In this document: one piece after another, positions 1 to 64,000 of the stretch
Layout of the letters: every line of letters starts with the position of its first letter
Position numbering within the stretch: the stretch's first letter is position 1
From: Myxococcales bacterium
GTDB taxonomy: Bacteria; Myxococcota; UBA727; GCA-2721815
DNA length: 64,000 bases
Assembly: GCA_002721815.1 (NCBI GenBank)
Contig: PBLQ01000016.1
Coordinates: 3,524-67,523 of the forward strand
Direction of reading: 5' to 3'
Program-made: the position numbers and the translations under genes
Notes under the pieces: generated by a model
The model's input: only the letters and a program-made list of their open reading frames with translations
Database searches by the model: none
What the model was told of the DNA's origin: nothing

Positions 1-3000
1 CAGGTGGCCCCCGACTCGGGTACCGGTTTGGAACTTTGGGCTGCGAGCCCTTCGGCCTGGTTGCAAGAAAAAGTACCGGTTTACGCCTTTGACTACCACA
101 GTTTGACCGTTGGTTTGAGCTACAATGCGTTCCCTGACACAGGCGATGAATGGCTCATGGTGAATGACAACAATGGTGCCGTTTATACGCGTGACATTAA
201 CGAGCACAATGTCAATAACAATAATTACACTGTAGAAAACATCAATGAACAATTTACGTTAAATGGCATTGAATACAATGTGAATTTCTATTGGCACCGC
301 AATAATACTTTGCCACAGCTCACTTATACATTTTCGCGTGCCGACGAAGAGCGCATCAGTGAGCCCCAAATGGAAGTTCTGGTGGACGCGCTGCATTACC
401 AAAACACGGCCACGGAACCCACGGAATCCAGCGATCGTGTCATCACGGTGCAACTGAGCAAGCGTGAAGGCCAAGGTAAAGATACGAGATCCAGCACCAT
501 TACCATTGGTGAACCTTCTGCGGATACCGACGGCGATGGCGTGGTGGATGTGAGTGATCCAGATCCTGCGGACCCCTGTATTCCATCTGCCACAGTGGTG
601 GCATGTGATGCCGATGGCGATGGCACACCGAACACTGAAGACGATTGCGACACCGAAGATGGCAGCTTGATGCTCGATGCCGATGGCGATGGTTGCGATG
701 ATACCGATGAAGATACCGATGATGACAACGACGGTGTTCCCGATGTTGAAGATGATTGTGCCACCGCGGACTTTGCTTTGAGTGCCGACGTGGATGGTGA
801 TGGTTGTGACGATGCCGATGAAGACACCGATGACGATAATGATGGTGTGGATGACAATGATGATGATTGCGCCACTGCCGATTTTGAATTGGCATCTGAT
901 GTCGATGGTGATGGCTGCGATGACACCGATGAAGACAACGACGACGACAGCGATGGCGTGGACGATGAAAACGACGGTTGCGTGACTGCCGACTTTGACC
1001 TAAGTGCTGACTCTGATGGTGACGGTTGTGATGATGCGGATGAAGATGATGACAGCGACGATCCATGCAGTCCTTCCTACGAAGCAGGTACGTGTGACAG
1101 TGCCCCTGATGCCGATGGCGATGGCACCCCGGATGAAACCGATCCCGACGATGATGACCCATGTGTGCCATCCGACTTAGTAGATGCATGCGATGCGGAT
1201 GAAGATGGCGTGCCCGATGGCCGTGATGCTTGCCTCAGTGCGGATGCAGATGGCGGCGTTGCCCATGACAATGACGCAGGGGTTCATACGGATCTCGATG
1301 ATGACGGCTGTGAGGATGCCACCGAAGATGATGACGATGATAACGATGGCATTAATGATGAGGATGACGGTTGTTTGACCACCGATTTGGATTTGAGTGT
1401 GGATGCCGATGGCGATGGCTGTGACGATGCGGATGAAGACACGGATCCGACCGACGCTTGTGTGCCGGCCGATTCTGCTGCTTGCGTCGATGAAGACGAC
1501 GTGGACGGCGATGGCGTGCCAAACGGCCAAGATGACGATCCAAACGATCCTTGTGTGCCTTCACTGGAAGCAGGAACGTGTGATCAAGACGATGATGGCC
1601 TCACCAATGATGAAGAAGCCGAGGCCGGCACCAACCCACAAAATCCAGACACCGATTCTGACGGTGAAAACGATGGCGATGAAGTGGGTGATGATCCGAG
1701 CAACCCATTGGATTTCGACGGAGACGGGGCCAACGATGCCTTGGATTCGGAAATCATCGACAGCGATGATGACGGTGTGGTCAATGAGTTTGACGTAGAC
1801 AACAACGACCCTGAATCCGATTCAGACGGTGACGGTATTAGTGATGTGGATGAACTGCTTTGTGGTTCGGATGCGCTGGATGCCGAATCAGAAAGTCTCG
1901 ATACCGATGGGGATGAGATTCCCGATTGCGAAGATGATGACATGGACGGTGATGGTCTGCCGAACGAAGATGAAGTGGAACTGGGTACGGATCCGCTGAA
2001 TCCTGATACCGATGGCGATGGTGAAAACGATGCCGACGAAGTGGGTTTAGATTTAGAGGACCCACTGGATTTCGACAATGATGGTTGGAACGATGCCTTG
2101 GATTCGGAAACCCTCGATGAAGATTTCGATGGCGTGGTCAATGAGTTTGATGTGGACAACCGTGACCCCGGTTCCGACAGCGATGGCGATGCCCTCACCG
2201 ATGCTCAGGAAAAAACAGATGAAACCGATCCTTTGGACGCTTGTGATCCTAACGTTGAATCGCCAAAGTGTGACCAAGACGATGATGGTTTGGTGAATGA
2301 AGATGAAGAGCGTTTGGGTACTGACCCCACCAATCCAGACACCGATGGCGATGGCGAAGACGATGGTGATGAAGTGGGGCCCGAAACCTATTTGCCTTAC
2401 GATGTGGACGACGATGGCATTATCGATGCATTAGATTCTCAAATCCTCGATGATGATAACGATGGTGTGGTGAACGAATACGACGTGGATAATGGTGACC
2501 CGAACTCTGACAGTGATGATGATACGGATACGGATATCGATGAAACCGATGCGGGTACCAACCCACTGGATGCCTGTTTGCCAGACGTTGATGCGGATGC
2601 TTGTGACCAAGACGATGATGGTTTGACCAATGCCGAAGAAGAAGCGGCAGGCACAGACCCGACCGACCCAGACACCGATGGTGATGGTGAACTCGATGGT
2701 CCAGAAGTAGGTCCAAGACCTGAACGTCCTGAAGATTATGATTACGATGGCATCAATGACGCCTTAGACAGTCAAATTATCGATACCGATAACGATGGGG
2801 TGATGAATGAGTTCGATGTGGACAATGACGATCCCACCTCCGATAGTGATGGTGACGGGCTGATCGACGCTCAGGAAACAGCCATGGGCACCGATCCATT
2901 GAACCCAGACACCGATGGCGATGGCGAATCTGACGCCGATGAAGTGGGTCCGGATGTGAACAACCCCATTGATACGGATGGCGATGGTCTCAACGACGCC

Positions 3001-6000
3001 ATTGATTCTGAAATACTCGATGAAGACAATGATGGGGTGGTCAATGAGTTCGATGTGGATAACACAAGCCCCATTTCGGACAGTGATGGCGATGAGTACA
3101 TCGATGCACAAGAGAAACATTTGGGTTCCGATCCTCTGGATGCATGCGACCCCAACGCCGAAAGAGACGCTTGTGATCGTGATGGTGACGGATTGACCAA
3201 TGCGGAGGAAGAAGCCGGCGGCTCTGACCCGGAAGATCCCTGTGACCCCATGTTGACCGCTGGCACTTGTGATCAGGATGATGACGGCCTTACCAATGAT
3301 GAAGAAGAACTGGTTGGAACCAACCCGATTGACCCTGATACGGACACCGATGGCGAAAAAGATGGCGAAGAAATAGGTGATGACCCACTCAATCCATTGG
3401 ATTTTGATGAAGACGGCATTAACGATGCGCTGGACTCTCAGATTCTTGATGATGATGAGGATGGCGTTGTTAACGAATACGACGTGGATAACGGTGATCC
3501 GGATTCCGACAGTGATGAGGATGAAGACACCGATATTGACGAAAGTGATGCTGGGAACGATCCGCTCAGAGCCTGCGAGCCTTCTACTGACGCTGACGCT
3601 TGCGATGAAGATGAAGATGGTCTCACACGCGCCGAGGAAGAAGCCTTGGGGACCGACCCGACCAACCCAGATTCGGACGAAGATGGGCAAACCGATGATG
3701 AAGAAGTTGGGCCAGACTTAGAGAACCCGATTGATACCGATGAAGATGGGATTCACGATGCGCTCGACTCTGAGGTGTTGGATGAAGACAACGATGGGGT
3801 GGTCAACGAGTTTGATGTGGATAACGAGGACCCAGCCTCCGATAGTGATGGTGATGGATTTACGGACTCTCAAGAGAAATTAGACGAGACAGACCCATTA
3901 AATGCTTGTGACCCGGTCCGCACCGCACCTACATGTGATGATGATGAAGACGGACTGACCAATGAGCAAGAAATCGCACTGGGCACCGACCCCACAGATC
4001 CTGATACGGATTTTGACGGAGAGAATGATGGTGACGAAGTGGGCCCGGATGTGAACAACCCATTGAACTTCGATGGTGACGAACTTATCGACGCATTGGA
4101 TTCGCAACTTCAGGATTCGGACCATGACGGGGTGGCCAACGAGTACGATCAAGATAACGTGGACCCCTATTCCGACAGCGATGAAGATGGGTTGATCGAT
4201 TTGCAAGAGAAAGTGGACGGTTCCGATCCATTGGACCCATGTGACCCATACGATGATGCGCCGGTTTGTGATGATGATGGTGACGGGCTGCCCAATGGCA
4301 TTGAACGTGAGTTGGGAACGAACCCGAGAAATCCCGATACCGATCGTGATGGTGAAAGGGACGGCGAAGAGATTGGTGACGATCTCGATGCACCTTTAGA
4401 TACAGATGGTGATGGTATCAACGATGCCCTTGACTCTGAGATCCTCGATGACGATGAAGACGGCGTGGTCAATGAATGGGATGTGGATAATGACGATCCA
4501 GAATCTGACAGCGATGAAGATACGATTTCAGATCAAGATGAAACCGATAATGGCACTGATCCTCTGAATTATTGTGAGCCCATTAACACCACCGGTCCTT
4601 GTGATGCCGATGGGGATGAACTCACCAATGATGAAGAAGCGTTACTGGGAACTGATCCAAACGAAGCAGACACGGATGGGGACGGCCTGGACGATGGAAC
4701 AGAGCATACCAATGGGACCGACCCACTCGATGGATGCGATCCAGACCCAACCTCCGACGGCTGTGACCAGGACGAGGATGGTCTGAGCAAAACCGAAGAG
4801 GAAGCCTTGGGAACGAACCCCTACGATGCCGACAGTGATGATGATGGGTTTGATGACGGGGCAGAGGTCGATGCAGGTTCAGATCCGTTGGATCCTTGCG
4901 ACCCGGACGACGACAATGAAGCCTGCGAAGCGCTGGAGGCAGACACCGATGGTGATACCTTTACCAATGAAGAAGAAGTTGAGCTGGGCTCTGATCCATT
5001 GGACCCCTGCGACCCGTCGGTTTCAGCCCCCACTTGTGACCAGGACAACGATGGTCTGACCAATGCGGAAGAAGCCACTTTGGGAACCGACCCCTTAGAC
5101 GCTGACAGTGATAATGACGGCGTGGAAGACGGTGAAGAGGTTGAAGGTGATTCCGATCCACTCGATCCTTGTGACCCAGATACCGATAATGACGATTGCG
5201 AGGAAATCTTGAAGGACACTGATGGAGACACGTTCACAGATCAGGAAGAAGCAGATTTGGGCACGGACCCACTGGACCCCTGTGACCCATCGGTGACGGC
5301 GCCGACTTGTGATCAAGACAACGATGGTCTGACCAATGCGGAAGAGGCGGCCTTGGGCACTGATCCAACAGATGCGGACTCCGATGGTGACGGTGTTGAA
5401 GATGGAGATGAAAATGAGGAAGGGTCTGATCCCACGGACCCATGCGATCCGTCTTTGAGGCCCGATCTGTGTGACCGCGACAATGACGGTTTGACCAATG
5501 CCGAAGAAGAAGACATCGGAACGGATCCAAAAGACCCAGACACGGATGGTGACGGTGTCGAAGATGGTGATGAAGAAGAGGATGCGTCAGACCCCTTAGA
5601 CCCCTGTGAGCCAGACACTTCTGCTGCTGCCTGTAACAAGGGCGGTGGTCCGCCGGCCGTTGATAATGATAACGATGGTGTGAGAGACGATTTGTCCATC
5701 ATGGGCGGTGGCCCCATCAGCTGTGCTCAATCGGGAGGCGTGTTACTAGACCCATGGTTCGCTTGCTTGATGCTGGTGTTCTTGGTTCGTCGTAAACGGA
5801 GGTCACTTCCGCGGTTGAAAACGAAAGCAACCCAAAAGCTGTCTTTGCTGGTCCTGATGGGGTGTCTTTTGACGCCCTCTTGGGGGCACGCGAACTTTGA
5901 TGAAGTGCCCAGCATTCCGGCAGATGCTTTCCACCCGGCCTTGGACGCCAATGGCTTCTTGGACACTGAGTGGGGATATGTTTCAGGGGCCAAGGCGTTA

Positions 6001-7839
6001 GATGCCGCTTTGTTTCTGGGCTACACCTTGAACCCGCTGGTGCTGGGCTATCGCGATGGGGAATCTGCGGGGGTTCGTGAAGCCATTTTGGTGGGCAACC
6101 GTGTGGGGGCACATTTGGTGGCGTCTTACGGCCTCACGGATTGGCTGCAGCTCGGTATGGATTTGCCCATGGTCCTCATGCAAAACCGTGGTGAAATTGT
6201 AACCGACAGCTTTGGTGCCATCACCACCACGCCCTTGGCGGTTGCGGGCTTGGGCGACCTCAGATTGAAGCCTAAGATCCAAGCTTTTACCGAAGATACC
6301 TTTGGCGTGGACATGGCCTTGATGACCACCGTGACCGTTCCCACCAATACCCCTGAAGCTGGGTACTTGGGCGAAAAAGGATTTACCTTCGTACCCGAAA
6401 TGGCGTTTGGCCGGCGGTTTGATGATTTGCGTTTGCTTTCTAATATCGGTGCGCGCGTTCGAGAGCATGACATCACGGTGGGTGGCCTCACCTTATCTCA
6501 CGAGATTTTGTTCCGGTTGGCTGCAGCATATCAAGTGCCCAACAAACCATTAGAAATCGGTGGCTCTTTCAACTCTACCGTGGCTCTCACTGATTTCGGT
6601 GAAAAAAGCAATCAAAACCCTTTAGAGGTGTTGGCGGGCTTACAATGGAAATATTCTGAACAAATAATGTTCAACGGTGGCTTGGGCATGGGGATTGTGG
6701 CCGGTTATGGCGCCCCAGACGCACGTGTCTTTTTGGGTTTTCGCTACTTTGATCACAGCGATGATCGAGATGGTGATGGCATTTTAGATGCTGATGATGC
6801 TTGCCCAGACGAAGCCGAAGACATGGACCAGTATCTGGACAGCGAAGGTTGCCCAGACCCTGATAATGATGAAGATGGCATATTGGATGTGGACGATAAA
6901 TGTCCCAACGACGCCGAAGACATGGATGGCTTTGAAGACCAAGAAGGTTGTCCAGATCCAGACAATGATCAGGACGGTGTTTTGGATACCGACGACAAAT
7001 GCCCATTACAACCAGGAAAAGCAGAGTTTGCAGGTTGCAAGCCCGTGGACAGCGATGGTGACGGGGTTTTGGACCCCGCTGATGAATGTGTGAAAACACC
7101 GGGCCCCAAAGAGGCTCGTGGATGTCCAGACGCAGATGGCGATGGCATTGGGGATGCCAAAGACAATTGCCCCAATACCCCCAACAAGCAACAAGAAGAT
7201 TTAGACGATAACGGTACCGGAGATGCGTGCGATGCGGATATTGATGGTGATGGCCTGGCCAACGCCGCTGATCAGTGCCCGGCTGGCACCACCAAGTGGA
7301 CGTCCAGCCCTGAAACCGATGCCGATGGCGATGGGTGTGACGATTATCAAGAAGACAATGATGACGATAACGATAATATCTTGGATCCCGATGATGCGTG
7401 TCCCACCGAACCCGAAACCATGAACGGTGTGGCCGATGATGACGGTTGCCCAGACACCAAGAAGACCAAAGTCATGATCACCAAAGAAAGCATTGTGATT
7501 TTAGACAAGGTCAACTTTGAAACGGGCAGCGCGATTATTGAACCGCGGAGTTTTGCGGTTTTGAATCAAGTGGCGGATGTGATGAAGAAATTCCCACGCA
7601 TCAAAAAGATTCAGATCGAAGGTCATACCGATGATCGTGGTGCGGATGCGGCCAATCAAAAGCTTTCTTCTGATCGTGCCAATTCGGTGATGTTCTACTT
7701 GACGGCCCAGGGGGTTGAAAAAGAGCGCATGACCGCCATTGGTTTTGGCGAGACACAGCCCATCGAGACCAACGCGACCCGAAAAGGCCGTGCGGCCAAC
7801 CGTCGAGTGGTCTTTAAGATTTTGGACCAAGGAAAATAA
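1..7839 (+). CDS. Giant TSP3-repeat surface protein running in frame into an OmpA-family protein (5' partial)
   Basis: The frame is open at the first base and no signal peptide is visible, so the true start lies upstream. Residues 1-165 (from the GTG at 4) resemble the end of a cadherin-like domain ([11 protein letters not shown], then a beta strand). Residues about 170-1890 are tandem thrombospondin type 3 calcium repeats (DxDxDGxxD with paired Cys), very acidic and presumably rigid when loaded with calcium. Residues about 1900-1937 look like a MYXO-CTERM-type sorting tail: a Cys, a hydrophobic helix, then RRKRR. The frame does not stop there. It continues into a signal-peptide-like segment, a beta-barrel region, more TSP3 repeats and a C-terminal OmpA peptidoglycan-binding domain ([16 protein letters not shown]). 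Either a real 2.6 kDa-thousand-scale fusion or two genes whose separating stop is lost; see the next entry. The gene ends five bases before a convergent barrel gene. Confidence 0.85.
1744..4551 (+). repeat. Nine copies of a ~111-residue (333 bp) super-repeat inside the TSP3 region
   Basis: The motif [20 protein letters not shown] recurs nine times, beginning at 1744, 2101, 2434, 2767, 3004, 3433, 3766, 4099 and 4432. Five of the eight intervals are exactly 333 bases. The 237 and 429 base intervals add up to exactly two periods, which means a 32-residue block (96 bases) sits on the other side of one copy. The 357 base interval is eight residues longer than the unit. Each super-repeat also contains [15 protein letters not shown] and [10 protein letters not shown] blocks. 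The array has grown by duplication of a multi-TSP3 unit, not of single repeats. Confidence 0.85.
5815..7839 (+). other. OmpA-family module with its own signal peptide and possible internal TTG start
   Basis: Within the large frame, the TTG at 5815 is preceded by a strong Shine-Dalgarno sequence, GGAGGT at 5798-5803. It would start a protein of 674 residues with a classical signal peptide: MKTKATQK, a hydrophobic core, then cleavage after GHA near residue 26. The mature part has roughly 290 residues of beta-strand-like sequence, about seven TSP3 repeats (6765-7440), and an OmpA-like C-terminal domain from about 7490, which in this family binds peptidoglycan. This arrangement is common for independent outer-membrane OmpA proteins. 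I infer that 5815-7839 was, or still is, a separate gene translated by internal initiation. The upstream protein ends in what looks like a complete C-terminal sorting signal. Confidence 0.6.
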
Positions 7840-7844
7840 GAGGG

Positions 7845-8990
7845 TTAATAGTTCCACCGGCCCCAGAGCATGACAAAGGCACTGAGGTCGGCGGTTTCCA
7901 AAGCCGCGCCACCGCCTGGGAGCGCGGCTTCTTCTTTGTCGCCAAACGTATAGGGCTGAATCCATGCCATTTGTGCAGAAAAGGCATCTGCACCGGCCCA
8001 GCTGAGCGTGTTCATGGCCACTCCGGCTTCGTTATCCACAGAGGTGTACAGCAGACTTTGCAGCGACCAGTCTTCCATGAAGTTCAAGCCCGATGACAAC
8101 ACCCAAGAGTTTTTGTCAGTGGCCAAGGGCATAAAAGGGTCGGTGAGGTAAAGCGCCATGGGGTCCAAATCGGCGGCTTCATTGTAACTGTATTGCAGTG
8201 CCAAAACCCACGTGTCCAAGACATCAAAAGAGTAATCAATGCCCACCACCAGTTCATTGTATTCTTCGGGTTCCAAATGAACGGCCCCTTCGACCCAATA
8301 GGTCAGGCCCAGGTTGCCTTTGAGATCAAACCCCACGTATGAACCTTCTTTGTTTTCGAGAGTGGATAAAGCCCCCATGAGCGCCACATCTAAGTCAACG
8401 AATTGTTTTTGCAGGCGCACCACACCTTTGGCCAAGTTGCCATCTTGATCCAAAGACAGAATCCACGTGGAATCCACTTCCCAGGGCCAAGCCCAATTCA
8501 CCCGGACCGCATCAATGCCGCTTCGGTTTTCCCACGGCGAGAAGGCGAGGAGTTGCCGAAACGGGTTGGTGGGGTTCCATAAAAGCCCCGAACCCCAAAA
8601 CAGGGCTTGGCGACCCACACGGATATCTGTTTGTTCGCCATAATAATCCAAGAAGAAACGTTCGAGCTCAAAGAGTCCATTTTCGTGACCAAATCGAGAA
8701 GGGAAAAAGCAAGTTTGGTCGGGGGCACAATCTGTCCAAAAAAAGTCTTGTGAGGTGTGGTGCCGACCGGTGAGCGAAAATGAAGAGCTTAAAACCAAAC
8801 GGTCATTCAAAGTGGCTTCAAAGGTGGGCCGGTAGCGGGCATGCATATAAGCCCACGCGTCCTCTTCGGCCACAAAGCTCATGACGGTGGTTTCGGCATA
8901 ACCGTAGCTGTCCACTTGCGTATCTTGAGCTTGCCCTGGTTGGGGTATGAGGCCAATGGCGCTGATGAAGAAAAAGGCCGCTCGTTTCAT
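7845..8990 (-). CDS. Putative outer-membrane beta-barrel protein
   Basis: I place the start at the ATG at 8990, which gives a 381-residue protein with a clean signal peptide (MKRAAFFF, then cleavage after GQAQ). The longer frame to 9062 would bury that peptide. The mature sequence alternates polar and hydrophobic residues in short strands rich in Trp and Tyr, contains VGRQALFWGSG and WNPTNPF, and ends in an aromatic/Tyr strand (WGRWNY), as outer-membrane barrels do. It is divergent from the ABC/FtsX/LolA-like operon starting at 9170 and shares its 179-base upstream region. Comparable porin-like proteins accompany lipoprotein- or lipid-export ABC systems, so it may be the outer-membrane part of that system. 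The substrate is unknown. Confidence 0.7.
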   Translation of the reverse strand: MKRAAFFFISAIGLIPQPGQAQDTQVDSYGYAETTVMSFVAEEDAWAYMHARYRPTFEATLNDRLVLSSSFSLTGRHHTSQDFFWTDCAPDQTCFFPSRFGHENGLFELERFFLDYYGEQTDIRVGRQALFWGSGLLWNPTNPFRQLLAFSPWENRSGIDAVRVNWAWPWEVDSTWILSLDQDGNLAKGVVRLQKQFVDLDVALMGALSTLENKEGSYVGFDLKGNLGLTYWVEGAVHLEPEEYNELVVGIDYSFDVLDTWVLALQYSYNEAADLDPMALYLTDPFMPLATDKNSWVLSSGLNFMEDWSLQSLLYTSVDNEAGVAMNTLSWAGADAFSAQMAWIQPYTFGDKEEAALPGGGAALETADLSAFVMLWGRWNY

Positions 8991-9169
8991 GGGATGCAGT
9001 GACTCCGGGGCTGGGCAAATACCGCGCCGGTGAAGATTAACGAACAACGGGTGCATTAGCAAAATATGTTAAAAATCAGGGTTTTCCATGAGGGCCCGTC
9101 GCTTGACCAAAACCACAAATCTGGGCAGTCTAAGGCTTCGGATTTTCGTGAATTAACAAGAGGTTGAAC

Positions 9170-9841
9170 ATGCTCGTAGAAATCAAAGGGGTCACCAAAA
9201 CCTATCAAAGTGGTGATGCTCAAGTGAACGCGCTCGATAATGCATCGCTCAATATTGAAGAAGGTGATTTTACCGTTTTAGTGGGGCCTTCAGGTTCGGG
9301 TAAAACCACCATGCTCAATCATATTGGTTGTTTGGACAGACCCACCTCTGGGGATGTGATTTGGGAAGGTCAAAATATAGAAACCCTCAATGATGATTCG
9401 CTGTCGGCCTTACGCGCAGCCCGCATTGGATTTATTTTTCAATCCTTTCATTTGGTGCCAGTGCTAACGGCATTGGAAAATGTGATGCTGGCTTGGCAGC
9501 TGTCTGGTGAGCCTGGAGATATTGAAAAGGCCCGCCAGCTTTTAGTGGATGTTGACCTTGCTGATCATGCTGATCGCAAACCCAACCAGTTGTCCGGGGG
9601 ACAGCAACAACGGGTGGCCATTGCGAGGGCACTCATCAAAGACCCAAAATTGGTGATCGCCGATGAACCGACAGCGAATCTCGATTCCGCTACGGGTGAA
9701 AAGATTTTGTCACTGATGCGCAAACTCAACGAAGAACGCGGCACTACCTTTTTGTTTTCTACCCACGATGAACGCGTCATGAGCCATGCCAAAAAAGTCT
9801 ACACCTTGGTGGACGGGGTGGTTCAGGTAGGGGACGCGTAA
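9170..9841 (+). CDS. ABC transporter ATP-binding protein, LolD/MacB type
   Basis: This 223-residue nucleotide-binding subunit has Walker A at about residues 39-46 (GPSGSGKT), the signature LSGGQQQR near 140, Walker B (KLVIADEPT) near 160 and a switch His in STHDERV. The size and IFQSFHLVP motif match the LolD/FtsE/MacB group, which powers mechanotransmission rather than transport through the membrane. The ATG at 9170 is preferred over the TTG at 9164 because AGAGG (9159-9163) lies six bases upstream of it. The stop overlaps the next start (TAATG), so it is translationally coupled to two FtsX-type permeases. Confidence 0.93.
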   Translation: MLVEIKGVTKTYQSGDAQVNALDNASLNIEEGDFTVLVGPSGSGKTTMLNHIGCLDRPTSGDVIWEGQNIETLNDDSLSALRAARIGFIFQSFHLVPVLTALENVMLAWQLSGEPGDIEKARQLLVDVDLADHADRKPNQLSGGQQQRVAIARALIKDPKLVIADEPTANLDSATGEKILSLMRKLNEERGTTFLFSTHDERVMSHAKKVYTLVDGVVQVGDA

Positions 9842-11067
9842 TGTTCCTTTTTAAACTGGCGCTCAAAAACCTCATGCGTCAAAAACGACGCTCAGCTGTG
9901 GCTGCTTTGGCCATTTTGGCCGGTTCCTTTTATTTGGTAATGGGGCAAAGTTTTATTGAAGGCATCAACGAAGCCACTTACCGCGGCTATGAAAACGGTT
10001 TGTTCGGTCAATTGGTGGTGATGACCAAAGATTACCCCACCGTAGGGGTAAAGCATCCCATCGATGACATGTTGCAGCTCACGGATGCGCAAAAAAAAGT
10101 GCTGAAAGACAATTCCAAGGCCTACACTGAGCGGACGATGTTTATGGCCAATGTCATTTTGGCGGGTGATGACATGCATACGCGCATGATCGGTATCGGG
10201 CCCGATGATGATAAAGTGTTCTTACGCAAAGAGTGGCGCATGCAGGGCCGCATGTTTGAAAAAGGCAAAAATGAAATCGTCTTAGCCGAAAAAATGGCGC
10301 AAACTTTAGAAGCAAAAGTGGGTGATACGGTTTTCGTGAAAGCCAGAACCCGTAAAAAGGCATTTAACGCTTATGGCCTTGAAGTGGTGGGGTTGGCCAA
10401 CACGAGTAATCTCGGCCTGGATGCCATGACCGCTTTTATGGATATTGAACTGGCGGGCAAATTGATTGATACACCTTACCCCACTCATGCCGCCATGCGG
10501 TTCGACCGTCGTGCCGATGCCTTGCAGGCCCGTGAAGTGATCGCACAGTCCTTAGGCAACAACCTCATGCTTTGGGATTGGGATGAGGGTACGAAAGAAA
10601 TTGTGGCCATCAACAACGTGCGTAAAAGTGCTTTGGCCATTTTGGTGGGGGTGCTTTTTATTCTGGCGGGTCTCACCATTTCGAACACGCTCATCATGGC
10701 CACGTTTGAACGCTTTGGCGAGTTTGGTGCCATGCGTGCTTTGGGCATGCGTCGGGGACAACTTTTACAACTCTTGATTATGGAGGGAGCCATTTTGTCG
10801 GTGTTCTCAGCTTTGATCGGGGTGGCCATTGGCGGCGCCGTGGCTTTTTATTTTGCTGAAAACCCCGTGGACCTTACTAAGTTGGGGGGCGCTGAGAAAA
10901 TGGAAACGGGCGGGATGCAGTTTTCTTCTTATCTCTACACGGCTTTGCACACCCAGCATTTGGTGTTGCCCTTTATCATGTCGGTGATTATGGCCATTTT
11001 GGCCTCTTATTTTCCCGCGCGTAAAGCGTCTCGCATGAATATTTCCCATGTGATGAGGAGTGAATAA
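9841..11067 (+). CDS. FtsX/MacB-type ABC permease, first subunit
   Basis: A 408-residue membrane protein with the LolC/LolE/MacB layout: an N-terminal transmembrane helix (residues about 18-40), a large periplasmic domain (about 45-270), then three helices at the C-terminal end. The motif GAMRALGMRRGQL in the cytoplasmic loop is typical of FtsX permeases. With its neighbour it should form the heterodimeric membrane part driven by the ATPase at 9170. Starts and stops overlap by one base on both sides (TAATG), indicating one transcript. The cargo cannot be read from sequence; lipoprotein or lipid movement from the inner membrane is the family expectation. Confidence 0.9.
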   Translation: MFLFKLALKNLMRQKRRSAVAALAILAGSFYLVMGQSFIEGINEATYRGYENGLFGQLVVMTKDYPTVGVKHPIDDMLQLTDAQKKVLKDNSKAYTERTMFMANVILAGDDMHTRMIGIGPDDDKVFLRKEWRMQGRMFEKGKNEIVLAEKMAQTLEAKVGDTVFVKARTRKKAFNAYGLEVVGLANTSNLGLDAMTAFMDIELAGKLIDTPYPTHAAMRFDRRADALQAREVIAQSLGNNLMLWDWDEGTKEIVAINNVRKSALAILVGVLFILAGLTISNTLIMATFERFGEFGAMRALGMRRGQLLQLLIMEGAILSVFSALIGVAIGGAVAFYFAENPVDLTKLGGAEKMETGGMQFSSYLYTALHTQHLVLPFIMSVIMAILASYFPARKASRMNISHVMRSE

Positions 11068-12302
11068 TGACCGTATTACAACTCTTCAAGCTGGGTGTGA
11101 AAAACGCACAACGCCGCATGTCACGTACTTTGTTAACCATGGGTATGGTGGCCGTTTCTACTTCTTTATTGGTGCTCACCCTCGCGTGGCTCAATGGTGT
11201 GATGAACGAACTCATCGATGATTCGGTGGCGATTAGTGGCCATATTACCGTTGCCGATGAAGTGTATAACAAAAAGAAAATCCTCCAACCGCTCTATGCC
11301 AATATGGGTGACGTGGATGCCAAAATCAAAAGCATTGAATCCCACACCGAAGTGAAAGGTGTCTACGGGCAAATCCAAGCGGGCGCTACTTTAACGGTTA
11401 GCGAAGAAATTGGGGATGTTTTTACCTTGGTAACCGCGGTGCCGGCTGCCATCCATACGGCGCAATGGAAGGTCAAAATGGCCGAAGGGCGTTTGTATGA
11501 GGCGGGTCAAAAAGAAGTCATCATTGGCCGGAAGCTCAAAAAAGAGTTGGGCGCGAAGCTGGGTGATGATGTGGTGTTTCTTGGTGCGACACAAGATGGC
11601 GCTATGTCCTCCATGCGTTTGAAGTTAGTAGGTGTGATTGCCGATCACTTGATGTTTAACAAACGTGCGTTCATTCCCTTGGCTCAAGGGCAATATTTTG
11701 CGGACATGGAAGACAATGTGACTGAACTGTTGATTTATGGCGAGCATTTTAATGATGCGGTAGCGATTGCAGATGATTTACGGGCTCAAGGGGGCATGGG
11801 AAAAGTTGAAATCAATGCCTGGAAAGAGATTTCACCTTGGAAAGAAGCCTTGCCCGCCACGGATGGATTTACCGCAATGATCATCATCATTGTTTTGCTC
11901 CTCGCAGCTTTGGGCATTTGGAATACCTTTACCATGTCTATTCTTGAACGCCGTTCCGAGATTGGCGTGATGCGCGCCATGGGTTTAACGAAGTTTAAAA
12001 CCTTGGTGATGATCATCTTGGAGGCTTCTTGGATGGGGTTGGCCGGTGCGCTCATTGGCCTTTTACTGGGCGCCATTCCTACGTGGTATCTCAATATCAA
12101 CGGCTTTGAGCTTTCTGATGGTATTCGCGAAGGCATGGAAGGCATGTACGCCATGCCCAAAGTCATGCGCGCCACTTTGGACATGAATAATTTTGTCACC
12201 AGTTTCGTTTTAGCCATGATCACGGCGTTGTCTGGTGCCATTTTACCTGCGTGGGTTGCCTCACGCATTCCGCCCTACGTGGCCATGCGACAGGATAAAT
12301 AA
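11067..12302 (+). CDS. FtsX/MacB-type ABC permease, second subunit
   Basis: A 411-residue paralogue of the preceding permease, with the same order of one N-terminal helix, a periplasmic domain and three C-terminal helices, and with IGVMRAMGLTKFK as the FtsX loop motif. It overlaps the upstream stop by one base and is followed immediately by the LolA-like gene at 12303. The divergence between the two permeases suggests a heterodimer (LolC/LolE-like), not a homodimer. Confidence 0.9.
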   Translation: MTVLQLFKLGVKNAQRRMSRTLLTMGMVAVSTSLLVLTLAWLNGVMNELIDDSVAISGHITVADEVYNKKKILQPLYANMGDVDAKIKSIESHTEVKGVYGQIQAGATLTVSEEIGDVFTLVTAVPAAIHTAQWKVKMAEGRLYEAGQKEVIIGRKLKKELGAKLGDDVVFLGATQDGAMSSMRLKLVGVIADHLMFNKRAFIPLAQGQYFADMEDNVTELLIYGEHFNDAVAIADDLRAQGGMGKVEINAWKEISPWKEALPATDGFTAMIIIIVLLLAALGIWNTFTMSILERRSEIGVMRAMGLTKFKTLVMIILEASWMGLAGALIGLLLGAIPTWYLNINGFELSDGIREGMEGMYAMPKVMRATLDMNNFVTSFVLAMITALSGAILPAWVASRIPPYVAMRQDK

Positions 12303-13052
12303 ATGCGTTATTTGGGATTCATTGCTCTTTGTATTTTTGTTGCTTTGCCCGCTGGTGCCCAAGAAGCACTCACGGCCGATGCCATTTTAAAAAAGATGGA
12401 CCAAAACTTGGTGTCAGAAAAACGCACCGCCACCATTGAGATGACCGTGGTGAACCGGGGGCGCACACGCACCTTTGTGATGGAAAGTTTTTCCCGCGGC
12501 GAAACCGAGTCTGCCATTAAATACACCAAACCGGCCCGTGAACGCGGCACCAAGATGCTCAAAAAAGACAAAGAGTTGTGGATGTATTTGCCCGCAGCGG
12601 AACGCGTTCAAAAAATCTCTGGGCATTTGTTGCGCCAAGGCATGATGGGTTCAGATGTCAGTTACGAAGACATGCTCAACTCTGAAGAAATGGCCGATGC
12701 TTATAAATCCACGCTGAAAGGTGAAGAGGCTTTTGAAAAACGCGCTTGTTATAAAATCGAAATGGTTTCTAAGGAGAAAGACGTGGCTTATCCCAAGCGC
12801 GTCATGTGGGTGGATAAAGAATTGTACATTCCTTTAAAGCAGGAGCTTTATGCGCTCAGTGGCACCTTGCTCAAAAGTTGGGAGATGAAAGACATCAAAG
12901 CTTTTGACAACGGTCGGCAATACCCCGCCACCATGATCATCAAAGACAATCTCAAAAAGAATTCCAGCACCACCATCAAGTTCACCGATATGAAATTCAA
13001 CGTGGACTTTGAAATGGAGGTCTTCTCTCAGCGGTGGCTCAAGCGCAAATAA
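12303..13052 (+). CDS. LolA-like outer membrane lipoprotein-sorting protein
   Basis: A 249-residue secreted protein. The signal peptide (MRYLGFIALCIFVALPAGA) is followed by QEALTADAILKKMD and a beta-rich body with KYTKPARERGTKML and LWMYLPAAERVQKI. These are hallmarks of the LolA-like family usually annotated as outer membrane lipoprotein-sorting protein. Members sit beside FtsX-type ABC systems and are thought to carry a lipid or lipoprotein across the periplasm in a hydrophobic half-barrel. It starts directly after the second permease stop and ends the operon; a hairpin follows within five bases. With the ATPase, two permeases and the divergent barrel it makes a plausible inner-to-outer membrane export route. 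Confidence 0.85.
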   Translation: MRYLGFIALCIFVALPAGAQEALTADAILKKMDQNLVSEKRTATIEMTVVNRGRTRTFVMESFSRGETESAIKYTKPARERGTKMLKKDKELWMYLPAAERVQKISGHLLRQGMMGSDVSYEDMLNSEEMADAYKSTLKGEEAFEKRACYKIEMVSKEKDVAYPKRVMWVDKELYIPLKQELYALSGTLLKSWEMKDIKAFDNGRQYPATMIIKDNLKKNSSTTIKFTDMKFNVDFEMEVFSQRWLKRK

Positions 13053-13056
13053 CAAA

Positions 13057-13074
13057 GCCCACCAAAAGGTGGGC
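13057..13074. terminator. Hairpin between convergent genes, possible terminator
   Basis: A perfect 7-bp stem (GCCCACC/GGTGGGC) with an AAAA loop lies five bases after the LolA-like stop. A run of seven T begins about 15 bases downstream on the plus strand, so it is not a canonical intrinsic terminator. It sits between genes converging at 13052 and 13116 and may stop transcription from either side. Confidence 0.5.
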
Positions 13075-13115
13075 CATGCCATGTTCACATTTTTTTAGAG
13101 ACTGCTTTTTAAAGA

Positions 13116-13514
13116 TTACTTTTTTAGCGCTTTAACGCCGGCCAAAATGCCGTGGACCGCTGCATCGCTGAGGTCTTTGGTGACACGTGCGGGGGCCAAC
13201 ACGAAGTCGGCGGCTTCCACCAGAGCAACGGCGGGCGTGATGGCGGCTTTGAGGGCCAGTTCGATACCGATGAAAGCCGGAACGTCCACCCAGGTTTTGC
13301 CCCACATGCTGCGAAGTTTGTCGGAAGGGTCGAAGGCTGACTTGAGGTCTTTGGGAATGGCCTTGAGGTTTTCTTTGGCCGAAGCCAGGTGGTCGACGGT
13401 TTCGTTGTCGTCTTTACCGCGTACCAGCGTTTCGCTGTCCCATTCTTGGGTTTTACGGACAGGTTCGGGGCTTCGGTAAGTGGGGCGATGGGTTGTGTTG
13501 GTGTTGATGGGCAT
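13116..13514 (-). CDS. Hypothetical protein, 132 residues
   Basis: The start chosen is the ATG at 13514 (MPINTNTTHRP), because AAAGGA lies seven to eight bases upstream; the frame extends to 13580 without support. The N-terminal third is polar and likely disordered (THRPTYRSPEPVRKT). The rest is helical, with a hydrophobic stretch (PAFIGIELALKAAITPAVALVEAADFV, about residues 75-105) and a Lys-rich tail (GVKALKK). There is no signal peptide and no recognisable family. An overlapping frame at 13124-13582 has a less convincing composition and was rejected. Confidence 0.6.
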   Translation of the reverse strand: MPINTNTTHRPTYRSPEPVRKTQEWDSETLVRGKDDNETVDHLASAKENLKAIPKDLKSAFDPSDKLRSMWGKTWVDVPAFIGIELALKAAITPAVALVEAADFVLAPARVTKDLSDAAVHGILAGVKALKK

Positions 13515-13633
13515 TTGATAAATCCTTTCTGCTGACAAAGGAAATATCGCCAGGTAGGCAGGTGTGTTGCTTTGAACCACATTGTCCTACCCCTGATCTG
13601 TGATGGGGCTCACGATCGTGAAGATTCAAACCT

Positions 13634-14470
13634 TTATTCTAGGCTAAAAAGGGCCACCGACGGATCTAACAGAGCCCAAACCACCAAACCGACACTCACC
13701 GCTGCCAGCCCAATGGCCGCGTATTTTTGGATATTTGCGGTTTTTCCGTACTGGCTCAGGAGTTCTTCTTCGCTTTTCACTGAAAGCAAGAAAGGCTCTT
13801 CTTTGTTGGATGGATCGTTGAGCGTGAGCCCATCGGTTCCGTCACGTACTTCTCCTAAGGCATAAATATCACTGCCCACCGGTAGGATGCTTTCTTTAAT
13901 GCGGTATCCCAACAGTCTTCGCGAGCTGCCAAAAGACATATTTCCTAAAGAAAGGGAAAAGCCACCGATGCTGATGGTGTTGCCGCGGTCCATGGCACCG
14001 GGGGGCTCAAAACGGTTCACCACTGACTCCAAAGTATATTCTGCGCCGCTGGGCGATACGTGAATGCTGCCTGAACCGTCATCGATGCTGAAACTGGTGT
14101 CTCGGGTGTCATCATGAAGGGTGTCGGAACGTTTGACCCAGCGCCGGGTGACCTTGCCCTCGCTGTCTCGGCTTTCTTTGTATTCTTCGTATTCCCGTAC
14201 GATCTTGGTCTTCACCACCACCGCGGGTCTGTCCGTGAATTGGCCTTGTAGTGGATGCTCACAAACCACTTTGCCTTTGAGTTCTACTTGTTGGTTCCAG
14301 TGGGATGGGCCTTCGCCCATGTCGGCCCGTACGCTTTGGGCCATTTCTTTTAATTGTTGAACGGTAGACGTTTCGGTGGCTTTCATGTGGTAGATTTTGT
14401 CCAAATTTTTACGCATGAAAAAGATCAAGACGCCAGCAATGAGTAAAAGGATGCCTGCAACAATGGCCAT
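13634..14470 (-). CDS. GIDE-domain membrane protein
   Basis: 278 residues with an N-terminal transmembrane helix (residues 2-20), a soluble middle and a C-terminal helix (about 250-270). The middle part has the features of the GIDE domain, named from the eukaryotic mitochondrial E3 ligase MUL1: VELKGKVV near residue 63, PLQGQFTDRPAVVVKTKIVREYEE, FSIDDGSGSIHVSP, and GYRIKESILPVGSDIYALGEV. Bacterial members lack the RING finger, as does this one, and their role is not established. It is monocistronic, with a clear gap on both sides. Confidence 0.75.
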   Translation of the reverse strand: MAIVAGILLLIAGVLIFFMRKNLDKIYHMKATETSTVQQLKEMAQSVRADMGEGPSHWNQQVELKGKVVCEHPLQGQFTDRPAVVVKTKIVREYEEYKESRDSEGKVTRRWVKRSDTLHDDTRDTSFSIDDGSGSIHVSPSGAEYTLESVVNRFEPPGAMDRGNTISIGGFSLSLGNMSFGSSRRLLGYRIKESILPVGSDIYALGEVRDGTDGLTLNDPSNKEEPFLLSVKSEEELLSQYGKTANIQKYAAIGLAAVSVGLVVWALLDPSVALFSLE

Positions 14471-14555
14471 GGGGTTCCTCCACTAGATAATAAGGTCCAA
14501 CTGGGATAGCCTAGTTGGGTGGTTGATTACAAACCAAAATCTCTAAGGAGTCCGT

Positions 14556-15299
14556 TTGGACCTGATCGAAGTTTCAAAAAATAAGGGAATTCAAAGGCAC
14601 CCATGGGAGGTCGCGCGTGGGCGTTTCTTTGGGGATTGCCTTATGGAGGCGCTTAAAAAAAGCGAGGCCAACACGTTATTAGATGTGGGCAGTGGTGACG
14701 GCTACATGGCTCATGTTTTTGAGGGGCGGACGACGGATTTGAAAATAACCTGTTGGGACATTAACTACAAAGAGGACTTTCTAGAGCAGGCAAGGCGCTT
14801 GTACCCGGGTATTGAGTTTACGCCTGAGCAGCCCTCCGGTATTTTCGACATGTTCACCATGTTAGATGTGTTGGAGCATGTGGACGATGACGTGGGTTTC
14901 CTGACGGACCTTGTGACCCATCATTTAATTGAGGGTGGCCATGCCTTGATCTGCGTACCGGCTTGGCCATTTTTGTTCTCAGATCACGATTCACACTTAA
15001 AACATTTCCGCCGCTACACGCCCAAAGCTGCGCGTGCCCTTATTGGGGCGTCGGGCCTCAAGATTTTGAAGTCCGGAGGGTTGTTCCATTCCTTGTTGTT
15101 GCCCCGCACGTTAGGCGTGGCCAAAGAGAAAATCTTCGGCGCAACCCCGCCCAAGGGCCTTTCCGATTGGAAAACTGGGTCTTTCACGACCAGTCTGATA
15201 CAAGGGGTGTTGTCTGGCGATAATTGGCTCAGCAAAGGTTTGGGCAATGTGGGCCTTTCTTTACCTGGCTTAAGTTGGTGGGCGTTGTGTCAAAAATAA
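14556..15299 (+). CDS. Class I SAM-dependent methyltransferase
   Basis: 247 residues starting at a TTG at 14556, supported by AAGGAG (14545-14550) five bases upstream; the next ATG would remove part of the Rossmann fold. Motif I is LLDVGSGDGYM (about residue 42), followed by ITCWDIN as the acidic end of strand 2 and FDMFTMLDVLEHVDDD as motif IV. The pattern matches the Methyltransf_23 type often found with glycosyltransferases acting on polyprenyl or glycan substrates. The downstream glycosyltransferase start overlaps its end, so the pair is probably co-translated. Confidence 0.85.
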   Translation: MDLIEVSKNKGIQRHPWEVARGRFFGDCLMEALKKSEANTLLDVGSGDGYMAHVFEGRTTDLKITCWDINYKEDFLEQARRLYPGIEFTPEQPSGIFDMFTMLDVLEHVDDDVGFLTDLVTHHLIEGGHALICVPAWPFLFSDHDSHLKHFRRYTPKAARALIGASGLKILKSGGLFHSLLLPRTLGVAKEKIFGATPPKGLSDWKTGSFTTSLIQGVLSGDNWLSKGLGNVGLSLPGLSWWALCQK

Positions 15300-16027
15300 C
15301 CATCATTATTCCGTGTTACAACGAAGCAGAGCGATTGGATGTCCAAGCTTTTCTGGCTTGGGTGCGTGAAGTAGAGGTGGACCTGCTTTTTGTGGACGAT
15401 GGCTCCACTGACAACACTTTAGATATTCTTGAAGAGATGTCGGCCCAGAGCCAAGGGGCCGCACAACACATCTTCTTGGCGGAAAACCAGGGCAAGGCCG
15501 AAGCGGTTCGTCAGGGCATGTTGCATGCCTTTTCTGCAGGCGCAGACTTGGTGGGGTATTTGGATGCAGATTTGGCCACCTCTTTGGTTGAGGCTGAGCG
15601 CATCATCGAAGCGCTCATGGCCAGTGACAAAAAAGTCGCCATGGGTTCACGGGTAGCCCTCATCGATCGTGACATCGAAAGAACGCCAACCCGTCATTAC
15701 TTGGGACGGGCGTTTGCCACGTTTGCATCTGCAGGTTTGGGCGCCCGTTTTTACGACACCCAGTGCGGCGCAAAATTTTTTAAGGCATCACCAAGAATTA
15801 TGGCTGCCCTTGAAAACCCTTTTATCACCAAATGGGTTTTTGACGTGGAGCTTTTATGGCGACTCATGTACGCGCCTTTCGAAGAATCCCCTTACAGCGG
15901 CATGGATTTCATGGAAGTGCCCTTAAAGGCATGGGAAGACAAAAAAGGCTCAAAAATTGGGATGGGACAGACCGCCAATATTTTTGCGGACTGCATGCGT
16001 TTGATGACGCTTTTTGCAAAAAAATAA
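15287..16027 (+). CDS. Family 2 glycosyltransferase, dolichyl-phosphate-glucose synthase-like
   Basis: The GT-A fold starts abruptly with TIIIPCYNEAERL, so I choose the GTG at 15287 (VSKITIII), giving 246 residues and a 13-base overlap with the methyltransferase. Motifs are VDDGSTDNTL (UDP-sugar binding) and YLDADLATS, which holds the metal-binding DxD. The later sequence ARFYDTQCGAKFF resembles DPM1/ALG5-like enzymes, which transfer a sugar to a lipid phosphate carrier. No transmembrane helices are present. Coupling to the methyltransferase suggests joint modification of a lipid-linked sugar. Confidence 0.85.
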   Translation: MSKITIIIPCYNEAERLDVQAFLAWVREVEVDLLFVDDGSTDNTLDILEEMSAQSQGAAQHIFLAENQGKAEAVRQGMLHAFSAGADLVGYLDADLATSLVEAERIIEALMASDKKVAMGSRVALIDRDIERTPTRHYLGRAFATFASAGLGARFYDTQCGAKFFKASPRIMAALENPFITKWVFDVELLWRLMYAPFEESPYSGMDFMEVPLKAWEDKKGSKIGMGQTANIFADCMRLMTLFAKK

Positions 16028-16034
16028 GAAGGCC

Positions 16035-16457
16035 TTACTGGGGTGTTTTTTCGCGGAAAGCCAATTCCTTGATGAGCATGCCCATGAGCATGGCGCACAC
16101 TAAAGCGAGGGGCTCCTTGGCACCGGAGGCCACCGATACCAGGGCGGGCCCCGGACAGTAGCCACTTAAGCCCCAACCAATTCCGAACAGCGCCGCACCC
16201 ACAACCAGTTTTATGTTGATGTCTTGCGCGGTGGGAAGAAAAAATTGGTCTTCAAACCATGGTTTGTCTTTGGAGGTAATCAATTTGAAAAGCGCCAGAT
16301 GCGCTCCGATACCGCCCACCATGACGAAGGCGAGTGTGGGATCCCAACCATCTGCCACATCCAAAAAAGCAATGACTTTGTTGGCATCGGTCATACCGGA
16401 AACGATAAGACCCACCCCAAAAAGAATACCTGCGAGAAAAGCAAACAATCGGTTCAT
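16035..16457 (-). CDS. YeeE/YedE-family sulfur transporter, C-terminal half
   Basis: 140 residues, four hydrophobic segments. GIGWGLSGYCPGPALVS near residue 95 is the Cys-containing channel motif of the YeeE/YedE family, which conducts thiosulfate or related sulfur species. The ATG at 16457 shares one base with the upstream stop (TGATG) and has a GGGGG ribosome site. In this operon type, the transporter is split into two half-size proteins. This half carries the second Cys motif. Confidence 0.88.
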   Translation of the reverse strand: MNRLFAFLAGILFGVGLIVSGMTDANKVIAFLDVADGWDPTLAFVMVGGIGAHLALFKLITSKDKPWFEDQFFLPTAQDINIKLVVGAALFGIGWGLSGYCPGPALVSVASGAKEPLALVCAMLMGMLIKELAFREKTPQ

Positions 16458-16894
16458 CAAATGTTCCCCCCGGTAAAAATTTGGATGGCGGTGGCGGTGA
16501 TAAAACCGGTTGCCATAAAAGTTAGGACGGCAACGAATGAACGTTTAGAAAATCGCGTGAGTCCGCAAATGCCATGGCCGCTGGTGCAACCGCTGCCCAG
16601 TCGTGTCCCAAAGCCCACGCAAAGGCCCGCTGCGACCACGGCACCGAGAGAATGATCTTGGGGGGTTTGGATTTGCTCAGGCATAAAAACCACACCCAGG
16701 CTGCCCGTGACAAAGAGGCCAAAAATAAACAGCACCCGCCACTGCTTGTCGCCAGCGCTGGGTTTGAGAAGGTCCCCCAAAATACCACTGATGCCCGCAA
16801 TGCGGCCGGTGGCAATGAGAAGGAGGGACGCAGCCAGTCCAATCAAGGCCCCACCCACGATGGCCATGATGACGGATTCGGTAGACCAAACCAT
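16457..16894 (-). CDS. YeeE/YedE-family sulfur transporter, N-terminal half
   Basis: 145 residues with four hydrophobic helices. GFGTRLGSGCTSGHGICGL near residue 95 is the hallmark first Cys motif of the family. The start at 16894 (MVWSTES) fits GCGGAG just upstream, inside the end of the persulfide dioxygenase gene; the earlier ATG at 16918 lacks support. It works with the gene at 16035-16457 as a two-piece transporter. Confidence 0.88.
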   Translation of the reverse strand: MVWSTESVIMAIVGGALIGLAASLLLIATGRIAGISGILGDLLKPSAGDKQWRVLFIFGLFVTGSLGVVFMPEQIQTPQDHSLGAVVAAGLCVGFGTRLGSGCTSGHGICGLTRFSKRSFVAVLTFMATGFITATAIQIFTGGNI

Positions 16895-16898
16895 GTTG

Positions 16899-17600
16899 TT
16901 ACTCCGCGAGCCCACCACGCAAATTAGCGGGGAGGGCGGTGTCTATTTTTTTAGGATATGCCAAATTGAGCCCGTTCATGATGTCCGCAAAAGCATTTTC
17001 GTCATTGGCCAATTTGAGTCTTGGGTTGAATTGTTTTTCTTCGGCCACCGTGCTGCGGGTGTGCCCTTTGTAGTCGTGCCCGGGATAAATCAAGGTGTCA
17101 TCGGGCAAGGAAAAGATTTGCTCGTGTACCGATTTGTAGAGCGTGTTGGGGCTGCCCTCTTGGAAGTCGGTTCGGCCACAACCGCGGATGAACAAAGCAT
17201 CGCCGGTGAAGGCAATTTTGCGGCCGTGCATTTCCCAAACCAAGGTCATGCAGCTGCTGGTGTGCCCCGGTGTTTCTCTAACTTGCAAGTGTGAGTCGCC
17301 AAAAGAAATTGTATCTCCGGTTTTGACGTTGCGATTCGCATTTTCAACCCCGGCCTTTCGACTCACCACGGTTTGGGCACCGGTTTTTTCTTTGAGAAGT
17401 GCAGCGCCAGTGATGTGATCGGCGTGAATGTGGGTTTCAATGAGATATTTGAGGCGCAAAGAGAGTTCATTGAGCAGCTGAAGGTCTCGTTCAACCTGTT
17501 CGAGCACAGGATCAATGAGCACCGCTTCTTTAGAGCGTTCATCCGCCAGCAGATAAGTGAAAGTACAAGTTTCACTGTCAAAAAGTTGCCTAAATAGCAT
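16899..17600 (-). CDS. Persulfide dioxygenase-like metallo-beta-lactamase-fold hydrolase (ETHE1 type)
   Basis: 233 residues, cytoplasmic. The metal-binding motif THIHADH (H57, H59, D61, H62) is followed by TPGHTSSCMTL, FTGDALFIRGCGRTDFQ and YPGHDYKGHTRSTV. This set and order are those of ETHE1-type persulfide dioxygenases, which oxidise glutathione persulfide to sulfite using one iron. Together with the two YeeE/YedE halves downstream it forms a known sulfide/persulfide detoxification operon; a BigR-type regulator, often present, is not seen here. GAGG precedes the ATG by six bases. Confidence 0.9.
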   Translation of the reverse strand: MLFRQLFDSETCTFTYLLADERSKEAVLIDPVLEQVERDLQLLNELSLRLKYLIETHIHADHITGAALLKEKTGAQTVVSRKAGVENANRNVKTGDTISFGDSHLQVRETPGHTSSCMTLVWEMHGRKIAFTGDALFIRGCGRTDFQEGSPNTLYKSVHEQIFSLPDDTLIYPGHDYKGHTRSTVAEEKQFNPRLKLANDENAFADIMNGLNLAYPKKIDTALPANLRGGLAE

Positions 17601-17611
17601 GGGGGACCTCG

Positions 17612-19261
17612 CTATTCACCGTCATCTGATGTGGTGGTGACACCGCCATCCACCGTTGCAAGGCCCACGGTATCCAATTCATAGGTGGGGCAGAGCTTCG
17701 TCGGGACACTGAACTTGTGCTCATGATCGGTTTCGTCTCCGATGACTTGGAAGTCGGGGTCGAAGGTGCCATCGCCATTACCGAAATACAGCCGGGTTTG
17801 TCCTGGGTTTTCATAGGCCACGTGTTGGTAGCCAATGATCAGATCGTAATTACCATCGAAATTAAAGTCGAAGGTTCGGCCGGAACCGGTTCTTCCGAGG
17901 CTTTCCATGGGGAACCCGCCCGCCGTTTCATTGGCATCGGTGGGGTTCAAGTCAATGGCCTGGATGGGTTGGCTGGTCAATGTGCCACCGGGCTGACCCG
18001 CGTAAAACCATCCGGCGCCGGGAGAGCCATCATCGTCGAACCCGGTGATGATATCTCCAATGTCATCATTGTTGAAATCGGCGAAGAGCATGGTGTTGGC
18101 GGGGCCGAGATTGCCCGCGTGGGTGAATTTGAGCACTGGCTCTTGGAACGTTCCGTCCCCGTTGCCAAACAGGGTGTAGGTGGGTGTGCTGGCGGCGCCG
18201 CCGCTGGCGTAGGTTCCCACCGTGAGATCCAAGTGATCGTCTTCTGAAGGGTTCAGGTTCACTGCTTGCTTGGCGAACTTTAAGTGCCACTGGTTTGCCG
18301 CAATGCCATTGAGCGACATATCTGGCATTTTACGGAAGAAGCAGTTGGTGTTCTCTGATTCTTCGGCGAAGCAGGTGGCGTCGGGTTGCCGATTGTTCAA
18401 GTAGACTTGGACGTCCACCGTGGAGACATTGTTGGGACGAACGATTTTCAAAAGAGCCAAATCAAAAAAGGTGTCTCCATCGGCATCGAGAACGATGGCC
18501 CAAGAAGTTTTGCCCACAACGCCAATGAGTCGTTGGTCAAACTCATCTTTCTTTTCATTACGTGTGAAAAACCAAACTTGGTACTCCTCATCGGGGCTGA
18601 TGGCGCTTGTTTTGGCTAAAAAGTCCATCTTGCCGTTGTGATCAAAATCGCCAATGGCAAAATCCGTGTAACTCAAAAGTGTTTCACTGCCATTGCCTTC
18701 GGGATCTCCAAAAATGGGTTGACCAATTGTGACGGCGTCTTCAAAGGAGCCATCGCGGTTGCTCAAATACAGTTCAATGCCTTCGGTGGCGCCTCGGCGA
18801 ACCATGAATTCGGGCCACGGGTCTTGCGCGTAGGGGTCGATTCCATCGGGAATGCCGTCTTCATCGGTGTCTGGAGAGAACGGGTTGCTCACGCTGCAAT
18901 CGGACCCAAACGCTACTTCTTCATCATCGGTCAGGCCATCACCATCGCTGTCAAACCCTGGAATGATGGAGGGGCCACCTGCATCCACGGGGTCTGGGTT
19001 TTGCTGACCACCGGCATCCGCCACCGGGGAGGTAGAAACCCCTGAATCTTGGCTGGGCCCCGGTGAGGTATTTTGTCCGGCATCAGAGCCAGGAAAGAGC
19101 GCGTCATCGGGGGTGTGGCAAATGCCATCCACACAGATTTGTTCGGCCAGGCACTCTTCATCGCTGGCGCAAGCCGTATTGATGGGTGATTCTTCGCAAC
19201 CGCCGCAGGCATTGAGTAAAAACAGAGCGCAGGTCAGCAGCCCGTATTGAATGTTCTTCAT
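17612..19261 (-). CDS. FG-GAP/VCBS-repeat lipoprotein with TSP3 segment
   Basis: 549 residues. A lipoprotein signal peptide ends in LLNAC (Cys at about residue 19), followed by a Cys-rich segment (CASDEECLAEQICVDGICH) that resembles small disulfide modules of myxobacterial surface proteins. Then comes a linker with repeated Asp-Ala-Gly and a TSP3 stretch (DSDGDGLTDDEE). The rest has FG-GAP-like beta-propeller repeats (FAIGDFDHNGKMDFLA, LFADFNNDDIGDIITG, FDFNFDGNYDLIIGY), which usually bind calcium and ligands. The tail is short and acidic. It lies 11 bases upstream of the persulfide dioxygenase on the same strand, but a functional link is not evident. Confidence 0.85.
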   Translation of the reverse strand: MKNIQYGLLTCALFLLNACGGCEESPINTACASDEECLAEQICVDGICHTPDDALFPGSDAGQNTSPGPSQDSGVSTSPVADAGGQQNPDPVDAGGPSIIPGFDSDGDGLTDDEEVAFGSDCSVSNPFSPDTDEDGIPDGIDPYAQDPWPEFMVRRGATEGIELYLSNRDGSFEDAVTIGQPIFGDPEGNGSETLLSYTDFAIGDFDHNGKMDFLAKTSAISPDEEYQVWFFTRNEKKDEFDQRLIGVVGKTSWAIVLDADGDTFFDLALLKIVRPNNVSTVDVQVYLNNRQPDATCFAEESENTNCFFRKMPDMSLNGIAANQWHLKFAKQAVNLNPSEDDHLDLTVGTYASGGAASTPTYTLFGNGDGTFQEPVLKFTHAGNLGPANTMLFADFNNDDIGDIITGFDDDGSPGAGWFYAGQPGGTLTSQPIQAIDLNPTDANETAGGFPMESLGRTGSGRTFDFNFDGNYDLIIGYQHVAYENPGQTRLYFGNGDGTFDPDFQVIGDETDHEHKFSVPTKLCPTYELDTVGLATVDGGVTTTSDDGE

Positions 19262-19397
19262 GATGTTGACTCCTAAAAACCAGGCCGATCCTCAAAAAGC
19301 GGATGAGCCTCACCTATATAGGGTGTAGCCGGGAATTTTGGCAATGGAAAGCCCACATAACGCCTTAATCTACTGGGATTTAGGCACATGGGCTTCC

Positions 19398-19426
19398 TTG
19401 ACACCCAAGCCTCAGATGTGAAAGAT
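19398..19426 (+). promoter_or_regulatory. Candidate sigma-70 promoter for the 19458 lipoprotein
   Basis: A consensus -35 box TTGACA (19398-19403) is followed by a 17-base spacer and a weak -10, AAAGAT (19421-19426). The predicted transcript would start near 19433, just ahead of the GGGAG ribosome site and the ATG at 19458. Confidence 0.4.
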
Positions 19427-19457
19427 CGTCACCGCTTCAAAAAGATGGGAGTTTTCA

Positions 19458-20312
19458 ATGAAAAAGTGTTTTTCCATGGCTTTAGGGCCACTGCTGTTGA
19501 GTTTGATGGGTTGTGGGCCCCTGTTGACCCAGTTGGCGGATCCCGATGATTCTCCCCAGACGGTGGCCGAGCTCAAAACCCAGTATGAGCCCGTTGAGGC
19601 AGCTTTTTTAGAGGGCTACAACAAAATGCGCGGTTACATCAGCGCTGGCATTGAGGACTCTGCCACCATGCGATTGGCCATGGATTATGCGCTTAACTGT
19701 CAAAAAGCGGGTTCGTACCTTGAGCGCGGCCCCAACATTGAAGATGCCAAATGGCGCCATCTGCCCAAGCCTCTGTACAAGGCCCATCCTGAGTTTGATT
19801 GGGGCAACATGGAACATGCGCTTTCAGGCACCGTTCCAGAGGACACCCGCCTGTACCCAGAAGACCATGAGTTTGAAACCGAGCACGGCACCCAGGTGTT
19901 TTCGGAGATGAAGGCTTTTTGCAAACAAAAATACGAAGTGGTGTCTAAGCTTCAAGTGCCCGGGTGTTATGTACACACCGCGGAAGCTTTCGTGCCTTGG
20001 TTGGGCCCCGGTGATTGGGGCGACGCCATCATTCGAATTCCTACTTGGAGTTGTCCGGCCAAGAAGACTTCTTCTCACGATTTGAGCAGCCAATTGAGTG
20101 ACGACCCGATCGCGTGCGAAGATGTGCCCAAAGAAGACGTGGTCCCCGAACCGGCTGTGCCTTATCACAAACGCTTGAAGAAGATGTATTGTCCCGATGG
20201 CGTTGTGGAGTACGAAGGTGATCTGTTCAGCACCACCAAAGAAGGTTGTGAACGCGCCCGTTACACCCGCATGTACTGTTATGCCAAAGTGGATGAAGTG
20301 CCCACGAAATAG
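19458..20312 (+). CDS. Hypothetical lipoprotein
   Basis: 284 residues with a lipobox (LMGC, Cys at residue 19). The mature protein has several Cys and Trp, a helical segment at about 45-100 (EAAFLEGYNKMRGYI) and a C-terminal part with paired Cys (MYCPDGVVEYEG, then ARYTRMYCYAK). No family was recognised. The next gene begins 18 bases downstream, so both probably share a transcript from the promoter at 19398. Confidence 0.7.
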   Translation: MKKCFSMALGPLLLSLMGCGPLLTQLADPDDSPQTVAELKTQYEPVEAAFLEGYNKMRGYISAGIEDSATMRLAMDYALNCQKAGSYLERGPNIEDAKWRHLPKPLYKAHPEFDWGNMEHALSGTVPEDTRLYPEDHEFETEHGTQVFSEMKAFCKQKYEVVSKLQVPGCYVHTAEAFVPWLGPGDWGDAIIRIPTWSCPAKKTSSHDLSSQLSDDPIACEDVPKEDVVPEPAVPYHKRLKKMYCPDGVVEYEGDLFSTTKEGCERARYTRMYCYAKVDEVPTK

Positions 20313-20330
20313 AACGGCGGGAGGAAACCC

Positions 20331-20834
20331 ATGCGACGAGTGACTCGAGGAATATTACTTTTCGCCCTGTGTGCTTTGACGATGTCATGCGCCACTCTGT
20401 TTACGGGTACCCAACAAACCATCCATGTTGACTCAGAGCCCCAAGGGGCGGTCATTTGGATCGACGGCCTGGAAGTGGCTGAAACCCCAGCCACGCTTGA
20501 GATAGAAAAGCCGGCGATGGTCAAGGACAAGCGAATTACGTTGCGTTTAGACGGTTATGCCGATCGCAGTTTTGTTCTCCAAAAATCATTCAACATGGTC
20601 AGTTTGCTCAATCTCTTTACGGGCAGCATCGGATTCATCGTGGATATTTTGACAGGTGCTTTTTTTGAATACAGCCAAAGCGAGTACAATATCAAAATGA
20701 AGCCCGCTGGTGATGTCGCCTATTTACAAGATTTAAATCGACTTCCAAATGGTGATTATATCATTCCCAATGGTGATGGGGACCTTACCGTCATCGATGA
20801 AGAGAGCGGCATCGCTTTGGTGTTCTCGAATTAG
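20331..20834 (+). CDS. PEGA-domain lipoprotein
   Basis: 167 residues. The signal peptide ends in a lipobox (TMSC, Cys about residue 22). TIHVDSEPQGAVIWIDG and TPATLEIEK near residues 35-60 match the PEGA surface-domain pattern, a small beta-sandwich. A hydrophobic segment (MVSLLNLFTGSIGFIVDILTGAFFEY, about 85-112) follows, as in other short lipoproteins of this class. Its stop overlaps tail-to-tail by four bases with the gene on the opposite strand. Confidence 0.75.
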   Translation: MRRVTRGILLFALCALTMSCATLFTGTQQTIHVDSEPQGAVIWIDGLEVAETPATLEIEKPAMVKDKRITLRLDGYADRSFVLQKSFNMVSLLNLFTGSIGFIVDILTGAFFEYSQSEYNIKMKPAGDVAYLQDLNRLPNGDYIIPNGDGDLTVIDEESGIALVFSN

Positions 20835-21676
20835 AGTTCAGGCGCACTTGTGTGCCTTGCTGCCCGCAAATCTTCGAGGTGGGCGTGCAGGTGCTCAGTG
20901 AAAAAACCGTGCAAAACAAAACGACGGGTCAGCTCGCCGGTACGCACAAATAACATGGGGTACTTGTTGTAAGCCATTTCGGGAATGCTGGGGTCATCTA
21001 AAATGCGTCCAATACGAATGGCGATGCTTTGGTCCAGTTGAAACCCGTTAATGGCGTCTTCGTATTCTCGCGCCGTAAGAAACAAACAAAAAATAGACTT
21101 AAAAAGCTCGTGGGCCGTTTCAAAATCGAGAAATTGGGTCCACTTGCGTTCGGCGGGGTCTTCCACCACCTCCATGGGGCGCCAAGTGCTCCAATCGAGT
21201 TCTTCATGAGGAATGGGCCAGTTTTGACCTTTGGCCGCGCCCAGCTCTTTCATGGAGCGAAACAACTCTTGGTCGTGGTCCACCAGTGAAGCCTGCATCA
21301 TGTCGCGGATGGATTTGGGGTACAACTCCAAAGGCTTGGCCTCAACCCCTTCGCTGTTAGCGATGAGAAAGTTGATGATATTACTTTCGGTGGTGTAATG
21401 CCTGAGAATTAAAATATTGGCTTCTGGAGTGATCCACCACTTCATGAACCAACAAATGAGTCCTTGCAAAAAGTCGTGGGCACGAAACTGAACGGGAAAC
21501 AGCCGCTTCAAAAAATAGGTGGTATGCAGCTGGACCGAGCAAATCATGCGGCAGATGGGGAGGACGAACATGCGCAATGGGTTTCGCATGTCACGGAGCC
21601 ACAGGTCGCGGGCTTCCTGGGCAATGGGCAGGCTGTCATCGATTTTTAACACCGAAATTAAGCTTTGGCTGGCCAT
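20831..21676 (-). CDS. Hypothetical protein of the ketosynthase/diiron-oxidase cassette
   Basis: 281 residues, no signal peptide, mostly helical, with hydrophobic patches (MFVLPICRMICSVQL, LICWFMKWWITPEANILIL). His, Asp and Glu are frequent (ILRHYTTESN, DHDQELF, FTEHLHAHLEDL). I do not recognise the family. It is the last gene of four on this strand, 17 bases after the diiron oxidase. Position and co-orientation imply that it acts in the same pathway, perhaps on the same acyl product. Confidence 0.7.
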   Translation of the reverse strand: MASQSLISVLKIDDSLPIAQEARDLWLRDMRNPLRMFVLPICRMICSVQLHTTYFLKRLFPVQFRAHDFLQGLICWFMKWWITPEANILILRHYTTESNIINFLIANSEGVEAKPLELYPKSIRDMMQASLVDHDQELFRSMKELGAAKGQNWPIPHEELDWSTWRPMEVVEDPAERKWTQFLDFETAHELFKSIFCLFLTAREYEDAINGFQLDQSIAIRIGRILDDPSIPEMAYNKYPMLFVRTGELTRRFVLHGFFTEHLHAHLEDLRAARHTSAPEL

Positions 21677-21693
21677 GTCGTGTCCCCGTTGCG

Positions 21694-22428
21694 TTAAAGT
21701 ATGTCCAGCTCTTCGAGCTGCATGGCGTACAAGCGTCCCACCACGCGAGCGGTTTTCACAATTCGTTTGGAACGCTCTTCACTGATGGCCACCATGTTCA
21801 ACATTTCGTAAAAGCGTTGCATGTGCGTTTCGTCGTTTTCGCCGTGGTACCTGAGAAAGCGGGTGGCTTCTTTGCCACATTCGGCTTGTTCTTCGATTTT
21901 ATCGGCCCAGGAGTTGGCCATTTTTTCACCTAAACCTTCGATGATGAACATGGCGCCGATCATATCGATGGGGTTAGGAAGTGATGCGCGGTGGTACAGA
22001 AACGCATGGAGGGCCTCAGACCCCAAGTTGCGTTCTCCCCCAACAATGTCATCTTTATTACCACCCAAAGCTACATAATCTTTTTCGAGGATTTCATAAT
22101 CTTTGTGTTCGTCTTTGGCGTGGCCAATGACGATGGAGCGGAGCTGTGCGTGACTGCGATCGAAACTGGAAGCGGCGCGGGTAATCCAACGTGATCCTTC
22201 GATCACCTGCTGACGAAGATTCATGAGCAATCGCATGTAATCTTTTCGGGTGAAGGTTCCCAGGTCCAACCGTCGCAACACCGGAACTTTTCCCAGTCGC
22301 ATTTCGAAATCGAGCCAGACCCGTAAAAGGTTGCGCAGCGTTTCTTGCGCGATGGGGTTTAAATTTTCCGTGACTTCATCAATGGCTTCACCTTCGCCAG
22401 ATAAACCTTCAAGCGCAAAATTTTCCAT
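21694..22428 (-). CDS. Haem-oxygenase-like diiron oxidase (iron-containing redox enzyme family)
   Basis: 244 residues, cytoplasmic and all-helical. With the ATG at 22428 (GGAGGG seven bases upstream), candidate iron ligands are E77 (VIEGSR), H108 (KDEHKDYE), E164 (IIEGLG) and H195, D199 and H202 (HGENDETH). The last three form the HxxxDxxH pattern of the haem-oxygenase-like diiron oxidase (HDO) superfamily, whose members cleave, desaturate or N-oxygenate small molecules and fatty acids (UndA, SznF, BesC). This ligand set suggests an active enzyme. It lies two bases after the ketosynthase stop, so the two are probably co-translated. The substrate is unknown; an acyl chain made by the neighbouring ketosynthase is a reasonable guess. 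Confidence 0.8.
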   Translation of the reverse strand: MENFALEGLSGEGEAIDEVTENLNPIAQETLRNLLRVWLDFEMRLGKVPVLRRLDLGTFTRKDYMRLLMNLRQQVIEGSRWITRAASSFDRSHAQLRSIVIGHAKDEHKDYEILEKDYVALGGNKDDIVGGERNLGSEALHAFLYHRASLPNPIDMIGAMFIIEGLGEKMANSWADKIEEQAECGKEATRFLRYHGENDETHMQRFYEMLNMVAISEERSKRIVKTARVVGRLYAMQLEELDIL

Positions 22429-22430
22429 GA

Positions 22431-23561
22431 TCAACCCTCCACCACTGTTAAGTGCACATAGACTGTATTAAATCGTCCACTCTCGGGCACGTGACAAAAG
22501 ACGGTATCGCCTGCTTTATAGTCTTGTGTGCGAGCGAATTCGTCAAGCATGATGAACAAAGAAGCACAGCCCGTGTTTCCACGTTCATACAGGTTGGTAT
22601 ACCACTTCTCTTCGGGAATCATGGCCCCACCTGCGGTGAGCATTTCGACGATTTTTCCCCTGAAGTAGTGCGAAGAATAGTGACAGAGGAAATGGTCCAC
22701 ATCATCTGCTTGGACCTGACCTTCTTCGATGAGCCTTAAAAATCCATCTACCCCTAATTTTACAATGTTTTCCAACAGCCTCACATCTTGGCGAATCAAG
22801 ATGGCCCCGTCTTTTTCTGCGTCGGCGTAGGTGGTGTAATCTTGCCAGCGTTTCGTTTCACCTTTTTTACCTGAATGGCCCACACTCATGCAGGTGGGAA
22901 ACGCGTCAGCATGGGAAAAGCTACGCATCCAGTTGATACGAAAACTTTTGCCCCTCGGGGCGGGTTTGTTTTGCAGGAGAAACGCTCCTGCCCCATCGGA
23001 CAGCATCCACCTCAAAAACTCTGCATCGAAGTCAATTCGTTCGGAACAAATGGCTTCGGTCGCCGCCTCATAGCGCGACTTTTTGAGCAGTCGCGAGGCT
23101 AATTCGGAGCCCACCACCAGGGCATTGTCGTGCTCATCGAGTCGTAAAGAATTAAAGGCCGCTTTGAGCGCCATCATAGAAGAACTACAGATGCCGTGAG
23201 AGGTGTTCAGCTCTACTGATGGGATTTCAAGGCCTGCTTGCACCAGCGAGCCAAAGCCGGGCAGCACCATATCGCCTTGGGTGGTGCCCACCGAGAGCAT
23301 GCCCACATCGGAAGGATCGATAAAGGAACGTTCTAAGCATTGGCGGGCGGCCGCCACAGCCATGTCTTCGTTTTGAAATTGTGTTTTTTGTTCGGCGTCG
23401 ATGGCGTAGTGCCGTTTTTGAATGCCGTTGCTTTTGAGAATGCGGCGTTTCAGTTTGGATTTTTTGCCATTGACCAAGCCGAGGACGTCTTCGACTTGTT
23501 CGTTATCGATGGGAGGGCCAGGCAAAAAAGCGCCGGTGCTGGTGATAAAGACGTCGTTCAT
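22431..23561 (-). CDS. 3-oxoacyl-ACP synthase III-like ketosynthase (DarB/StlD-like group)
   Basis: 376 residues from the ATG at 23561, which overlaps the upstream stop (ATGA). The thiolase-fold catalytic triad is visible: Cys125 (HGICSSS), a His in HFLCHYSS (probably H294) and Asn329 (ERGNTGCAS). The PHYSS-like and RGNTG context resembles ketosynthases of dialkylresorcinol-type pathways more than housekeeping FabH, which has a HQAN motif. Such enzymes condense two acyl units. The neighbours, a membrane protein and a diiron oxidase, suggest a specialised lipid or polyketide product and not membrane fatty-acid initiation. Confidence 0.85.
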   Translation of the reverse strand: MNDVFITSTGAFLPGPPIDNEQVEDVLGLVNGKKSKLKRRILKSNGIQKRHYAIDAEQKTQFQNEDMAVAAARQCLERSFIDPSDVGMLSVGTTQGDMVLPGFGSLVQAGLEIPSVELNTSHGICSSSMMALKAAFNSLRLDEHDNALVVGSELASRLLKKSRYEAATEAICSERIDFDAEFLRWMLSDGAGAFLLQNKPAPRGKSFRINWMRSFSHADAFPTCMSVGHSGKKGETKRWQDYTTYADAEKDGAILIRQDVRLLENIVKLGVDGFLRLIEEGQVQADDVDHFLCHYSSHYFRGKIVEMLTAGGAMIPEEKWYTNLYERGNTGCASLFIMLDEFARTQDYKAGDTVFCHVPESGRFNTVYVHLTVVEG

Positions 23562-24136
23562 GGGCGAAGGGCTTTCTGCTTTTGGTAGCGGTAGCATCGC
23601 CACATCTCTTCAAAGTAGGGCAGGATGCAAATCACCAGCATAAATGACAGGTAATAGGGGAGGTAATAGGGGGTGCCACCGATGGGTTCTGCGCGAAACT
23701 CCAAGCCAAACTGACCCGCCCATTCAAAGGAAATCATTTTTGTGACCACGTCCCATTTTCGCACCATGATCAAAGCCGTGAGGTAAAAGGGGATGGTGGC
23801 AAGGTAGTTGTGGGCATGAACTTCCCAAATTGTAATTTCACGTCGAGGGGCGGTGAAATGAACATCCCAATGGGCAACCAGTTCGTGAGTGATCAGCACC
23901 AAAAAGATAATGAATAAAATGAGAATGTTCACTTCAAACACCAAGCCCAAAATGATGGGGAACCCCACCTGAGCGCCCATGAGGGCGTGAATAAAGCTTT
24001 CTTTGAGGCCTGAGGTTTCTTCGATTTTGGATGCTCGGTGACAACACCAATCCACAAAGCCTGCGATGCCCCAAAGGGGTAAAAGCACGTAAAGGATTAA
24101 AGACAAGACCAAGTCTGCAGTTTGTTGATCGCTCAT
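23558..24136 (-). CDS. Small polytopic membrane protein with His clusters
   Basis: 192 residues with about five hydrophobic segments (LVLSLILYVLLPLWGI, PIILGLVFEVNILILFIIFLVLI, IPFYLTALIMV, YYLSFMLVICILPYF). Conserved-looking His appear in CCHRASKIEE, THELVAHWDVH and VHAHNY, arranged as in membrane metal-dependent hydroxylases or desaturases, but without the full eight-His pattern. It is the first gene of the cassette, with GAGG before its ATG, and overlaps the ketosynthase by four bases. A membrane redox or lipid-handling role is possible but not shown. Confidence 0.7.
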   Translation of the reverse strand: MSDQQTADLVLSLILYVLLPLWGIAGFVDWCCHRASKIEETSGLKESFIHALMGAQVGFPIILGLVFEVNILILFIIFLVLITHELVAHWDVHFTAPRREITIWEVHAHNYLATIPFYLTALIMVRKWDVVTKMISFEWAGQFGLEFRAEPIGGTPYYLPYYLSFMLVICILPYFEEMWRCYRYQKQKALRP

Positions 24137-24244
24137 GAGGGACCTCGCACGAATGAACCCCCCTAAATTATGGGTATTTTAGGGCACCTGCAAGCTCGCA
24201 CCGAACCTTTTTGTGTGGTACTTTATGGCAGATAAGAGGTGGGT

Positions 24245-25720
24245 TTGAAGCGGGTTTTACAATCAATAAGTCCCTTTTTTTTCGCAGTCTTACTGGGTCT
24301 TAATGGCTTGGGTTGTCCGCGTGGGTCTCAGGGGGCTTGCGCTGAAGGCGACCATAAAGATGCCGTTGATGGCTGCAACAGCTGTGAGTGTGTGGATGGG
24401 GGTTGGCAATGCACAGAAATGGCATGCCCAACACCGGATGTGGCACGAGATGCGGGAGCAGAAGAGCCTGAACAAGAAAAAGTAGATGCAGGGCCATCCA
24501 TTCACGCCGATGCTGGAACAGCCCGACCCGAAAAACAGGATGGGGGTGCCGGCGCAATCATCGAATGGGATGCGGGCCCCTTGGCTTCTTTTCAAACAGA
24601 TGCGGGGCACACACCTCATGTTCATTTTGACGCAGGCCAGTTCGCGAGTCCAAACATCGACTCGGGCATGCACGCATTGACGCCTATGGATGCAGGAACC
24701 GATGAAGCCACAGTGGTGGATGCAGGTTCGTCTTTACCCATAGCCACTGATGGAGGCACATCATCGCTACCGCTGTGTACGCCGGTTAATTTTAATGTGG
24801 GCCCACCCAACTACGACTGTTCTCCGAATATTACGCCATGGCCTCCTTCTATTGACGACGTGGCATATGGAGATGATCCATTACAAAAAATGGATATTTA
24901 TATCCCAGATACGTCTGACACTTTGCCCTTGCTCATTTGGATTCACGGGGGTGGGTGGAAAGGCGGCAAAAAACATCCCTTTCCATGTTTTATTTGGGCG
25001 ATCACCCAAGGCGAGTACGTGGTGGTCAGCGTGAATTATCGGTTGACCATCGGCAACATTGTGGAAGGCACCAATGAAGTCAGTCTGGGGGTACCTTGGC
25101 CTGCCCAAGTGGCCGATGTGAAACAAGCCGTTCGGTTCTTACGGGCCAATGCAGCCAACTACCAAATTCAGCCCGATAATATTGGCGTGATAGGATCCTC
25201 AGCGGGCGGGCATCTCTCAGCCATCATGGGGTTGGCGGGTGATGATGACTGGTTGCGCGGCGATGCCTTGGCCTTGCCTGAGCAAAGCGATGCCGTTCAG
25301 GCCGCGGTGGATATGTATGGGCCCACCCGACCCGATCTCATGGATCAACAATTGGAGGCCCTGGGGATTTGTGTTGAACCGCAGTGCCATGATTGCAACA
25401 CCTCGCCGGAATACACCCTTTTAGATTGTCATGGTGTGGGCCTTGAGAGTTGTAATATCCCTACGACCAAAATGAGCCCCATCACCTACGTGGACGCCAG
25501 TGATCCACCCATGATCGTGGCACACGGCGATGCGGACTGTTCCGTGCCGCCCCAGCAAAGCCAATTGCTGGCCAATCGCCTAGCGCTTCATGGCGTTGAG
25601 CACGAATTCATTCTGGTGCCGGGCGCAGGGCACCAAAAAAACCCTGTGGCCCAAGGGATTGGCCTTTCTAAATTGCAGCAATTCTTTGATGAACATTTAC
25701 GAGGCTGCAAGCGGCCATAA
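24245..25720 (+). CDS. Lipid-anchored alpha/beta-hydrolase (carboxylesterase) with VWC-like Cys module and DAG linker
   Basis: 491 residues starting at a TTG (24245), five bases after AAGAGG; the GTG at 24239 overlaps that site. The signal peptide ends in a lipobox (NGLGC). A Cys-rich module follows (DGCNSCECVDGGWQC), like a von Willebrand factor C or antistasin-type fold, then about 100 residues with ten or so DAG/DGG tripeptides. The catalytic domain begins near residue 195: HGGGW oxyanion hole, Ser in GSSAGG, Asp in HGDADCS, His in GAGHQ. It fits the BD-FAE/feruloyl-esterase-like group, acting on plant or algal polymers or on small esters at the cell surface. Confidence 0.85.
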   Translation: MKRVLQSISPFFFAVLLGLNGLGCPRGSQGACAEGDHKDAVDGCNSCECVDGGWQCTEMACPTPDVARDAGAEEPEQEKVDAGPSIHADAGTARPEKQDGGAGAIIEWDAGPLASFQTDAGHTPHVHFDAGQFASPNIDSGMHALTPMDAGTDEATVVDAGSSLPIATDGGTSSLPLCTPVNFNVGPPNYDCSPNITPWPPSIDDVAYGDDPLQKMDIYIPDTSDTLPLLIWIHGGGWKGGKKHPFPCFIWAITQGEYVVVSVNYRLTIGNIVEGTNEVSLGVPWPAQVADVKQAVRFLRANAANYQIQPDNIGVIGSSAGGHLSAIMGLAGDDDWLRGDALALPEQSDAVQAAVDMYGPTRPDLMDQQLEALGICVEPQCHDCNTSPEYTLLDCHGVGLESCNIPTTKMSPITYVDASDPPMIVAHGDADCSVPPQQSQLLANRLALHGVEHEFILVPGAGHQKNPVAQGIGLSKLQQFFDEHLRGCKRP

Positions 25721-25769
25721 ACGGGCAATTGCGAGGAAAATCCGTTAGAGTGAACGCCTGTAAAAAACG

Positions 25770-27704
25770 GTGACCACAATCGTGTTGAAAAAGACCCTGA
25801 CCCCCAATTTTATTTTCCTGTTGGTATGCCTCCTTTTCGTGGCCTATCACCTCTCGGCCTTTCGGTTCTTATTGCCATTGGGGAGCGCTTTTTTACTTCA
25901 CGGGGCAGCCATGGGTTTAGGGGCCTTGCTCCTGACGTTTCTCGCACCCAACTTTAAACGGCGGGCCGAGCTGTTGGTGTGGGGTTGGGCTGTGGGGTTG
26001 GGCGCCATTGGATTGGTTATGTTTTTTGCGGCCCACCTCAACAGCTTTGGCCCCAGCATCGCCTTATTTGTGATGGTCATGGGATGGGGCGCTTGGCTGG
26101 CTTTGGTTCAAATGGACGCCCTTGATTTCAAGTTTGTTGCTTCTGCTTTGCGAGAGTCATGGTTGGTGGTGTGTTTGGCCGTGGTGTTGGTCTTGGTGTT
26201 GGGCTGTATGACCCCTCCCTTATTTTGGGACACCAATGTGTACCACGTCACTTTGCCCATGCAGTATCTCATGTGGGGGGGCGCGCATCTTTCACCTCAT
26301 TTTTCTTTTTCCTCCAATCCACTTTTGGCAGAGTTGGCATTAAGCCCAGTCCTGATTTTGAGTTTCGATCCGCTGCATATGAACGTGGCGCATGGCGTGA
26401 CGCTGTTGCTGCTGTTATCCGCGGTGGGGTTGACGGCCAAACGATTTATCTGCGCCGTGCACTGGCCCGTATCACTGGTGGGCTTATTGAGTATGCCGGT
26501 GGTGGTCTTCGTGGCCAGTGCCCTGAAGTCTGATTTGTTCACGGCCATTTTTACCTGTGGCGTGATCTATGCCCTGTTTGCATTGATGCAGTTGAAAGAA
26601 GGCGACGAAAACAACGGTTTGGTTGCTTTGCTGGGTGTATGTGCTGGGATGGGGGCTTCCACCCGGTATCACGGTATGCTTTTTATTGGACTGCTGCTTG
26701 CAACCGCTTTGGCGTTTCCAGTGATTCGCAACCATTTGGTGAAGCGTCGGGTAGCACTGACTTTGGTGATGAGCGGTGGGGTGATCGGTGCGCTGTTTTT
26801 AATTCAAAATGCGATCGTGTTTGGCAATCCTGTTTATCCATTTTTGGATGCGGTGATAGGCAATGGAGAATTCACCCAGCGTTTCGCTGAAACCCAAGTG
26901 CATGAAAAATTCTTTACGGACTTTGGCGTTCAAGACTTGTTGAGATTGCCTTTGGTGCTCATTTACGAAGTGGTGGATGGTGATCGCAATGAGCTGCTGG
27001 CATTTTACCCCATTTTGGCTTTGCTTTTGTGGCTCCCGGTCTTCAAGAAACACCCGGCCTTAAAACTTTTGGGTGTGAGCCTCTTGGTGGCCTTGCCGTT
27101 TTGGGTGCTCACCAGCCCCCGGCCGCGCTACTTGCCGTTGCTTTGGGTCTTTCTTGCCTTGGCGGGAACCGCAGGCTTCTCGGCCTTAAGAGAAAGGTCA
27201 CAACGCTGGTTGGCGGGCGGCCTGCTTTTGTGCGCGTTACTGGTGGGCTTGTCATGGAACCTTCAGGCCGATGAAAAATTATTGAACCACCGCGCCAGTT
27301 ATATTTTTGGTCATGAAGATCGAGAGACCTACTTAAAGACCAACTACGGGCCTTATGCCGTTTATGATTACATCAATAAAAACACCGACACCAATGCGGT
27401 TGTCTTTCTTGTTGGAGATAACCGGGCGGCATACCTGGAGCGTCGCGCCCTTGTATCTGGGGTCTATGTGACACCACACCATGAGACATTATTAACCCAA
27501 AGCACAGATGCCGAAGACCTCAAACGCCTTTTTCGGGCATCGGGGGCGTCGCATTTGCTCATATCTCAGCCGGGTTTAAAACGTTTAACAGATTGGGGTT
27601 GGGGCCAATGGAGTGAGGCTGAGCGTGTCCGTTGGCAAAACATGATGAAGCTATTGGGCAAACCTCTGTACGCAGCGAAGGGTTGGCTGTTGTTTTCACT
27701 TTGA
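25770..27704 (+). CDS. Polytopic GT-C-like glycosyltransferase or membrane protein
   Basis: 644 residues by the GTG at 25770; other candidates are the GTG at 25782 and the TTG at 25785, and none has a clear ribosome site. About twelve hydrophobic helices. The first large loop carries PPLFWDTNVYHVTLP, resembling the acidic loop of GT39-type (ArnT/PMT-like) enzymes, and the C-terminal soluble part follows helices ending near SPRPRYLPLLWVFLALAG. Such proteins move sugars from a polyprenyl-phosphate donor on the outer face of the inner membrane. The call rests on topology and the DxxxYH loop. A non-glycosyltransferase membrane protein is the alternative. Confidence 0.6.
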   Translation: MTTIVLKKTLTPNFIFLLVCLLFVAYHLSAFRFLLPLGSAFLLHGAAMGLGALLLTFLAPNFKRRAELLVWGWAVGLGAIGLVMFFAAHLNSFGPSIALFVMVMGWGAWLALVQMDALDFKFVASALRESWLVVCLAVVLVLVLGCMTPPLFWDTNVYHVTLPMQYLMWGGAHLSPHFSFSSNPLLAELALSPVLILSFDPLHMNVAHGVTLLLLLSAVGLTAKRFICAVHWPVSLVGLLSMPVVVFVASALKSDLFTAIFTCGVIYALFALMQLKEGDENNGLVALLGVCAGMGASTRYHGMLFIGLLLATALAFPVIRNHLVKRRVALTLVMSGGVIGALFLIQNAIVFGNPVYPFLDAVIGNGEFTQRFAETQVHEKFFTDFGVQDLLRLPLVLIYEVVDGDRNELLAFYPILALLLWLPVFKKHPALKLLGVSLLVALPFWVLTSPRPRYLPLLWVFLALAGTAGFSALRERSQRWLAGGLLLCALLVGLSWNLQADEKLLNHRASYIFGHEDRETYLKTNYGPYAVYDYINKNTDTNAVVFLVGDNRAAYLERRALVSGVYVTPHHETLLTQSTDAEDLKRLFRASGASHLLISQPGLKRLTDWGWGQWSEAERVRWQNMMKLLGKPLYAAKGWLLFSL

Positions 27705-27735
27705 ATCGCTTGAACGACTGTGGAGAGATCTGAAT

Positions 27736-28608
27736 ATGGAATGGATGTTGGCTTTGGCCGGGGTTGTTGGCCTGTGGATGCTGCTGGAGTTAAAGACGTC
27801 TCGCAGCGATGGAACGCTGGTCAAAGGTTTGCATCCTTACCGACGGATTATGCAGTACATCATGACCACCCGGAACGAGTCATTGGTCTATTTCGATGTG
27901 CAGGCCAACGCAGCCGCATTACTTGCCTACTTAAAAAACAACAAAGAAAAGAACATCACCCTCATCCATGTGTTGGTGGGTGCTTTGGCGCAGACTTTAG
28001 AGCAGAACCCTAAAATGAACCGTTTTGTTTCAGGGCGACGGCTTTACCAGCGCAAAGGGATGAGCATTACCTTCACCGCCAAGCGAAAAAAATTGGATGC
28101 TAAATCCAAATTGGCCATGGTTCAAATGCCCATTGAAGAGGGAATACCTTTTTCAGCCATTGTGAACCGCATGAACGAAAAAATAAATGTGGAACGATCG
28201 GATAGCCGCACGTATGCGGACAAAGAATACGACTTGTTTAATTTATTACCTCGTCCCCTGTTGGTGATGGCGGTCAAACTTTTAAAAACCCTAGACTACT
28301 ACAATATTCTGCCCGGATTTTTTATTCGTGACGATGCGCTTTATGTGAGCTGCGTGCTGACCAATTTGGGATCGTTGAAAATGGCCCCGGCCTATCACCA
28401 CCTTTATGAGTGGGGCAATTGCCCTTTGTTTTTAATGGTGGGACAAGTGGAGGAGCGGGTGGTGGCCCGTAATGGCGAAATTACAACTGAAGAAGTCTTG
28501 CCCATGCGAATTGCGTTTGATGAACGCATCGAAGATGGTCTCACGGCGAAGCAAGGGATTGACCAATTCGTAGCGATCTTGGAAGCACCCCAGCAAAATT
28601 TAGAATAA
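27736..28608 (+). CDS. 2-oxoacid dehydrogenase E2-like acyltransferase lacking the catalytic His
   Basis: 290 residues. After one N-terminal hydrophobic segment (residues 1-18) the sequence follows the CAT-like trimeric fold of E2 acyltransferases: PYRRIMQYIM, VHVLVGALAQTLEQNPKMNRFV and VLTNLGSLKMAPAYHHL. In E2 enzymes the end reads DHRVxDG, with an essential His. Here it is FDERIEDGL, so the His is replaced by Glu. There is no lipoyl domain. It resembles stand-alone E2-like proteins of other bacteria whose reaction is undefined. GGAGAG lies eight bases before the ATG. Its stop shares a 14-base palindrome with the stop of the convergent gene. Confidence 0.75.
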   Translation: MEWMLALAGVVGLWMLLELKTSRSDGTLVKGLHPYRRIMQYIMTTRNESLVYFDVQANAAALLAYLKNNKEKNITLIHVLVGALAQTLEQNPKMNRFVSGRRLYQRKGMSITFTAKRKKLDAKSKLAMVQMPIEEGIPFSAIVNRMNEKINVERSDSRTYADKEYDLFNLLPRPLLVMAVKLLKTLDYYNILPGFFIRDDALYVSCVLTNLGSLKMAPAYHHLYEWGNCPLFLMVGQVEERVVARNGEITTEEVLPMRIAFDERIEDGLTAKQGIDQFVAILEAPQQNLE

Positions 28609-28612
28609 GTAC

Positions 28613-30172
28613 TTATTGATTGAGATGGAAGAATGGAATGTACCGTGATCCATTCAAATCATCGTGATCGACCTGTAAGGTCGCCAAAGAGGTGGCTGCA
28701 CTGTGGGTGAATGCCGTGAAGGGTGCATCGCTGGTGCCTGAATTATGAGCTCCGTATTTCCACGTGGATGAGGGCCCTGCGTTGCGAATGACAAACAGAT
28801 AGCTGGTTCCCTGTGTGAGTTGAGCATTCAGGCCCGTACCAAAATAAAACTTGTGATCACCCCCTGTCGTTGTTGAATTGTCGACGGTATAGACATTACT
28901 GCCAGATGCAATTTGCCAAGTAGAGCCCACTTGTTCGAAAACAGCCAATTCTAATTCGAAGTTCTCCGCGCCATTGTCTTGGTCGCCTTGAAGGATGTGT
29001 GCTTCATCGAACAAGCCCGTCGCTGGGGCATCAAACAAAATGAAGAGGGCGTTATTTTTTGTAAGTAAGTAACGATCGGTGACCGCTGCGGGGCCGAAGG
29101 AACGGACATAGGTGGCCTGTTCGAGTGTTGCTGAGCTTGAGCCGCCATTGAGGTGCGGGCATTCAATCACCCAACTGTTGCTGTCAGTGTTGGTGGTGCA
29201 ATTACTACCATTCAAAATGGTTTCCGAGCCAGTGTCACAAGAGACGGTGACACCGTTGTCTGCCGTTTGTAGGCTGCAACCCTGACCATGGGCACCATCA
29301 TCGCCGTTTAACCCATTGGTGCCGGCTTGCCCATTGGTCCCATCTTTTACCACGGCTGAACTGTCGCCGCAGGTAATGCGCAGCCCGTTACCGGTTTCTA
29401 CTGCAGTGCAATCGGAGCCATGTGTGCCATTGTTTCCATTTTGCCCGTTGTTGACGTGGCTTTGGGTTCCGTCTTGGCAGTGGATTTGTACCCCTTCAGG
29501 GGTAGGTATCGCAGCACAGGGGCCGCCGTTCACGCCGTTGTTCCCATTGCGAACGGTAGTGGTTGTCCCGTCTTCGCAAACAATTTCTTGTCCTTCTTCG
29601 GTGCTGCTGAAGCTGCAAGAGGTGCCATTTTGGCCATTGGCCCCCGGTGAACCGTTGTTTCCATTGACGGGAGCGTGGTTCAACGTGACTGTTCCGTTTT
29701 GACCGTTCTCCCCGGGGTTTCCTGGTGTACCATTGACGCCACGACGAATCAGTGTCGATGTGCCGTCTTCACAGAGCAATGAAATGCCACCATCGGTTTC
29801 TACAGTGTGACAGGTGGTGCCATCACTGCCATTTTGCCCTGAATTTCCGTCAACCCCGTTTTGAATCAAGGTGGTGGTGCCATCTTCGCAGATGACTTGA
29901 ATGCCGTTGCTGGTGGGACTGATGCTGCAAGCGGTACCGTCTTGGCCATTTGTACCTGTTTGGCCTTGCTGTCCCATGTCACCAACGCCACCGTCAGTGC
30001 CGTCTTCACCGTGATAACCACGCGCACCCTCGAGTCCCTTCACCCCTCTTGGCCCAGCCGGTCCGGTTTCACCCTCAACACAAGCCAGAGGGCCGCTAAG
30101 CATGACTGCCAGCGCCAAGTTGGGCATCCAAAACATCCTTCTTTGAGTTTTGTTGGTGATTGGCTGCCTCAT
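28613..30172 (-). CDS. Collagen-like repeat lipoprotein A
   Basis: 519 residues; the lipobox is LSGPLAC, near residue 31. About 16 Gly-X-Y triplets (GPRGVKGLEGARG) are followed by seven units in which a disulfide-like Cys pair, about 13 residues apart and ending in CEDGT, separates Gly-X-Y stretches rich in Asn and Asp. The C-terminal 190 residues form a beta-rich domain with GLNAQLTQGTSYLFVIRNAG. It is a paralogue of the gene immediately upstream. Start choice: the ATG at 30172 leaves a positively charged leader; the ATG at 30127 with AGAAGG upstream is an alternative. Likely a surface fibre protein whose trimers form by the Gly-X-Y segments; the ligand is unknown. Confidence 0.8.
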   Translation of the reverse strand: MRQPITNKTQRRMFWMPNLALAVMLSGPLACVEGETGPAGPRGVKGLEGARGYHGEDGTDGGVGDMGQQGQTGTNGQDGTACSISPTSNGIQVICEDGTTTLIQNGVDGNSGQNGSDGTTCHTVETDGGISLLCEDGTSTLIRRGVNGTPGNPGENGQNGTVTLNHAPVNGNNGSPGANGQNGTSCSFSSTEEGQEIVCEDGTTTTVRNGNNGVNGGPCAAIPTPEGVQIHCQDGTQSHVNNGQNGNNGTHGSDCTAVETGNGLRITCGDSSAVVKDGTNGQAGTNGLNGDDGAHGQGCSLQTADNGVTVSCDTGSETILNGSNCTTNTDSNSWVIECPHLNGGSSSATLEQATYVRSFGPAAVTDRYLLTKNNALFILFDAPATGLFDEAHILQGDQDNGAENFELELAVFEQVGSTWQIASGSNVYTVDNSTTTGGDHKFYFGTGLNAQLTQGTSYLFVIRNAGPSSTWKYGAHNSGTSDAPFTAFTHSAATSLATLQVDHDDLNGSRYIPFFHLNQ

Positions 30173-30173
30173 G

Positions 30174-31751
30174 TTATTGGCTCACCCGGTACCATGGCTT
30201 ATGCGGGTTGCCTTGATCGTCATCTAGGACGAGCAGGGTTTCTTCGGTATAAGTGTTTAAGTCATTCAGGGCGCGTTTGTAAGACAGGCGTGCCCCGCCA
30301 CTGCCTTGGCCTACGACGTTCGCGTAATAGCTGGCATAGGGCCAATCAGAAGTGCCTGCATTTCGAATGACAAAGTAATACCTGGTATTTTTTTGCAGTT
30401 GTGCGTTGAGGCCGCTTCCTGAAAAACGTGAAAATGCGTCGGTGGTGCTGGTATCTACCACTTGCACATTGCTACCGGGCACGAGGGTCAGATCGGCATA
30501 GTCATTGGACTCTCCAGCCCATTGAAAAAGGGCCACTTGAAGATTCACGTCGGATTCAGCGCGTTGGATAATGGAGAACAGATCGTACAGCCCGGTCGAC
30601 GGCGAGTAGAACTTAGAGATTAAGGCTTGGCCTGCTGCCAGGGAATCACTGGTATTGTTCACCATGGCCATGCCATAGGGTTCGAAGCTGGAGAACCCTG
30701 CCACTGACGCCGTGGTCGCTGAATCACCTTCTCCGCACGCAATGGATATGCCACCGCCCACTTGATTGACGGTACAGCTCGACCCATGGTTCACCGTTTC
30801 GGTTGTTGCGCCACAGGTGATGCTCACCCCATCGACCACTGAGGTGATTTGACAGTCATCGCCATTGGTGCCGGGGACCCCGTTGGTACCAGGCGCACCA
30901 TCGGTGCCGTCTAACCCATCACGAATAAAGTTGGAGGTGCCATCGGTACAGGAGACAATGGCGCCGCCATCGGTTTCTTCGGTGCTGCATGAGGTCCCGT
31001 TTTCACCATCGAGTCCATGACTGCCATGATGGATGGTGTTTTCGGTGCCATCTGAGCAGTTGATATGCGCGCCGCCGTCGAATGAAGTTGTAGAGCACGA
31101 TGTGCCGTCTGTCCCGTCAGCGCCATGGGTAATCAGACTGGTGGTGCTGTCGGTGCATAGAATGCGAGCCCCTCCGTCCGTTTCTTCGGTGGTGCAGGAG
31201 CTGCCGTTGGTGCCATCGGTCCCATCGGTGCCATCAGCGCCGTGGGTAATGAAATTGCTGGTGCCATCGGTGCACAGGATATGAATACCGCCGTCGGCGC
31301 TTTCAGAGCTGCAAGAACTGCCGTTGCTGCCATTGGTCCCGTTGGTGCCATCAACGCCATCTTGACCGTGTCGCACGATGGTCGAGGTGCCATCGGTACA
31401 TTGGATAACCACGCCCGCGTCTGTTTCATGGGTGCTGCATGAGGTCCCATTTTGCCCGTTGCTGCCATTGGCACCGTTGCTCCCATTGCTTAAAAATACG
31501 GTGGTGCCATTTTCACATGTCACATAAACCCCCCCGTCCGCACCGTAGGTGGAACAAGAGTCGCCCGGCGCGCCGGTTTCTCCCCGAGGACCCTCAGGGC
31601 CTCTAGGGCCACGCAGACCGTTGCTTCCGCTGTTGCCACTGACACCTTGTTCGCCTTGAAAGCCGCGCAGGCCCCGGGGGCCCCTTTCGCCTTGAGGCCC
31701 TTCAATACAACCGGTCACCAATACAAGCGCGATTAAAAAATCCTTCCGCAT
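30174..31751 (-). CDS. Collagen-like repeat lipoprotein B
   Basis: 525 residues. The lipobox (LVTGC, Cys at residue 15) is followed by 15 strict Gly-X-Y triplets with charged and Pro residues (GPQGERGPRGLRGFQG). Then come eight units of a Cys, about 13 residues with DGG, a second Cys, DGT and a short Gly-Asp/Asn-rich linker. The C-terminal domain (about residues 355-525) shares GLNAQLxxxTxYxFVIRNAG with its neighbour. The ribosome site GAGGGAGG lies six bases before the ATG. The next gene begins one base after its stop, so the two are an operon, and probably a recent duplication that diverged in repeat number. Confidence 0.83.
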   Translation of the reverse strand: MRKDFLIALVLVTGCIEGPQGERGPRGLRGFQGEQGVSGNSGSNGLRGPRGPEGPRGETGAPGDSCSTYGADGGVYVTCENGTTVFLSNGSNGANGSNGQNGTSCSTHETDAGVVIQCTDGTSTIVRHGQDGVDGTNGTNGSNGSSCSSESADGGIHILCTDGTSNFITHGADGTDGTDGTNGSSCTTEETDGGARILCTDSTTSLITHGADGTDGTSCSTTSFDGGAHINCSDGTENTIHHGSHGLDGENGTSCSTEETDGGAIVSCTDGTSNFIRDGLDGTDGAPGTNGVPGTNGDDCQITSVVDGVSITCGATTETVNHGSSCTVNQVGGGISIACGEGDSATTASVAGFSSFEPYGMAMVNNTSDSLAAGQALISKFYSPSTGLYDLFSIIQRAESDVNLQVALFQWAGESNDYADLTLVPGSNVQVVDTSTTDAFSRFSGSGLNAQLQKNTRYYFVIRNAGTSDWPYASYYANVVGQGSGGARLSYKRALNDLNTYTEETLLVLDDDQGNPHKPWYRVSQ

Positions 31752-32059
31752 TATCTGCCTCCCTCTCGAAGATAATGTAAGATCCAGTGTCGCTGCAAAT
31801 CCCCCATCTAATTAACGGATAATCGGGCTGTCTATTCATCCACTCGGCAGTCTTATCCCGAAAAGGGCGGCATGAACCTGGAAAACCCCCGTTATTATAA
31901 GGACTTGCAGCCCCCCGTGTGTATTCCTAGAATTAACCATAATATAAATCTTGAAAAAACCTTTATTCCAATAAAAACAGTGGCTTATAATATTCTCACG
32001 TCCTAACCTGAGTGAGATTTGGCTCCTATGTTGCACAGATCGAGGGAGGCGACAGCAAC
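31752..32059. other. Intergenic region between divergent genes
   Basis: 308 bases, A/T-rich in the half nearer the SGNH-like gene. It holds the ribosome site of the collagen-like lipoprotein (minus strand) and a perfect TATAAT at 31986-31991 on the plus strand. I see no open reading frame with coding character, RNA gene or strong hairpin. Confidence 0.6.
31963..31991 (+). promoter_or_regulatory. Candidate promoter of the SGNH-like gene
   Basis: A perfect -10 box TATAAT (31986-31991) lies 17 bases after TTATTC, a weak -35 (31963-31968). Transcription would begin near 31998, giving a leader of about 62 bases before the GTG start at 32060, which follows GGGAGG. Confidence 0.45.
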
Positions 32060-33160
32060 GTGTTTCGTGCATTGATCATTTTGATTTTTGGGTTGCCCCT
32101 GATGTTTTTGGCGGCCGAGCTGGGTGTGCGTCAAACCCATTGGCGATATCTGGTGGTCCCACAGGCACCGGCCTTTCCGCCTGGGGTCTTTGACGAGGAT
32201 CCCTTGTTGGATTTCGATTTGGCCCCCGGAAAAAGTCAGCAGGCCTTAACTTACCGCGGACCCGGTCATGACATTTCGTCCAATCGTTGGGGATGTTTCG
32301 ATTTTGATCGTGGGACCGGCGACGACTATATTCTCGTGATTGGCGGTGATGCCGCTTGGGGGCAGGTGCCTTTGACCCACCACTGGGCCACGGTCTTAGA
32401 AAACGAATTGGGTTCACGTGTTTTAAAATGCGGGGTTCCTGGAACCGGCACGGCCTATCATGTTCAAAAGGCCAAGCGTGTGATCGACGATGTGGGCAAG
32501 CCGCCGGCTTTGGTGGTTTTAATGTACGAACCAAATGACTTCTCAGATGATTTTGTCGGTCAGCAGTACTTGATGGAAGGACAAAAGCGGCGGTTTATTT
32601 TCCGCTGGCTGGACCTTGAATCGGGTTATGTGGACCGGCACACGTCGGATTCGTTGAAGGCCGAACGCCAAAAATCGTTTCAGAAAAAAGACGCCATGGG
32701 TTTGGCCATGTCCATGTTGGAACAAAGTGTTTTGTTCGCCACCGGGCAATATTTTTTCGAGAGATTCAAACCCGCTGAAGATAAAAGTAATAATCGTGTT
32801 TACCAGCTAGATGAAACCGATTTCTTCCAAGGCCATGAGCAGCATGGATGGCTGAACAACGAAATGGATGCGCACCTGGAGAACTTGCAGTCGTTGCAGA
32901 CATTGGCTTCTTGGAACAACAGTCAACTGTTGGTGGTGACCGATAATTTTTCCTTTCCGGGGAGAGGGCAGGCCGCAAAAGAATTTTTTGAAGCACAAGG
33001 GGTACACGTCTTTGATGTGGGGCGCCGGGTGCGGGCAAAGGCGGCACAGCGGGATAAGAACGCATATCTTACGTACTACCGTTTGTGGAATAAACGAGGC
33101 AACCAGTTCGCGGGGTTTGAGATCACCGACTATATACGGAAGAATGGGCTTCAGAAGTAA
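32060..33160 (+). CDS. Membrane-anchored SGNH/GDSL-hydrolase-like protein
   Basis: 366 residues from the GTG at 32060, chosen because GGGAGG is suitably spaced and the product then begins with a hydrophobic anchor (MFRALIILIFGLPLMFLAAELG). The body has a Rossmann-like flavodoxin layout: ILVIGGDAAWGQVP in the place of the GDSL block, a central GVPGTGTAYH (block II-like), VVLMYEPNDFSDD (the block III N/D) and a late VFDVGR. The usual catalytic Ser (GDS) appears as GDA, so activity is uncertain. Similar proteins occur with polysaccharide O-acetylation systems; no such partner is adjacent. Confidence 0.6.
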   Translation: MFRALIILIFGLPLMFLAAELGVRQTHWRYLVVPQAPAFPPGVFDEDPLLDFDLAPGKSQQALTYRGPGHDISSNRWGCFDFDRGTGDDYILVIGGDAAWGQVPLTHHWATVLENELGSRVLKCGVPGTGTAYHVQKAKRVIDDVGKPPALVVLMYEPNDFSDDFVGQQYLMEGQKRRFIFRWLDLESGYVDRHTSDSLKAERQKSFQKKDAMGLAMSMLEQSVLFATGQYFFERFKPAEDKSNNRVYQLDETDFFQGHEQHGWLNNEMDAHLENLQSLQTLASWNNSQLLVVTDNFSFPGRGQAAKEFFEAQGVHVFDVGRRVRAKAAQRDKNAYLTYYRLWNKRGNQFAGFEITDYIRKNGLQK

Positions 33161-33167
33161 AAGCCCA

Positions 33168-33590
33168 TCATGTCTCTTCGTCGGGTTGCGGACCGACCAA
33201 CATGAATGCGATGAAGGTGGCCAAAGGCGCGGCCAAGACCCCTGCCACTGTCATCCACATGGGATGGGGAAGCATGTTTAAAGTTTGGATGGCCATGAGC
33301 CACTGAATAACCCCCACCAATCCGCCAGCCATTTTTTTTCGAATGGGTGCTGCTTTGATGGCCAACAAGACACCCGTGAAAGCACCTAAAAACCAGGCCA
33401 GCAAAACAAAAAGCATGGCCCCAATGGAAACATCGGTCATGTGAGCGGTGATGCTCTCCACGCTCTCGGGATCGATATTGTCTGGCAAAGGATAAAAATG
33501 ATGCCCAGTCATTTGGATGGCCATCACGGTTAATGCGCCGAGAAATCCCCCCGCCATGATGGCGAGAATATCTTTGATAATGGTGTCCAT
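33168..33590 (-). CDS. Hypothetical small membrane protein
   Basis: 140 residues starting at the ATG at 33590, with GGGGAG seven bases upstream; the frame to 33806 runs through the neighbour's coding sequence and is not credible. Four hydrophobic helices: residues 5-25, 57-80, 87-106 and 112-132. A His-containing loop (MTGHHFYPLP) separates the first two. No family was recognised. It lies 94 bases downstream of the SPFH/NfeD genes on the same strand and may belong to their transcript. Confidence 0.65.
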   Translation of the reverse strand: MDTIIKDILAIMAGGFLGALTVMAIQMTGHHFYPLPDNIDPESVESITAHMTDVSIGAMLFVLLAWFLGAFTGVLLAIKAAPIRKKMAGGLVGVIQWLMAIQTLNMLPHPMWMTVAGVLAAPLATFIAFMLVGPQPDEET

Positions 33591-33684
33591 GGTCTTGCTC
33601 CCCGAGCCTACCTTACTCGCGTGCCGGTGAGGGATCAAGTTCCAGTGGGTTTGCTTTGCAAAACCGGGTTTCAGCTTGGCATCT

Positions 33685-34719
33685 TCAATCCGAAGAGCCT
33701 GATGTGACCGGGGCTGTTTGAGCAGCATCGGCAGCCATGGGCACTTTGTCTCTGGTTTGCGCTTGTGGCAACGCATTTTGAAGCTGGGCGAAGTCAGCCA
33801 TCTCACTGTCGATATTCAATCCAACCGATTTGAGCAGGTCATCGATTTTGGTGATGTCCGCCGGGAGGAGTACTTGCGTCTTGGAACTGGCCAAGTGCCC
33901 AAACTCTTTGAGATAAGCCTGTGCCAATCGTAGCTTGATGGCTTCGTCGCCACCTTGTTGCACCAGCGATTCACCCACTTTGGTAATGGACTCCGCGGTG
34001 GCCTGGGCGATGGCCAGAATTTCTTGGGCACGGCCTTCGGCTTCATTGATGCGCTTGGTCATTTCACCCTCGGATTTGTTGATCATTTCCATTTTAAGGC
34101 CTTCGCTGTCATTGATCATGGCCTGTTTTTCGCCTTCGGTGCGCGCCAGCAAAGCACGGCGATCGCGTTCCGCCGTGAGCTGGCGTTCCATGGCATCGCG
34201 CACACTGGCGGGGACCTCGATGTTTTTCACTTCGTACCGGTGTACTTGAATGCCCCAGCTTTCACTGACCTCACTGATCACCGACAACACACGAGAGTTA
34301 ATGGCTTCGCGTTCTTCGAACGTCCGGTCTAAATCTAAGGTGCCAATGACGGAGCGGGTGGTGGTTTGTGCCAGAACGCGGGCCGCGCTGCGGTAGTTGG
34401 TGATACCGTAACTGGCATTTTCAGGGTGGGTGACACTGATGTACAAAACGCCATCCACTTCAACCCGAACGTTGTCCTGGGTGAAGCATTCTTGAGGGGG
34501 AACTTCGATGGCTTCTTCTTTGAGGTGCTGGATAAACGCCACGGAATCAATAAAAGGGATGCCAAAGTGAAAGCCTGGCCCCCACGTGGCGTGATAGCGG
34601 CCCAACCGTTCCACGATATAGGATTGGCGATTGGGAACGATACGAATGGAGCGAATGAACTTCACCGCCACATACAAAGAAAGGAGGGTCCATATTCCGG
34701 TTGCGATTTGATCCATCAT
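33685..34719 (-). CDS. SPFH-domain protein (stomatin/paraslipin type), second copy
   Basis: 344 residues with an N-terminal membrane hairpin/helix and an SPFH (band 7) domain: IVPNRQSYIVERLGRYHATWGPGFHF, QECFTQDNVRVEVDGVLY and TRSVIGTLDLDRTF. A long coiled coil rich in EGEK/SEG (about residues 190-260) follows, then a polar tail. These proteins oligomerise into membrane cages or microdomains. The start is the ATG at 34719 (or the adjacent one at 34716), one base after the upstream stop. It is a diverged paralogue of the gene at 34721-35650 with identical domain order, so a hetero-oligomer is plausible. Confidence 0.88.
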   Translation of the reverse strand: MMDQIATGIWTLLSLYVAVKFIRSIRIVPNRQSYIVERLGRYHATWGPGFHFGIPFIDSVAFIQHLKEEAIEVPPQECFTQDNVRVEVDGVLYISVTHPENASYGITNYRSAARVLAQTTTRSVIGTLDLDRTFEEREAINSRVLSVISEVSESWGIQVHRYEVKNIEVPASVRDAMERQLTAERDRRALLARTEGEKQAMINDSEGLKMEMINKSEGEMTKRINEAEGRAQEILAIAQATAESITKVGESLVQQGGDEAIKLRLAQAYLKEFGHLASSKTQVLLPADITKIDDLLKSVGLNIDSEMADFAQLQNALPQAQTRDKVPMAADAAQTAPVTSGSSD

Positions 34720-34720
34720 G

Positions 34721-35650
34721 TTATTTCTTCTCGTTGCTGCTGGTTGGGATTTTTTGACTGACTTCGCCCATACCCTGGAAGAAGCCTTGGATGTTCGCCA
34801 GTTCATTGGGAACCACTGAGACATTAGATTTGGAGACAATGCGACCAAACTCGTCAATGAATTGTTCCACCAGTTGGGCTTGAACCGCTTGTCGGCCACC
34901 TGGACCATTGATGGCGTTGGCCACCAGGCTGACCGCTTCGGCGGATGCGGTGGCCAAGGTCCGAATCTCACCAGCCGTACCGTTGGACTCGTTGATGCGG
35001 CGTTGTTTTTCGCCTTCGGACAGGTTGATGGCTTGAATTTTTTCGCCTTCGGACAAGTTAATTTTGGCCTCTTTTTCCCCGGAGGAAATGGTGATGTCCG
35101 CACGCTTTTGTCGTTCGGCTTCCATTTGTTTTTCCATGGTGTCCACAACGCGACGGGAAGGGTCGATGTTCATGATTTCGTAGCGAATCATTTTTATGCC
35201 CCAAGGGGCCGAGGCTTTGTCGATTTCATTCACGATGTTTTCATTGATGGCGTCGCGTTCGGTGAATGTTTCGTCCAGGGTGAGCTTCCCGATTTCGGAG
35301 CGCATGGTGGTTTGTGCGAGATTGACACTGGCAGTGATGTAGTTACCGATGCCGTAACTGGCTTTGCGCGCGTCGGTGACTTTCAAATAAACAAACCCGT
35401 CCACATCCACCTGAATGTTGTCGCGGGTAATGCAGCTTTGACTGGGCACCCCGATGACTTGTTCGCGGACCTCTTGGCGATAGGCGGCACGGTCGACAAA
35501 TGGAATCAGAAAATGAAAGCCCGCTCCGAGCACTTGGTCAAATTTACCCAAGCGTTCTTTGATAACTTTGCTGCGTTCGGGGACCACGATAAAGGTTTTG
35601 AGGATAATGCCCAAGGCCACGAGAAATCCAATGGTGAATCCAAGAAACAT
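34721..35650 (-). CDS. SPFH-domain protein (stomatin/QmcA type), first copy
   Basis: 309 residues: one N-terminal transmembrane helix (residues 3-22), the SPFH domain (VVPERSKVIKERLGKFDQVLGAGFHF, TMRSEIGKLTLDETF, MIRYEIMNI) and a C-terminal helical region with repeated LSEGEK. The family is stomatin/QmcA. Gene order NfeD, SPFH, SPFH matches the widely conserved NfeD-stomatin operon, thought to organise membrane proteins or membrane proteolysis. The spacing to NfeD is 17 bases. Confidence 0.9.
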   Translation of the reverse strand: MFLGFTIGFLVALGIILKTFIVVPERSKVIKERLGKFDQVLGAGFHFLIPFVDRAAYRQEVREQVIGVPSQSCITRDNIQVDVDGFVYLKVTDARKASYGIGNYITASVNLAQTTMRSEIGKLTLDETFTERDAINENIVNEIDKASAPWGIKMIRYEIMNIDPSRRVVDTMEKQMEAERQKRADITISSGEKEAKINLSEGEKIQAINLSEGEKQRRINESNGTAGEIRTLATASAEAVSLVANAINGPGGRQAVQAQLVEQFIDEFGRIVSKSNVSVVPNELANIQGFFQGMGEVSQKIPTSSNEKK

Positions 35651-35667
35651 GTGTGGGGCTCCTTTCG

Positions 35668-36273
35668 TTAATCTTTGGGTTGAGGCGTCTCGACGGTTTC
35701 TGCCTCTTCGTTTTCGGTTTGTGCGACGGGGACTTTGCTGGGGCGTTCACCCGACTCTAGCTGGCCCGCCACTTCGAGAGGTTCGATGATCCAAGCCACG
35801 TTGTCTCGATAGACGAGTTTGGCGGTGGTGCCGGCTGCGATGGTTCCTTCAACAGTTTTGGCGGGCCATGAGGTGCCCTGAATGCGAATGCGACCTTCAT
35901 CGTTGGCATCACTGCAATCACTCAGAACTTGGACTTCTTTGCCGTACATGCTGGCATCTTCGTCGATGCTCACGCGTTTTTCTTCACTGGGGAAATATTT
36001 TTTGGCCACATTGCGCAAACTTAAGACCAGGCCCACAGAGGTGACGGTCCAAAGACCAACGGAGGCGCCTAAGCTTTCCACGATTCCCAGCGCCCTTGCC
36101 CCGGCCACCAGCACACTGGCAAATCCCAAAAAGCCGATCACCATGCCCGGGACAATCATTTCGCTGAGCATCATGGTGATGCCCGCAATCAGCCAAATTG
36201 TAGTGATGGTATCGCCGTCCAAAGGTTCCCCTGCATTCACCTTTTGATGCCACGAAAAGGCAGTTGCGATCAA
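35668..36273 (-). CDS. NfeD-family membrane protein (short type)
   Basis: 201 residues. Three hydrophobic helices (residues about 24-100, with the Gly-rich VIGFLGFASVLVAGARAL) precede an OB-fold domain at about 115-170 (GKEVQVLSDCSDANDEGRIRIQG, then TIAAGTTAKLVY). The short form lacks the N-terminal ClpP-class protease. The tail is acidic and disordered. The start is uncertain: the ATG at 36273, or a GTG at 36240 that opens closer to the first helix. It forms an operon with the two SPFH genes downstream. Confidence 0.8.
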   Translation of the reverse strand: MIATAFSWHQKVNAGEPLDGDTITTIWLIAGITMMLSEMIVPGMVIGFLGFASVLVAGARALGIVESLGASVGLWTVTSVGLVLSLRNVAKKYFPSEEKRVSIDEDASMYGKEVQVLSDCSDANDEGRIRIQGTSWPAKTVEGTIAAGTTAKLVYRDNVAWIIEPLEVAGQLESGERPSKVPVAQTENEEAETVETPQPKD

Positions 36274-36317
36274 GGGAAGTTACGTTGAAAGACTTGTTGA
36301 AATCTAGAAGGTTATGC

Positions 36318-37988
36318 TCAACCAAGGCCAGGCGATGGTCGGCCGTTGCGCACGGTGTAGGTGATCAGCAAAACGATTAACCCTGCCACAATGAGAAAGG
36401 CACCCAACTGATCCATGCTTCCCACGAAGAAGGTGACGAGCACATGGGGCACGAAGATTTTGAGAATTTGCCCTTTGCTTAGACCGTCTAAAGCGCCCTG
36501 GAAAAACTGAAAGCGTTTGATGAGGCCCACCACTGAGAGCAGCACAAAGACCGAAAAAATGATGGGACCGCGAACAGGGCCCCCCCAAACCATGAGCAGA
36601 AAAAATGGCGTATAAACGGTATGAGTGAGCAGTGCAGAAAAAGCTTTGGTATTGCCTTTGCGGTGGCCTTTTCGAAACAGCTGCCCGTAAAAATAAAGGA
36701 TGAAGGGCAGGCCACCAAAGATCAAGGCAAAGAAAATCAAAAACAGATAAGCGGGCCAGGGGAGTTTGGGTGATGCGACTTCATCGATAAGGCCATGCTG
36801 CCATTCTAAAATTTGCAGGCCTGTTTTTGTCGTTTGGCTCACAAACATCGCGTGATTGGAGAGCATCACAAAACTGGTTTGGGTTTGAGGGGCCCAGCCA
36901 ATGAAAGAAGAGAAATTGTAAGGCACCAAAGCACCGTTGTGCCAGATAACTTCAAGACCGTTCTTGTCATAGGTGCCGACGATGAGTCCCCCAGCATAAC
37001 CGCCGGTGGAGGTGAGGCCTTCGGTGTTGGTGTGTTTGTTCACTTCGGGAATGTTCACCAGTTCAGCGTAAGTTTTAGGTTTTAAAATTTGACCGGTGTG
37101 CAAGGCGCGATTCCATCGATGCAGGTCGTCCACGGTCGAGTAAATGTTCCCTGATGCGCCAATGGTGCTCGCGAAATTGGAAGGAAACATGAGTGTGCTG
37201 GCCGCGTCGAAATTGAGCCATTTCATCCACAGCAAACCGCGAACATGTTGTTGCGGATCGGCATCCAGAGGCGTTTCAACGCCGGTGTTAGTCATGCCCA
37301 GTGGGTTGAAGAATTGTTCTTTAAGAAAAGTTTCGAAATCTTGCCCCGAAACGTCTTGCACCAAAATGCCGAGCGCATCGTAGCCCACGTTCGTGTACAA
37401 ACGTTTGGTGCCCGGGGTGTTCACCAGTTCGGCCTCGTTCATGGCGGTCACGTAGGCGTCGCGCACTTCGCGATCAGCCAAATGATTGCCATCGTTCAAA
37501 CTGGTGAATTCACGATCAAAGCCGCACAAATGGTTCATGGCGTTGCGAACGGTGCAGACCTTGCCGTCTTTTTGAATGGGGGTCATGCCTTTGACATAGG
37601 TGTGAAGCGGTTCATCAATGTTGACCTTCTCTTGTTCCACCAATCGCAACACAGCCACAGCCGTGAAATGTTTGGATACGGAACAAATGGGAAAGCGGGT
37701 GGATTTTAAAATGGGGGTTTGAGCTCTTGCATCGGCATGGCCCGCAATTTTGGAAAAGACTTCTTTGCCTTGGGTTTGCAGGGATGCGACCCCAGAGAAA
37801 ATAGGGGTGAGGCGTTCGAAAACTTCAGGGGTGAGCGTTTTTGGGGTGATTTTGGGCTGATTTGGTTGGGTGGGCGAGCCGTTGTGACCCAAGCCTGCAT
37901 CGGGCTGGTCCGCGGGGCCGGCATCTGGATTGGCCAGAGCAAGGATGGGCATCGTGGCCAACCACAACATCAAGAATGAAAAACGCAT
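36318..37988 (-). CDS. Class C beta-lactamase-like serine hydrolase with C-terminal membrane domain
   Basis: 556 residues from the ATG at 37988 (GGGAG five bases upstream), which gives a signal peptide (MRFSFLMLWLATMPILALA). A short DAG-containing linker (NPDAGPADQPDAG) precedes the catalytic domain: SxxK in SVSK (about residue 115), YxN in YTNVGYD, and HNG in WHNGALV. These are the class C beta-lactamase/D-aminopeptidase/esterase motifs. About five transmembrane helices follow from about residue 420 to the end. This layout is seen in surface serine hydrolases of unknown substrate; nothing points to antibiotic resistance. Confidence 0.85.
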   Translation of the reverse strand: MRFSFLMLWLATMPILALANPDAGPADQPDAGLGHNGSPTQPNQPKITPKTLTPEVFERLTPIFSGVASLQTQGKEVFSKIAGHADARAQTPILKSTRFPICSVSKHFTAVAVLRLVEQEKVNIDEPLHTYVKGMTPIQKDGKVCTVRNAMNHLCGFDREFTSLNDGNHLADREVRDAYVTAMNEAELVNTPGTKRLYTNVGYDALGILVQDVSGQDFETFLKEQFFNPLGMTNTGVETPLDADPQQHVRGLLWMKWLNFDAASTLMFPSNFASTIGASGNIYSTVDDLHRWNRALHTGQILKPKTYAELVNIPEVNKHTNTEGLTSTGGYAGGLIVGTYDKNGLEVIWHNGALVPYNFSSFIGWAPQTQTSFVMLSNHAMFVSQTTKTGLQILEWQHGLIDEVASPKLPWPAYLFLIFFALIFGGLPFILYFYGQLFRKGHRKGNTKAFSALLTHTVYTPFFLLMVWGGPVRGPIIFSVFVLLSVVGLIKRFQFFQGALDGLSKGQILKIFVPHVLVTFFVGSMDQLGAFLIVAGLIVLLITYTVRNGRPSPGLG

Positions 37989-38185
37989 GAATACTCCCAA
38001 GCGACTGAATTTTCGGTCGATCTCTGGCCATTGTTGCCCATAAAAGCCCAAAATACCTGAAAACGACAATTTTTCGGCTAATTGAATCACTTAGACTCGC
38101 GTCTTGGCAGGGAAAGGACTAAAATGTCGACTCTCTGGCCCCGATCTGCGGGGCGCGCCAAAATATTCTGTTCAAAGGAAAGTTC

Positions 38186-39208
38186 ATGTCTCGTCAATGG
38201 TGTCAGTTATTCGGTTTGTTTTTGTTCCTGGGTATGGCTGTGGGGTGTCCTGATGCGCCCGTAGAAGAGCCCGAAGAAATTATTGAAAAAGAAGAAGAGG
38301 AAGAAAACAACAACAACAATAACAATAACAATAACCAAACTCAGTTTGATGCAGGGCCTGTGGTGCAGGGCAGCATTGCGGGGAAAGTTGTCAATGCCAA
38401 CGGCGATGCGCTGGCCAACTTGCGCGTCTTGGCGTGCACGGCCTCATTGTGCATGAGCGGTGAAACCAACGCCACGGGCGAATACCTTTTTGAAAACATT
38501 TCGGTGGAGCCCATGAAAATGGAAGTCACCGACCCTGACGATACGTACCTGAGTTTGTTGTTTTACCAAATGGTGTATGCAGACCAATTGAGTGTGTTGT
38601 CACGAGACGTGGTGATGCCGGCCGTCACTGACGAGCCTTCCTCCCTTTCTGAAGCCAATGGCGGTACCGCGTTGGTGGCTGGAGGGGCACTGGAAATCAC
38701 GGTGGGCGCTGGGGCCCTCGATTATCCCTTCGGGCGCGATGACGATATCATTCAAGCAGAGCGACTCAGCGGCTCACAGATTCCCCCGTACGACATCGAG
38801 CCTTTCTTGGCGCACCCTGACGATTCTTTCATGTTTGCACTCGCACCCCACGGCACCAAAAGCTCAGAAGCGGTGACGTTCAAAGTCACGTCGGGCATCA
38901 CCCAGCCCGAAGGCGCCATTTACAATGTGTATGGGGTCACCGACAAAGCAACTTTGAAGGCCTCTGGAACCGCCACCGTGGACAGCAGTGGTCACCTGAT
39001 CAGTGATACGGGCGGCAGCTGGATGGATTTGACGGGTTTGGTTTTGGTGCCCGATATTGAAGAAGAAGAGATCGCTGATGCAGGCATGGAAGAGCCCATG
39101 ATGGACGATGCCGGTGCTGAAATGGAAGATGCGTCCGATGCCGGCGAGGTTATGGATGTCACCGACGCTGGTGTTGCAGACATGGCCCTGACCGACGGTG
39201 GCAACTAA
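38186..39208 (+). CDS. Lipoprotein with poly-Asn linker and carboxypeptidase-regulatory-like domain
   Basis: 340 residues. The lipobox is AVGC (Cys about residue 21), followed by an acidic stretch, ten consecutive Asn and a DAG element. Residues about 60-115 form a carboxypeptidase-regulatory-like beta-sandwich (GSIAGKVVNANGDALANLRV, TNATGEYLFENI). The second half is beta-rich (LVAGGALEITVGAGAL) and may be a second sandwich. The C-terminus has another DAG/DGG-rich acidic tail. AAGGAAAG precedes the ATG. It heads a same-strand run of three lipoprotein genes with overlapping or closely spaced ends. Confidence 0.8.
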   Translation: MSRQWCQLFGLFLFLGMAVGCPDAPVEEPEEIIEKEEEEENNNNNNNNNNQTQFDAGPVVQGSIAGKVVNANGDALANLRVLACTASLCMSGETNATGEYLFENISVEPMKMEVTDPDDTYLSLLFYQMVYADQLSVLSRDVVMPAVTDEPSSLSEANGGTALVAGGALEITVGAGALDYPFGRDDDIIQAERLSGSQIPPYDIEPFLAHPDDSFMFALAPHGTKSSEAVTFKVTSGITQPEGAIYNVYGVTDKATLKASGTATVDSSGHLISDTGGSWMDLTGLVLVPDIEEEEIADAGMEEPMMDDAGAEMEDASDAGEVMDVTDAGVADMALTDGGN

Positions 39209-39221
39209 AAGAGGGCAAATG

Positions 39222-40340
39222 ATGAAGCACACATATGGGGGGCTGGTATTGATGTTCTTGGTGGCCTGTGTGCCACCACCGGCAACCAGCGTGGAAGATC
39301 CGACAGACACAGACAACGATGGGTTGACGGACGTTCAAGAGGCGGAGTTGGGTACCGATCCTAAAAACCCGGATTCCGATGGCGATGGCTATCTCGACGC
39401 GCACGAACATACCGAGGGGACCGATCCGCTAGATGCGGAAAGTCGAATCTACATCGGTAACTGGCCTTACAACCCGAGCAAAGCAGACATCCCCGCCACC
39501 GACATTGGCGCGGCCTGTGAATTGCCCAACGGCCTCATTCAATGTGTGGAAGAAACCACCGAGAATTGCAGCAACCGTGAAGATGACGATAACGATGGGC
39601 TCATCGATTGTGAGGACCCCAAATGTGCCCATGCACCCAAATGTGTGTGTTATCACCCCAGGTGCATCGAATACGCCACAGAAGAAGAAGTAAGGCCCAG
39701 CCAGCCCTGTAACGAAACGCGTTGTATCGAAATCGACGAAGAAAGCGTTTGCAGCGTGACGCCCATTCCGTGCAACGACAACAGCGATTGTGCCACCAAC
39801 AATTGTGAAGGTTTGACCAACTACAAAGAGTATTGTGCGCCGCCCATTGGCTGGGTGTTTCCACACATCAAAGCCCTCGATCAGCACAACCAAGAGGTAG
39901 ATATTTACGATTTTGCCAACCAAGGCAAACCCATATTGGTAGAAATGTCCACGGGGTGGTGCGGGCCTTGTCAGCAGTTGGCCAGTTGGTTGCTCACCGG
40001 CGATGAGACCATCAAAGAAAAGCCCTGGTGGGATGACAAGTACGAACGGGTGCGTGAACTTTTTGATGCCAAAGAATTCTATTGGATTAGCTTTTTGTAC
40101 GAAAGTGCCGATCGTGACCAAGCCCAACAAGAAGATTGTGAATATTGGGATGAGGCATTCCCGCTCGAAGGCGTCCCCGTTCTTTTAGACCAAAACAAAG
40201 AACTACACTGTTACCTCAAACCCATGGGCATCCCGTTGGCCAACCTTATCGACGAGAACATGGAACTGCTCACCTACGAGCACGTGGGGATCGCGGGGGC
40301 TTTCGAGAAACTCTTAGAACTGTTCCCAGAAGAAGAGTAA
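39222..40340 (+). CDS. Thioredoxin-domain lipoprotein with TSP3 repeats (CGPC)
   Basis: 372 residues from the ATG at 39222, six bases after GAGGG; the two codons upstream are less well spaced. The lipobox is FLVAC. A TSP3 segment (DTDNDGLTDVQEAELGTDP) is followed by Cys-rich sequence (about residues 100-205, ten or more Cys) and then a thioredoxin fold with GWCGPCQQLA, the canonical CGPC active site, and a cis-Pro in EGVPVLL. The cysteine pair is complete, so it should be redox active at the cell surface. The next gene, seven bases downstream, is a second thioredoxin-like lipoprotein. Confidence 0.85.
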   Translation: MKHTYGGLVLMFLVACVPPPATSVEDPTDTDNDGLTDVQEAELGTDPKNPDSDGDGYLDAHEHTEGTDPLDAESRIYIGNWPYNPSKADIPATDIGAACELPNGLIQCVEETTENCSNREDDDNDGLIDCEDPKCAHAPKCVCYHPRCIEYATEEEVRPSQPCNETRCIEIDEESVCSVTPIPCNDNSDCATNNCEGLTNYKEYCAPPIGWVFPHIKALDQHNQEVDIYDFANQGKPILVEMSTGWCGPCQQLASWLLTGDETIKEKPWWDDKYERVRELFDAKEFYWISFLYESADRDQAQQEDCEYWDEAFPLEGVPVLLDQNKELHCYLKPMGIPLANLIDENMELLTYEHVGIAGAFEKLLELFPEEE

Positions 40341-40347
40341 CAGCATC

Positions 40348-41523
40348 ATGCGACGTTCGAGTTTGGCGGTGGTGTCTTTGTGGGGGCTTTGGTTGAGCGG
40401 TTGTCCCCAGCACGAAACCGTGGAAGAAAAAGAGCCTATCGATGTGCCTGAAGAGGCTTCGTGTCATACCGGCTTAGATGGTACGGGGGTGACCTACGAA
40501 GTGAGCACCTTGGTTCCCGGTCATTTTATGCTCAAGGCAGAACAGGCCCGTGAAGATGGCAAAGTGGATCGTCTCACTCTTGGGTTGCGTCATGGCGGTG
40601 TGTTTCGTGGCATTCAAGGCCCGGGCACTTACGACATCGGTGGCAGTACCTATAACGGCTGCAGCAACTGCCTCACCTTTTGGTCCGCATGCGATGTGGG
40701 AAGCGAAGCGTGTGAGCAGGTCTTTTTTGCCACTGAAGGTGAAGTGGAAATCACCCAATGGGATGCTTCTGAAATTGCATTCACGGTCAACACCGCCACA
40801 TTAGAAGAAGTAAATATCAATAACCCCATCGCGGTCATGCCCATTTCAGACGGTGCACAAAAATGCATGGGGGGTGAAAGCTTTCGCACGTCCACGGGTG
40901 AGGCCAATGCACCCATTGTCACGGAGTCTGAATGTGTCGAGGCTGGGAACGGTTCTTTCTTAGGAAACAATGTGGCCAATTTTTCGCTCACCAATTGTTT
41001 GGGTGAAACCGTTTCACTGCACGATCGTTGTGGCAAAAGCGGGGCCCTTTGGATCATGGCCACCACGGGATGGTGTGTGGCCTGTGGGGCCATTTTAAAT
41101 AACTTTGCCACCACCGTGGGGGGATTCACCAACCGCGACAACATGGCCACGCACACGCCAGGCTTGGATCTGTTGGTGATGTTGGGCGAAGATGTGGATG
41201 GCAACGAGCCCACCCTCAATTTTTGTCAGGCTTATGCAGAAGACCACAGCATCGATCCAGCCATGGTGCTCATTGATTACCTCGCTGAAGGCACACGGAT
41301 TGATATGATCGAACCCCTTGGCGAAACCCATTTCTTTCGCTCCTTGGCCACCACCTATTCCAACATTAATCCCTATTACACCGAGGAGCCCAACGGGGGC
41401 TTAACCCAAAGCTACCCTTGGGATGTGATCCTTCGTGGGTCGAACATGGAATACTATTGGAGTGATCACGTGGGCGTGTCTTCGAAGACCACCGTACAAG
41501 AAGACCTGATTGCACAAGAGTAA
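40348..41523 (+). CDS. Thioredoxin-fold lipoprotein (CVAC)
   Basis: 391 residues with the lipobox LSGC (Cys about residue 18). Residues about 35-200 are a beta-rich unknown domain with a Cys cluster (NGCSNCLTFWSACD, GSEACEQ). A redoxin-like domain follows (NFSLTNCLGETVSLHD, then ATTGWCVACGAILNNF), with a CVAC active-site pair. The tail carries no further domain. Its organisation parallels the upstream CGPC protein, but the N-terminal halves are unrelated, so this looks like a functional pair and not a simple duplication. Confidence 0.8.
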   Translation: MRRSSLAVVSLWGLWLSGCPQHETVEEKEPIDVPEEASCHTGLDGTGVTYEVSTLVPGHFMLKAEQAREDGKVDRLTLGLRHGGVFRGIQGPGTYDIGGSTYNGCSNCLTFWSACDVGSEACEQVFFATEGEVEITQWDASEIAFTVNTATLEEVNINNPIAVMPISDGAQKCMGGESFRTSTGEANAPIVTESECVEAGNGSFLGNNVANFSLTNCLGETVSLHDRCGKSGALWIMATTGWCVACGAILNNFATTVGGFTNRDNMATHTPGLDLLVMLGEDVDGNEPTLNFCQAYAEDHSIDPAMVLIDYLAEGTRIDMIEPLGETHFFRSLATTYSNINPYYTEEPNGGLTQSYPWDVILRGSNMEYYWSDHVGVSSKTTVQEDLIAQE

Positions 41524-41528
41524 AGCGT

Positions 41529-42053
41529 TTAGTCTGCAGCGATCTCAATGGTGCCCAGACGCCAAGCGTTATTCCCATGGTTGTGCAAGTGAAAATAAAT
41601 GGGGGTTCCCTCTTCGATAGCGGTTTGCAGCTGGAGTTGCTCATCGACCACATTCGCATCATTGGGGATGGGAATGGTTTTTTCCCACAAGAGTTCACCG
41701 CCCACTTGCAAGGCCACGTGAGCCTGTGCAGGTTCGGGATTGCTTAAGGGCGAGTGCCAAAAATTAAGACGAATGGTTTGTTCGACGTCAACGGCCAACT
41801 TGCTGGGTTGAACAAAGGTGCCGTAATGGCACACATCGGTTTCAATTTCGAAAAACCCATCCTCTACGGCATAGCCTGAAGAAGGGCACTCCGGGTTTTG
41901 GGGACGGTCCACAAAAGGGTCTTCTTGTGCAGCACACAACACCCAAGCATCCGCGTCCACCAAAGAGGTGGCGTTCGAAGAGGGCGGTGTGAGTTCTGGG
42001 CCGCATCCCACCCAAAGTAAAAGACCCAGCCCCAGTCGCCCAAACTTCATCAT
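41529..42053 (-). CDS. Small lipoprotein, beta-rich
   Basis: 174 residues. The start at 42053 follows directly on the copper-monooxygenase stop; the frame reading into that gene is not credible. The lipobox is LWVGC (Cys about residue 16). A Cys pair (LCAAQED, PECPSSGY) and a beta-sandwich-like segment with IRLNFWHSPLSN, HVALQVGGELLWEK and IYFHLHNHGNNAW follow. His residues in the last motif could bind a metal. No family was recognised. It is co-transcribed with the cytochrome c/copper protein upstream (one-base gap). Confidence 0.65.
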   Translation of the reverse strand: MMKFGRLGLGLLLWVGCGPELTPPSSNATSLVDADAWVLCAAQEDPFVDRPQNPECPSSGYAVEDGFFEIETDVCHYGTFVQPSKLAVDVEQTIRLNFWHSPLSNPEPAQAHVALQVGGELLWEKTIPIPNDANVVDEQLQLQTAIEEGTPIYFHLHNHGNNAWRLGTIEIAAD

Positions 42054-42054
42054 C

Positions 42055-43698
42055 TTATTCCGTGTACATCCCGGTGCAATCTGAAAAGTCATCGGCACAG
42101 GTACCATCGCGCAGGTGCGGCTCCATGCAAGCATAAAATTCAGCAAATGGCTCGCGACAAGCGCCGTGCATGCACTCGAAAAAATCAAAGTAAGTGCCGG
42201 TGGTGCAATTGTCATAACAAAGGCCGAAGCCAATGAGCTCACCGCCGCATTTGGATTGGGCACAGTCGCCGAAGAATCCGTCGATACTGCAACTCAAGCA
42301 CTGAATCCCCAAGGTGCCCGGGCAGGCCATGGCACAGAAAGCATCGTTTTCGGGGCAGTCGGCCAAGCAGTTCTCGAAGCCGGCACAAAAGCCGTCTTGG
42401 CCTTCACCACGGTAAGGCGCGGCCAACACCAAATAGTCCAAACACATTTCGTCCCGGGTGCCATCCCCCCATTCGGTTTGTTGTGGCGTTTGTTTTTCGC
42501 CGGCGATGATGGGCTGATTGGCCTCACTGTTGTCGTAGGTGCATTCCAACCGGATTTGATCATTGATGCTGACCGGCAGCGTGTGGGTTTCGGGGTACAT
42601 GTAGGTGCGTTGCCAGTCGAAATCCCAATCGTCCACTTGGGTGAGGCATTCGACGCTCTCGTCCTCTCGAATCAGTTCCATTTTGATGGATTTGCCAAGC
42701 AGGTGCATGTGCGGCGCCGTACCGATGATCGTGGCATCTAAAGGCAGCCGTCGAAAACTTTCTTCGGTCCACGCGGGCTCGTTGGGGGGAATGTTGATGC
42801 CCAGGTCCACCACGGGCATCAATGAAATGAGATATTCGGGGGTTTCGCCTTCTTCCAAGGTCCACATGGCCAGTTGCGTTTGATCGCCATCAATCACATC
42901 GTCAATCGTTTTACCTGCCAAGTTGAAATGCATTTGCATGATGAGCACTGAGCCTTTTGAAACTTGGTGGGCGTAGTCTTTGTTGCCGCTGGCTGCGAAT
43001 TCACCGGGGGCCCATCCCACCAACATTTGTGCGTCGTCCACCCCTGAACCACCAAAGCAGGGAAAGCCAGGTGTTTCACTTTGGGCATCTCGGTTTTCAA
43101 AATAGGTGCGATCATCAGGTGTGCCCACATAGACGATCACGTGATGCACCAAATCGAGTCGATCGGGGTAGATGGTGCTTTGGTACACGAAGGTGGTTTC
43201 ATCAAACTCATGGGGTAAAATGAAGCACCGGTAATCATCGGCCATTCCCACGTCGGGCACGTAGGGCTCGATGGCCCGAACGAGCGTGTCGGGTTCAATA
43301 ATTTCTGTTTCTTCGATGGCCTGCGTTACGGCACTGCCCGTATCCATAGGTGAGCCTTCTTCGAAGCCGTGCGCTTTCCATTGGCTAAAGACATCGATGA
43401 CATCAGCATCCAGCCACAAGGAATTGTTGGAGGGACGGCAGTCAGGATCTTGGCCCCAGGGTGGCATGGTGCGGTTCTCCACTGCGGCCACAATGGCGGG
43501 CCCCATGGCGTTCACTTGTTCGAAAGTTTCGAAAGGGAACAGGCCAATATCGCCTTCACGGTGGCAGGACATGCAGTTGGCGTTCAACAGTGGTTTGATG
43601 TCTTGGTGGTAGTTGGTGAGGGTGATTTCGGTGCTTTCTTCAGGGCCTGGGCACCCAAAAATCACCAACAGACACATCAAACTTACAATATTTTTCAT
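42055..43698 (-). CDS. Cytochrome c-copper type II monooxygenase-like fusion lipoprotein
   Basis: 547 residues. The ATG at 43698 gives a leader ending in the lipobox IFGC. A haem-binding CMSCH lies in residues about 35-50, in a context (CxxCHREGDIGLFPFETF) typical of domains fused to copper type II ascorbate-dependent monooxygenases (PHM/DBH-like). The copper-binding elements follow: DLVHHVIVYVG (His pair), MQMHFNL and APHMHLLGKSI (HxH). C-terminally there are about 110 residues with some twenty Cys (CAGFENCLADCP). The family hydroxylates C-H bonds; here the haem may deliver electrons to the coppers. Surface location is inferred from the lipobox. Confidence 0.85.
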   Translation of the reverse strand: MKNIVSLMCLLVIFGCPGPEESTEITLTNYHQDIKPLLNANCMSCHREGDIGLFPFETFEQVNAMGPAIVAAVENRTMPPWGQDPDCRPSNNSLWLDADVIDVFSQWKAHGFEEGSPMDTGSAVTQAIEETEIIEPDTLVRAIEPYVPDVGMADDYRCFILPHEFDETTFVYQSTIYPDRLDLVHHVIVYVGTPDDRTYFENRDAQSETPGFPCFGGSGVDDAQMLVGWAPGEFAASGNKDYAHQVSKGSVLIMQMHFNLAGKTIDDVIDGDQTQLAMWTLEEGETPEYLISLMPVVDLGINIPPNEPAWTEESFRRLPLDATIIGTAPHMHLLGKSIKMELIREDESVECLTQVDDWDFDWQRTYMYPETHTLPVSINDQIRLECTYDNSEANQPIIAGEKQTPQQTEWGDGTRDEMCLDYLVLAAPYRGEGQDGFCAGFENCLADCPENDAFCAMACPGTLGIQCLSCSIDGFFGDCAQSKCGGELIGFGLCYDNCTTGTYFDFFECMHGACREPFAEFYACMEPHLRDGTCADDFSDCTGMYTE

Positions 43699-43823
43699 TT
43701 TCAATTTTCTCGCATTTAGAATGGCAACGGGCCTATGATTTTAAAGGATTAGCGCATTGGACGCATTCACAAATGGGTCAATCTTCGTAAATTGGGGCCC
43801 CAGAGACTCATTTGAAGGACAAA

Positions 43824-44081
43824 ATGGTGGAAAAAAGCGAAAAATGGGTGGTTTATATCCTCAAATGTGGGGATGGCAGCCTTTACACCGGGATCACGAA
43901 CGATTTCGACAAAAGGCTCAAAGCCCATCGCGCTGGCAAAGGGGCCAAGTTCACCAAGGGGCGCGGTCCACTCAAAGTGGTGTATTTGGACGAACAGCCC
44001 GATCGCTCGCAGGCCCTCAAAACGGAGTGGGCCATCAAAAAACTCTCCCGCCAAGAAAAGCTGGTTTTGGTTCAGCCCTAA
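43824..44081 (+). CDS. GIY-YIG nuclease superfamily protein (YhbQ/UPF0213-like)
   Basis: 85 residues starting at the ATG at 43824 (AAGGA five bases upstream). The fold-defining motifs are WVVYILKCGDGSLYTGITND (Y-Y/T-G), RLKAHRAGKGAKFTKGRGP, and a Glu in ALKTEWAIKKLS. Small stand-alone members of this group have DNA nuclease activity in some bacteria; the exact job is unsettled. It is transcribed alone and its stop overlaps tail-to-tail with the gene at 44078. Confidence 0.85.
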   Translation: MVEKSEKWVVYILKCGDGSLYTGITNDFDKRLKAHRAGKGAKFTKGRGPLKVVYLDEQPDRSQALKTEWAIKKLSRQEKLVLVQP

Positions 44082-45139
44082 GGCGTGCCCCCATCGGTGG
44101 CGGGGGTGGACACATCACTTTCCCCGACACAGGGAATGACATCGATGTAAGTGCATTCGGGTTCGGGCAAACAACGATTGAGAGCGTAGCCGTCAGGGCA
44201 CGTCCAACCGCTGTCTTCACCTACGTCAAAAGATTGCCCCACCATAACGCCCGTGGAAAACACAATCTTGTCTTCGTAGTTGGCGGCAATCATGGCCTCA
44301 TCGTTTTCGAGCGAGTTAAAGGGGAACGGACCTGCGATCTCTGCGCCAAAGGATGCCACTGAGTGCGCGTTATAGCCCTGCATTTCGATGATGTTCATGC
44401 CACTGTTCACGTGCAGCGCCGAGATCCACCAATAATTGAAAGCTGCGGTGTTGTTTTCTAAATATTCAAACACGGTCTCGCCGTTGAGTTTCAATCGAAC
44501 TTGGTTGTCACCCGCAATGCCCACGAGGTAATCGCCTTTACCGTCTAGGTTGAGACAATGGGCAAAACCGATCCATTCACCCACAGGGTCATAACCGGCT
44601 TGTCCGGTATTTTCATTGCATGCCCAAATGCCCACTTCATTGAGTCGGCCGTTGACGGTTCCTGGCCCATCGCTTTCGCCCCAGTATTCATTTCTGACTT
44701 TGGTGCCGCCAGGGTATTGGGCACCAAACTTACCGTAGACCCAGTTGTCTTGGGCGTCACAAACTTCATAGGAGGTGCCCTCGTTGGTGGCGGCCACGGT
44801 GATGGTTTTGGTACAGGCATCGTCTGCCGGTGTGGGGTCGTACCCATCGGGGCACGTGCATTGTGGGCCGGGATCTGGATCTGGTGCCGGGTTTCCTGCA
44901 TCTGCCACCGGCGTCTCACCGTTGTCTTGGATGGCGTGTCCCGCATCGGTGCTGGGTGGGGTGTTATTGGATTGCTGGAAGATCAGTCCGGCATCGGTGT
45001 CTGAGGATGGGCCAGCGGGGCCGGTGGCGGTTTCGTCTGGACAGCCAATTAGCAACAGAAAGGCACATACAGGAACACAAATCATCGGTGTGGGGGACTG
45101 GTGAATCGGGGCGATCTGTTTCAATTTTTGCGAAAACAT
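44078..45139 (-). CDS. Lipoprotein with DAG linker, EGF-like Cys motif and lectin-like domain
   Basis: 353 residues. Lipobox LLIGC (Cys about residue 33), then a DAG-rich linker and a short disulfide motif (CTCPDGYDPTPADDAC) repeated near the C-terminus (WTCPDGYALNRCLP). In between lies a beta-rich domain of about 200 residues (YLVGIAGDNQVRLKLNGETVFEY, FNYWWISALHVNSGMNIIEMQGYN) that resembles the PA14/galactose-binding-like folds of carbohydrate-binding surface proteins. AAGGA precedes the ATG by about six bases. It is divergent from the glycoside hydrolase at 45331. Confidence 0.7.
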   Translation of the reverse strand: MFSQKLKQIAPIHQSPTPMICVPVCAFLLLIGCPDETATGPAGPSSDTDAGLIFQQSNNTPPSTDAGHAIQDNGETPVADAGNPAPDPDPGPQCTCPDGYDPTPADDACTKTITVAATNEGTSYEVCDAQDNWVYGKFGAQYPGGTKVRNEYWGESDGPGTVNGRLNEVGIWACNENTGQAGYDPVGEWIGFAHCLNLDGKGDYLVGIAGDNQVRLKLNGETVFEYLENNTAAFNYWWISALHVNSGMNIIEMQGYNAHSVASFGAEIAGPFPFNSLENDEAMIAANYEDKIVFSTGVMVGQSFDVGEDSGWTCPDGYALNRCLPEPECTYIDVIPCVGESDVSTPATDGGTP

Positions 45140-45330
45140 TGGCTGAATCCTTCAAAACAACAAAAGAACGAGTTGGTGGTTGCCCAGGGGCGGGGCAATA
45201 ACTGAAAGTGATTCATGGTCTTACACCGCCACTGCCCAATTCACCACCAAAAAACGGGGAAAAGGCACCGTTTGTCGTTCCAGTGCCAAGTCGTGGTAGA
45301 ATGACACAGGCATTCGTTGAAGGAAAAGGC

Positions 45331-46845
45331 ATGATCCACAGGGCGTACTTGAAAATGGCAGCATGGTTTTTGGTTTTGTGCCTCCCGTTGGCTTGTGACG
45401 GCGACTCACCCACCGATGAGGCGACAGCCGCCCCCGTGTATGACAGCTGTTTTGAGGTGACCGACTGCGATGAAGGGTTGCGTTGCAGCACCCAAGGGGT
45501 GGCAGAGATTCAACTGGAAGCATTTGAAGAAGGGGAGTGCCGTGAGGTGAGCGAGTTGGTGGGCAGCGCGCCTTCGGTTTGGAATTGGCAAACTGGCGGC
45601 ATCCCTTTGCGCGATCGTTTGTGCAGCGCTCAAGGTTTGGGGACAGGCAGTGGCGAAGCATCCGATGCCATTCGCAGTCGGCAAGGTGAATTGCTCGATA
45701 CCCTAGGCGTAAAACCCGTTCGTCGGGCCATTCATTGGGAGCGGGTGGAGCCGGTAAAGGGCGAGTTTGATTTTGCTTCTTTCGACCCCATCGTGGATTT
45801 TGCCCAAGCCAACGATTTAGAAGTGGTGTGGATTTTGGCTTACGGCAATCCTTGGGCCAGCTCTTTGACCACCAGTGAAAAATGGTACCCGCCCGATGAC
45901 CCCACCGATTACGCCAACTACGCCAGAGTGGTGGCCGAACGTTACCGCGGCAAAGTCACGCGCTACGAATTGTGGAACGAAGCCAACGCGGGCTATCGCT
46001 TTTTTAAACCCAATGCCCATGGTGATGCCGCGCTTTATGCCGATATGATGGTTGAAGCGAGCGAGGCCATTCACGAGGTGTGTCCGGAGTGTACAGTGAT
46101 CAGCGGTGGGTTGTTTCAACTGGAACAAGTGATCAATGGCGCCATTGAGTTCACCCACGACATGCTCACCCATCGCAAAGACGTTTTCGATCATATCGAT
46201 GTCTTTGGTGTGCACCCTTATACGTCTTACCCGCCCCAGTTTCCGCCAGAGTTAGACGGCGAAGGGGAACGCGCTTTGGGCGGCATGCTGGCAGATATCG
46301 AAGCGGTGTTGCAGCTGCATGATGTCCCGCTCATGCCTTTTATGACCACCGAGTTTGGTTGGCCGGTCTATGAAACGGTGAGCGAACAAGTGCAGGCTGA
46401 CTTTTTAACGCGTTCTGTTTTGCTCCATGCTTCTTTGGGTGTGCAACTCATGTGTTGGTTTAATTTGGTAGACGGCGTGAACGCTGGTGCCTTTCCGCCC
46501 GAGGATGATTTTGGTTTGTTTCGTTATGGCGCCGAAGACGTGAACCAAGATTTTGAACTGAAACCTTCGGGGCAGGCCATGCAGTGGCTCTCGCAAATGG
46601 GCGAAGATTTGGTTCCAGCGGGTCCCAATACGACTTTGGGTTTTCATGACCCCAAACAAGGCCAATTCGCTTTGGATTTTGATTCTGCGGCTGGCACTGT
46701 GACCGTGGTGTGGCAGGTGGAAGATGAAACTGCGTTGTCGCTCGATGGCGATAACCGGCAGCGATTCAATAACTTGGGTGCGCTTATAGATACATCGAAT
46801 GCCCCATTGAGTGCGGGGCCTTCGCCGGTGTTTTTGGTGCCTTAA
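45331..46845 (+). CDS. Lipid-anchored clan GH-A glycoside hydrolase
   Basis: 504 residues from the ATG at 45331 (AAGGAAAAGG upstream); the longer frame lacks a signal peptide. The leader ends at LACD (Cys about residue 20). A Cys pair (CFEVTDCDEGLRCS) precedes a (beta/alpha)8 barrel: PVRRAIHWERVEPVKGEFDF, then the acid/base Glu in LWNEANAG and the nucleophile in TTEFGWP, both at strand ends as clan GH-A requires. Resemblance is to GH39/GH5-like enzymes of mixed specificity. A small beta domain closes the protein. The substrate cannot be told. Confidence 0.82.
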   Translation: MIHRAYLKMAAWFLVLCLPLACDGDSPTDEATAAPVYDSCFEVTDCDEGLRCSTQGVAEIQLEAFEEGECREVSELVGSAPSVWNWQTGGIPLRDRLCSAQGLGTGSGEASDAIRSRQGELLDTLGVKPVRRAIHWERVEPVKGEFDFASFDPIVDFAQANDLEVVWILAYGNPWASSLTTSEKWYPPDDPTDYANYARVVAERYRGKVTRYELWNEANAGYRFFKPNAHGDAALYADMMVEASEAIHEVCPECTVISGGLFQLEQVINGAIEFTHDMLTHRKDVFDHIDVFGVHPYTSYPPQFPPELDGEGERALGGMLADIEAVLQLHDVPLMPFMTTEFGWPVYETVSEQVQADFLTRSVLLHASLGVQLMCWFNLVDGVNAGAFPPEDDFGLFRYGAEDVNQDFELKPSGQAMQWLSQMGEDLVPAGPNTTLGFHDPKQGQFALDFDSAAGTVTVVWQVEDETALSLDGDNRQRFNNLGALIDTSNAPLSAGPSPVFLVP

Positions 46846-46879
46846 CGCGCCATTTGGCCCGCTCGAATTCTTATTTTGG

Positions 46880-47440
46880 TCAGGAATAAAAGGGCTCCAA
46901 ACCATCTAATGCCTTGTTGTTCGTATGACCTTCGGCCTGTAAAGCCCTGTCTGCATTTCTGAGAGGCGAGATTGCAATGGGCGCGCCTGTTCGCGTGGAC
47001 AGGGCGTTTTTGTCCTTCGCTGCAATGGGGCACCCTGATCGGCTTTGCCGCCAGTCTTTGGAGGTGGGTGGGTTTTCGTTCAGCACACATTGCCATTGTT
47101 CAACCCGGTATAACGGAAAGGTTGGGGCGGTCAGTTCGATGCGCCGGTCTGTCAGGGTGCACAATACTTTTTGTTCTTTCATTTGGGCCAAGACCATCTG
47201 GGCCTTGGGCTCTTTGAGGCGTTGTTCCCACCAGGTGCGAGGTTCGCCGTAGATGACCATCCCGTGGTTTGGGTCTTGTTGCCCCACTGTGAGGGCGTCT
47301 GTGGTCGGTTTGACGCCTTGCGAGCGAATTTCGATCCACCATTCTTTTCGAAGCCGTTTGCGTACATTTCGGCAGGTGAGTACCAAGAGGTACCCCACGC
47401 TGAAGAGCCAGTACAGTACGAGAAATGCGATCGTATCCAC
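46880..47440 (-). CDS. GEPRTWW-family paralogue A (single transmembrane helix)
   Basis: 186 residues. The proposed GTG start at 47440 has no clear ribosome site. One N-terminal helix (residues 5-24) is followed by Arg/Lys, then the family domain: EWWIEI, VIYGEPRTWWEQRLKEP, ENPPTSKDW and GAPIAIS. The DSGF element of the other copies is degenerate here (SRSGCP). It is the last of five co-directional paralogues and the most divergent. There is no known domain name for the core. The function is unknown. Confidence 0.75.
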   Translation of the reverse strand: MDTIAFLVLYWLFSVGYLLVLTCRNVRKRLRKEWWIEIRSQGVKPTTDALTVGQQDPNHGMVIYGEPRTWWEQRLKEPKAQMVLAQMKEQKVLCTLTDRRIELTAPTFPLYRVEQWQCVLNENPPTSKDWRQSRSGCPIAAKDKNALSTRTGAPIAISPLRNADRALQAEGHTNNKALDGLEPFYS

Positions 47441-47524
47441 AGGAGAAACCTAACAAGTCCCTCAGGGGCCGCAACTCAACCCTCATTCCTGGCTAAAAAA
47501 AACATCACCGACTTTTGGGCCGAT

Positions 47525-48049
47525 TTATGGCTCGCTCTTTGTTATAGGTGGGAGGTGAAAAGGATCGAAACCCTCGGCTTCTCTTTTTAAATTTTTCTTT
47601 TCATGGATTAAAACCGGCACGGCAATGGGCGAGCCCGATTGTGAGGCAGATGCGATTTTGTCTTTGGCGGAGACAGAAAAATCAAAACCACTGTCTTCCC
47701 AGTCTCGGCGGGTCGGTGGTGTGCCCCTGAGGGTGTACTGCCATTGTCTAACCCGTGGGTACAACGCTTCGGGGCAATTTTCGATGGCGCTGCTGGTCAA
47801 AGCGCAAGACGCCTCATGGCGCCAAAGTTCGGTCATCACATAGCGCGCTTGGGGCTCTTTAATTTTTTTATCCCACCACGTTCGGGGCTCGCCATAAATT
47901 AGTAATGCCCGGTCTAGTTTGTGATCTCCCACCTGAATGTCATCAGGGGTGGGGGTGAAATTCTCGGGTCCGATGTGGATCCACCATTCAACTTTTTTGG
48001 GATTGAACACCATTTGCAGTTTTAACTTAAAAGTTTTCCAAAACTTCAT
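47525..48049 (-). CDS. GEPRTWW-family paralogue B (no transmembrane module)
   Basis: 174 residues: a short basic, possibly amphipathic N-terminus (MKFWKTFKLKLQM), then the family domain with EWWIHI, IYGEPRTWWDKKIKEPQAR, ALTSSAIENC, PPTRRDWEDSGFDFS and GSPIAVP. It is the shortest intact member and shows what is shared by all five: the soluble core of about 130 residues. The 84-base gap to the next gene has no recognisable hairpin. No function is known. Confidence 0.78.
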   Translation of the reverse strand: MKFWKTFKLKLQMVFNPKKVEWWIHIGPENFTPTPDDIQVGDHKLDRALLIYGEPRTWWDKKIKEPQARYVMTELWRHEASCALTSSAIENCPEALYPRVRQWQYTLRGTPPTRRDWEDSGFDFSVSAKDKIASASQSGSPIAVPVLIHEKKNLKREAEGFDPFHLPPITKSEP

Positions 48050-48122
48050 TCAATGATTCTAAACCGGTTTGTCGTTGCAGACAATTTCTCGGAGACTTTA
48101 ATGTTGCTTTTGGTGCCGTGGC

Positions 48123-48961
48123 CTAAGGCTCTTTTTCATCCACGAGAGAGGGAATGGCAATGGGTGAGCCGGGGTGTGCCGAAGCTTGGGCTGTTTCATC
48201 GGCGGAAGTCGTGAATCTGTATCCGCTGTCTTTCCAATCTTGCAGTGAGGGTGGATGACCCTTCAAATGCTCATGCCATTCTTTGACGGCCGATTCTATT
48301 TGGGGGTCACAATTCATTTTTTGGGACGTCAGACTAAGTGTGAGGCGACGCTCTTGGAGCAAGCGTAAGACGGCGATGGATTCAGGATCGCGGAGCCGGT
48401 ATTCCCACCATGTGCGAGGCTCCCCCCAGATGAAGAGGGTGCGATCAATACTTTTTGGCCCACATGAATATCGCGAATGCTCCCCGTGTTGGGGACATAA
48501 TCGCCTTCGAGGGTGATGTCGAGCCACCATTCTTTACCGAGGTTGAGTTGAAAATACCTCAAGGTGATGTTGGCATTGAGAAACCATCCGAAAAAAAGAA
48601 GAACCGGTGAGATGTAAAAAAAAACGCTTTTTAGATCGTTGTAATTTTCATGCCCCACATACACCCAAATAAAAATTACCATTCCAAAGTGCAAGGCGAA
48701 AACAGTGCCTTGGAAGGCAAGGTCCCAAAACCCTTTGGCCTTTTCCAGGTTATCGCCCAAAACCAAAGTCACCGCGCCAATAAAAAACATGAAGGGCGAG
48801 GTGAGCAGGATGAGTTTGGGGAAGTCGTACATATCAAAATAGAAGAGCCCTAAAAGACCACTCATTAGAACAGAGAATAAACCCCAAAGTATATAAAACC
48901 GGATTGGGTTCACACCACAAAAGTGGGCAATGGCACTGAAGGTTTTGCTTCGATGGATCAT
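48123..48961 (-). pseudogene. GEPRTWW-family paralogue C, four-helix type, disrupted by a one-base frameshift
   Basis: The first frame (from 48961) encodes the four-helix membrane module and the beginning of the core (EWWLDITLEG, RDIHVGQ). The second frame, ending at 48123, encodes the remainder (IDRTLFIWGEPRTWWEYRLRDPES to GSPIAIP). Aligned with the neighbour at 48958-49806, where the junction reads RKSIDRTLF, the two join perfectly if one A is added to a run of five (T at 48452-48456 on the plus strand). Everything else is intact and 70 percent or more identical by eye, so the lesion is either very recent, phase-variable, or a sequencing error in a homopolymer. It overlaps the upstream gene by ATGA. 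Confidence 0.8.
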
Positions 48962-49806
48962 CGTTGGTTGTCTTTTGTTTCTTCACCGAGCGACGGGACG
49001 GCGATGGGCGACCCCGCCCGTGATGATGCTTGGATCGTTTCGTGGGCGGATGTCGTGAATCTGTATCCGCTGTCTTTCCAGTCTTGCAGCGTAGGCGGAA
49101 AACGCTCCAAATGCTGACGCCATTCTTTGGCGGCCGATTCTATTTGGGGGTCACAACTGATATTATTGAGGGTAGCACTGAGGCCGAGGCGCTGCTTTTT
49201 TAGTATGCGTAAGATGGCGATGGATTCAGGATCACGAAGTCGGTATTCCCACCATTTGCGGGGTTCTCCCCAGATGAACAGGGTGCGATCAATGCTTTTT
49301 CTGTTCACGTGGATATCGCGACTGCTCCCCGTGCTGGGCGCATATTTGCCTTCGAGTGTAATGTTGATCCACCATGCTTTTTGGAGAATCCATTGCAAGC
49401 GATGTAAAGCGTTCCTGGCATTGAGACACCAGCTTAGAAAAAACAAGCATGGCGCGATATAAAACAGATTTCCTTTTTGTCCATTCCAGTATTCATTCCC
49501 CACATAAAACCAAATGTAAAACAGGGTCGAAATGTGAGCGAAGAAAATGATGAATTGAACGAAGTTATGCCCAATACTCAATAAAGGTTCGAGCCTTTTG
49601 TCATCACCCAAAAACCAAGTGAACATCAAAAACAATAAAGGGGAAAAGAGCAATAGGATTCTGTGGAAAAATCCGAGTACAAAATAAAAGCGCCCCAAAA
49701 AGACACTCATTAGAAAAGAGAACAAGCCCCACATAATATAGAATCGGACTGGCCGATCGCCACAGAAGAAGGCGATGATACTTAAGGTTTTGGTTCTGAG
49801 GATCAT
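48958..49806 (-). CDS. GEPRTWW-family paralogue D (four-helix membrane module)
   Basis: 282 residues. Four hydrophobic helices lie at residues about 20-135, separated by short loops (FYIMWGLFSFLMSVFLGRFYF; ILLLFSPLLFLMFTWFLG; FIIFFAHISTLFYIWFYVG; LFYIAPCLFFLSWCLNA). A basic residue cluster and the core domain follow: AWWINITLEG, FIWGEPRKWWEYRLRDPES (Thr to Lys in the signature), FPPTLQDWKDSGYRFTTS and GSPIAVP. It overlaps both flanking genes by ATGA, which implies coupled translation of the three membrane-type paralogues. No function is known. Confidence 0.8.
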   Translation of the reverse strand: MILRTKTLSIIAFFCGDRPVRFYIMWGLFSFLMSVFLGRFYFVLGFFHRILLLFSPLLFLMFTWFLGDDKRLEPLLSIGHNFVQFIIFFAHISTLFYIWFYVGNEYWNGQKGNLFYIAPCLFFLSWCLNARNALHRLQWILQKAWWINITLEGKYAPSTGSSRDIHVNRKSIDRTLFIWGEPRKWWEYRLRDPESIAILRILKKQRLGLSATLNNISCDPQIESAAKEWRQHLERFPPTLQDWKDSGYRFTTSAHETIQASSRAGSPIAVPSLGEETKDNQR

Positions 49807-50621
49807 GGCGTGTTGTCTTCTGTTTCTTCAACGATCGCGGAAATGGCGACAGGTGCGCCTGGAGGCGAAGTCCCGTGGAGGTTGTCCTTATCCGAAAAAT
49901 CAAACCCACTGTCTTTCCAGTCTTGTGGGGTGGGTGGGTTCTCGTTGAGCATGTTGCGCCATCGTTCGGCTTGTTCTCTATGGGGGGCCGCGCAGTTTTC
50001 AATTTGGCTTCCCGTTATGGCGCAGACATCGCCCTGGCTTCGCAGGCGCGCCAAAAAGGCCCGGGCTTGAGGTTCTTTGATGCGTTGCTCCCACCAAGTG
50101 CGAGGTTCTCCATAAATTTGTAAGAAGTCATCAATGTTTTTGTTTCCCACCTGCATGTCATCGAGGGTGACAACGATACCTTCAAGTTTTATATCGATCC
50201 ACCATTCTTGATGAATGGTGCGTTGCAGGTTTTGATAAACCAGTAGTCCGTTGAACATCCAAGCGATACCAAAGAATATAGGCAACAGGTAAAACCCGTA
50301 AGGGGAACTTAAATCTAGCGGATTTAACAATTGTGGATGTATCGTTAGAACTCTATGAATGGTTAAAAAGGGGAGTACCAACAAAAAGCAGTACAGGCAC
50401 GCCGCAAGGGTATTTGTTTTCTTCGACTTGGCGACATAGACAACGAAAAACATCAATGGGCTGGCCGTTAAAACCACTTTAGTGATGGGGAACAGCAGGA
50501 AATAGAGGTAGCCGACTGATAAGCTTGCGACCACAAAAAAGACACACCACAACAGAAAAAAACGACCGGGGAATACCTCTATGGTGTTATAAATCTTAAT
50601 GAGCCAATTTTTTTGTTGCAT
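49803..50621 (-). CDS. GEPRTWW-family paralogue E (four-helix membrane module)
   Basis: 272 residues, first of the array in transcription order. Four helices (residues about 20-130), then EWWIDIKLEG, QIYGEPRTWWEQRIKEPQAR, ITGSQIENC, NENPPTPQDWKDSGFDFS and GAPVAIS. The core is closest to copies A and B, while the membrane module resembles C and D, so duplication was followed by module gain or loss. By topology the core should be cytoplasmic if the N-terminus is inside. Stretches such as VGNKNIDDFLQIYGEP recall a pattern I remember from uncharacterised myxobacterial proteins; I could not verify this. Confidence 0.8.
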   Translation of the reverse strand: MQQKNWLIKIYNTIEVFPGRFFLLWCVFFVVASLSVGYLYFLLFPITKVVLTASPLMFFVVYVAKSKKTNTLAACLYCFLLVLPFLTIHRVLTIHPQLLNPLDLSSPYGFYLLPIFFGIAWMFNGLLVYQNLQRTIHQEWWIDIKLEGIVVTLDDMQVGNKNIDDFLQIYGEPRTWWEQRIKEPQARAFLARLRSQGDVCAITGSQIENCAAPHREQAERWRNMLNENPPTPQDWKDSGFDFSDKDNLHGTSPPGAPVAISAIVEETEDNTP

Positions 50622-50644
50622 GCCGTCATCTTAAATGACTTCGC

Positions 50645-51193
50645 TCAGACTTCCAAGTTTTGAAGGCCTGTTCGCGGTGCAGAGCGTTGGATGTAAAGGG
50701 CCAAAAATCCTAAGATGGCCGACCACGCTACAGCGATAAAAACAAAGGAAGTGCTTTCAGGGCTACCGAGGCTAACCACTTGTAATGTTTGTCCCCCGGA
50801 ATAGACCATGGGCCCCACCAAAGCGCCGGCCACAAAACCACGCCAAGGTTGGGCCACCAACCAATCCATGGAGTACCGCAAGGTGGCGCCAAAGCCGGCC
50901 CACAAACCCCACATCCACAAAGGAATGGGCAAGCCGAATTCACCGGGCGGTTGAAATTGCAAAGCGCCGCCAATGACCAACAAGCTGTCGCCCAAGCCGC
51001 CCACCACGGTGGCCGTGATCACCAAGAGCAATTCACGGTTGAAGTTGTCGCGGGTCATGAACAAATGAAACAGGGTGAAAGCGAACATGATCGCAGCCGC
51101 CCAAAGGGGATGTTGCCATTTCACGGCCAGCACACAACCCCACCAAGCCAGCTGGTGGGCGAGGATTTGTATTTTTGAATAGTGGCGGTTCAT
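50645..51193 (-). CDS. DUF2878-family membrane protein
   Basis: 182 residues from the ATG at 51193; GGGTGAAAG lies upstream. Five or six helices with TRDNFNRELLLVITATVVGGLGDSLLV and an Asp in the third segment, then the Trp-rich PIPLWMWGLWAGFGATLRYSMDWL. This pattern is that of the DUF2878 family, membrane proteins of unknown role, and the length is typical. It is 24 bases upstream of the GEPRTWW array and on the same strand, so it may be the first gene of that transcript. Confidence 0.7.
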   Translation of the reverse strand: MNRHYSKIQILAHQLAWWGCVLAVKWQHPLWAAAIMFAFTLFHLFMTRDNFNRELLLVITATVVGGLGDSLLVIGGALQFQPPGEFGLPIPLWMWGLWAGFGATLRYSMDWLVAQPWRGFVAGALVGPMVYSGGQTLQVVSLGSPESTSFVFIAVAWSAILGFLALYIQRSAPRTGLQNLEV

Positions 51194-51370
51194 GTCTTTC
51201 ACCCCTGCAGCTTAGCACGTCGCAGTCGCTTATCATTGGCAATTGTGACGTTTGTTATGGGATCATTTTCCATCATCCAGGAATGCGGCGTTTGCCGTTG
51301 GGTTTCGGTGCTTTTCCTAACCCATTTAAAAACAAGGCTTTTGCTAAAGAAACGTGTGGAACAGGCGCGC

Positions 51371-51392
51371 AAAGCCCGATTTATAGGGCTTT
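51371..51392 (+). other. Perfect 7-bp hairpin in the leader of the repeat-protein gene
   Basis: AAAGCCC (51371-51377) and GGGCTTT (51386-51392) can pair around an eight-base loop about 95 bases before the start codon. No T run follows, so it is not a terminator. The surrounding 51194-51486 leader shows no other feature that I can name. Confidence 0.3.
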
Positions 51393-51486
51393 GGCTTGAG
51401 TCCAGCTTGAAGAGGATCGTAGATTCTCGCCGCTTAGTTAAAAGCCAACTTTGAAGACCAGAAACATACCTGGGAGGAGTATCAAC

Positions 51487-54400
51487 ATGGCACAAGTGAA
51501 CAACACAACATCCACAACAACCAAATCAACCTCGAATTACCGTGATGACAGTGCCAAGGCCGCCATCGCTCAGGCCGAACGTCAATTGAGCAAGCCCAAT
51601 GCGCAGCTCAGTGGTGATGACATGATCAAGATGATCAAAAGCGCCACCCAAGATGCCGACAATCAGGCGGCGGGCCAAGAGCACAAAGACCTCTCTAAAT
51701 TTGTCGAGGCCAACAAAAGCAAGATGAGCCCCGAGGCGTTGGCTGCATGGAATGTCTACGACGATACGGCTGCCAAGATGACCGCCAAAGGCAAAACGGG
51801 AATCCCCAAAAATGAATACAAAGCCATGCTGGGTAAAATGGAAAAAGCATCGGCCTTCGCGGCGAAAAACAAAGCCGACAAATTTGATAAAAAATTCGCC
51901 GACAAAAGCTCTGGCGAAGCGGTACAGGCTCTCGATAAATGTCCCAAACCCATCAGTGGGGCCGACTTGGAAAAAGCCATTATCAAAGGCACTCAGGACC
52001 TCGACGGCCAAGCGGCAGGCCGTGAATACAAAGATCTCAAAAATTACGTGAGCCAAAACTGGAAAAACATGTCACCGGACGCGAAAGCCAAATGGCGGGT
52101 ATACGAAAACAAAGCGCAATCCTGTCAAGCACGGGGCATGTCTGGGATTCCCAGCAACGAATACAAGCAAATGGTTAAAGACATGCAAAAAGCGGGCTAC
52201 AGTGACGCTGGCGCAGGTCGTGCCATCGAAGCCCAACGGGCCAGGGGCAACCCCATTGAAGGTGATGACATGATGAAACTGATTCATGGGGCCACCCGAG
52301 ACGCAGATAACCAAGCGGCAGGTGCCGAATATTCAGATTTGCGCAAATACGTCAAAGAGAATTGGAAATCCATGACGCCAGACGCCAAAGAAAAATGGAA
52401 AGTCTACGAAAAAACCGTCAAGTCTTGCAACGCCAAAGGCATGACCGGAATCCCATCTAAAATGTACGATAAGATGATCGACAAGATGAAGCTCACCGGT
52501 TACCAAGATTCGGGTTCTGGAAGGGCCATCGAAGACCTCAAAGGAAAAACCCCGCCCATCAGTGGCGATGACTTGCAAAATGCCATCGTGGCCGGCACCA
52601 AGGATTGGGACGGACAAGCTGCGGGCAAAGAGTACAACGACTTTAAAAACTATGTCAGTGAGAACTGGAACAAGTTGTCCCCTGACGCGAAAGCCAAATG
52701 GCGGGTGTACGAAAATAAAGTACGTTCTTGCCGGGCGCGCGGCATGGCTGGAATCCCTGGTGGCGAATACAAACAGATGATCAACGATATGAACAAAGCG
52801 GGTTATCAAGACGCTGGTGCTGGGGCTGCCTTAGAGAAACTCAACGGGGCACCCAAGCCTGTGTCTGGAGCTGCCATGGAGCAGGCCATTATCGATGGCA
52901 CGAAAGATTTCGACAATCAGGCGGCGGGCAAAGAATTTGCTGATATTGCCAAGTGGGCCATGAGCAACTGGAACAACTTGTCCCCTGAGGCCAAGGCCAA
53001 GTTTAAAACCTACGCGAAGCATGCCATTGCCAGCAAGTTGCAAGGGCAAACGGGCATGTCACCCGCGCAGTATTCGAACATGATTCGTGACATGAAAACC
53101 ACGGGCTATAACGACCGCGGGGCAGGGGCAGCCATCAATGAGTTGGACAAGTGTCCCAAGCCCATCAGCGGTGATGATTTGGCCAAAGCCATTTATAACG
53201 GCACCAAAGATGCTGACAACCAAGCCGCCGGTGCAGAGTTCCAAGACCTCAACAAATACGTGAAATCGAATTGGAACCAAATGAGTCCTGACGCCAAGGC
53301 CAAATGGATGGTCTACGAGTCTAAGGCCCGCCAGTGTCAGGCCAAAGGGCAAACCGGTATTCCCAGTGGTGAATACAAAGAGATGATCGACACCATGAAC
53401 AAGACCAAAGCCTATCAAGATGCCAGTACCGGCAAAGCGCTCAACGCGCTTGAAAAGGCCCCAAAACCCATTTCGGGTGAAGCGATGCAGCAAGCGATCA
53501 TCAACGGCACCAAAGATCTCGACGGTCAAGCCGCTGGTAAAGAGTTTGCGGACATTCAAAAGTTTGCCAAAGAGAATTGGGCAAACATGAGTCCTGATGC
53601 GCGCGCCAAATACAAGGTCTATGCGGAGTGTGCTGCCAAACATCAAGCCGCGGGCCATACGGGCATTCCAATGAGTGATTATGCGAACATGGTGAAGGAC
53701 ATGAGTGCGGCTAAGGGGTACCAAGATGCTGGTGCAGGAAAGGCCATCGAAAACCTGCAGAAAAAACCACAGCCCATCAGTGGCGCCGATATGACCCAAG
53801 CGATCATCGCCGGCACCAAAGATGGAGACAGCCAAGCTGCGGGCAAAGAGTATGCCGATTTTAAGAAATTCGTTTCTGAAAATTGGAACAACATGTCGCC
53901 CGATGCCAAAGCCGCGTGGCGGGTTTACGAGAGCAAGGCCCAATCCTGCCAGGCGCAAGGCAAAACCGGCATTCCATCCAATGAGTACAAGCAAATGGTC
54001 TCCGATATGAAAGCCTCTGGCTACCAAGACAAGGGAGCGGGTGCGGCCATCGAGAAGTTGGACAGCCAGCCCCGACCGGTTTCTGGGGCTGCGATGCAAC
54101 AGGCCATTATTGCGGGGACCAAAGATGGTGATGCTCAGGCTGCGGGCAAGGAGTATGCGGACTTCAAGAAGTACGTGAAAGAAAACTGGAGTGAAATGAG
54201 TCCACAGGCCAAGGCCAAATGGCGGGGGTACGATAAAATGGCGTCGAAGCACCAAGCAGCTGGCAACACTGGAATTCCCAGCAGTGATTACCAGAAGATG
54301 GTGAAAGACATGCGTCGTGCTGGCTACTACGATAAGAGCGCGGCGCGGGCCTTGGAAAAACTGGAAAGCGGGCCCAAGCCCATCACGGGTGAGGCCATGG

Positions 54401-54984
54401 CCAATGCCATTCACAAAGGCACCAAAGATGCCGACAGCAAGGCGGCCAGTGCAGAGTTCGCGGACTTCAAGAACTTTGCCAAGGCCAATTGGCATCAAAT
54501 GACGCCCGAGGCCAAGGCGAAATTCCGTACTTACGAGCGTTACGCGGAATCAGCCCAGCAAAGAGGTCATACTGGAATTCCGTCTCATGATTACAACAAC
54601 ATGATCAATGAGATGAACAGTGCGGGGTATAAAGATGCCAGTTCGGGTTTGGCCTGTGAATTCCTGAATTCCATGCCGGGCATGATCGATGCCAACACTT
54701 TTAGTGCGGGCATGGCTTTGGGTACGGCCGATGCAGATGGCAGTGCCTTCGGAGCGGAATACGAAGATATGGCCAAGTGGGTGGACCAAAACAGCTACCG
54801 AATGACCCCAGGGGCGCTCGCGGCTTGGCAGGTGTATGAAAAGACCGCCTTGGCTGCGCGGGACCAAGGTCAAATGGGTTGTCCTCCAAATCAGTACGAC
54901 CAAATGTTTAGTCAAATGTTCATGGCGGGCACTTCCAACGATTTGGATGCGGCCATGCAGTTGGCACAGTTTTTACGGCCATAG
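51487..54984 (+). CDS. Repeat protein of eleven ~101-residue units, unknown function
   Basis: 1165 residues from the ATG at 51487 (GGAGG seven bases upstream; the frame opens at 51451). There is no signal peptide or membrane segment. A Ser/Thr/Asn-rich N-terminus of about 35 residues leads to tandem units, each following KPISGDDM, GTKDxDxQAAGKEYxD, YVxENW, MSPDAKAKWxVYE, SCQAxGxTGIPSxEYKQM and GYQDxGAG. Each unit is rich in Lys, Ala and Gln and looks helical. Single Cys (SCQA) and Trp recur at the same place in most units; Cys in alternate positions is missing in a few. The last unit is degenerate. Likely a cytoplasmic or non-classically exported structural protein. I know no described family. 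Confidence 0.85.
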   Translation: MAQVNNTTSTTTKSTSNYRDDSAKAAIAQAERQLSKPNAQLSGDDMIKMIKSATQDADNQAAGQEHKDLSKFVEANKSKMSPEALAAWNVYDDTAAKMTAKGKTGIPKNEYKAMLGKMEKASAFAAKNKADKFDKKFADKSSGEAVQALDKCPKPISGADLEKAIIKGTQDLDGQAAGREYKDLKNYVSQNWKNMSPDAKAKWRVYENKAQSCQARGMSGIPSNEYKQMVKDMQKAGYSDAGAGRAIEAQRARGNPIEGDDMMKLIHGATRDADNQAAGAEYSDLRKYVKENWKSMTPDAKEKWKVYEKTVKSCNAKGMTGIPSKMYDKMIDKMKLTGYQDSGSGRAIEDLKGKTPPISGDDLQNAIVAGTKDWDGQAAGKEYNDFKNYVSENWNKLSPDAKAKWRVYENKVRSCRARGMAGIPGGEYKQMINDMNKAGYQDAGAGAALEKLNGAPKPVSGAAMEQAIIDGTKDFDNQAAGKEFADIAKWAMSNWNNLSPEAKAKFKTYAKHAIASKLQGQTGMSPAQYSNMIRDMKTTGYNDRGAGAAINELDKCPKPISGDDLAKAIYNGTKDADNQAAGAEFQDLNKYVKSNWNQMSPDAKAKWMVYESKARQCQAKGQTGIPSGEYKEMIDTMNKTKAYQDASTGKALNALEKAPKPISGEAMQQAIINGTKDLDGQAAGKEFADIQKFAKENWANMSPDARAKYKVYAECAAKHQAAGHTGIPMSDYANMVKDMSAAKGYQDAGAGKAIENLQKKPQPISGADMTQAIIAGTKDGDSQAAGKEYADFKKFVSENWNNMSPDAKAAWRVYESKAQSCQAQGKTGIPSNEYKQMVSDMKASGYQDKGAGAAIEKLDSQPRPVSGAAMQQAIIAGTKDGDAQAAGKEYADFKKYVKENWSEMSPQAKAKWRGYDKMASKHQAAGNTGIPSSDYQKMVKDMRRAGYYDKSAARALEKLESGPKPITGEAMANAIHKGTKDADSKAASAEFADFKNFAKANWHQMTPEAKAKFRTYERYAESAQQRGHTGIPSHDYNNMINEMNSAGYKDASSGLACEFLNSMPGMIDANTFSAGMALGTADADGSAFGAEYEDMAKWVDQNSYRMTPGALAAWQVYEKTALAARDQGQMGCPPNQYDQMFSQMFMAGTSNDLDAAMQLAQFLRP
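51601..54951 (+). repeat. Tandem array of about eleven 101-residue (303 bp) repeats
   Basis: The marker TGIP or its variants occurs eleven times. The first marker (51799) and second (52144) are 345 bases apart because of an insertion of 14 residues; the next are exactly 303 bases apart (52447, 52750). Sequence identity between units is high at protein level but synonymous sites differ, so the array is old and selected at protein level. Two units differ by one or two residues in spacing (KAYQD and KGYQD variants). Confidence 0.85.
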
Positions 54985-55006
54985 ATCAACGCTGCCTGTT
55001 TGATCC

Positions 55007-55034
55007 AAAAGGGACCCATTGAGGTCCCTTTTTT
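55007..55034 (+). terminator. Intrinsic terminator of the repeat-protein gene
   Basis: AAAAGGGACC, a six-base loop (CATTGA) and GGTCCCTTTTTT form a canonical hairpin with an A tract before it and a six-T run after it, 23 bases downstream of the stop codon. Confidence 0.85.
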
Positions 55035-55079
55035 ATTGGGGGCGTTGGCTGTGCTACGGGCTAAGGGGTTCAATGTTTT

Positions 55080-55531
55080 TTGTCTTTTGTAGGCAACCTC
55101 ACCAATAATTTGGGTTTTGTAATTAACAACAAGACTTTTAAGGGGCGTTACGCCTGCTCGGCGGCCTGCAAAGTAGATGCCCAGGATTTTCAAGAAGTGG
55201 GTTCGTACATCGCAGGGCGGGACAGCAATGGTAAACTGATGGGGTTTGAAGTGGGCGATCAGTTTATAAAGGATTTGGCACGCCCTTGGACAAATTGGGA
55301 TTTTTTCATGGTGGAAAACTTTTTGAGGGTGATGACCTTACCACCAGTTGGATTTGGTGGGGTGGTTCGGGCAAACATCAGGATCTTACCTATACGGTAC
55401 ATCCCGATCCACTTAGTGGGGCGCACTTTTGCGCAAACAGCCCCTCAAGCACACAAAAGCGACTTATAAATTACCTTCCGCGCCGTTTGGACGCTAGACT
55501 GCCGCCATGCGTGAGTTTTTTCCATTTTTAG
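55080..55531 (+). pseudogene. Possible frameshifted gene remnant
   Basis: Two overlapping frames look more protein-like than chance. Frame one (55080 onward, TTG start, no ribosome site) reads through TFKGRYACSAACKVDAQDF and RDSNGKLMGFEVGDQF. Frame two, open from 55250, continues as DKLGFFHGG, TTSWIWWGGSGKHQD and VHPDPLSGAHFC. Joining them near 55283 gives about 150 residues that end inside the SulP gene. I do not recognise the family. It could equally be non-coding sequence; it fills most of the 522 bases between the repeat protein and SulP genes, and apart from the terminator nothing else is visible there. Confidence 0.3.
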
Positions 55532-57207
55532 ACCTCAAAGGGGTCCATCGTTCAACCTTAAGTAAGGACTTTACTTCGGCGCTCGCGGTGACTTTTATGG
55601 CAGTTCCACAAGGGGTCGCCTATGCGGTGATCGCAGGGTTCCCGCCCGCCATGGGTTTGTATGCGGCGACGCTTCCTACCATTGTGGGCGCATTAATGCG
55701 CAGTTCACGGCACGTCATGACGGGGCCTACAAATGCTGTATCTTTATTGGTGTCAGGTGGTGTCGCGGCCATGTTGGACGCCGACCCCCTACAAATTGGC
55801 ATTACGTTGGCTTTGTTGGTGGGGCTGATTCAATTTTTGGCGGGCATCTTACGCCTGGGAGTCTTGATCGATTACATTTCAAACCCGGTACTTTTGGGCT
55901 ATATCACCGGCGCCGGTTTGTTAATTGGCGTCGGACAACTTCCCAACGTCACTGCCACACCCGGTACGCAAGGATGGATTGGCGAATGTATTTGGTTTTG
56001 GCTCGAAGGTTTAGGGGCCACCAGTTTTTTGACATTGGTAATGGCCTTGGGGACCGCTGCTCTTATCCTCATTTTACGACGTGTGAATAAAAAAATTCCC
56101 AGTGCGATCGTGGCATTGGCACTGGCCACTGTGGTGTCTTTGGTATTTTCGTTGCAAGAGCAAGGCCTCAAAACGGTATTTGATTTAGCACCGGTGCCAA
56201 ATGGTCTGCCCGCGTTAACCCTACCTGATGTCGCCCTCTTCGCCACTTTATTGCCATTGGCCATTGCCTGCGCGGTTTTGAGTTTGGTGGAGTCCAGTGC
56301 TGTAGCGCGGGCCATTGCAGCGGAAACCGGCCAAAGGTTAAACACGTCGGTGGAGTTTGTTGGTCAAGGACTCGCCAATATTAGTGGGGCTTTTGTGGGC
56401 GCGTATCCAACGAGTGGCTCATTAGGCCGTTCGGCATTAAACCACCAAAACGGTGCAGAGAGCCGGTGCAGCGGTGTCATAGCAGGTGTGTTGATGCTAT
56501 TGGTGCTGTTGGTCTTTGGGCCGGTGGTGAACCATACGCCCATCGCGGCTTTGGCTGGTCTATTATTGGTGGTGGCAGTCGATTTAATGAATATGGATAA
56601 AATTCGGCTCACGCTAAAAAGCAATTGGGCGGATAAGATTAGTTTTTTGGCTACTTTTTTAGGCACCTGGATATTGTCGCTTGAGCAAGCCATTTATTTA
56701 GGTGTGTTCATCAGTTTGGTCTTCTTTTTTCGAAAAGCGCGCGTGGTGAATGTACGTCAATTGTCCATCACTCAAAACGACGGGGTGTCAGAACTTCAGC
56801 CCAGTGATGCTTCCATTGGCGTTACTTCGCATATTCGTATTCTGCATTTGGAGGGGCATTTGTTTTTTGGTGCTGCGGGTAGGCTACAATTGGCATTGGA
56901 CCGAGCGGTGGAGGCAGACCAGGTTCAGGTCCTCATTTTGCGACTCCGAAAGGCCCAAGGCATGGATGTGACCATTGCGGCTAGCTTAATTGCCGGGGCC
57001 CAGCGGCTGCACGCACGGGGGAAACATTTAGTTTTGACGGGGGTCTCGCAAGAGGTCAAGCAGTTACTTGTTCAGCTTGATGCCCTGGCATTTATTGGGG
57101 AAGATAATGTTTTTGATGCTCAACCTCAATGGTTGGAGGCTTTTCAGGCTGCTCTCAAGCGCGCAACGAACCTGGTCTCTTCTGTATCTACGGAATTGAA
57201 TACTTAA
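55507..57207 (+). CDS. SulP-family anion transporter with STAS domain
   Basis: 566 residues. The N-terminal part has about twelve to fourteen helices with the SulP signatures DFTSALAVTFMAVPQGVAYA, GLYAATLPTIVGALM and TGPTNAVSLL. The region FVGAYPTSGSLGRSALNHQNGAES is the conserved substrate-binding strand motif. A cytoplasmic STAS domain starts near residue 441 (IRILHLEGHLFFGAAGRLQLALD) and continues to about 545. The family carries sulfate, bicarbonate or dicarboxylates; substrate identity is not readable. Transcribed alone. The ribosome site is weak. Confidence 0.9.
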   Translation: MREFFPFLDLKGVHRSTLSKDFTSALAVTFMAVPQGVAYAVIAGFPPAMGLYAATLPTIVGALMRSSRHVMTGPTNAVSLLVSGGVAAMLDADPLQIGITLALLVGLIQFLAGILRLGVLIDYISNPVLLGYITGAGLLIGVGQLPNVTATPGTQGWIGECIWFWLEGLGATSFLTLVMALGTAALILILRRVNKKIPSAIVALALATVVSLVFSLQEQGLKTVFDLAPVPNGLPALTLPDVALFATLLPLAIACAVLSLVESSAVARAIAAETGQRLNTSVEFVGQGLANISGAFVGAYPTSGSLGRSALNHQNGAESRCSGVIAGVLMLLVLLVFGPVVNHTPIAALAGLLLVVAVDLMNMDKIRLTLKSNWADKISFLATFLGTWILSLEQAIYLGVFISLVFFFRKARVVNVRQLSITQNDGVSELQPSDASIGVTSHIRILHLEGHLFFGAAGRLQLALDRAVEADQVQVLILRLRKAQGMDVTIAASLIAGAQRLHARGKHLVLTGVSQEVKQLLVQLDALAFIGEDNVFDAQPQWLEAFQAALKRATNLVSSVSTELNT

Positions 57208-57228
57208 CGTCTGTGACCAAGTTCAAAC

Positions 57229-58323
57229 TTAAGCCACCTGCACCTTGAAATTGTTACGAACCAACTTGAACGTAATCTCAGTCTGCATATACTCTTGCCC
57301 CCCCACTTCACTTAAAAGGGTATCGACGTTCTCTTTCTCTTTAACGTCGAGCGACTGATAAAAATTGAACGCGCGTTGCATTTTCCAAATGGGAAAGGTG
57401 GTGAGCGTGCGTTCTTCTTCGACACCCCCAATTTGAAATCGAACTTTACCCAGGCTGCGGGGGAATCTTTTGGGGTTGGGGTTTTCGTCCAAATAGTTTT
57501 GAATTTGTTGGACGCTCTTTATTAAAACGGGATGCTGCTCTTTAAACATGCGTTGGAGGATGGGCCAGAGCGTGGGTGGGATTTCGTCATTGTCCAAAAA
57601 AGAGCCCATGACGTTTGCAGGGTGCATCATTCGCTCTCGCCATGCATTGAGATGTGGATGGGCCTCAATCAAATGTCGCGAAGCTGGGTCACGCCAAACG
57701 TGGGAATACAACGGACCATGGAATGCGAAATCACCCAAACAAGGTTGGCTGCCGAGTAAAAAGGGGTGTTCGGAGAAGTGTGTGTCCAGTTGTGTCAATA
57801 GCTCGGCCAACCACAGGTGAATTTGGGGTTTGGTTTTTTCGGTAATGCCTAACACCGGCAGGTAGGAATTCAACTTGGCCCCGATTTTTTTACCCAAAGG
57901 CGTGGTGAGTGCGCGGGGCAAAAAGGGAAAAGCACAGTGCCCAAATTCTTCGAAGGCGAAGGCTTTGTTCGCTGGGATGGTCCAGCGGGTGGTCATGGAT
58001 ATGATGGGCAGCCATTCATCCCCATAGAGTTCAAATAAATAGGAGATCAATCTTTGTTTTGGGGGAACGGGGAAAACAGGTCGGGCAGGGTGAGCGGATT
58101 CTACGGCATCGATGATTTCGCTGCTGTCTTGTAAGGTGTGGCCCTGAGGAGCTATCACCACGGGCATGATGGTGAAGCCCACGCGCTTTTCCATGATGAA
58201 TTTGATTTCGATGGCGGTGGGGTGAATATCGTCAAAGGGGATTTGTTTGTAACGGAAATAAGAACGGGTTTTGGTGGAGTAGGGTGAGCATTCCCAGCCG
58301 TAGTGACGATATTTCTTTGGCAT
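57229..58323 (-). CDS. Glutathione S-transferase-like protein
   Basis: 364 residues. The N-terminal 75 residues form a thioredoxin-like GST domain (WECSPYSTKTRSYFRYKQIPF, IMPVVIAPQGHTLQDSSEIIDAVE, with the cis-Pro and SSEI glutathione contact). The helical C-terminal domain carries FLLGSQPCLGDFAFHGPLYSHV, the N-capping box. About 130 extra residues at the C-terminus (HPVLIKSVQQIQNYLDENPNPK and later) exceed the usual GST length. No neighbour suggests a specific substrate. Confidence 0.85.
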   Translation of the reverse strand: MPKKYRHYGWECSPYSTKTRSYFRYKQIPFDDIHPTAIEIKFIMEKRVGFTIMPVVIAPQGHTLQDSSEIIDAVESAHPARPVFPVPPKQRLISYLFELYGDEWLPIISMTTRWTIPANKAFAFEEFGHCAFPFLPRALTTPLGKKIGAKLNSYLPVLGITEKTKPQIHLWLAELLTQLDTHFSEHPFLLGSQPCLGDFAFHGPLYSHVWRDPASRHLIEAHPHLNAWRERMMHPANVMGSFLDNDEIPPTLWPILQRMFKEQHPVLIKSVQQIQNYLDENPNPKRFPRSLGKVRFQIGGVEEERTLTTFPIWKMQRAFNFYQSLDVKEKENVDTLLSEVGGQEYMQTEITFKLVRNNFKVQVA

Positions 58324-58367
58324 CGTTAGATACTAAAGAAATGCTTTTGCGCTGTCTAGCGACATTG

Positions 58368-59708
58368 TCATCGAGCATTATCCTCAACCAAAGGCAGCAC
58401 CCAAAACCTTGGTACCCAGGAGTCAGGTGAGATCGTTGTGAGGTCAATTTGGGGGTCGATGCCGCGTTGAGATTTCCTGCCATTTAGGGAAACAAACGAA
58501 TCGGCAAAAACCGAAACATTTTGATGCCCTTTATTTTCGAATTCATTTTTTAGATGATGGGCGTATTCCAAAATCATATCCCATTGGGTGCAAAGCATTT
58601 TGTATTGAAAGGGCGCAAGTCGTTTCCGTGGATAGATGCGAATTACTGTGTCTGTTTCACTGGTTTTGATTCTGTATTCAATTTTGCCTGTTTTTTCGAT
58701 CAGCATCACGCGCCAAGAGAACCGAAAACCATCTTCTGTCCAATTCACGGGCCCCGGATAACATAGAAACCTGAGGGGAAAGAGTATTTGAAATGCGAGC
58801 CAAAAGAGCAAAAATAACCTCAAAGTTTTCCAAGGTACCGCAGGTTTAGAGCACTTATTTAAAACCAAAGGCAATTGATGTTTGAAATGGTGTCGTGGCC
58901 ATGTAGGCGCGAAGAACAAGGTTGCAGAGAGTATCATTAACCAGGAAAAAATTCCGATTGGGAATAACGCCCAGATACTTACATGAAAAATCACGATTCC
59001 GGTATATGCCCAGCGACGTGTTTTGGGCCACCAAAGAAATATCCAAATCGTTAAATCAAATGCAGCGCCCGCCCAGCTCATGAAAAATGCGGCCTGGGAG
59101 GTATGTAGAAGTGAGCCCACGATGGGCCAGTGTGAATAGTTTTGCAACCAAAGATGAAGTGGTTGCGCGTACAAAAGCCAGTCGCTGTTAAGTTTGGCAA
59201 ATCCAGCATAAAAATATACCAATGCAATTTGTAGGCGTAAAAAGAGATAGACCCAATGAGGAATGGGCACAATTTCTTGCTTTTTAGATATCTTGATGAG
59301 GCTGTGAGACCGATGCGAAGGGAGCAAGAACAGGAGAAAAGCAATGAGGCTGACCAGGTAATAGTGGTTTAAATACATGGCTTTTTCCATCAGCTCCACC
59401 CAGGTGAAACAAACAAAAAATACCAAGGCGCATGTTTTGGTTTTGATCCCCATGGATAAAAAAAAGGCTGACAAACCCATGATAATGAAAATCACGTAAA
59501 GCCAAGTGGGCGCCAAAACCGTGATGAATCGAAAACCAAAATAGGTGAAATGGTAATCGGGCTTTATAAGCAAGTCATGCACCCAACCGTAAGCGACAAA
59601 CCGTATGGTTCCCAAAAACATGAGCAGACCGAAAGCAGACCTAAAAAAAATAAAGGCCGTCGGATCTTGGGGGCGCATGAGCCAAGCTTGAGTCGCTCTA
59701 GTCGCCAT
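58368..59708 (-). CDS. HTTM-domain membrane protein (vitamin K-dependent gamma-carboxylase-like)
   Basis: 446 residues with about eight helices. The segments IFFRSAFGLLMFLGTIRFV, LMEKAMYLNHYYLVSLIAFLLFLLPSH and ALVYFYAGFAKLNSDWL have the pattern of HTTM proteins, distant relatives of the vertebrate gamma-carboxylase membrane domain. The C-terminal ~120 residues form a soluble domain (FRFSWRVMLIEKTGKIEYRI). Its start overlaps the imelysin gene by 11 bases, so it is the last gene of the imelysin/di-haem operon. In many bacteria this position is held by a different protein (DUF1513); HTTM members do occur too. The reaction is unknown. Confidence 0.8.
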   Translation of the reverse strand: MATRATQAWLMRPQDPTAFIFFRSAFGLLMFLGTIRFVAYGWVHDLLIKPDYHFTYFGFRFITVLAPTWLYVIFIIMGLSAFFLSMGIKTKTCALVFFVCFTWVELMEKAMYLNHYYLVSLIAFLLFLLPSHRSHSLIKISKKQEIVPIPHWVYLFLRLQIALVYFYAGFAKLNSDWLLYAQPLHLWLQNYSHWPIVGSLLHTSQAAFFMSWAGAAFDLTIWIFLWWPKTRRWAYTGIVIFHVSIWALFPIGIFSWLMILSATLFFAPTWPRHHFKHQLPLVLNKCSKPAVPWKTLRLFLLFWLAFQILFPLRFLCYPGPVNWTEDGFRFSWRVMLIEKTGKIEYRIKTSETDTVIRIYPRKRLAPFQYKMLCTQWDMILEYAHHLKNEFENKGHQNVSVFADSFVSLNGRKSQRGIDPQIDLTTISPDSWVPRFWVLPLVEDNAR

Positions 59709-60804
59709 CAGCGTCGTTAAATGATAAGGTTAAAGCGAGGGTGCTCATAAAATCGACCTGCACCAAGGTTTGTAGCTCGCCAAAATTGTCGATCACTTTT
59801 CTCACCGAATCTGGATTTTCGAGAACCGCCTCAGATAATGGCTGGTCAATATCATCGAGACTTTGCATCGTTTTGTTTACTTGGTTTCTGAATGAAGCGA
59901 TCAGATCGGTTCTCTCCATCATGCGTGGGTGGGACACGAGGCCTTGGCGCTCGTCTGTGGCCTCGAAGAGTTCGGAAATCATGCTTAAATTATTTCTGAT
60001 ATCTTCAATGGCATTTTGGCTGAATCGGGATTCTAGGTTGTCTGGTTGTGGACTGCCATTTGACTCATTACCCAAAGGACGTCCGAGTTTGTCTCTTTGA
60101 ATGTTTTCAAATGTGAACCACATGCGGTTGACGATTTCGGCGAAGCTTTCTTTGCTGTTCGCGTACATGCCCTGTGCTGTTTCAGGATCTGTAAGTTCGT
60201 TGAGAAAGCTGCCTTCCCCGGTAGACCATCGTTCGGCGAGTCCTTGCGCTGAGAGTGATAAATCTTCTCCAATGGCCAAAAGTATTTCGCAGCGCCTGGG
60301 ATTACTGACGGTTTCAGACAGTAACGTATCTGGGCTTGCAAAAAGAAACCATTCAAGAGCTGGAAGCCCTCTTTTGGTGGCACCGCCATTGGTAATGAGC
60401 GATGTGGAAATTTCTTTCGTTCCGTTTAGGAGTTCAAGAATGTCTTCTTCGCGGGCAGGCCACGTATCAATGGCAGGGCCGTAACGCCCTGGAAATTCTT
60501 TGTGAGGCCCGAAAGCAAACACCTCTAGCCGTTTGTACGCTGCGCGTGTGTCTCGCCAAGTGTTTTGAGATGCTTCTAAATTCGCAAGGTCGATTGCAGT
60601 ACAAAAAGATTCAGTCGCAACGAGCAACTGTTGTGCTCGGTCTGCAAAATCCTGAAAACCGGGTACGATAAGATGTTGCGCCCACGACTTAATAATGCCC
60701 TGGCGAACATCTTGAACATCTTCAAGTTCGCAATGAGAAAATAACGAGATGCAAAGCAATGGCATCGCAATGACGCTTAGTTTCATTACTTGTTGACGGT
60801 GCAT
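59698..60804 (-). CDS. Imelysin-family lipoprotein (M75 type), second copy
   Basis: 368 residues from the ATG at 60804, which shares a base with the di-haem gene stop (TAATG); a start at 60786 is the alternative. The leader ends in LFSHC. The imelysin signature appears as KRGLPALEWFLF (about residue 160), the variant of GxHxxE found in the short EfeO-like members. YKRLEVFAFGPHKEFPGRYGPAIDTWP resembles the second helix bundle. Imelysins are periplasmic, helical, often iron-regulated and linked to iron transport; they are no longer considered peptidases. Confidence 0.85.
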   Translation of the reverse strand: MHRQQVMKLSVIAMPLLCISLFSHCELEDVQDVRQGIIKSWAQHLIVPGFQDFADRAQQLLVATESFCTAIDLANLEASQNTWRDTRAAYKRLEVFAFGPHKEFPGRYGPAIDTWPAREEDILELLNGTKEISTSLITNGGATKRGLPALEWFLFASPDTLLSETVSNPRRCEILLAIGEDLSLSAQGLAERWSTGEGSFLNELTDPETAQGMYANSKESFAEIVNRMWFTFENIQRDKLGRPLGNESNGSPQPDNLESRFSQNAIEDIRNNLSMISELFEATDERQGLVSHPRMMERTDLIASFRNQVNKTMQSLDDIDQPLSEAVLENPDSVRKVIDNFGELQTLVQVDFMSTLALTLSFNDADGD

Positions 60805-62213
60805 TAAAGAGACTCCAAGAACCGAATAAGGTAATCCCGGTCCTCTTTGGGCATGGCTTTGAAGGCATCTCTGGATTCGGCGGCCTCGCCTCCGTGCCAT
60901 AAAATAGCCTCTTCAAAACCACGGGCGCGCCCATCGTGGAGTAAGCGATGGTGATGATTCACCACTGGTATTAGCCCGAGCCCCCATAAGGGTGGGGTTC
61001 GCCATTCTTGCCCGTTGGCTAAGTAGTCAGGGCGGTTATCTGCAAGGCCTTCTCCCATATCGTGTAAAAGGAGATCGGTATATGGCCAAATCAGTTGCTC
61101 GGTTAACTCCTCAAGGTCATGTTCGCCCGTCCGGTGACTGGGCGTATGGCAACTCGTACATTTTGCGTCATGAAAAAGGGTTTTGCCGATCAATATTTCT
61201 TCAGTATCCCACGCGCGCCGCATGGGAACCGCCACAAGGCTGTTGTAGACCACAACCTTGTGGAATTCTTCTTCTGCGATGTCAGGTGTTCCTCCCACGG
61301 TCGCATTGAGGCAGTCTTCTTGAGCCTCAAAACAGTTCTCGTCAGGAAAAACTGGGTTTGTAATTCCCAAGTCCCCATGAAAAGCGCTTGCGACTTGTTG
61401 CCTTAAAGTGGGTTGATTGGCTTTATGGCCAAAACGTCCCAGTGCTAATTCTTGTTGGTCTTCATCCCAAACGTAGTTCGCTTTGCCACTGATCCCATCA
61501 TTGTTTTCATCGTTCGGATCCGCCAAATGGAGAATATCTGTTTCACGGATTGCTTCTAAAAGACCTAAGCCAATCATTTGCGTTGCAATACGAGGCGATA
61601 TTTTTAGGTCTTCGGCCAATGGGCCGTAAGCAGGGGCAGTGATGATGTATGTGGGCTTGACAAGTTCGTATGGCGTTCCATCGTCGTAAGTTCCTTCGAT
61701 GGTTTCGATGCTTATCTGAGGGGTTGCTTCAGGTGCAATATCTGGAATCGCTTGAGGTTGAAGTTGGGTTCCGTATGCGGGATCGCCCATGGGTCCCCCA
61801 TACGTATCTTCTTCTCCGACGCTTAACCTCAGGAGGAGACCTAAAAAGGGCTCTTCTGCGGTTTCTGGCGGGGTTCCCCGGCCATCTCTGGGGTGGCAAG
61901 CCGAACAGGCGCGTGCATTAAAAAAAGGCCCCAGCCCATCCCGTTTATCGGTGGTTGCTGGGGCTTCTACCCAAGGCTGGTTGAAAAAGCTGTTGCCGGT
62001 GAAGAACATGGGTGAATGTTCTGTGGTGATATTTTCAGCCGGCCTGATAAAGGCATTGACGCCCAATAAAAGCGTGTTGGTTGTTTCACCCCCTGGAAGC
62101 CATTCTCCCGTTTCAACGGGGAGGGTCGACCGGTTTTCTCCACATCCGAGAGCACCATTCAGAAGCAAGAGAAACGAGAAAGCCGAGGCTAAAAGAGGAT
62201 GAACAACCAACAC
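60804..62213 (-). CDS. Di-haem oxidoreductase (DUF1111 family), putative lipoprotein
   Basis: 469 residues. The GTG at 62213 has AAAGGA eight bases upstream; the leader ends near GALGC. Two haem motifs, CSACH (about residue 103) and CTSCH (about residue 354), in the contexts GPFFNARACSACHPRDGRG and LFHDAKCTSCHTPSH, are those of the thiol-oxidoreductase/di-haem DUF1111 family. The C-terminal HHHRLLHDGRARGFEEAILWHGGEA is the conserved metal/haem-proximal stretch of these proteins. It sits between two imelysins, the usual neighbours. Confidence 0.9.
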   Translation of the reverse strand: MLVVHPLLASAFSFLLLLNGALGCGENRSTLPVETGEWLPGGETTNTLLLGVNAFIRPAENITTEHSPMFFTGNSFFNQPWVEAPATTDKRDGLGPFFNARACSACHPRDGRGTPPETAEEPFLGLLLRLSVGEEDTYGGPMGDPAYGTQLQPQAIPDIAPEATPQISIETIEGTYDDGTPYELVKPTYIITAPAYGPLAEDLKISPRIATQMIGLGLLEAIRETDILHLADPNDENNDGISGKANYVWDEDQQELALGRFGHKANQPTLRQQVASAFHGDLGITNPVFPDENCFEAQEDCLNATVGGTPDIAEEEFHKVVVYNSLVAVPMRRAWDTEEILIGKTLFHDAKCTSCHTPSHRTGEHDLEELTEQLIWPYTDLLLHDMGEGLADNRPDYLANGQEWRTPPLWGLGLIPVVNHHHRLLHDGRARGFEEAILWHGGEAAESRDAFKAMPKEDRDYLIRFLESL

Positions 62214-62246
62214 GCAAAGTCCTTTACCAATGCATGTTTAGATGCA

Positions 62247-63422
62247 TTACTCTCTTGGAGGAATGGTTAATTCTAACAATTTGAATGCGTCTTGCAATTC
62301 GGTTTCCAAGTCCAAAAGAGCGGTAATGGTCGCTTGAACACGAGCATTGCCTTCAGTGTTACCTTCTGCGATTTCCTGGTCAAAAGGAGCTTGCAGCGCT
62401 TTTGCGGCGTCCAAAGCGGCCGTGAGTTTGCCGTCAATACTGGTTGCAAGAGCGGCGTCTGCTTCATTAATGACATCGTAAATTCCGGTGCCTTCGATCG
62501 TAGAGCCATCGAGCTTGGTATAGGAGCCTTTCCACACGTTCATCACACCTTGGACGTCTTGAACCATGTCTCGATGGGTATTGTCACTGAAGCATGAGTG
62601 TTCGTCTTCTTGGCTCTTGTTATCAAGAGCGGGTTGGAGGCGTTCGCTGCCTGTTTCGAATCCGGCGAGCATGATCATGCCGGACATGACGCGTCGCAGA
62701 CCTTCATTGGGCTCCGCTGCCAAGAATTCGGCGCGATAGTTATCGGTCCCTGCACTGTCCCATGCATCGACCAAACCCTGGAGGTGACCCACCAGCATGT
62801 CTGACGCCACACCAAGGTATAGCCCTCTACGATCTTGGTTGGCATGTGTGCCGCCTTCACCCGTCACATAATCCGTATAAGCGCGGTCGCCAGGTCCTGT
62901 GTCGCTGGTGTCTTGGCCCCATAAGAGGAATTCAATGGCGTGGTAGCCTGTGGCAATGTTGGCGTCTCCATCTTTTTCGTTGAGAGATTCAAGGTTGGCT
63001 GCTGTGATTTCCACCGCAGTGTCATTCACAATACCGCCTTCATTAAAAGTACCATCCGTATTTAAGACGTAGTCAATGTAGTTCTCGTCCAATGGCCAAG
63101 CATTGATCAGCCCTTCGGGCCCATCTTCTGCATTATCGATAGGACCATCATAAAAACGATATACTTCGGTTTGAAGATAAGGTTCGCGAGACGCTTTCCA
63201 AGCGTCTTGAGCTGCAGTCAGGCCGGCTGCATCAGGGCTGGCAACAAAGTCATCGATTGCTTTGTCCATGTCTTGTGCTGCTGTCAGTGAGTCTGCATAG
63301 CTTGCTGAGACAATATCTGCATAATTTGAAAGCGCATCAGATGTAGTGGATGAGCACCCACCTAATAAAGGTAAACCCACTACAAGGGCTGTAAAAATAC
63401 GCGGGGTGTGTAATGAATGCAT
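62247..63422 (-). CDS. Imelysin-family lipoprotein, first copy
   Basis: 391 residues, lipobox LLGGC (Cys at 23). The hallmark GxHxxE is present as GYHAIEFLLWG (about residue 159), and LQTEVYRFYDGPID and INAWPLDENYIDY mark the first bundle. It is the longer imelysin type (like IrpA/ICMP), expected in the periplasm or at the outer membrane and often under Fur control. GAGGA lies seven bases before the ATG. Three downstream genes follow closely; the operon probably starts here, close after the inverted repeat at 63461. Confidence 0.9.
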   Translation of the reverse strand: MHSLHTPRIFTALVVGLPLLGGCSSTTSDALSNYADIVSASYADSLTAAQDMDKAIDDFVASPDAAGLTAAQDAWKASREPYLQTEVYRFYDGPIDNAEDGPEGLINAWPLDENYIDYVLNTDGTFNEGGIVNDTAVEITAANLESLNEKDGDANIATGYHAIEFLLWGQDTSDTGPGDRAYTDYVTGEGGTHANQDRRGLYLGVASDMLVGHLQGLVDAWDSAGTDNYRAEFLAAEPNEGLRRVMSGMIMLAGFETGSERLQPALDNKSQEDEHSCFSDNTHRDMVQDVQGVMNVWKGSYTKLDGSTIEGTGIYDVINEADAALATSIDGKLTAALDAAKALQAPFDQEIAEGNTEGNARVQATITALLDLETELQDAFKLLELTIPPRE

Positions 63423-63460
63423 ATTAATTCCTCATTTCTTCATTTTTAGTGTATTAAAAA

Positions 63461-63592
63461 CGTGCTGACTGTCTCTTCTAGGGGTAACTCTCGGCACCAA
63501 TTCGAGAGTTTTTGGTTTTGTCTGATTTTGAGAGCACCATCAAAACACAGACCGAACACTTCGAAGTTTCCTAGAAGAGAGCAGTCAACACG
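63461..63592. repeat. Nested inverted repeat element upstream of the imelysin operon
   Basis: The arms 63461-63482 and 63570-63592 are 22-23 bp near-perfect inverted copies (one mismatch, one extra base). Inside, AACTCTCG (63486-63493) and CGAGAGTT (63503-63510) form a perfect 8-bp hairpin followed by a short T run. Length 132 bp. It could be a miniature transposable element or a structured leader/terminator; no target duplication is obvious. The remaining bases of 63423-63618 show nothing further. Confidence 0.55.
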
Positions 63593-63618
63593 CAAAGCTT
63601 TGAGCTAAACATCGTCAT

Positions 63619-63927
63619 TTAGTGAACCCATTTTTTGGCTTGTAAGGGCATTTCAAAAGAGGGAGGCGGGGTACGCTGAACACGGTTGTGGGTGGACTCA
63701 CGACTGTTCAATTCCACACCTCTTTGCATTAAAGCTGTGGCTGCTTCTTCGAGGAGTGCCGCCAAGCAGAGCAACGCGTTGGGTTCGAGGTTGAGAGTCA
63801 CCGGGCCTACTTGGAGAGCGATTTTGCCACAGGTGCATTGTCGCACTGAAAAGCCATAATTTTGGGCCAAAACCTCTGCTTCATCGGGCCGACATCTTGC
63901 GTTGTTACGACATTTACCATGATTCAT
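63619..63927 (-). CDS. Small Cys-rich protein, probably iron-regulated
   Basis: 102 residues from the ATG at 63927, six bases after GGAG; the earlier TTG at 63939 is unsupported. The N-terminus has four Cys in the pattern KCRNNARC and CTC, enough for a zinc or iron-sulfur site. The second part, CGKIALQVGPVTLNLEPNALLCLAALLEEA, forms a short beta-helix segment resembling small uncharacterised proteins of the DUF6686 kind; the match is from memory. A Fur-box-like palindrome lies 21 bases upstream of the start, so I expect expression under iron limitation. Confidence 0.65.
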   Translation of the reverse strand: MNHGKCRNNARCRPDEAEVLAQNYGFSVRQCTCGKIALQVGPVTLNLEPNALLCLAALLEEAATALMQRGVELNSRESTHNRVQRTPPPSFEMPLQAKKWVH

Positions 63928-63947
63928 TATGAACTCCAAAACTACTT

Positions 63948-63966
63948 GAGAATGAGAATGATTCTC
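63948..63966 (-). promoter_or_regulatory. Fur-box-like operator
   Basis: GAGAATGAGAATGATTCTC at 63948-63966 matches the 19-bp Fur consensus GATAATGATAATCATTATC at 15 of 19 positions, and its core GAGAAT-N-ATTCTC is a perfect palindrome. It lies just upstream of the Cys-rich gene, where a promoter would be expected. Confidence 0.6.
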
Positions 63967-64000
63967 AAAATCAATTAAGAAATACGAATGAAGCTGTCAA

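Follow-up and report, generated by a model that had tools for sequence, protein, structure and literature searches.

The window, a 64,000-nucleotide stretch of DNA from a Myxococcales bacterium, contains on the minus strand at 46880-50621 five co-directional paralogous genes, numbered P1 to P5 in the order of transcription (Table 1), an arrangement that agrees with the original prediction. With P2 as the query, the other four paralogues are recovered with E-values from 9e-17 to 7e-52, and the matches of P2 are confined to the array, with none elsewhere in the 4.6 Mb genome. All five genes encode a common core of about 110-135 residues, in which a WW near the start is followed by GEPR[TK]WW, KEP or RDP, PP[TS]xxDW and G[SA]P[IV]A[IV]; the core alignment thus bears out the motifs originally listed (with GEPRxWW and PPT-DW as the middle signatures). 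W, P and G make up most of the columns that are invariant in P1-P5 (I-G-E-P-R-x-W-W, P, T, W, L, P-P, D-W, S and G-x-P-x-A), and the invariant polar residues are E172, R174, T203 and D234 in the numbering of P1. Pairwise identity of the cores is 30-45%, the exception being P2/P3 with 72%. The C-terminal tail [DE]G[FL][DE]PF[HY] is common to P4 and P5 and is missing in P1-P3.

Table 1. Coordinates of the array genes, the adjoining membrane protein gene and a promoter-like site (positions in the window).
Feature	Position	Strand	Description
P1	49803..50621	-	272 aa; four TM helices (~21-39, 43-61, 71-89, 110-128) and predicted cytoplasmic core
P2	48958..49806	-	282 aa; four-TM module and core; ATGA overlap with P1
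P3	48123..48961	-	four-TM module and core; one-base frameshift at ~48455-48458; ATGA overlap with P2
P4	47525..48049	-	174 aa; core, short basic N-terminus, no TM; C-terminal EGFDPFH
P5	46880..47440	-	186 aa; GTG start; single TM (~3-21), then basic RNVRKRLRK, core, C-terminal DGLEPFY
DUF2878 membrane protein	50645..51202	-	PF11086, E 6.6e-29; 23 nt upstream of P1
Promoter-like TTGTCT-17-TAGAAT	48056..48084	-	just before P4; 1 site in the region against 4.7 expected by chance

Of the several ATGA overlaps described for the array, those at P1/P2 (49803-49806) and P2/P3 (48958-48961) are present, whereas the other two of the four junctions are gaps of 73 nt (P3-P4) and 84 nt (P4-P5). Because the overlap exists at only two of the four junctions, the fixed stoichiometry that had been read from it does not follow for the whole set, and with P3 broken and P4 and P5 spaced apart, a complex of fixed stoichiometry is not required. 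The DUF2878 gene is probably the first gene of a transcript shared with the array. The promoter-like site before P4 is no evidence of function, given that fewer such sites are found than chance expects. The DUF2878 protein is a membrane protein, as are most products of the adjoining array, but P1-P5 do not match PF11086 in the Pfam scan, and the other DUF2878-carrying genomes of the phylum lack genes of the P family. In the relatives examined, nothing resembling the array was seen in the short stretches read on either side of DUF2878.

P3, which had been counted as an intact gene, is split in the assembly into an ORF at 48329-48961 (210 aa) and a second ORF at 48123-48530. The frame is lost at GTGGGCCAAAAAGTATT, and the core resumes in the -1 frame, which continues to the end of the gene. 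A programmed -1 frameshift is unlikely: folding of the region downstream is no better than that of shuffled sequences (z -0.41), and CCAAAAAG at the frameshift is not a canonical slippery heptamer. P3 is either a recent pseudogene, disrupted by a recent mutation, or the product of an assembly error. An in-frame run of nine T at 48600-48640 (minus strand), in the TM part of P3, is a possible slippage site, and the A5 run at the frameshift is another.

In every pair of paralogues, divergence is highest at third codon positions. Together with dN/dS of ~0.26 in the core (dN 0.17, dS 0.68) and ~0.38 in the TM part of the P2/P3 pair, this indicates that the array genes code for proteins and are under constraint; in all other pairs dS is saturated, and these values have no quantitative reading. 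Both parts of P3 have dN<dS relative to P2, and P1, P2, P4 and P5 have open, constrained reading frames. The P2/P3 divergence shows purifying, not diversifying, selection overall. Identity between these two genes is a mosaic, ranging from 38 to 92% in 50-bp blocks, with 82-92% over most of the core (one block within it has 56%) and 38-74% elsewhere, which makes the core the best-conserved portion of the pair and not the most variable one. Such a mosaic would fit either gene conversion or strong constraint on the core.

Hydropathy profiles reveal four TM segments each for P1 and the first P3 ORF, a single one in P5, and neither a TM nor a signal-like segment in P4. The TM segments of P2 are less sharply separated, with the last one below the threshold used; the membrane module of P2 aligns with those of P1 and P3 along its whole length. 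The predicted set of three four-helix copies, one single-helix copy and one without a helix accordingly agrees with hydropathy, apart from the disrupted state of P3, and local amplification with a change of the membrane module is upheld by the paralogy and by the presence of four, one or no TM segments. In P1-P3, basic residues occupy the N-terminus, loop 2 and the stretch behind the last TM segment; in P5 they directly follow the single TM segment. Under the positive-inside rule, this distribution makes a cytoplasmic core likely in every anchored copy, a prediction that is consistent over two kinds of anchor; it weakens the case for envelope sensing and argues against an envelope-facing sensor domain. 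The possibility that the single TM segment of P5 is a retained TM4 was rejected: without the WW tail, the alignment score is 23, which is reached by 13 of 72 unrelated TM controls, and an earlier, higher z came largely from the shared EWW. The score against TM1 is slightly higher (29-30, reached by one of the 72 controls) and is not conclusive.

AlphaFold models built from the five sequences only have mean pLDDT of 53 (P4) and 60 (P1). Moderate confidence is limited to the helix - hairpin - helix - helix stretch of the core, in blocks mostly with pLDDT 70-87, and the tail, which includes the invariant G[SA]P[IV]A[IV], has pLDDT of only 28-47. This segment is probably disordered in the protein, and the conservation of a motif within it suggests a short linear motif. 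The C-terminal GSPIAIPSL resembles loading peptides of the GSLxIGSL type in encapsulin cargo; a role as encapsulin cargo was rejected, there being no PF04454 shell gene in the genome (assembly 98% complete). A Foldseek search of PDB and BFVD with these models gave no match with E below 0.8. Because the models are too weak, the absence of a fold match is uninformative, and the fold comparison suggested with the original prediction neither names nor excludes a fold.

The statement that the core is not a recognizable one holds as far as the tools reach, with neither a family nor a fold match found. For P1-P5, no Pfam family scored above its curated cut-off (best E 0.04), the best NCBIfam match (E 0.27) is likewise below cut-off, PHROGs and PADLOC yielded only noise-level matches, no credible match was found among PDB sequences, and nothing was found in Rfam. 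No relative of the array family was detected in the 57 nearest genomes, nor with core, full-length and TM-module profiles in 195 genomes of the phylum from outside the window's own family; four genomes gave marginal profile matches with E of about 0.005, which are at noise level. Two pattern scans over contigs of 84,980 species, which would miss distant relatives without the motifs, retrieved no relative, and there was no match in IMG/VR, plasmids or phages. The string GEPRTWW was not found in the literature searched. The original prediction referred to tandem as against scattered copies in related genomes; none of those searched has a copy, whether alone or in tandem. The family is thus likely to be restricted to its own lineage, the genomes searched all being from outside the family to which the window belongs. 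Lineage-specific tandem families of small membrane proteins are a general phenomenon, and the array resembles them in its head-to-tail paralogues at one locus, the lack of homologues outside the lineage and the variable anchors; it differs in that the sequence of its core is in no library searched.

The neighbours of the array encode a 1177-aa repeat protein, a SulP permease, a GIY-YIG protein, a GH-like lipoprotein, a Cu monooxygenase-like protein, collagen-like lipoproteins, SPFH/NfeD proteins, imelysins and a gamma-carboxylase-like protein. The 1177-aa protein (51451-54984, plus strand, divergent from the array) consists of about a dozen repeats of ~90 residues with the consensus DNQAAGxEYxDLxKYVxxNWxxMSPDAKAKWxVYE...TGIPxxEY. 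The Pfam HMG-box passes the whole-protein cut-off for it, but no single stretch does, and there is no credible family assignment; it is the only gene of this type in the genome. A gene cluster at 58368-63422 (minus strand) codes for a pair of imelysins (PF09375), for a di-haem oxidoreductase (DHOR) and for a gamma-carboxylase-like protein of the HTTM/vitamin K-dependent type, and two adjoining lipoprotein-like genes with collagen triple-helix repeats are located at 28613-31751 (minus strand).

A Pfam scan of the neighbouring proteins recognized neither toxin nor secretion nor defence genes, and an immunity role is therefore without contextual support; an immunity array for polymorphic toxins in particular gains none, as neither a cognate toxin nor a secretion gene was recognized among these neighbours, although a toxin of an unrecognized type could still be among them. 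The broader proposal is that the array encodes membrane-anchored proteins for recognition, phage exclusion or immunity, which became diverse in response to varied attackers. Divergent copies in tandem, anchoring in the membrane, the orphan status of the family and the mosaic identity of P2 and P3, such as recombination would give, are all compatible with this scenario, as is a weak local PADLOC match of P5 (residues 71-122, E 0.0084) to PtuB, the HNH component of Septu (PDLC00322). However, the other four paralogues do not match PtuB, the stretch in P5 contains no His and no His/Asn nuclease motif for an HNH site, and no PtuA-like ATPase is encoded in the array or adjacent to it, the neighbours being the genes for DUF2878, the repeat protein and the GH-like lipoprotein; identity with PtuB was accordingly rejected. 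Moreover, conservation between P2 and P3 is highest in the core, and the family is absent from the phages, plasmids and IMG/VR sequences searched. A defence array appears unlikely on this evidence, and the recognition, immunity or envelope-sensing diversity originally suggested is not supported, given a core that is predicted to be cytoplasmic, these neighbours and purifying selection overall.

The array could also be the decaying remnant of a once larger family that is losing its function, with P3 frameshifted in the absence of a programmed-frameshift signal and with P4 and P5 shortened, lacking the four-TM module. The constraint that is apparent in both parts of P3 and in the four open frames, as well as the conserved tail that P4 and P5 have of their own, runs counter to decay, which we consider improbable. 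Alternatively, the core might be an unrecognized, membrane-tethered catalytic domain of a small enzyme family that perhaps acts together with the adjoining DUF2878 protein on lipid or envelope substrates. With the invariant E, R, T and D, an enzymatic role is possible, but no enzyme family or fold was matched (the structure models being weak), and the predominance of W, P and G among the invariant columns, with few candidate catalytic residues, would suit binding better than catalysis; this alternative seems quite unlikely.

The best explanation, offered tentatively, is that P1-P5 constitute a lineage-restricted family of membrane-docked cytoplasmic adaptors that diversified by tandem duplication accompanied by anchor changes. 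Under the adaptor scenario, an orphan family would have expanded by tandem duplication beside the gene for the DUF2878 membrane protein, each product combining one small cytoplasmic domain (WW ... GEPRxWW ... PPTxxDW) with a flexible tail that carries G[SA]P[IV]A[IV]. The proteins would dock at the inner face of the cytoplasmic membrane through four helices (P1-P3) or one helix (P5), and P4 would be soluble or peripheral. The copies would most likely serve as adaptor or scaffold subunits related by paralogy, which may belong to one hetero-oligomer; the core and the tail motif would bind common protein partners. That the relatives examined were not seen to share the DUF2878 neighbourhood speaks against this reading. 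A more far-reaching version, which we regard as rather doubtful, is that GEPRxWW/PPTxxDW marks a previously undescribed domain with a fold of its own, belonging to a membrane-docked hetero-oligomeric system that tandem duplication, the swapping of anchors and gene conversion shaped within a single isolated lineage.

At present, this is one more lineage-restricted orphan family, of the kind that is common in sparsely sampled phyla. The array adds a domain that is under constraint and unclassified and that occurs in several membrane settings at one locus, and if the fold turns out to be new, this natural series, in which one core is combined with four, one or zero anchors, would be a handy system for dissecting what the domain binds.
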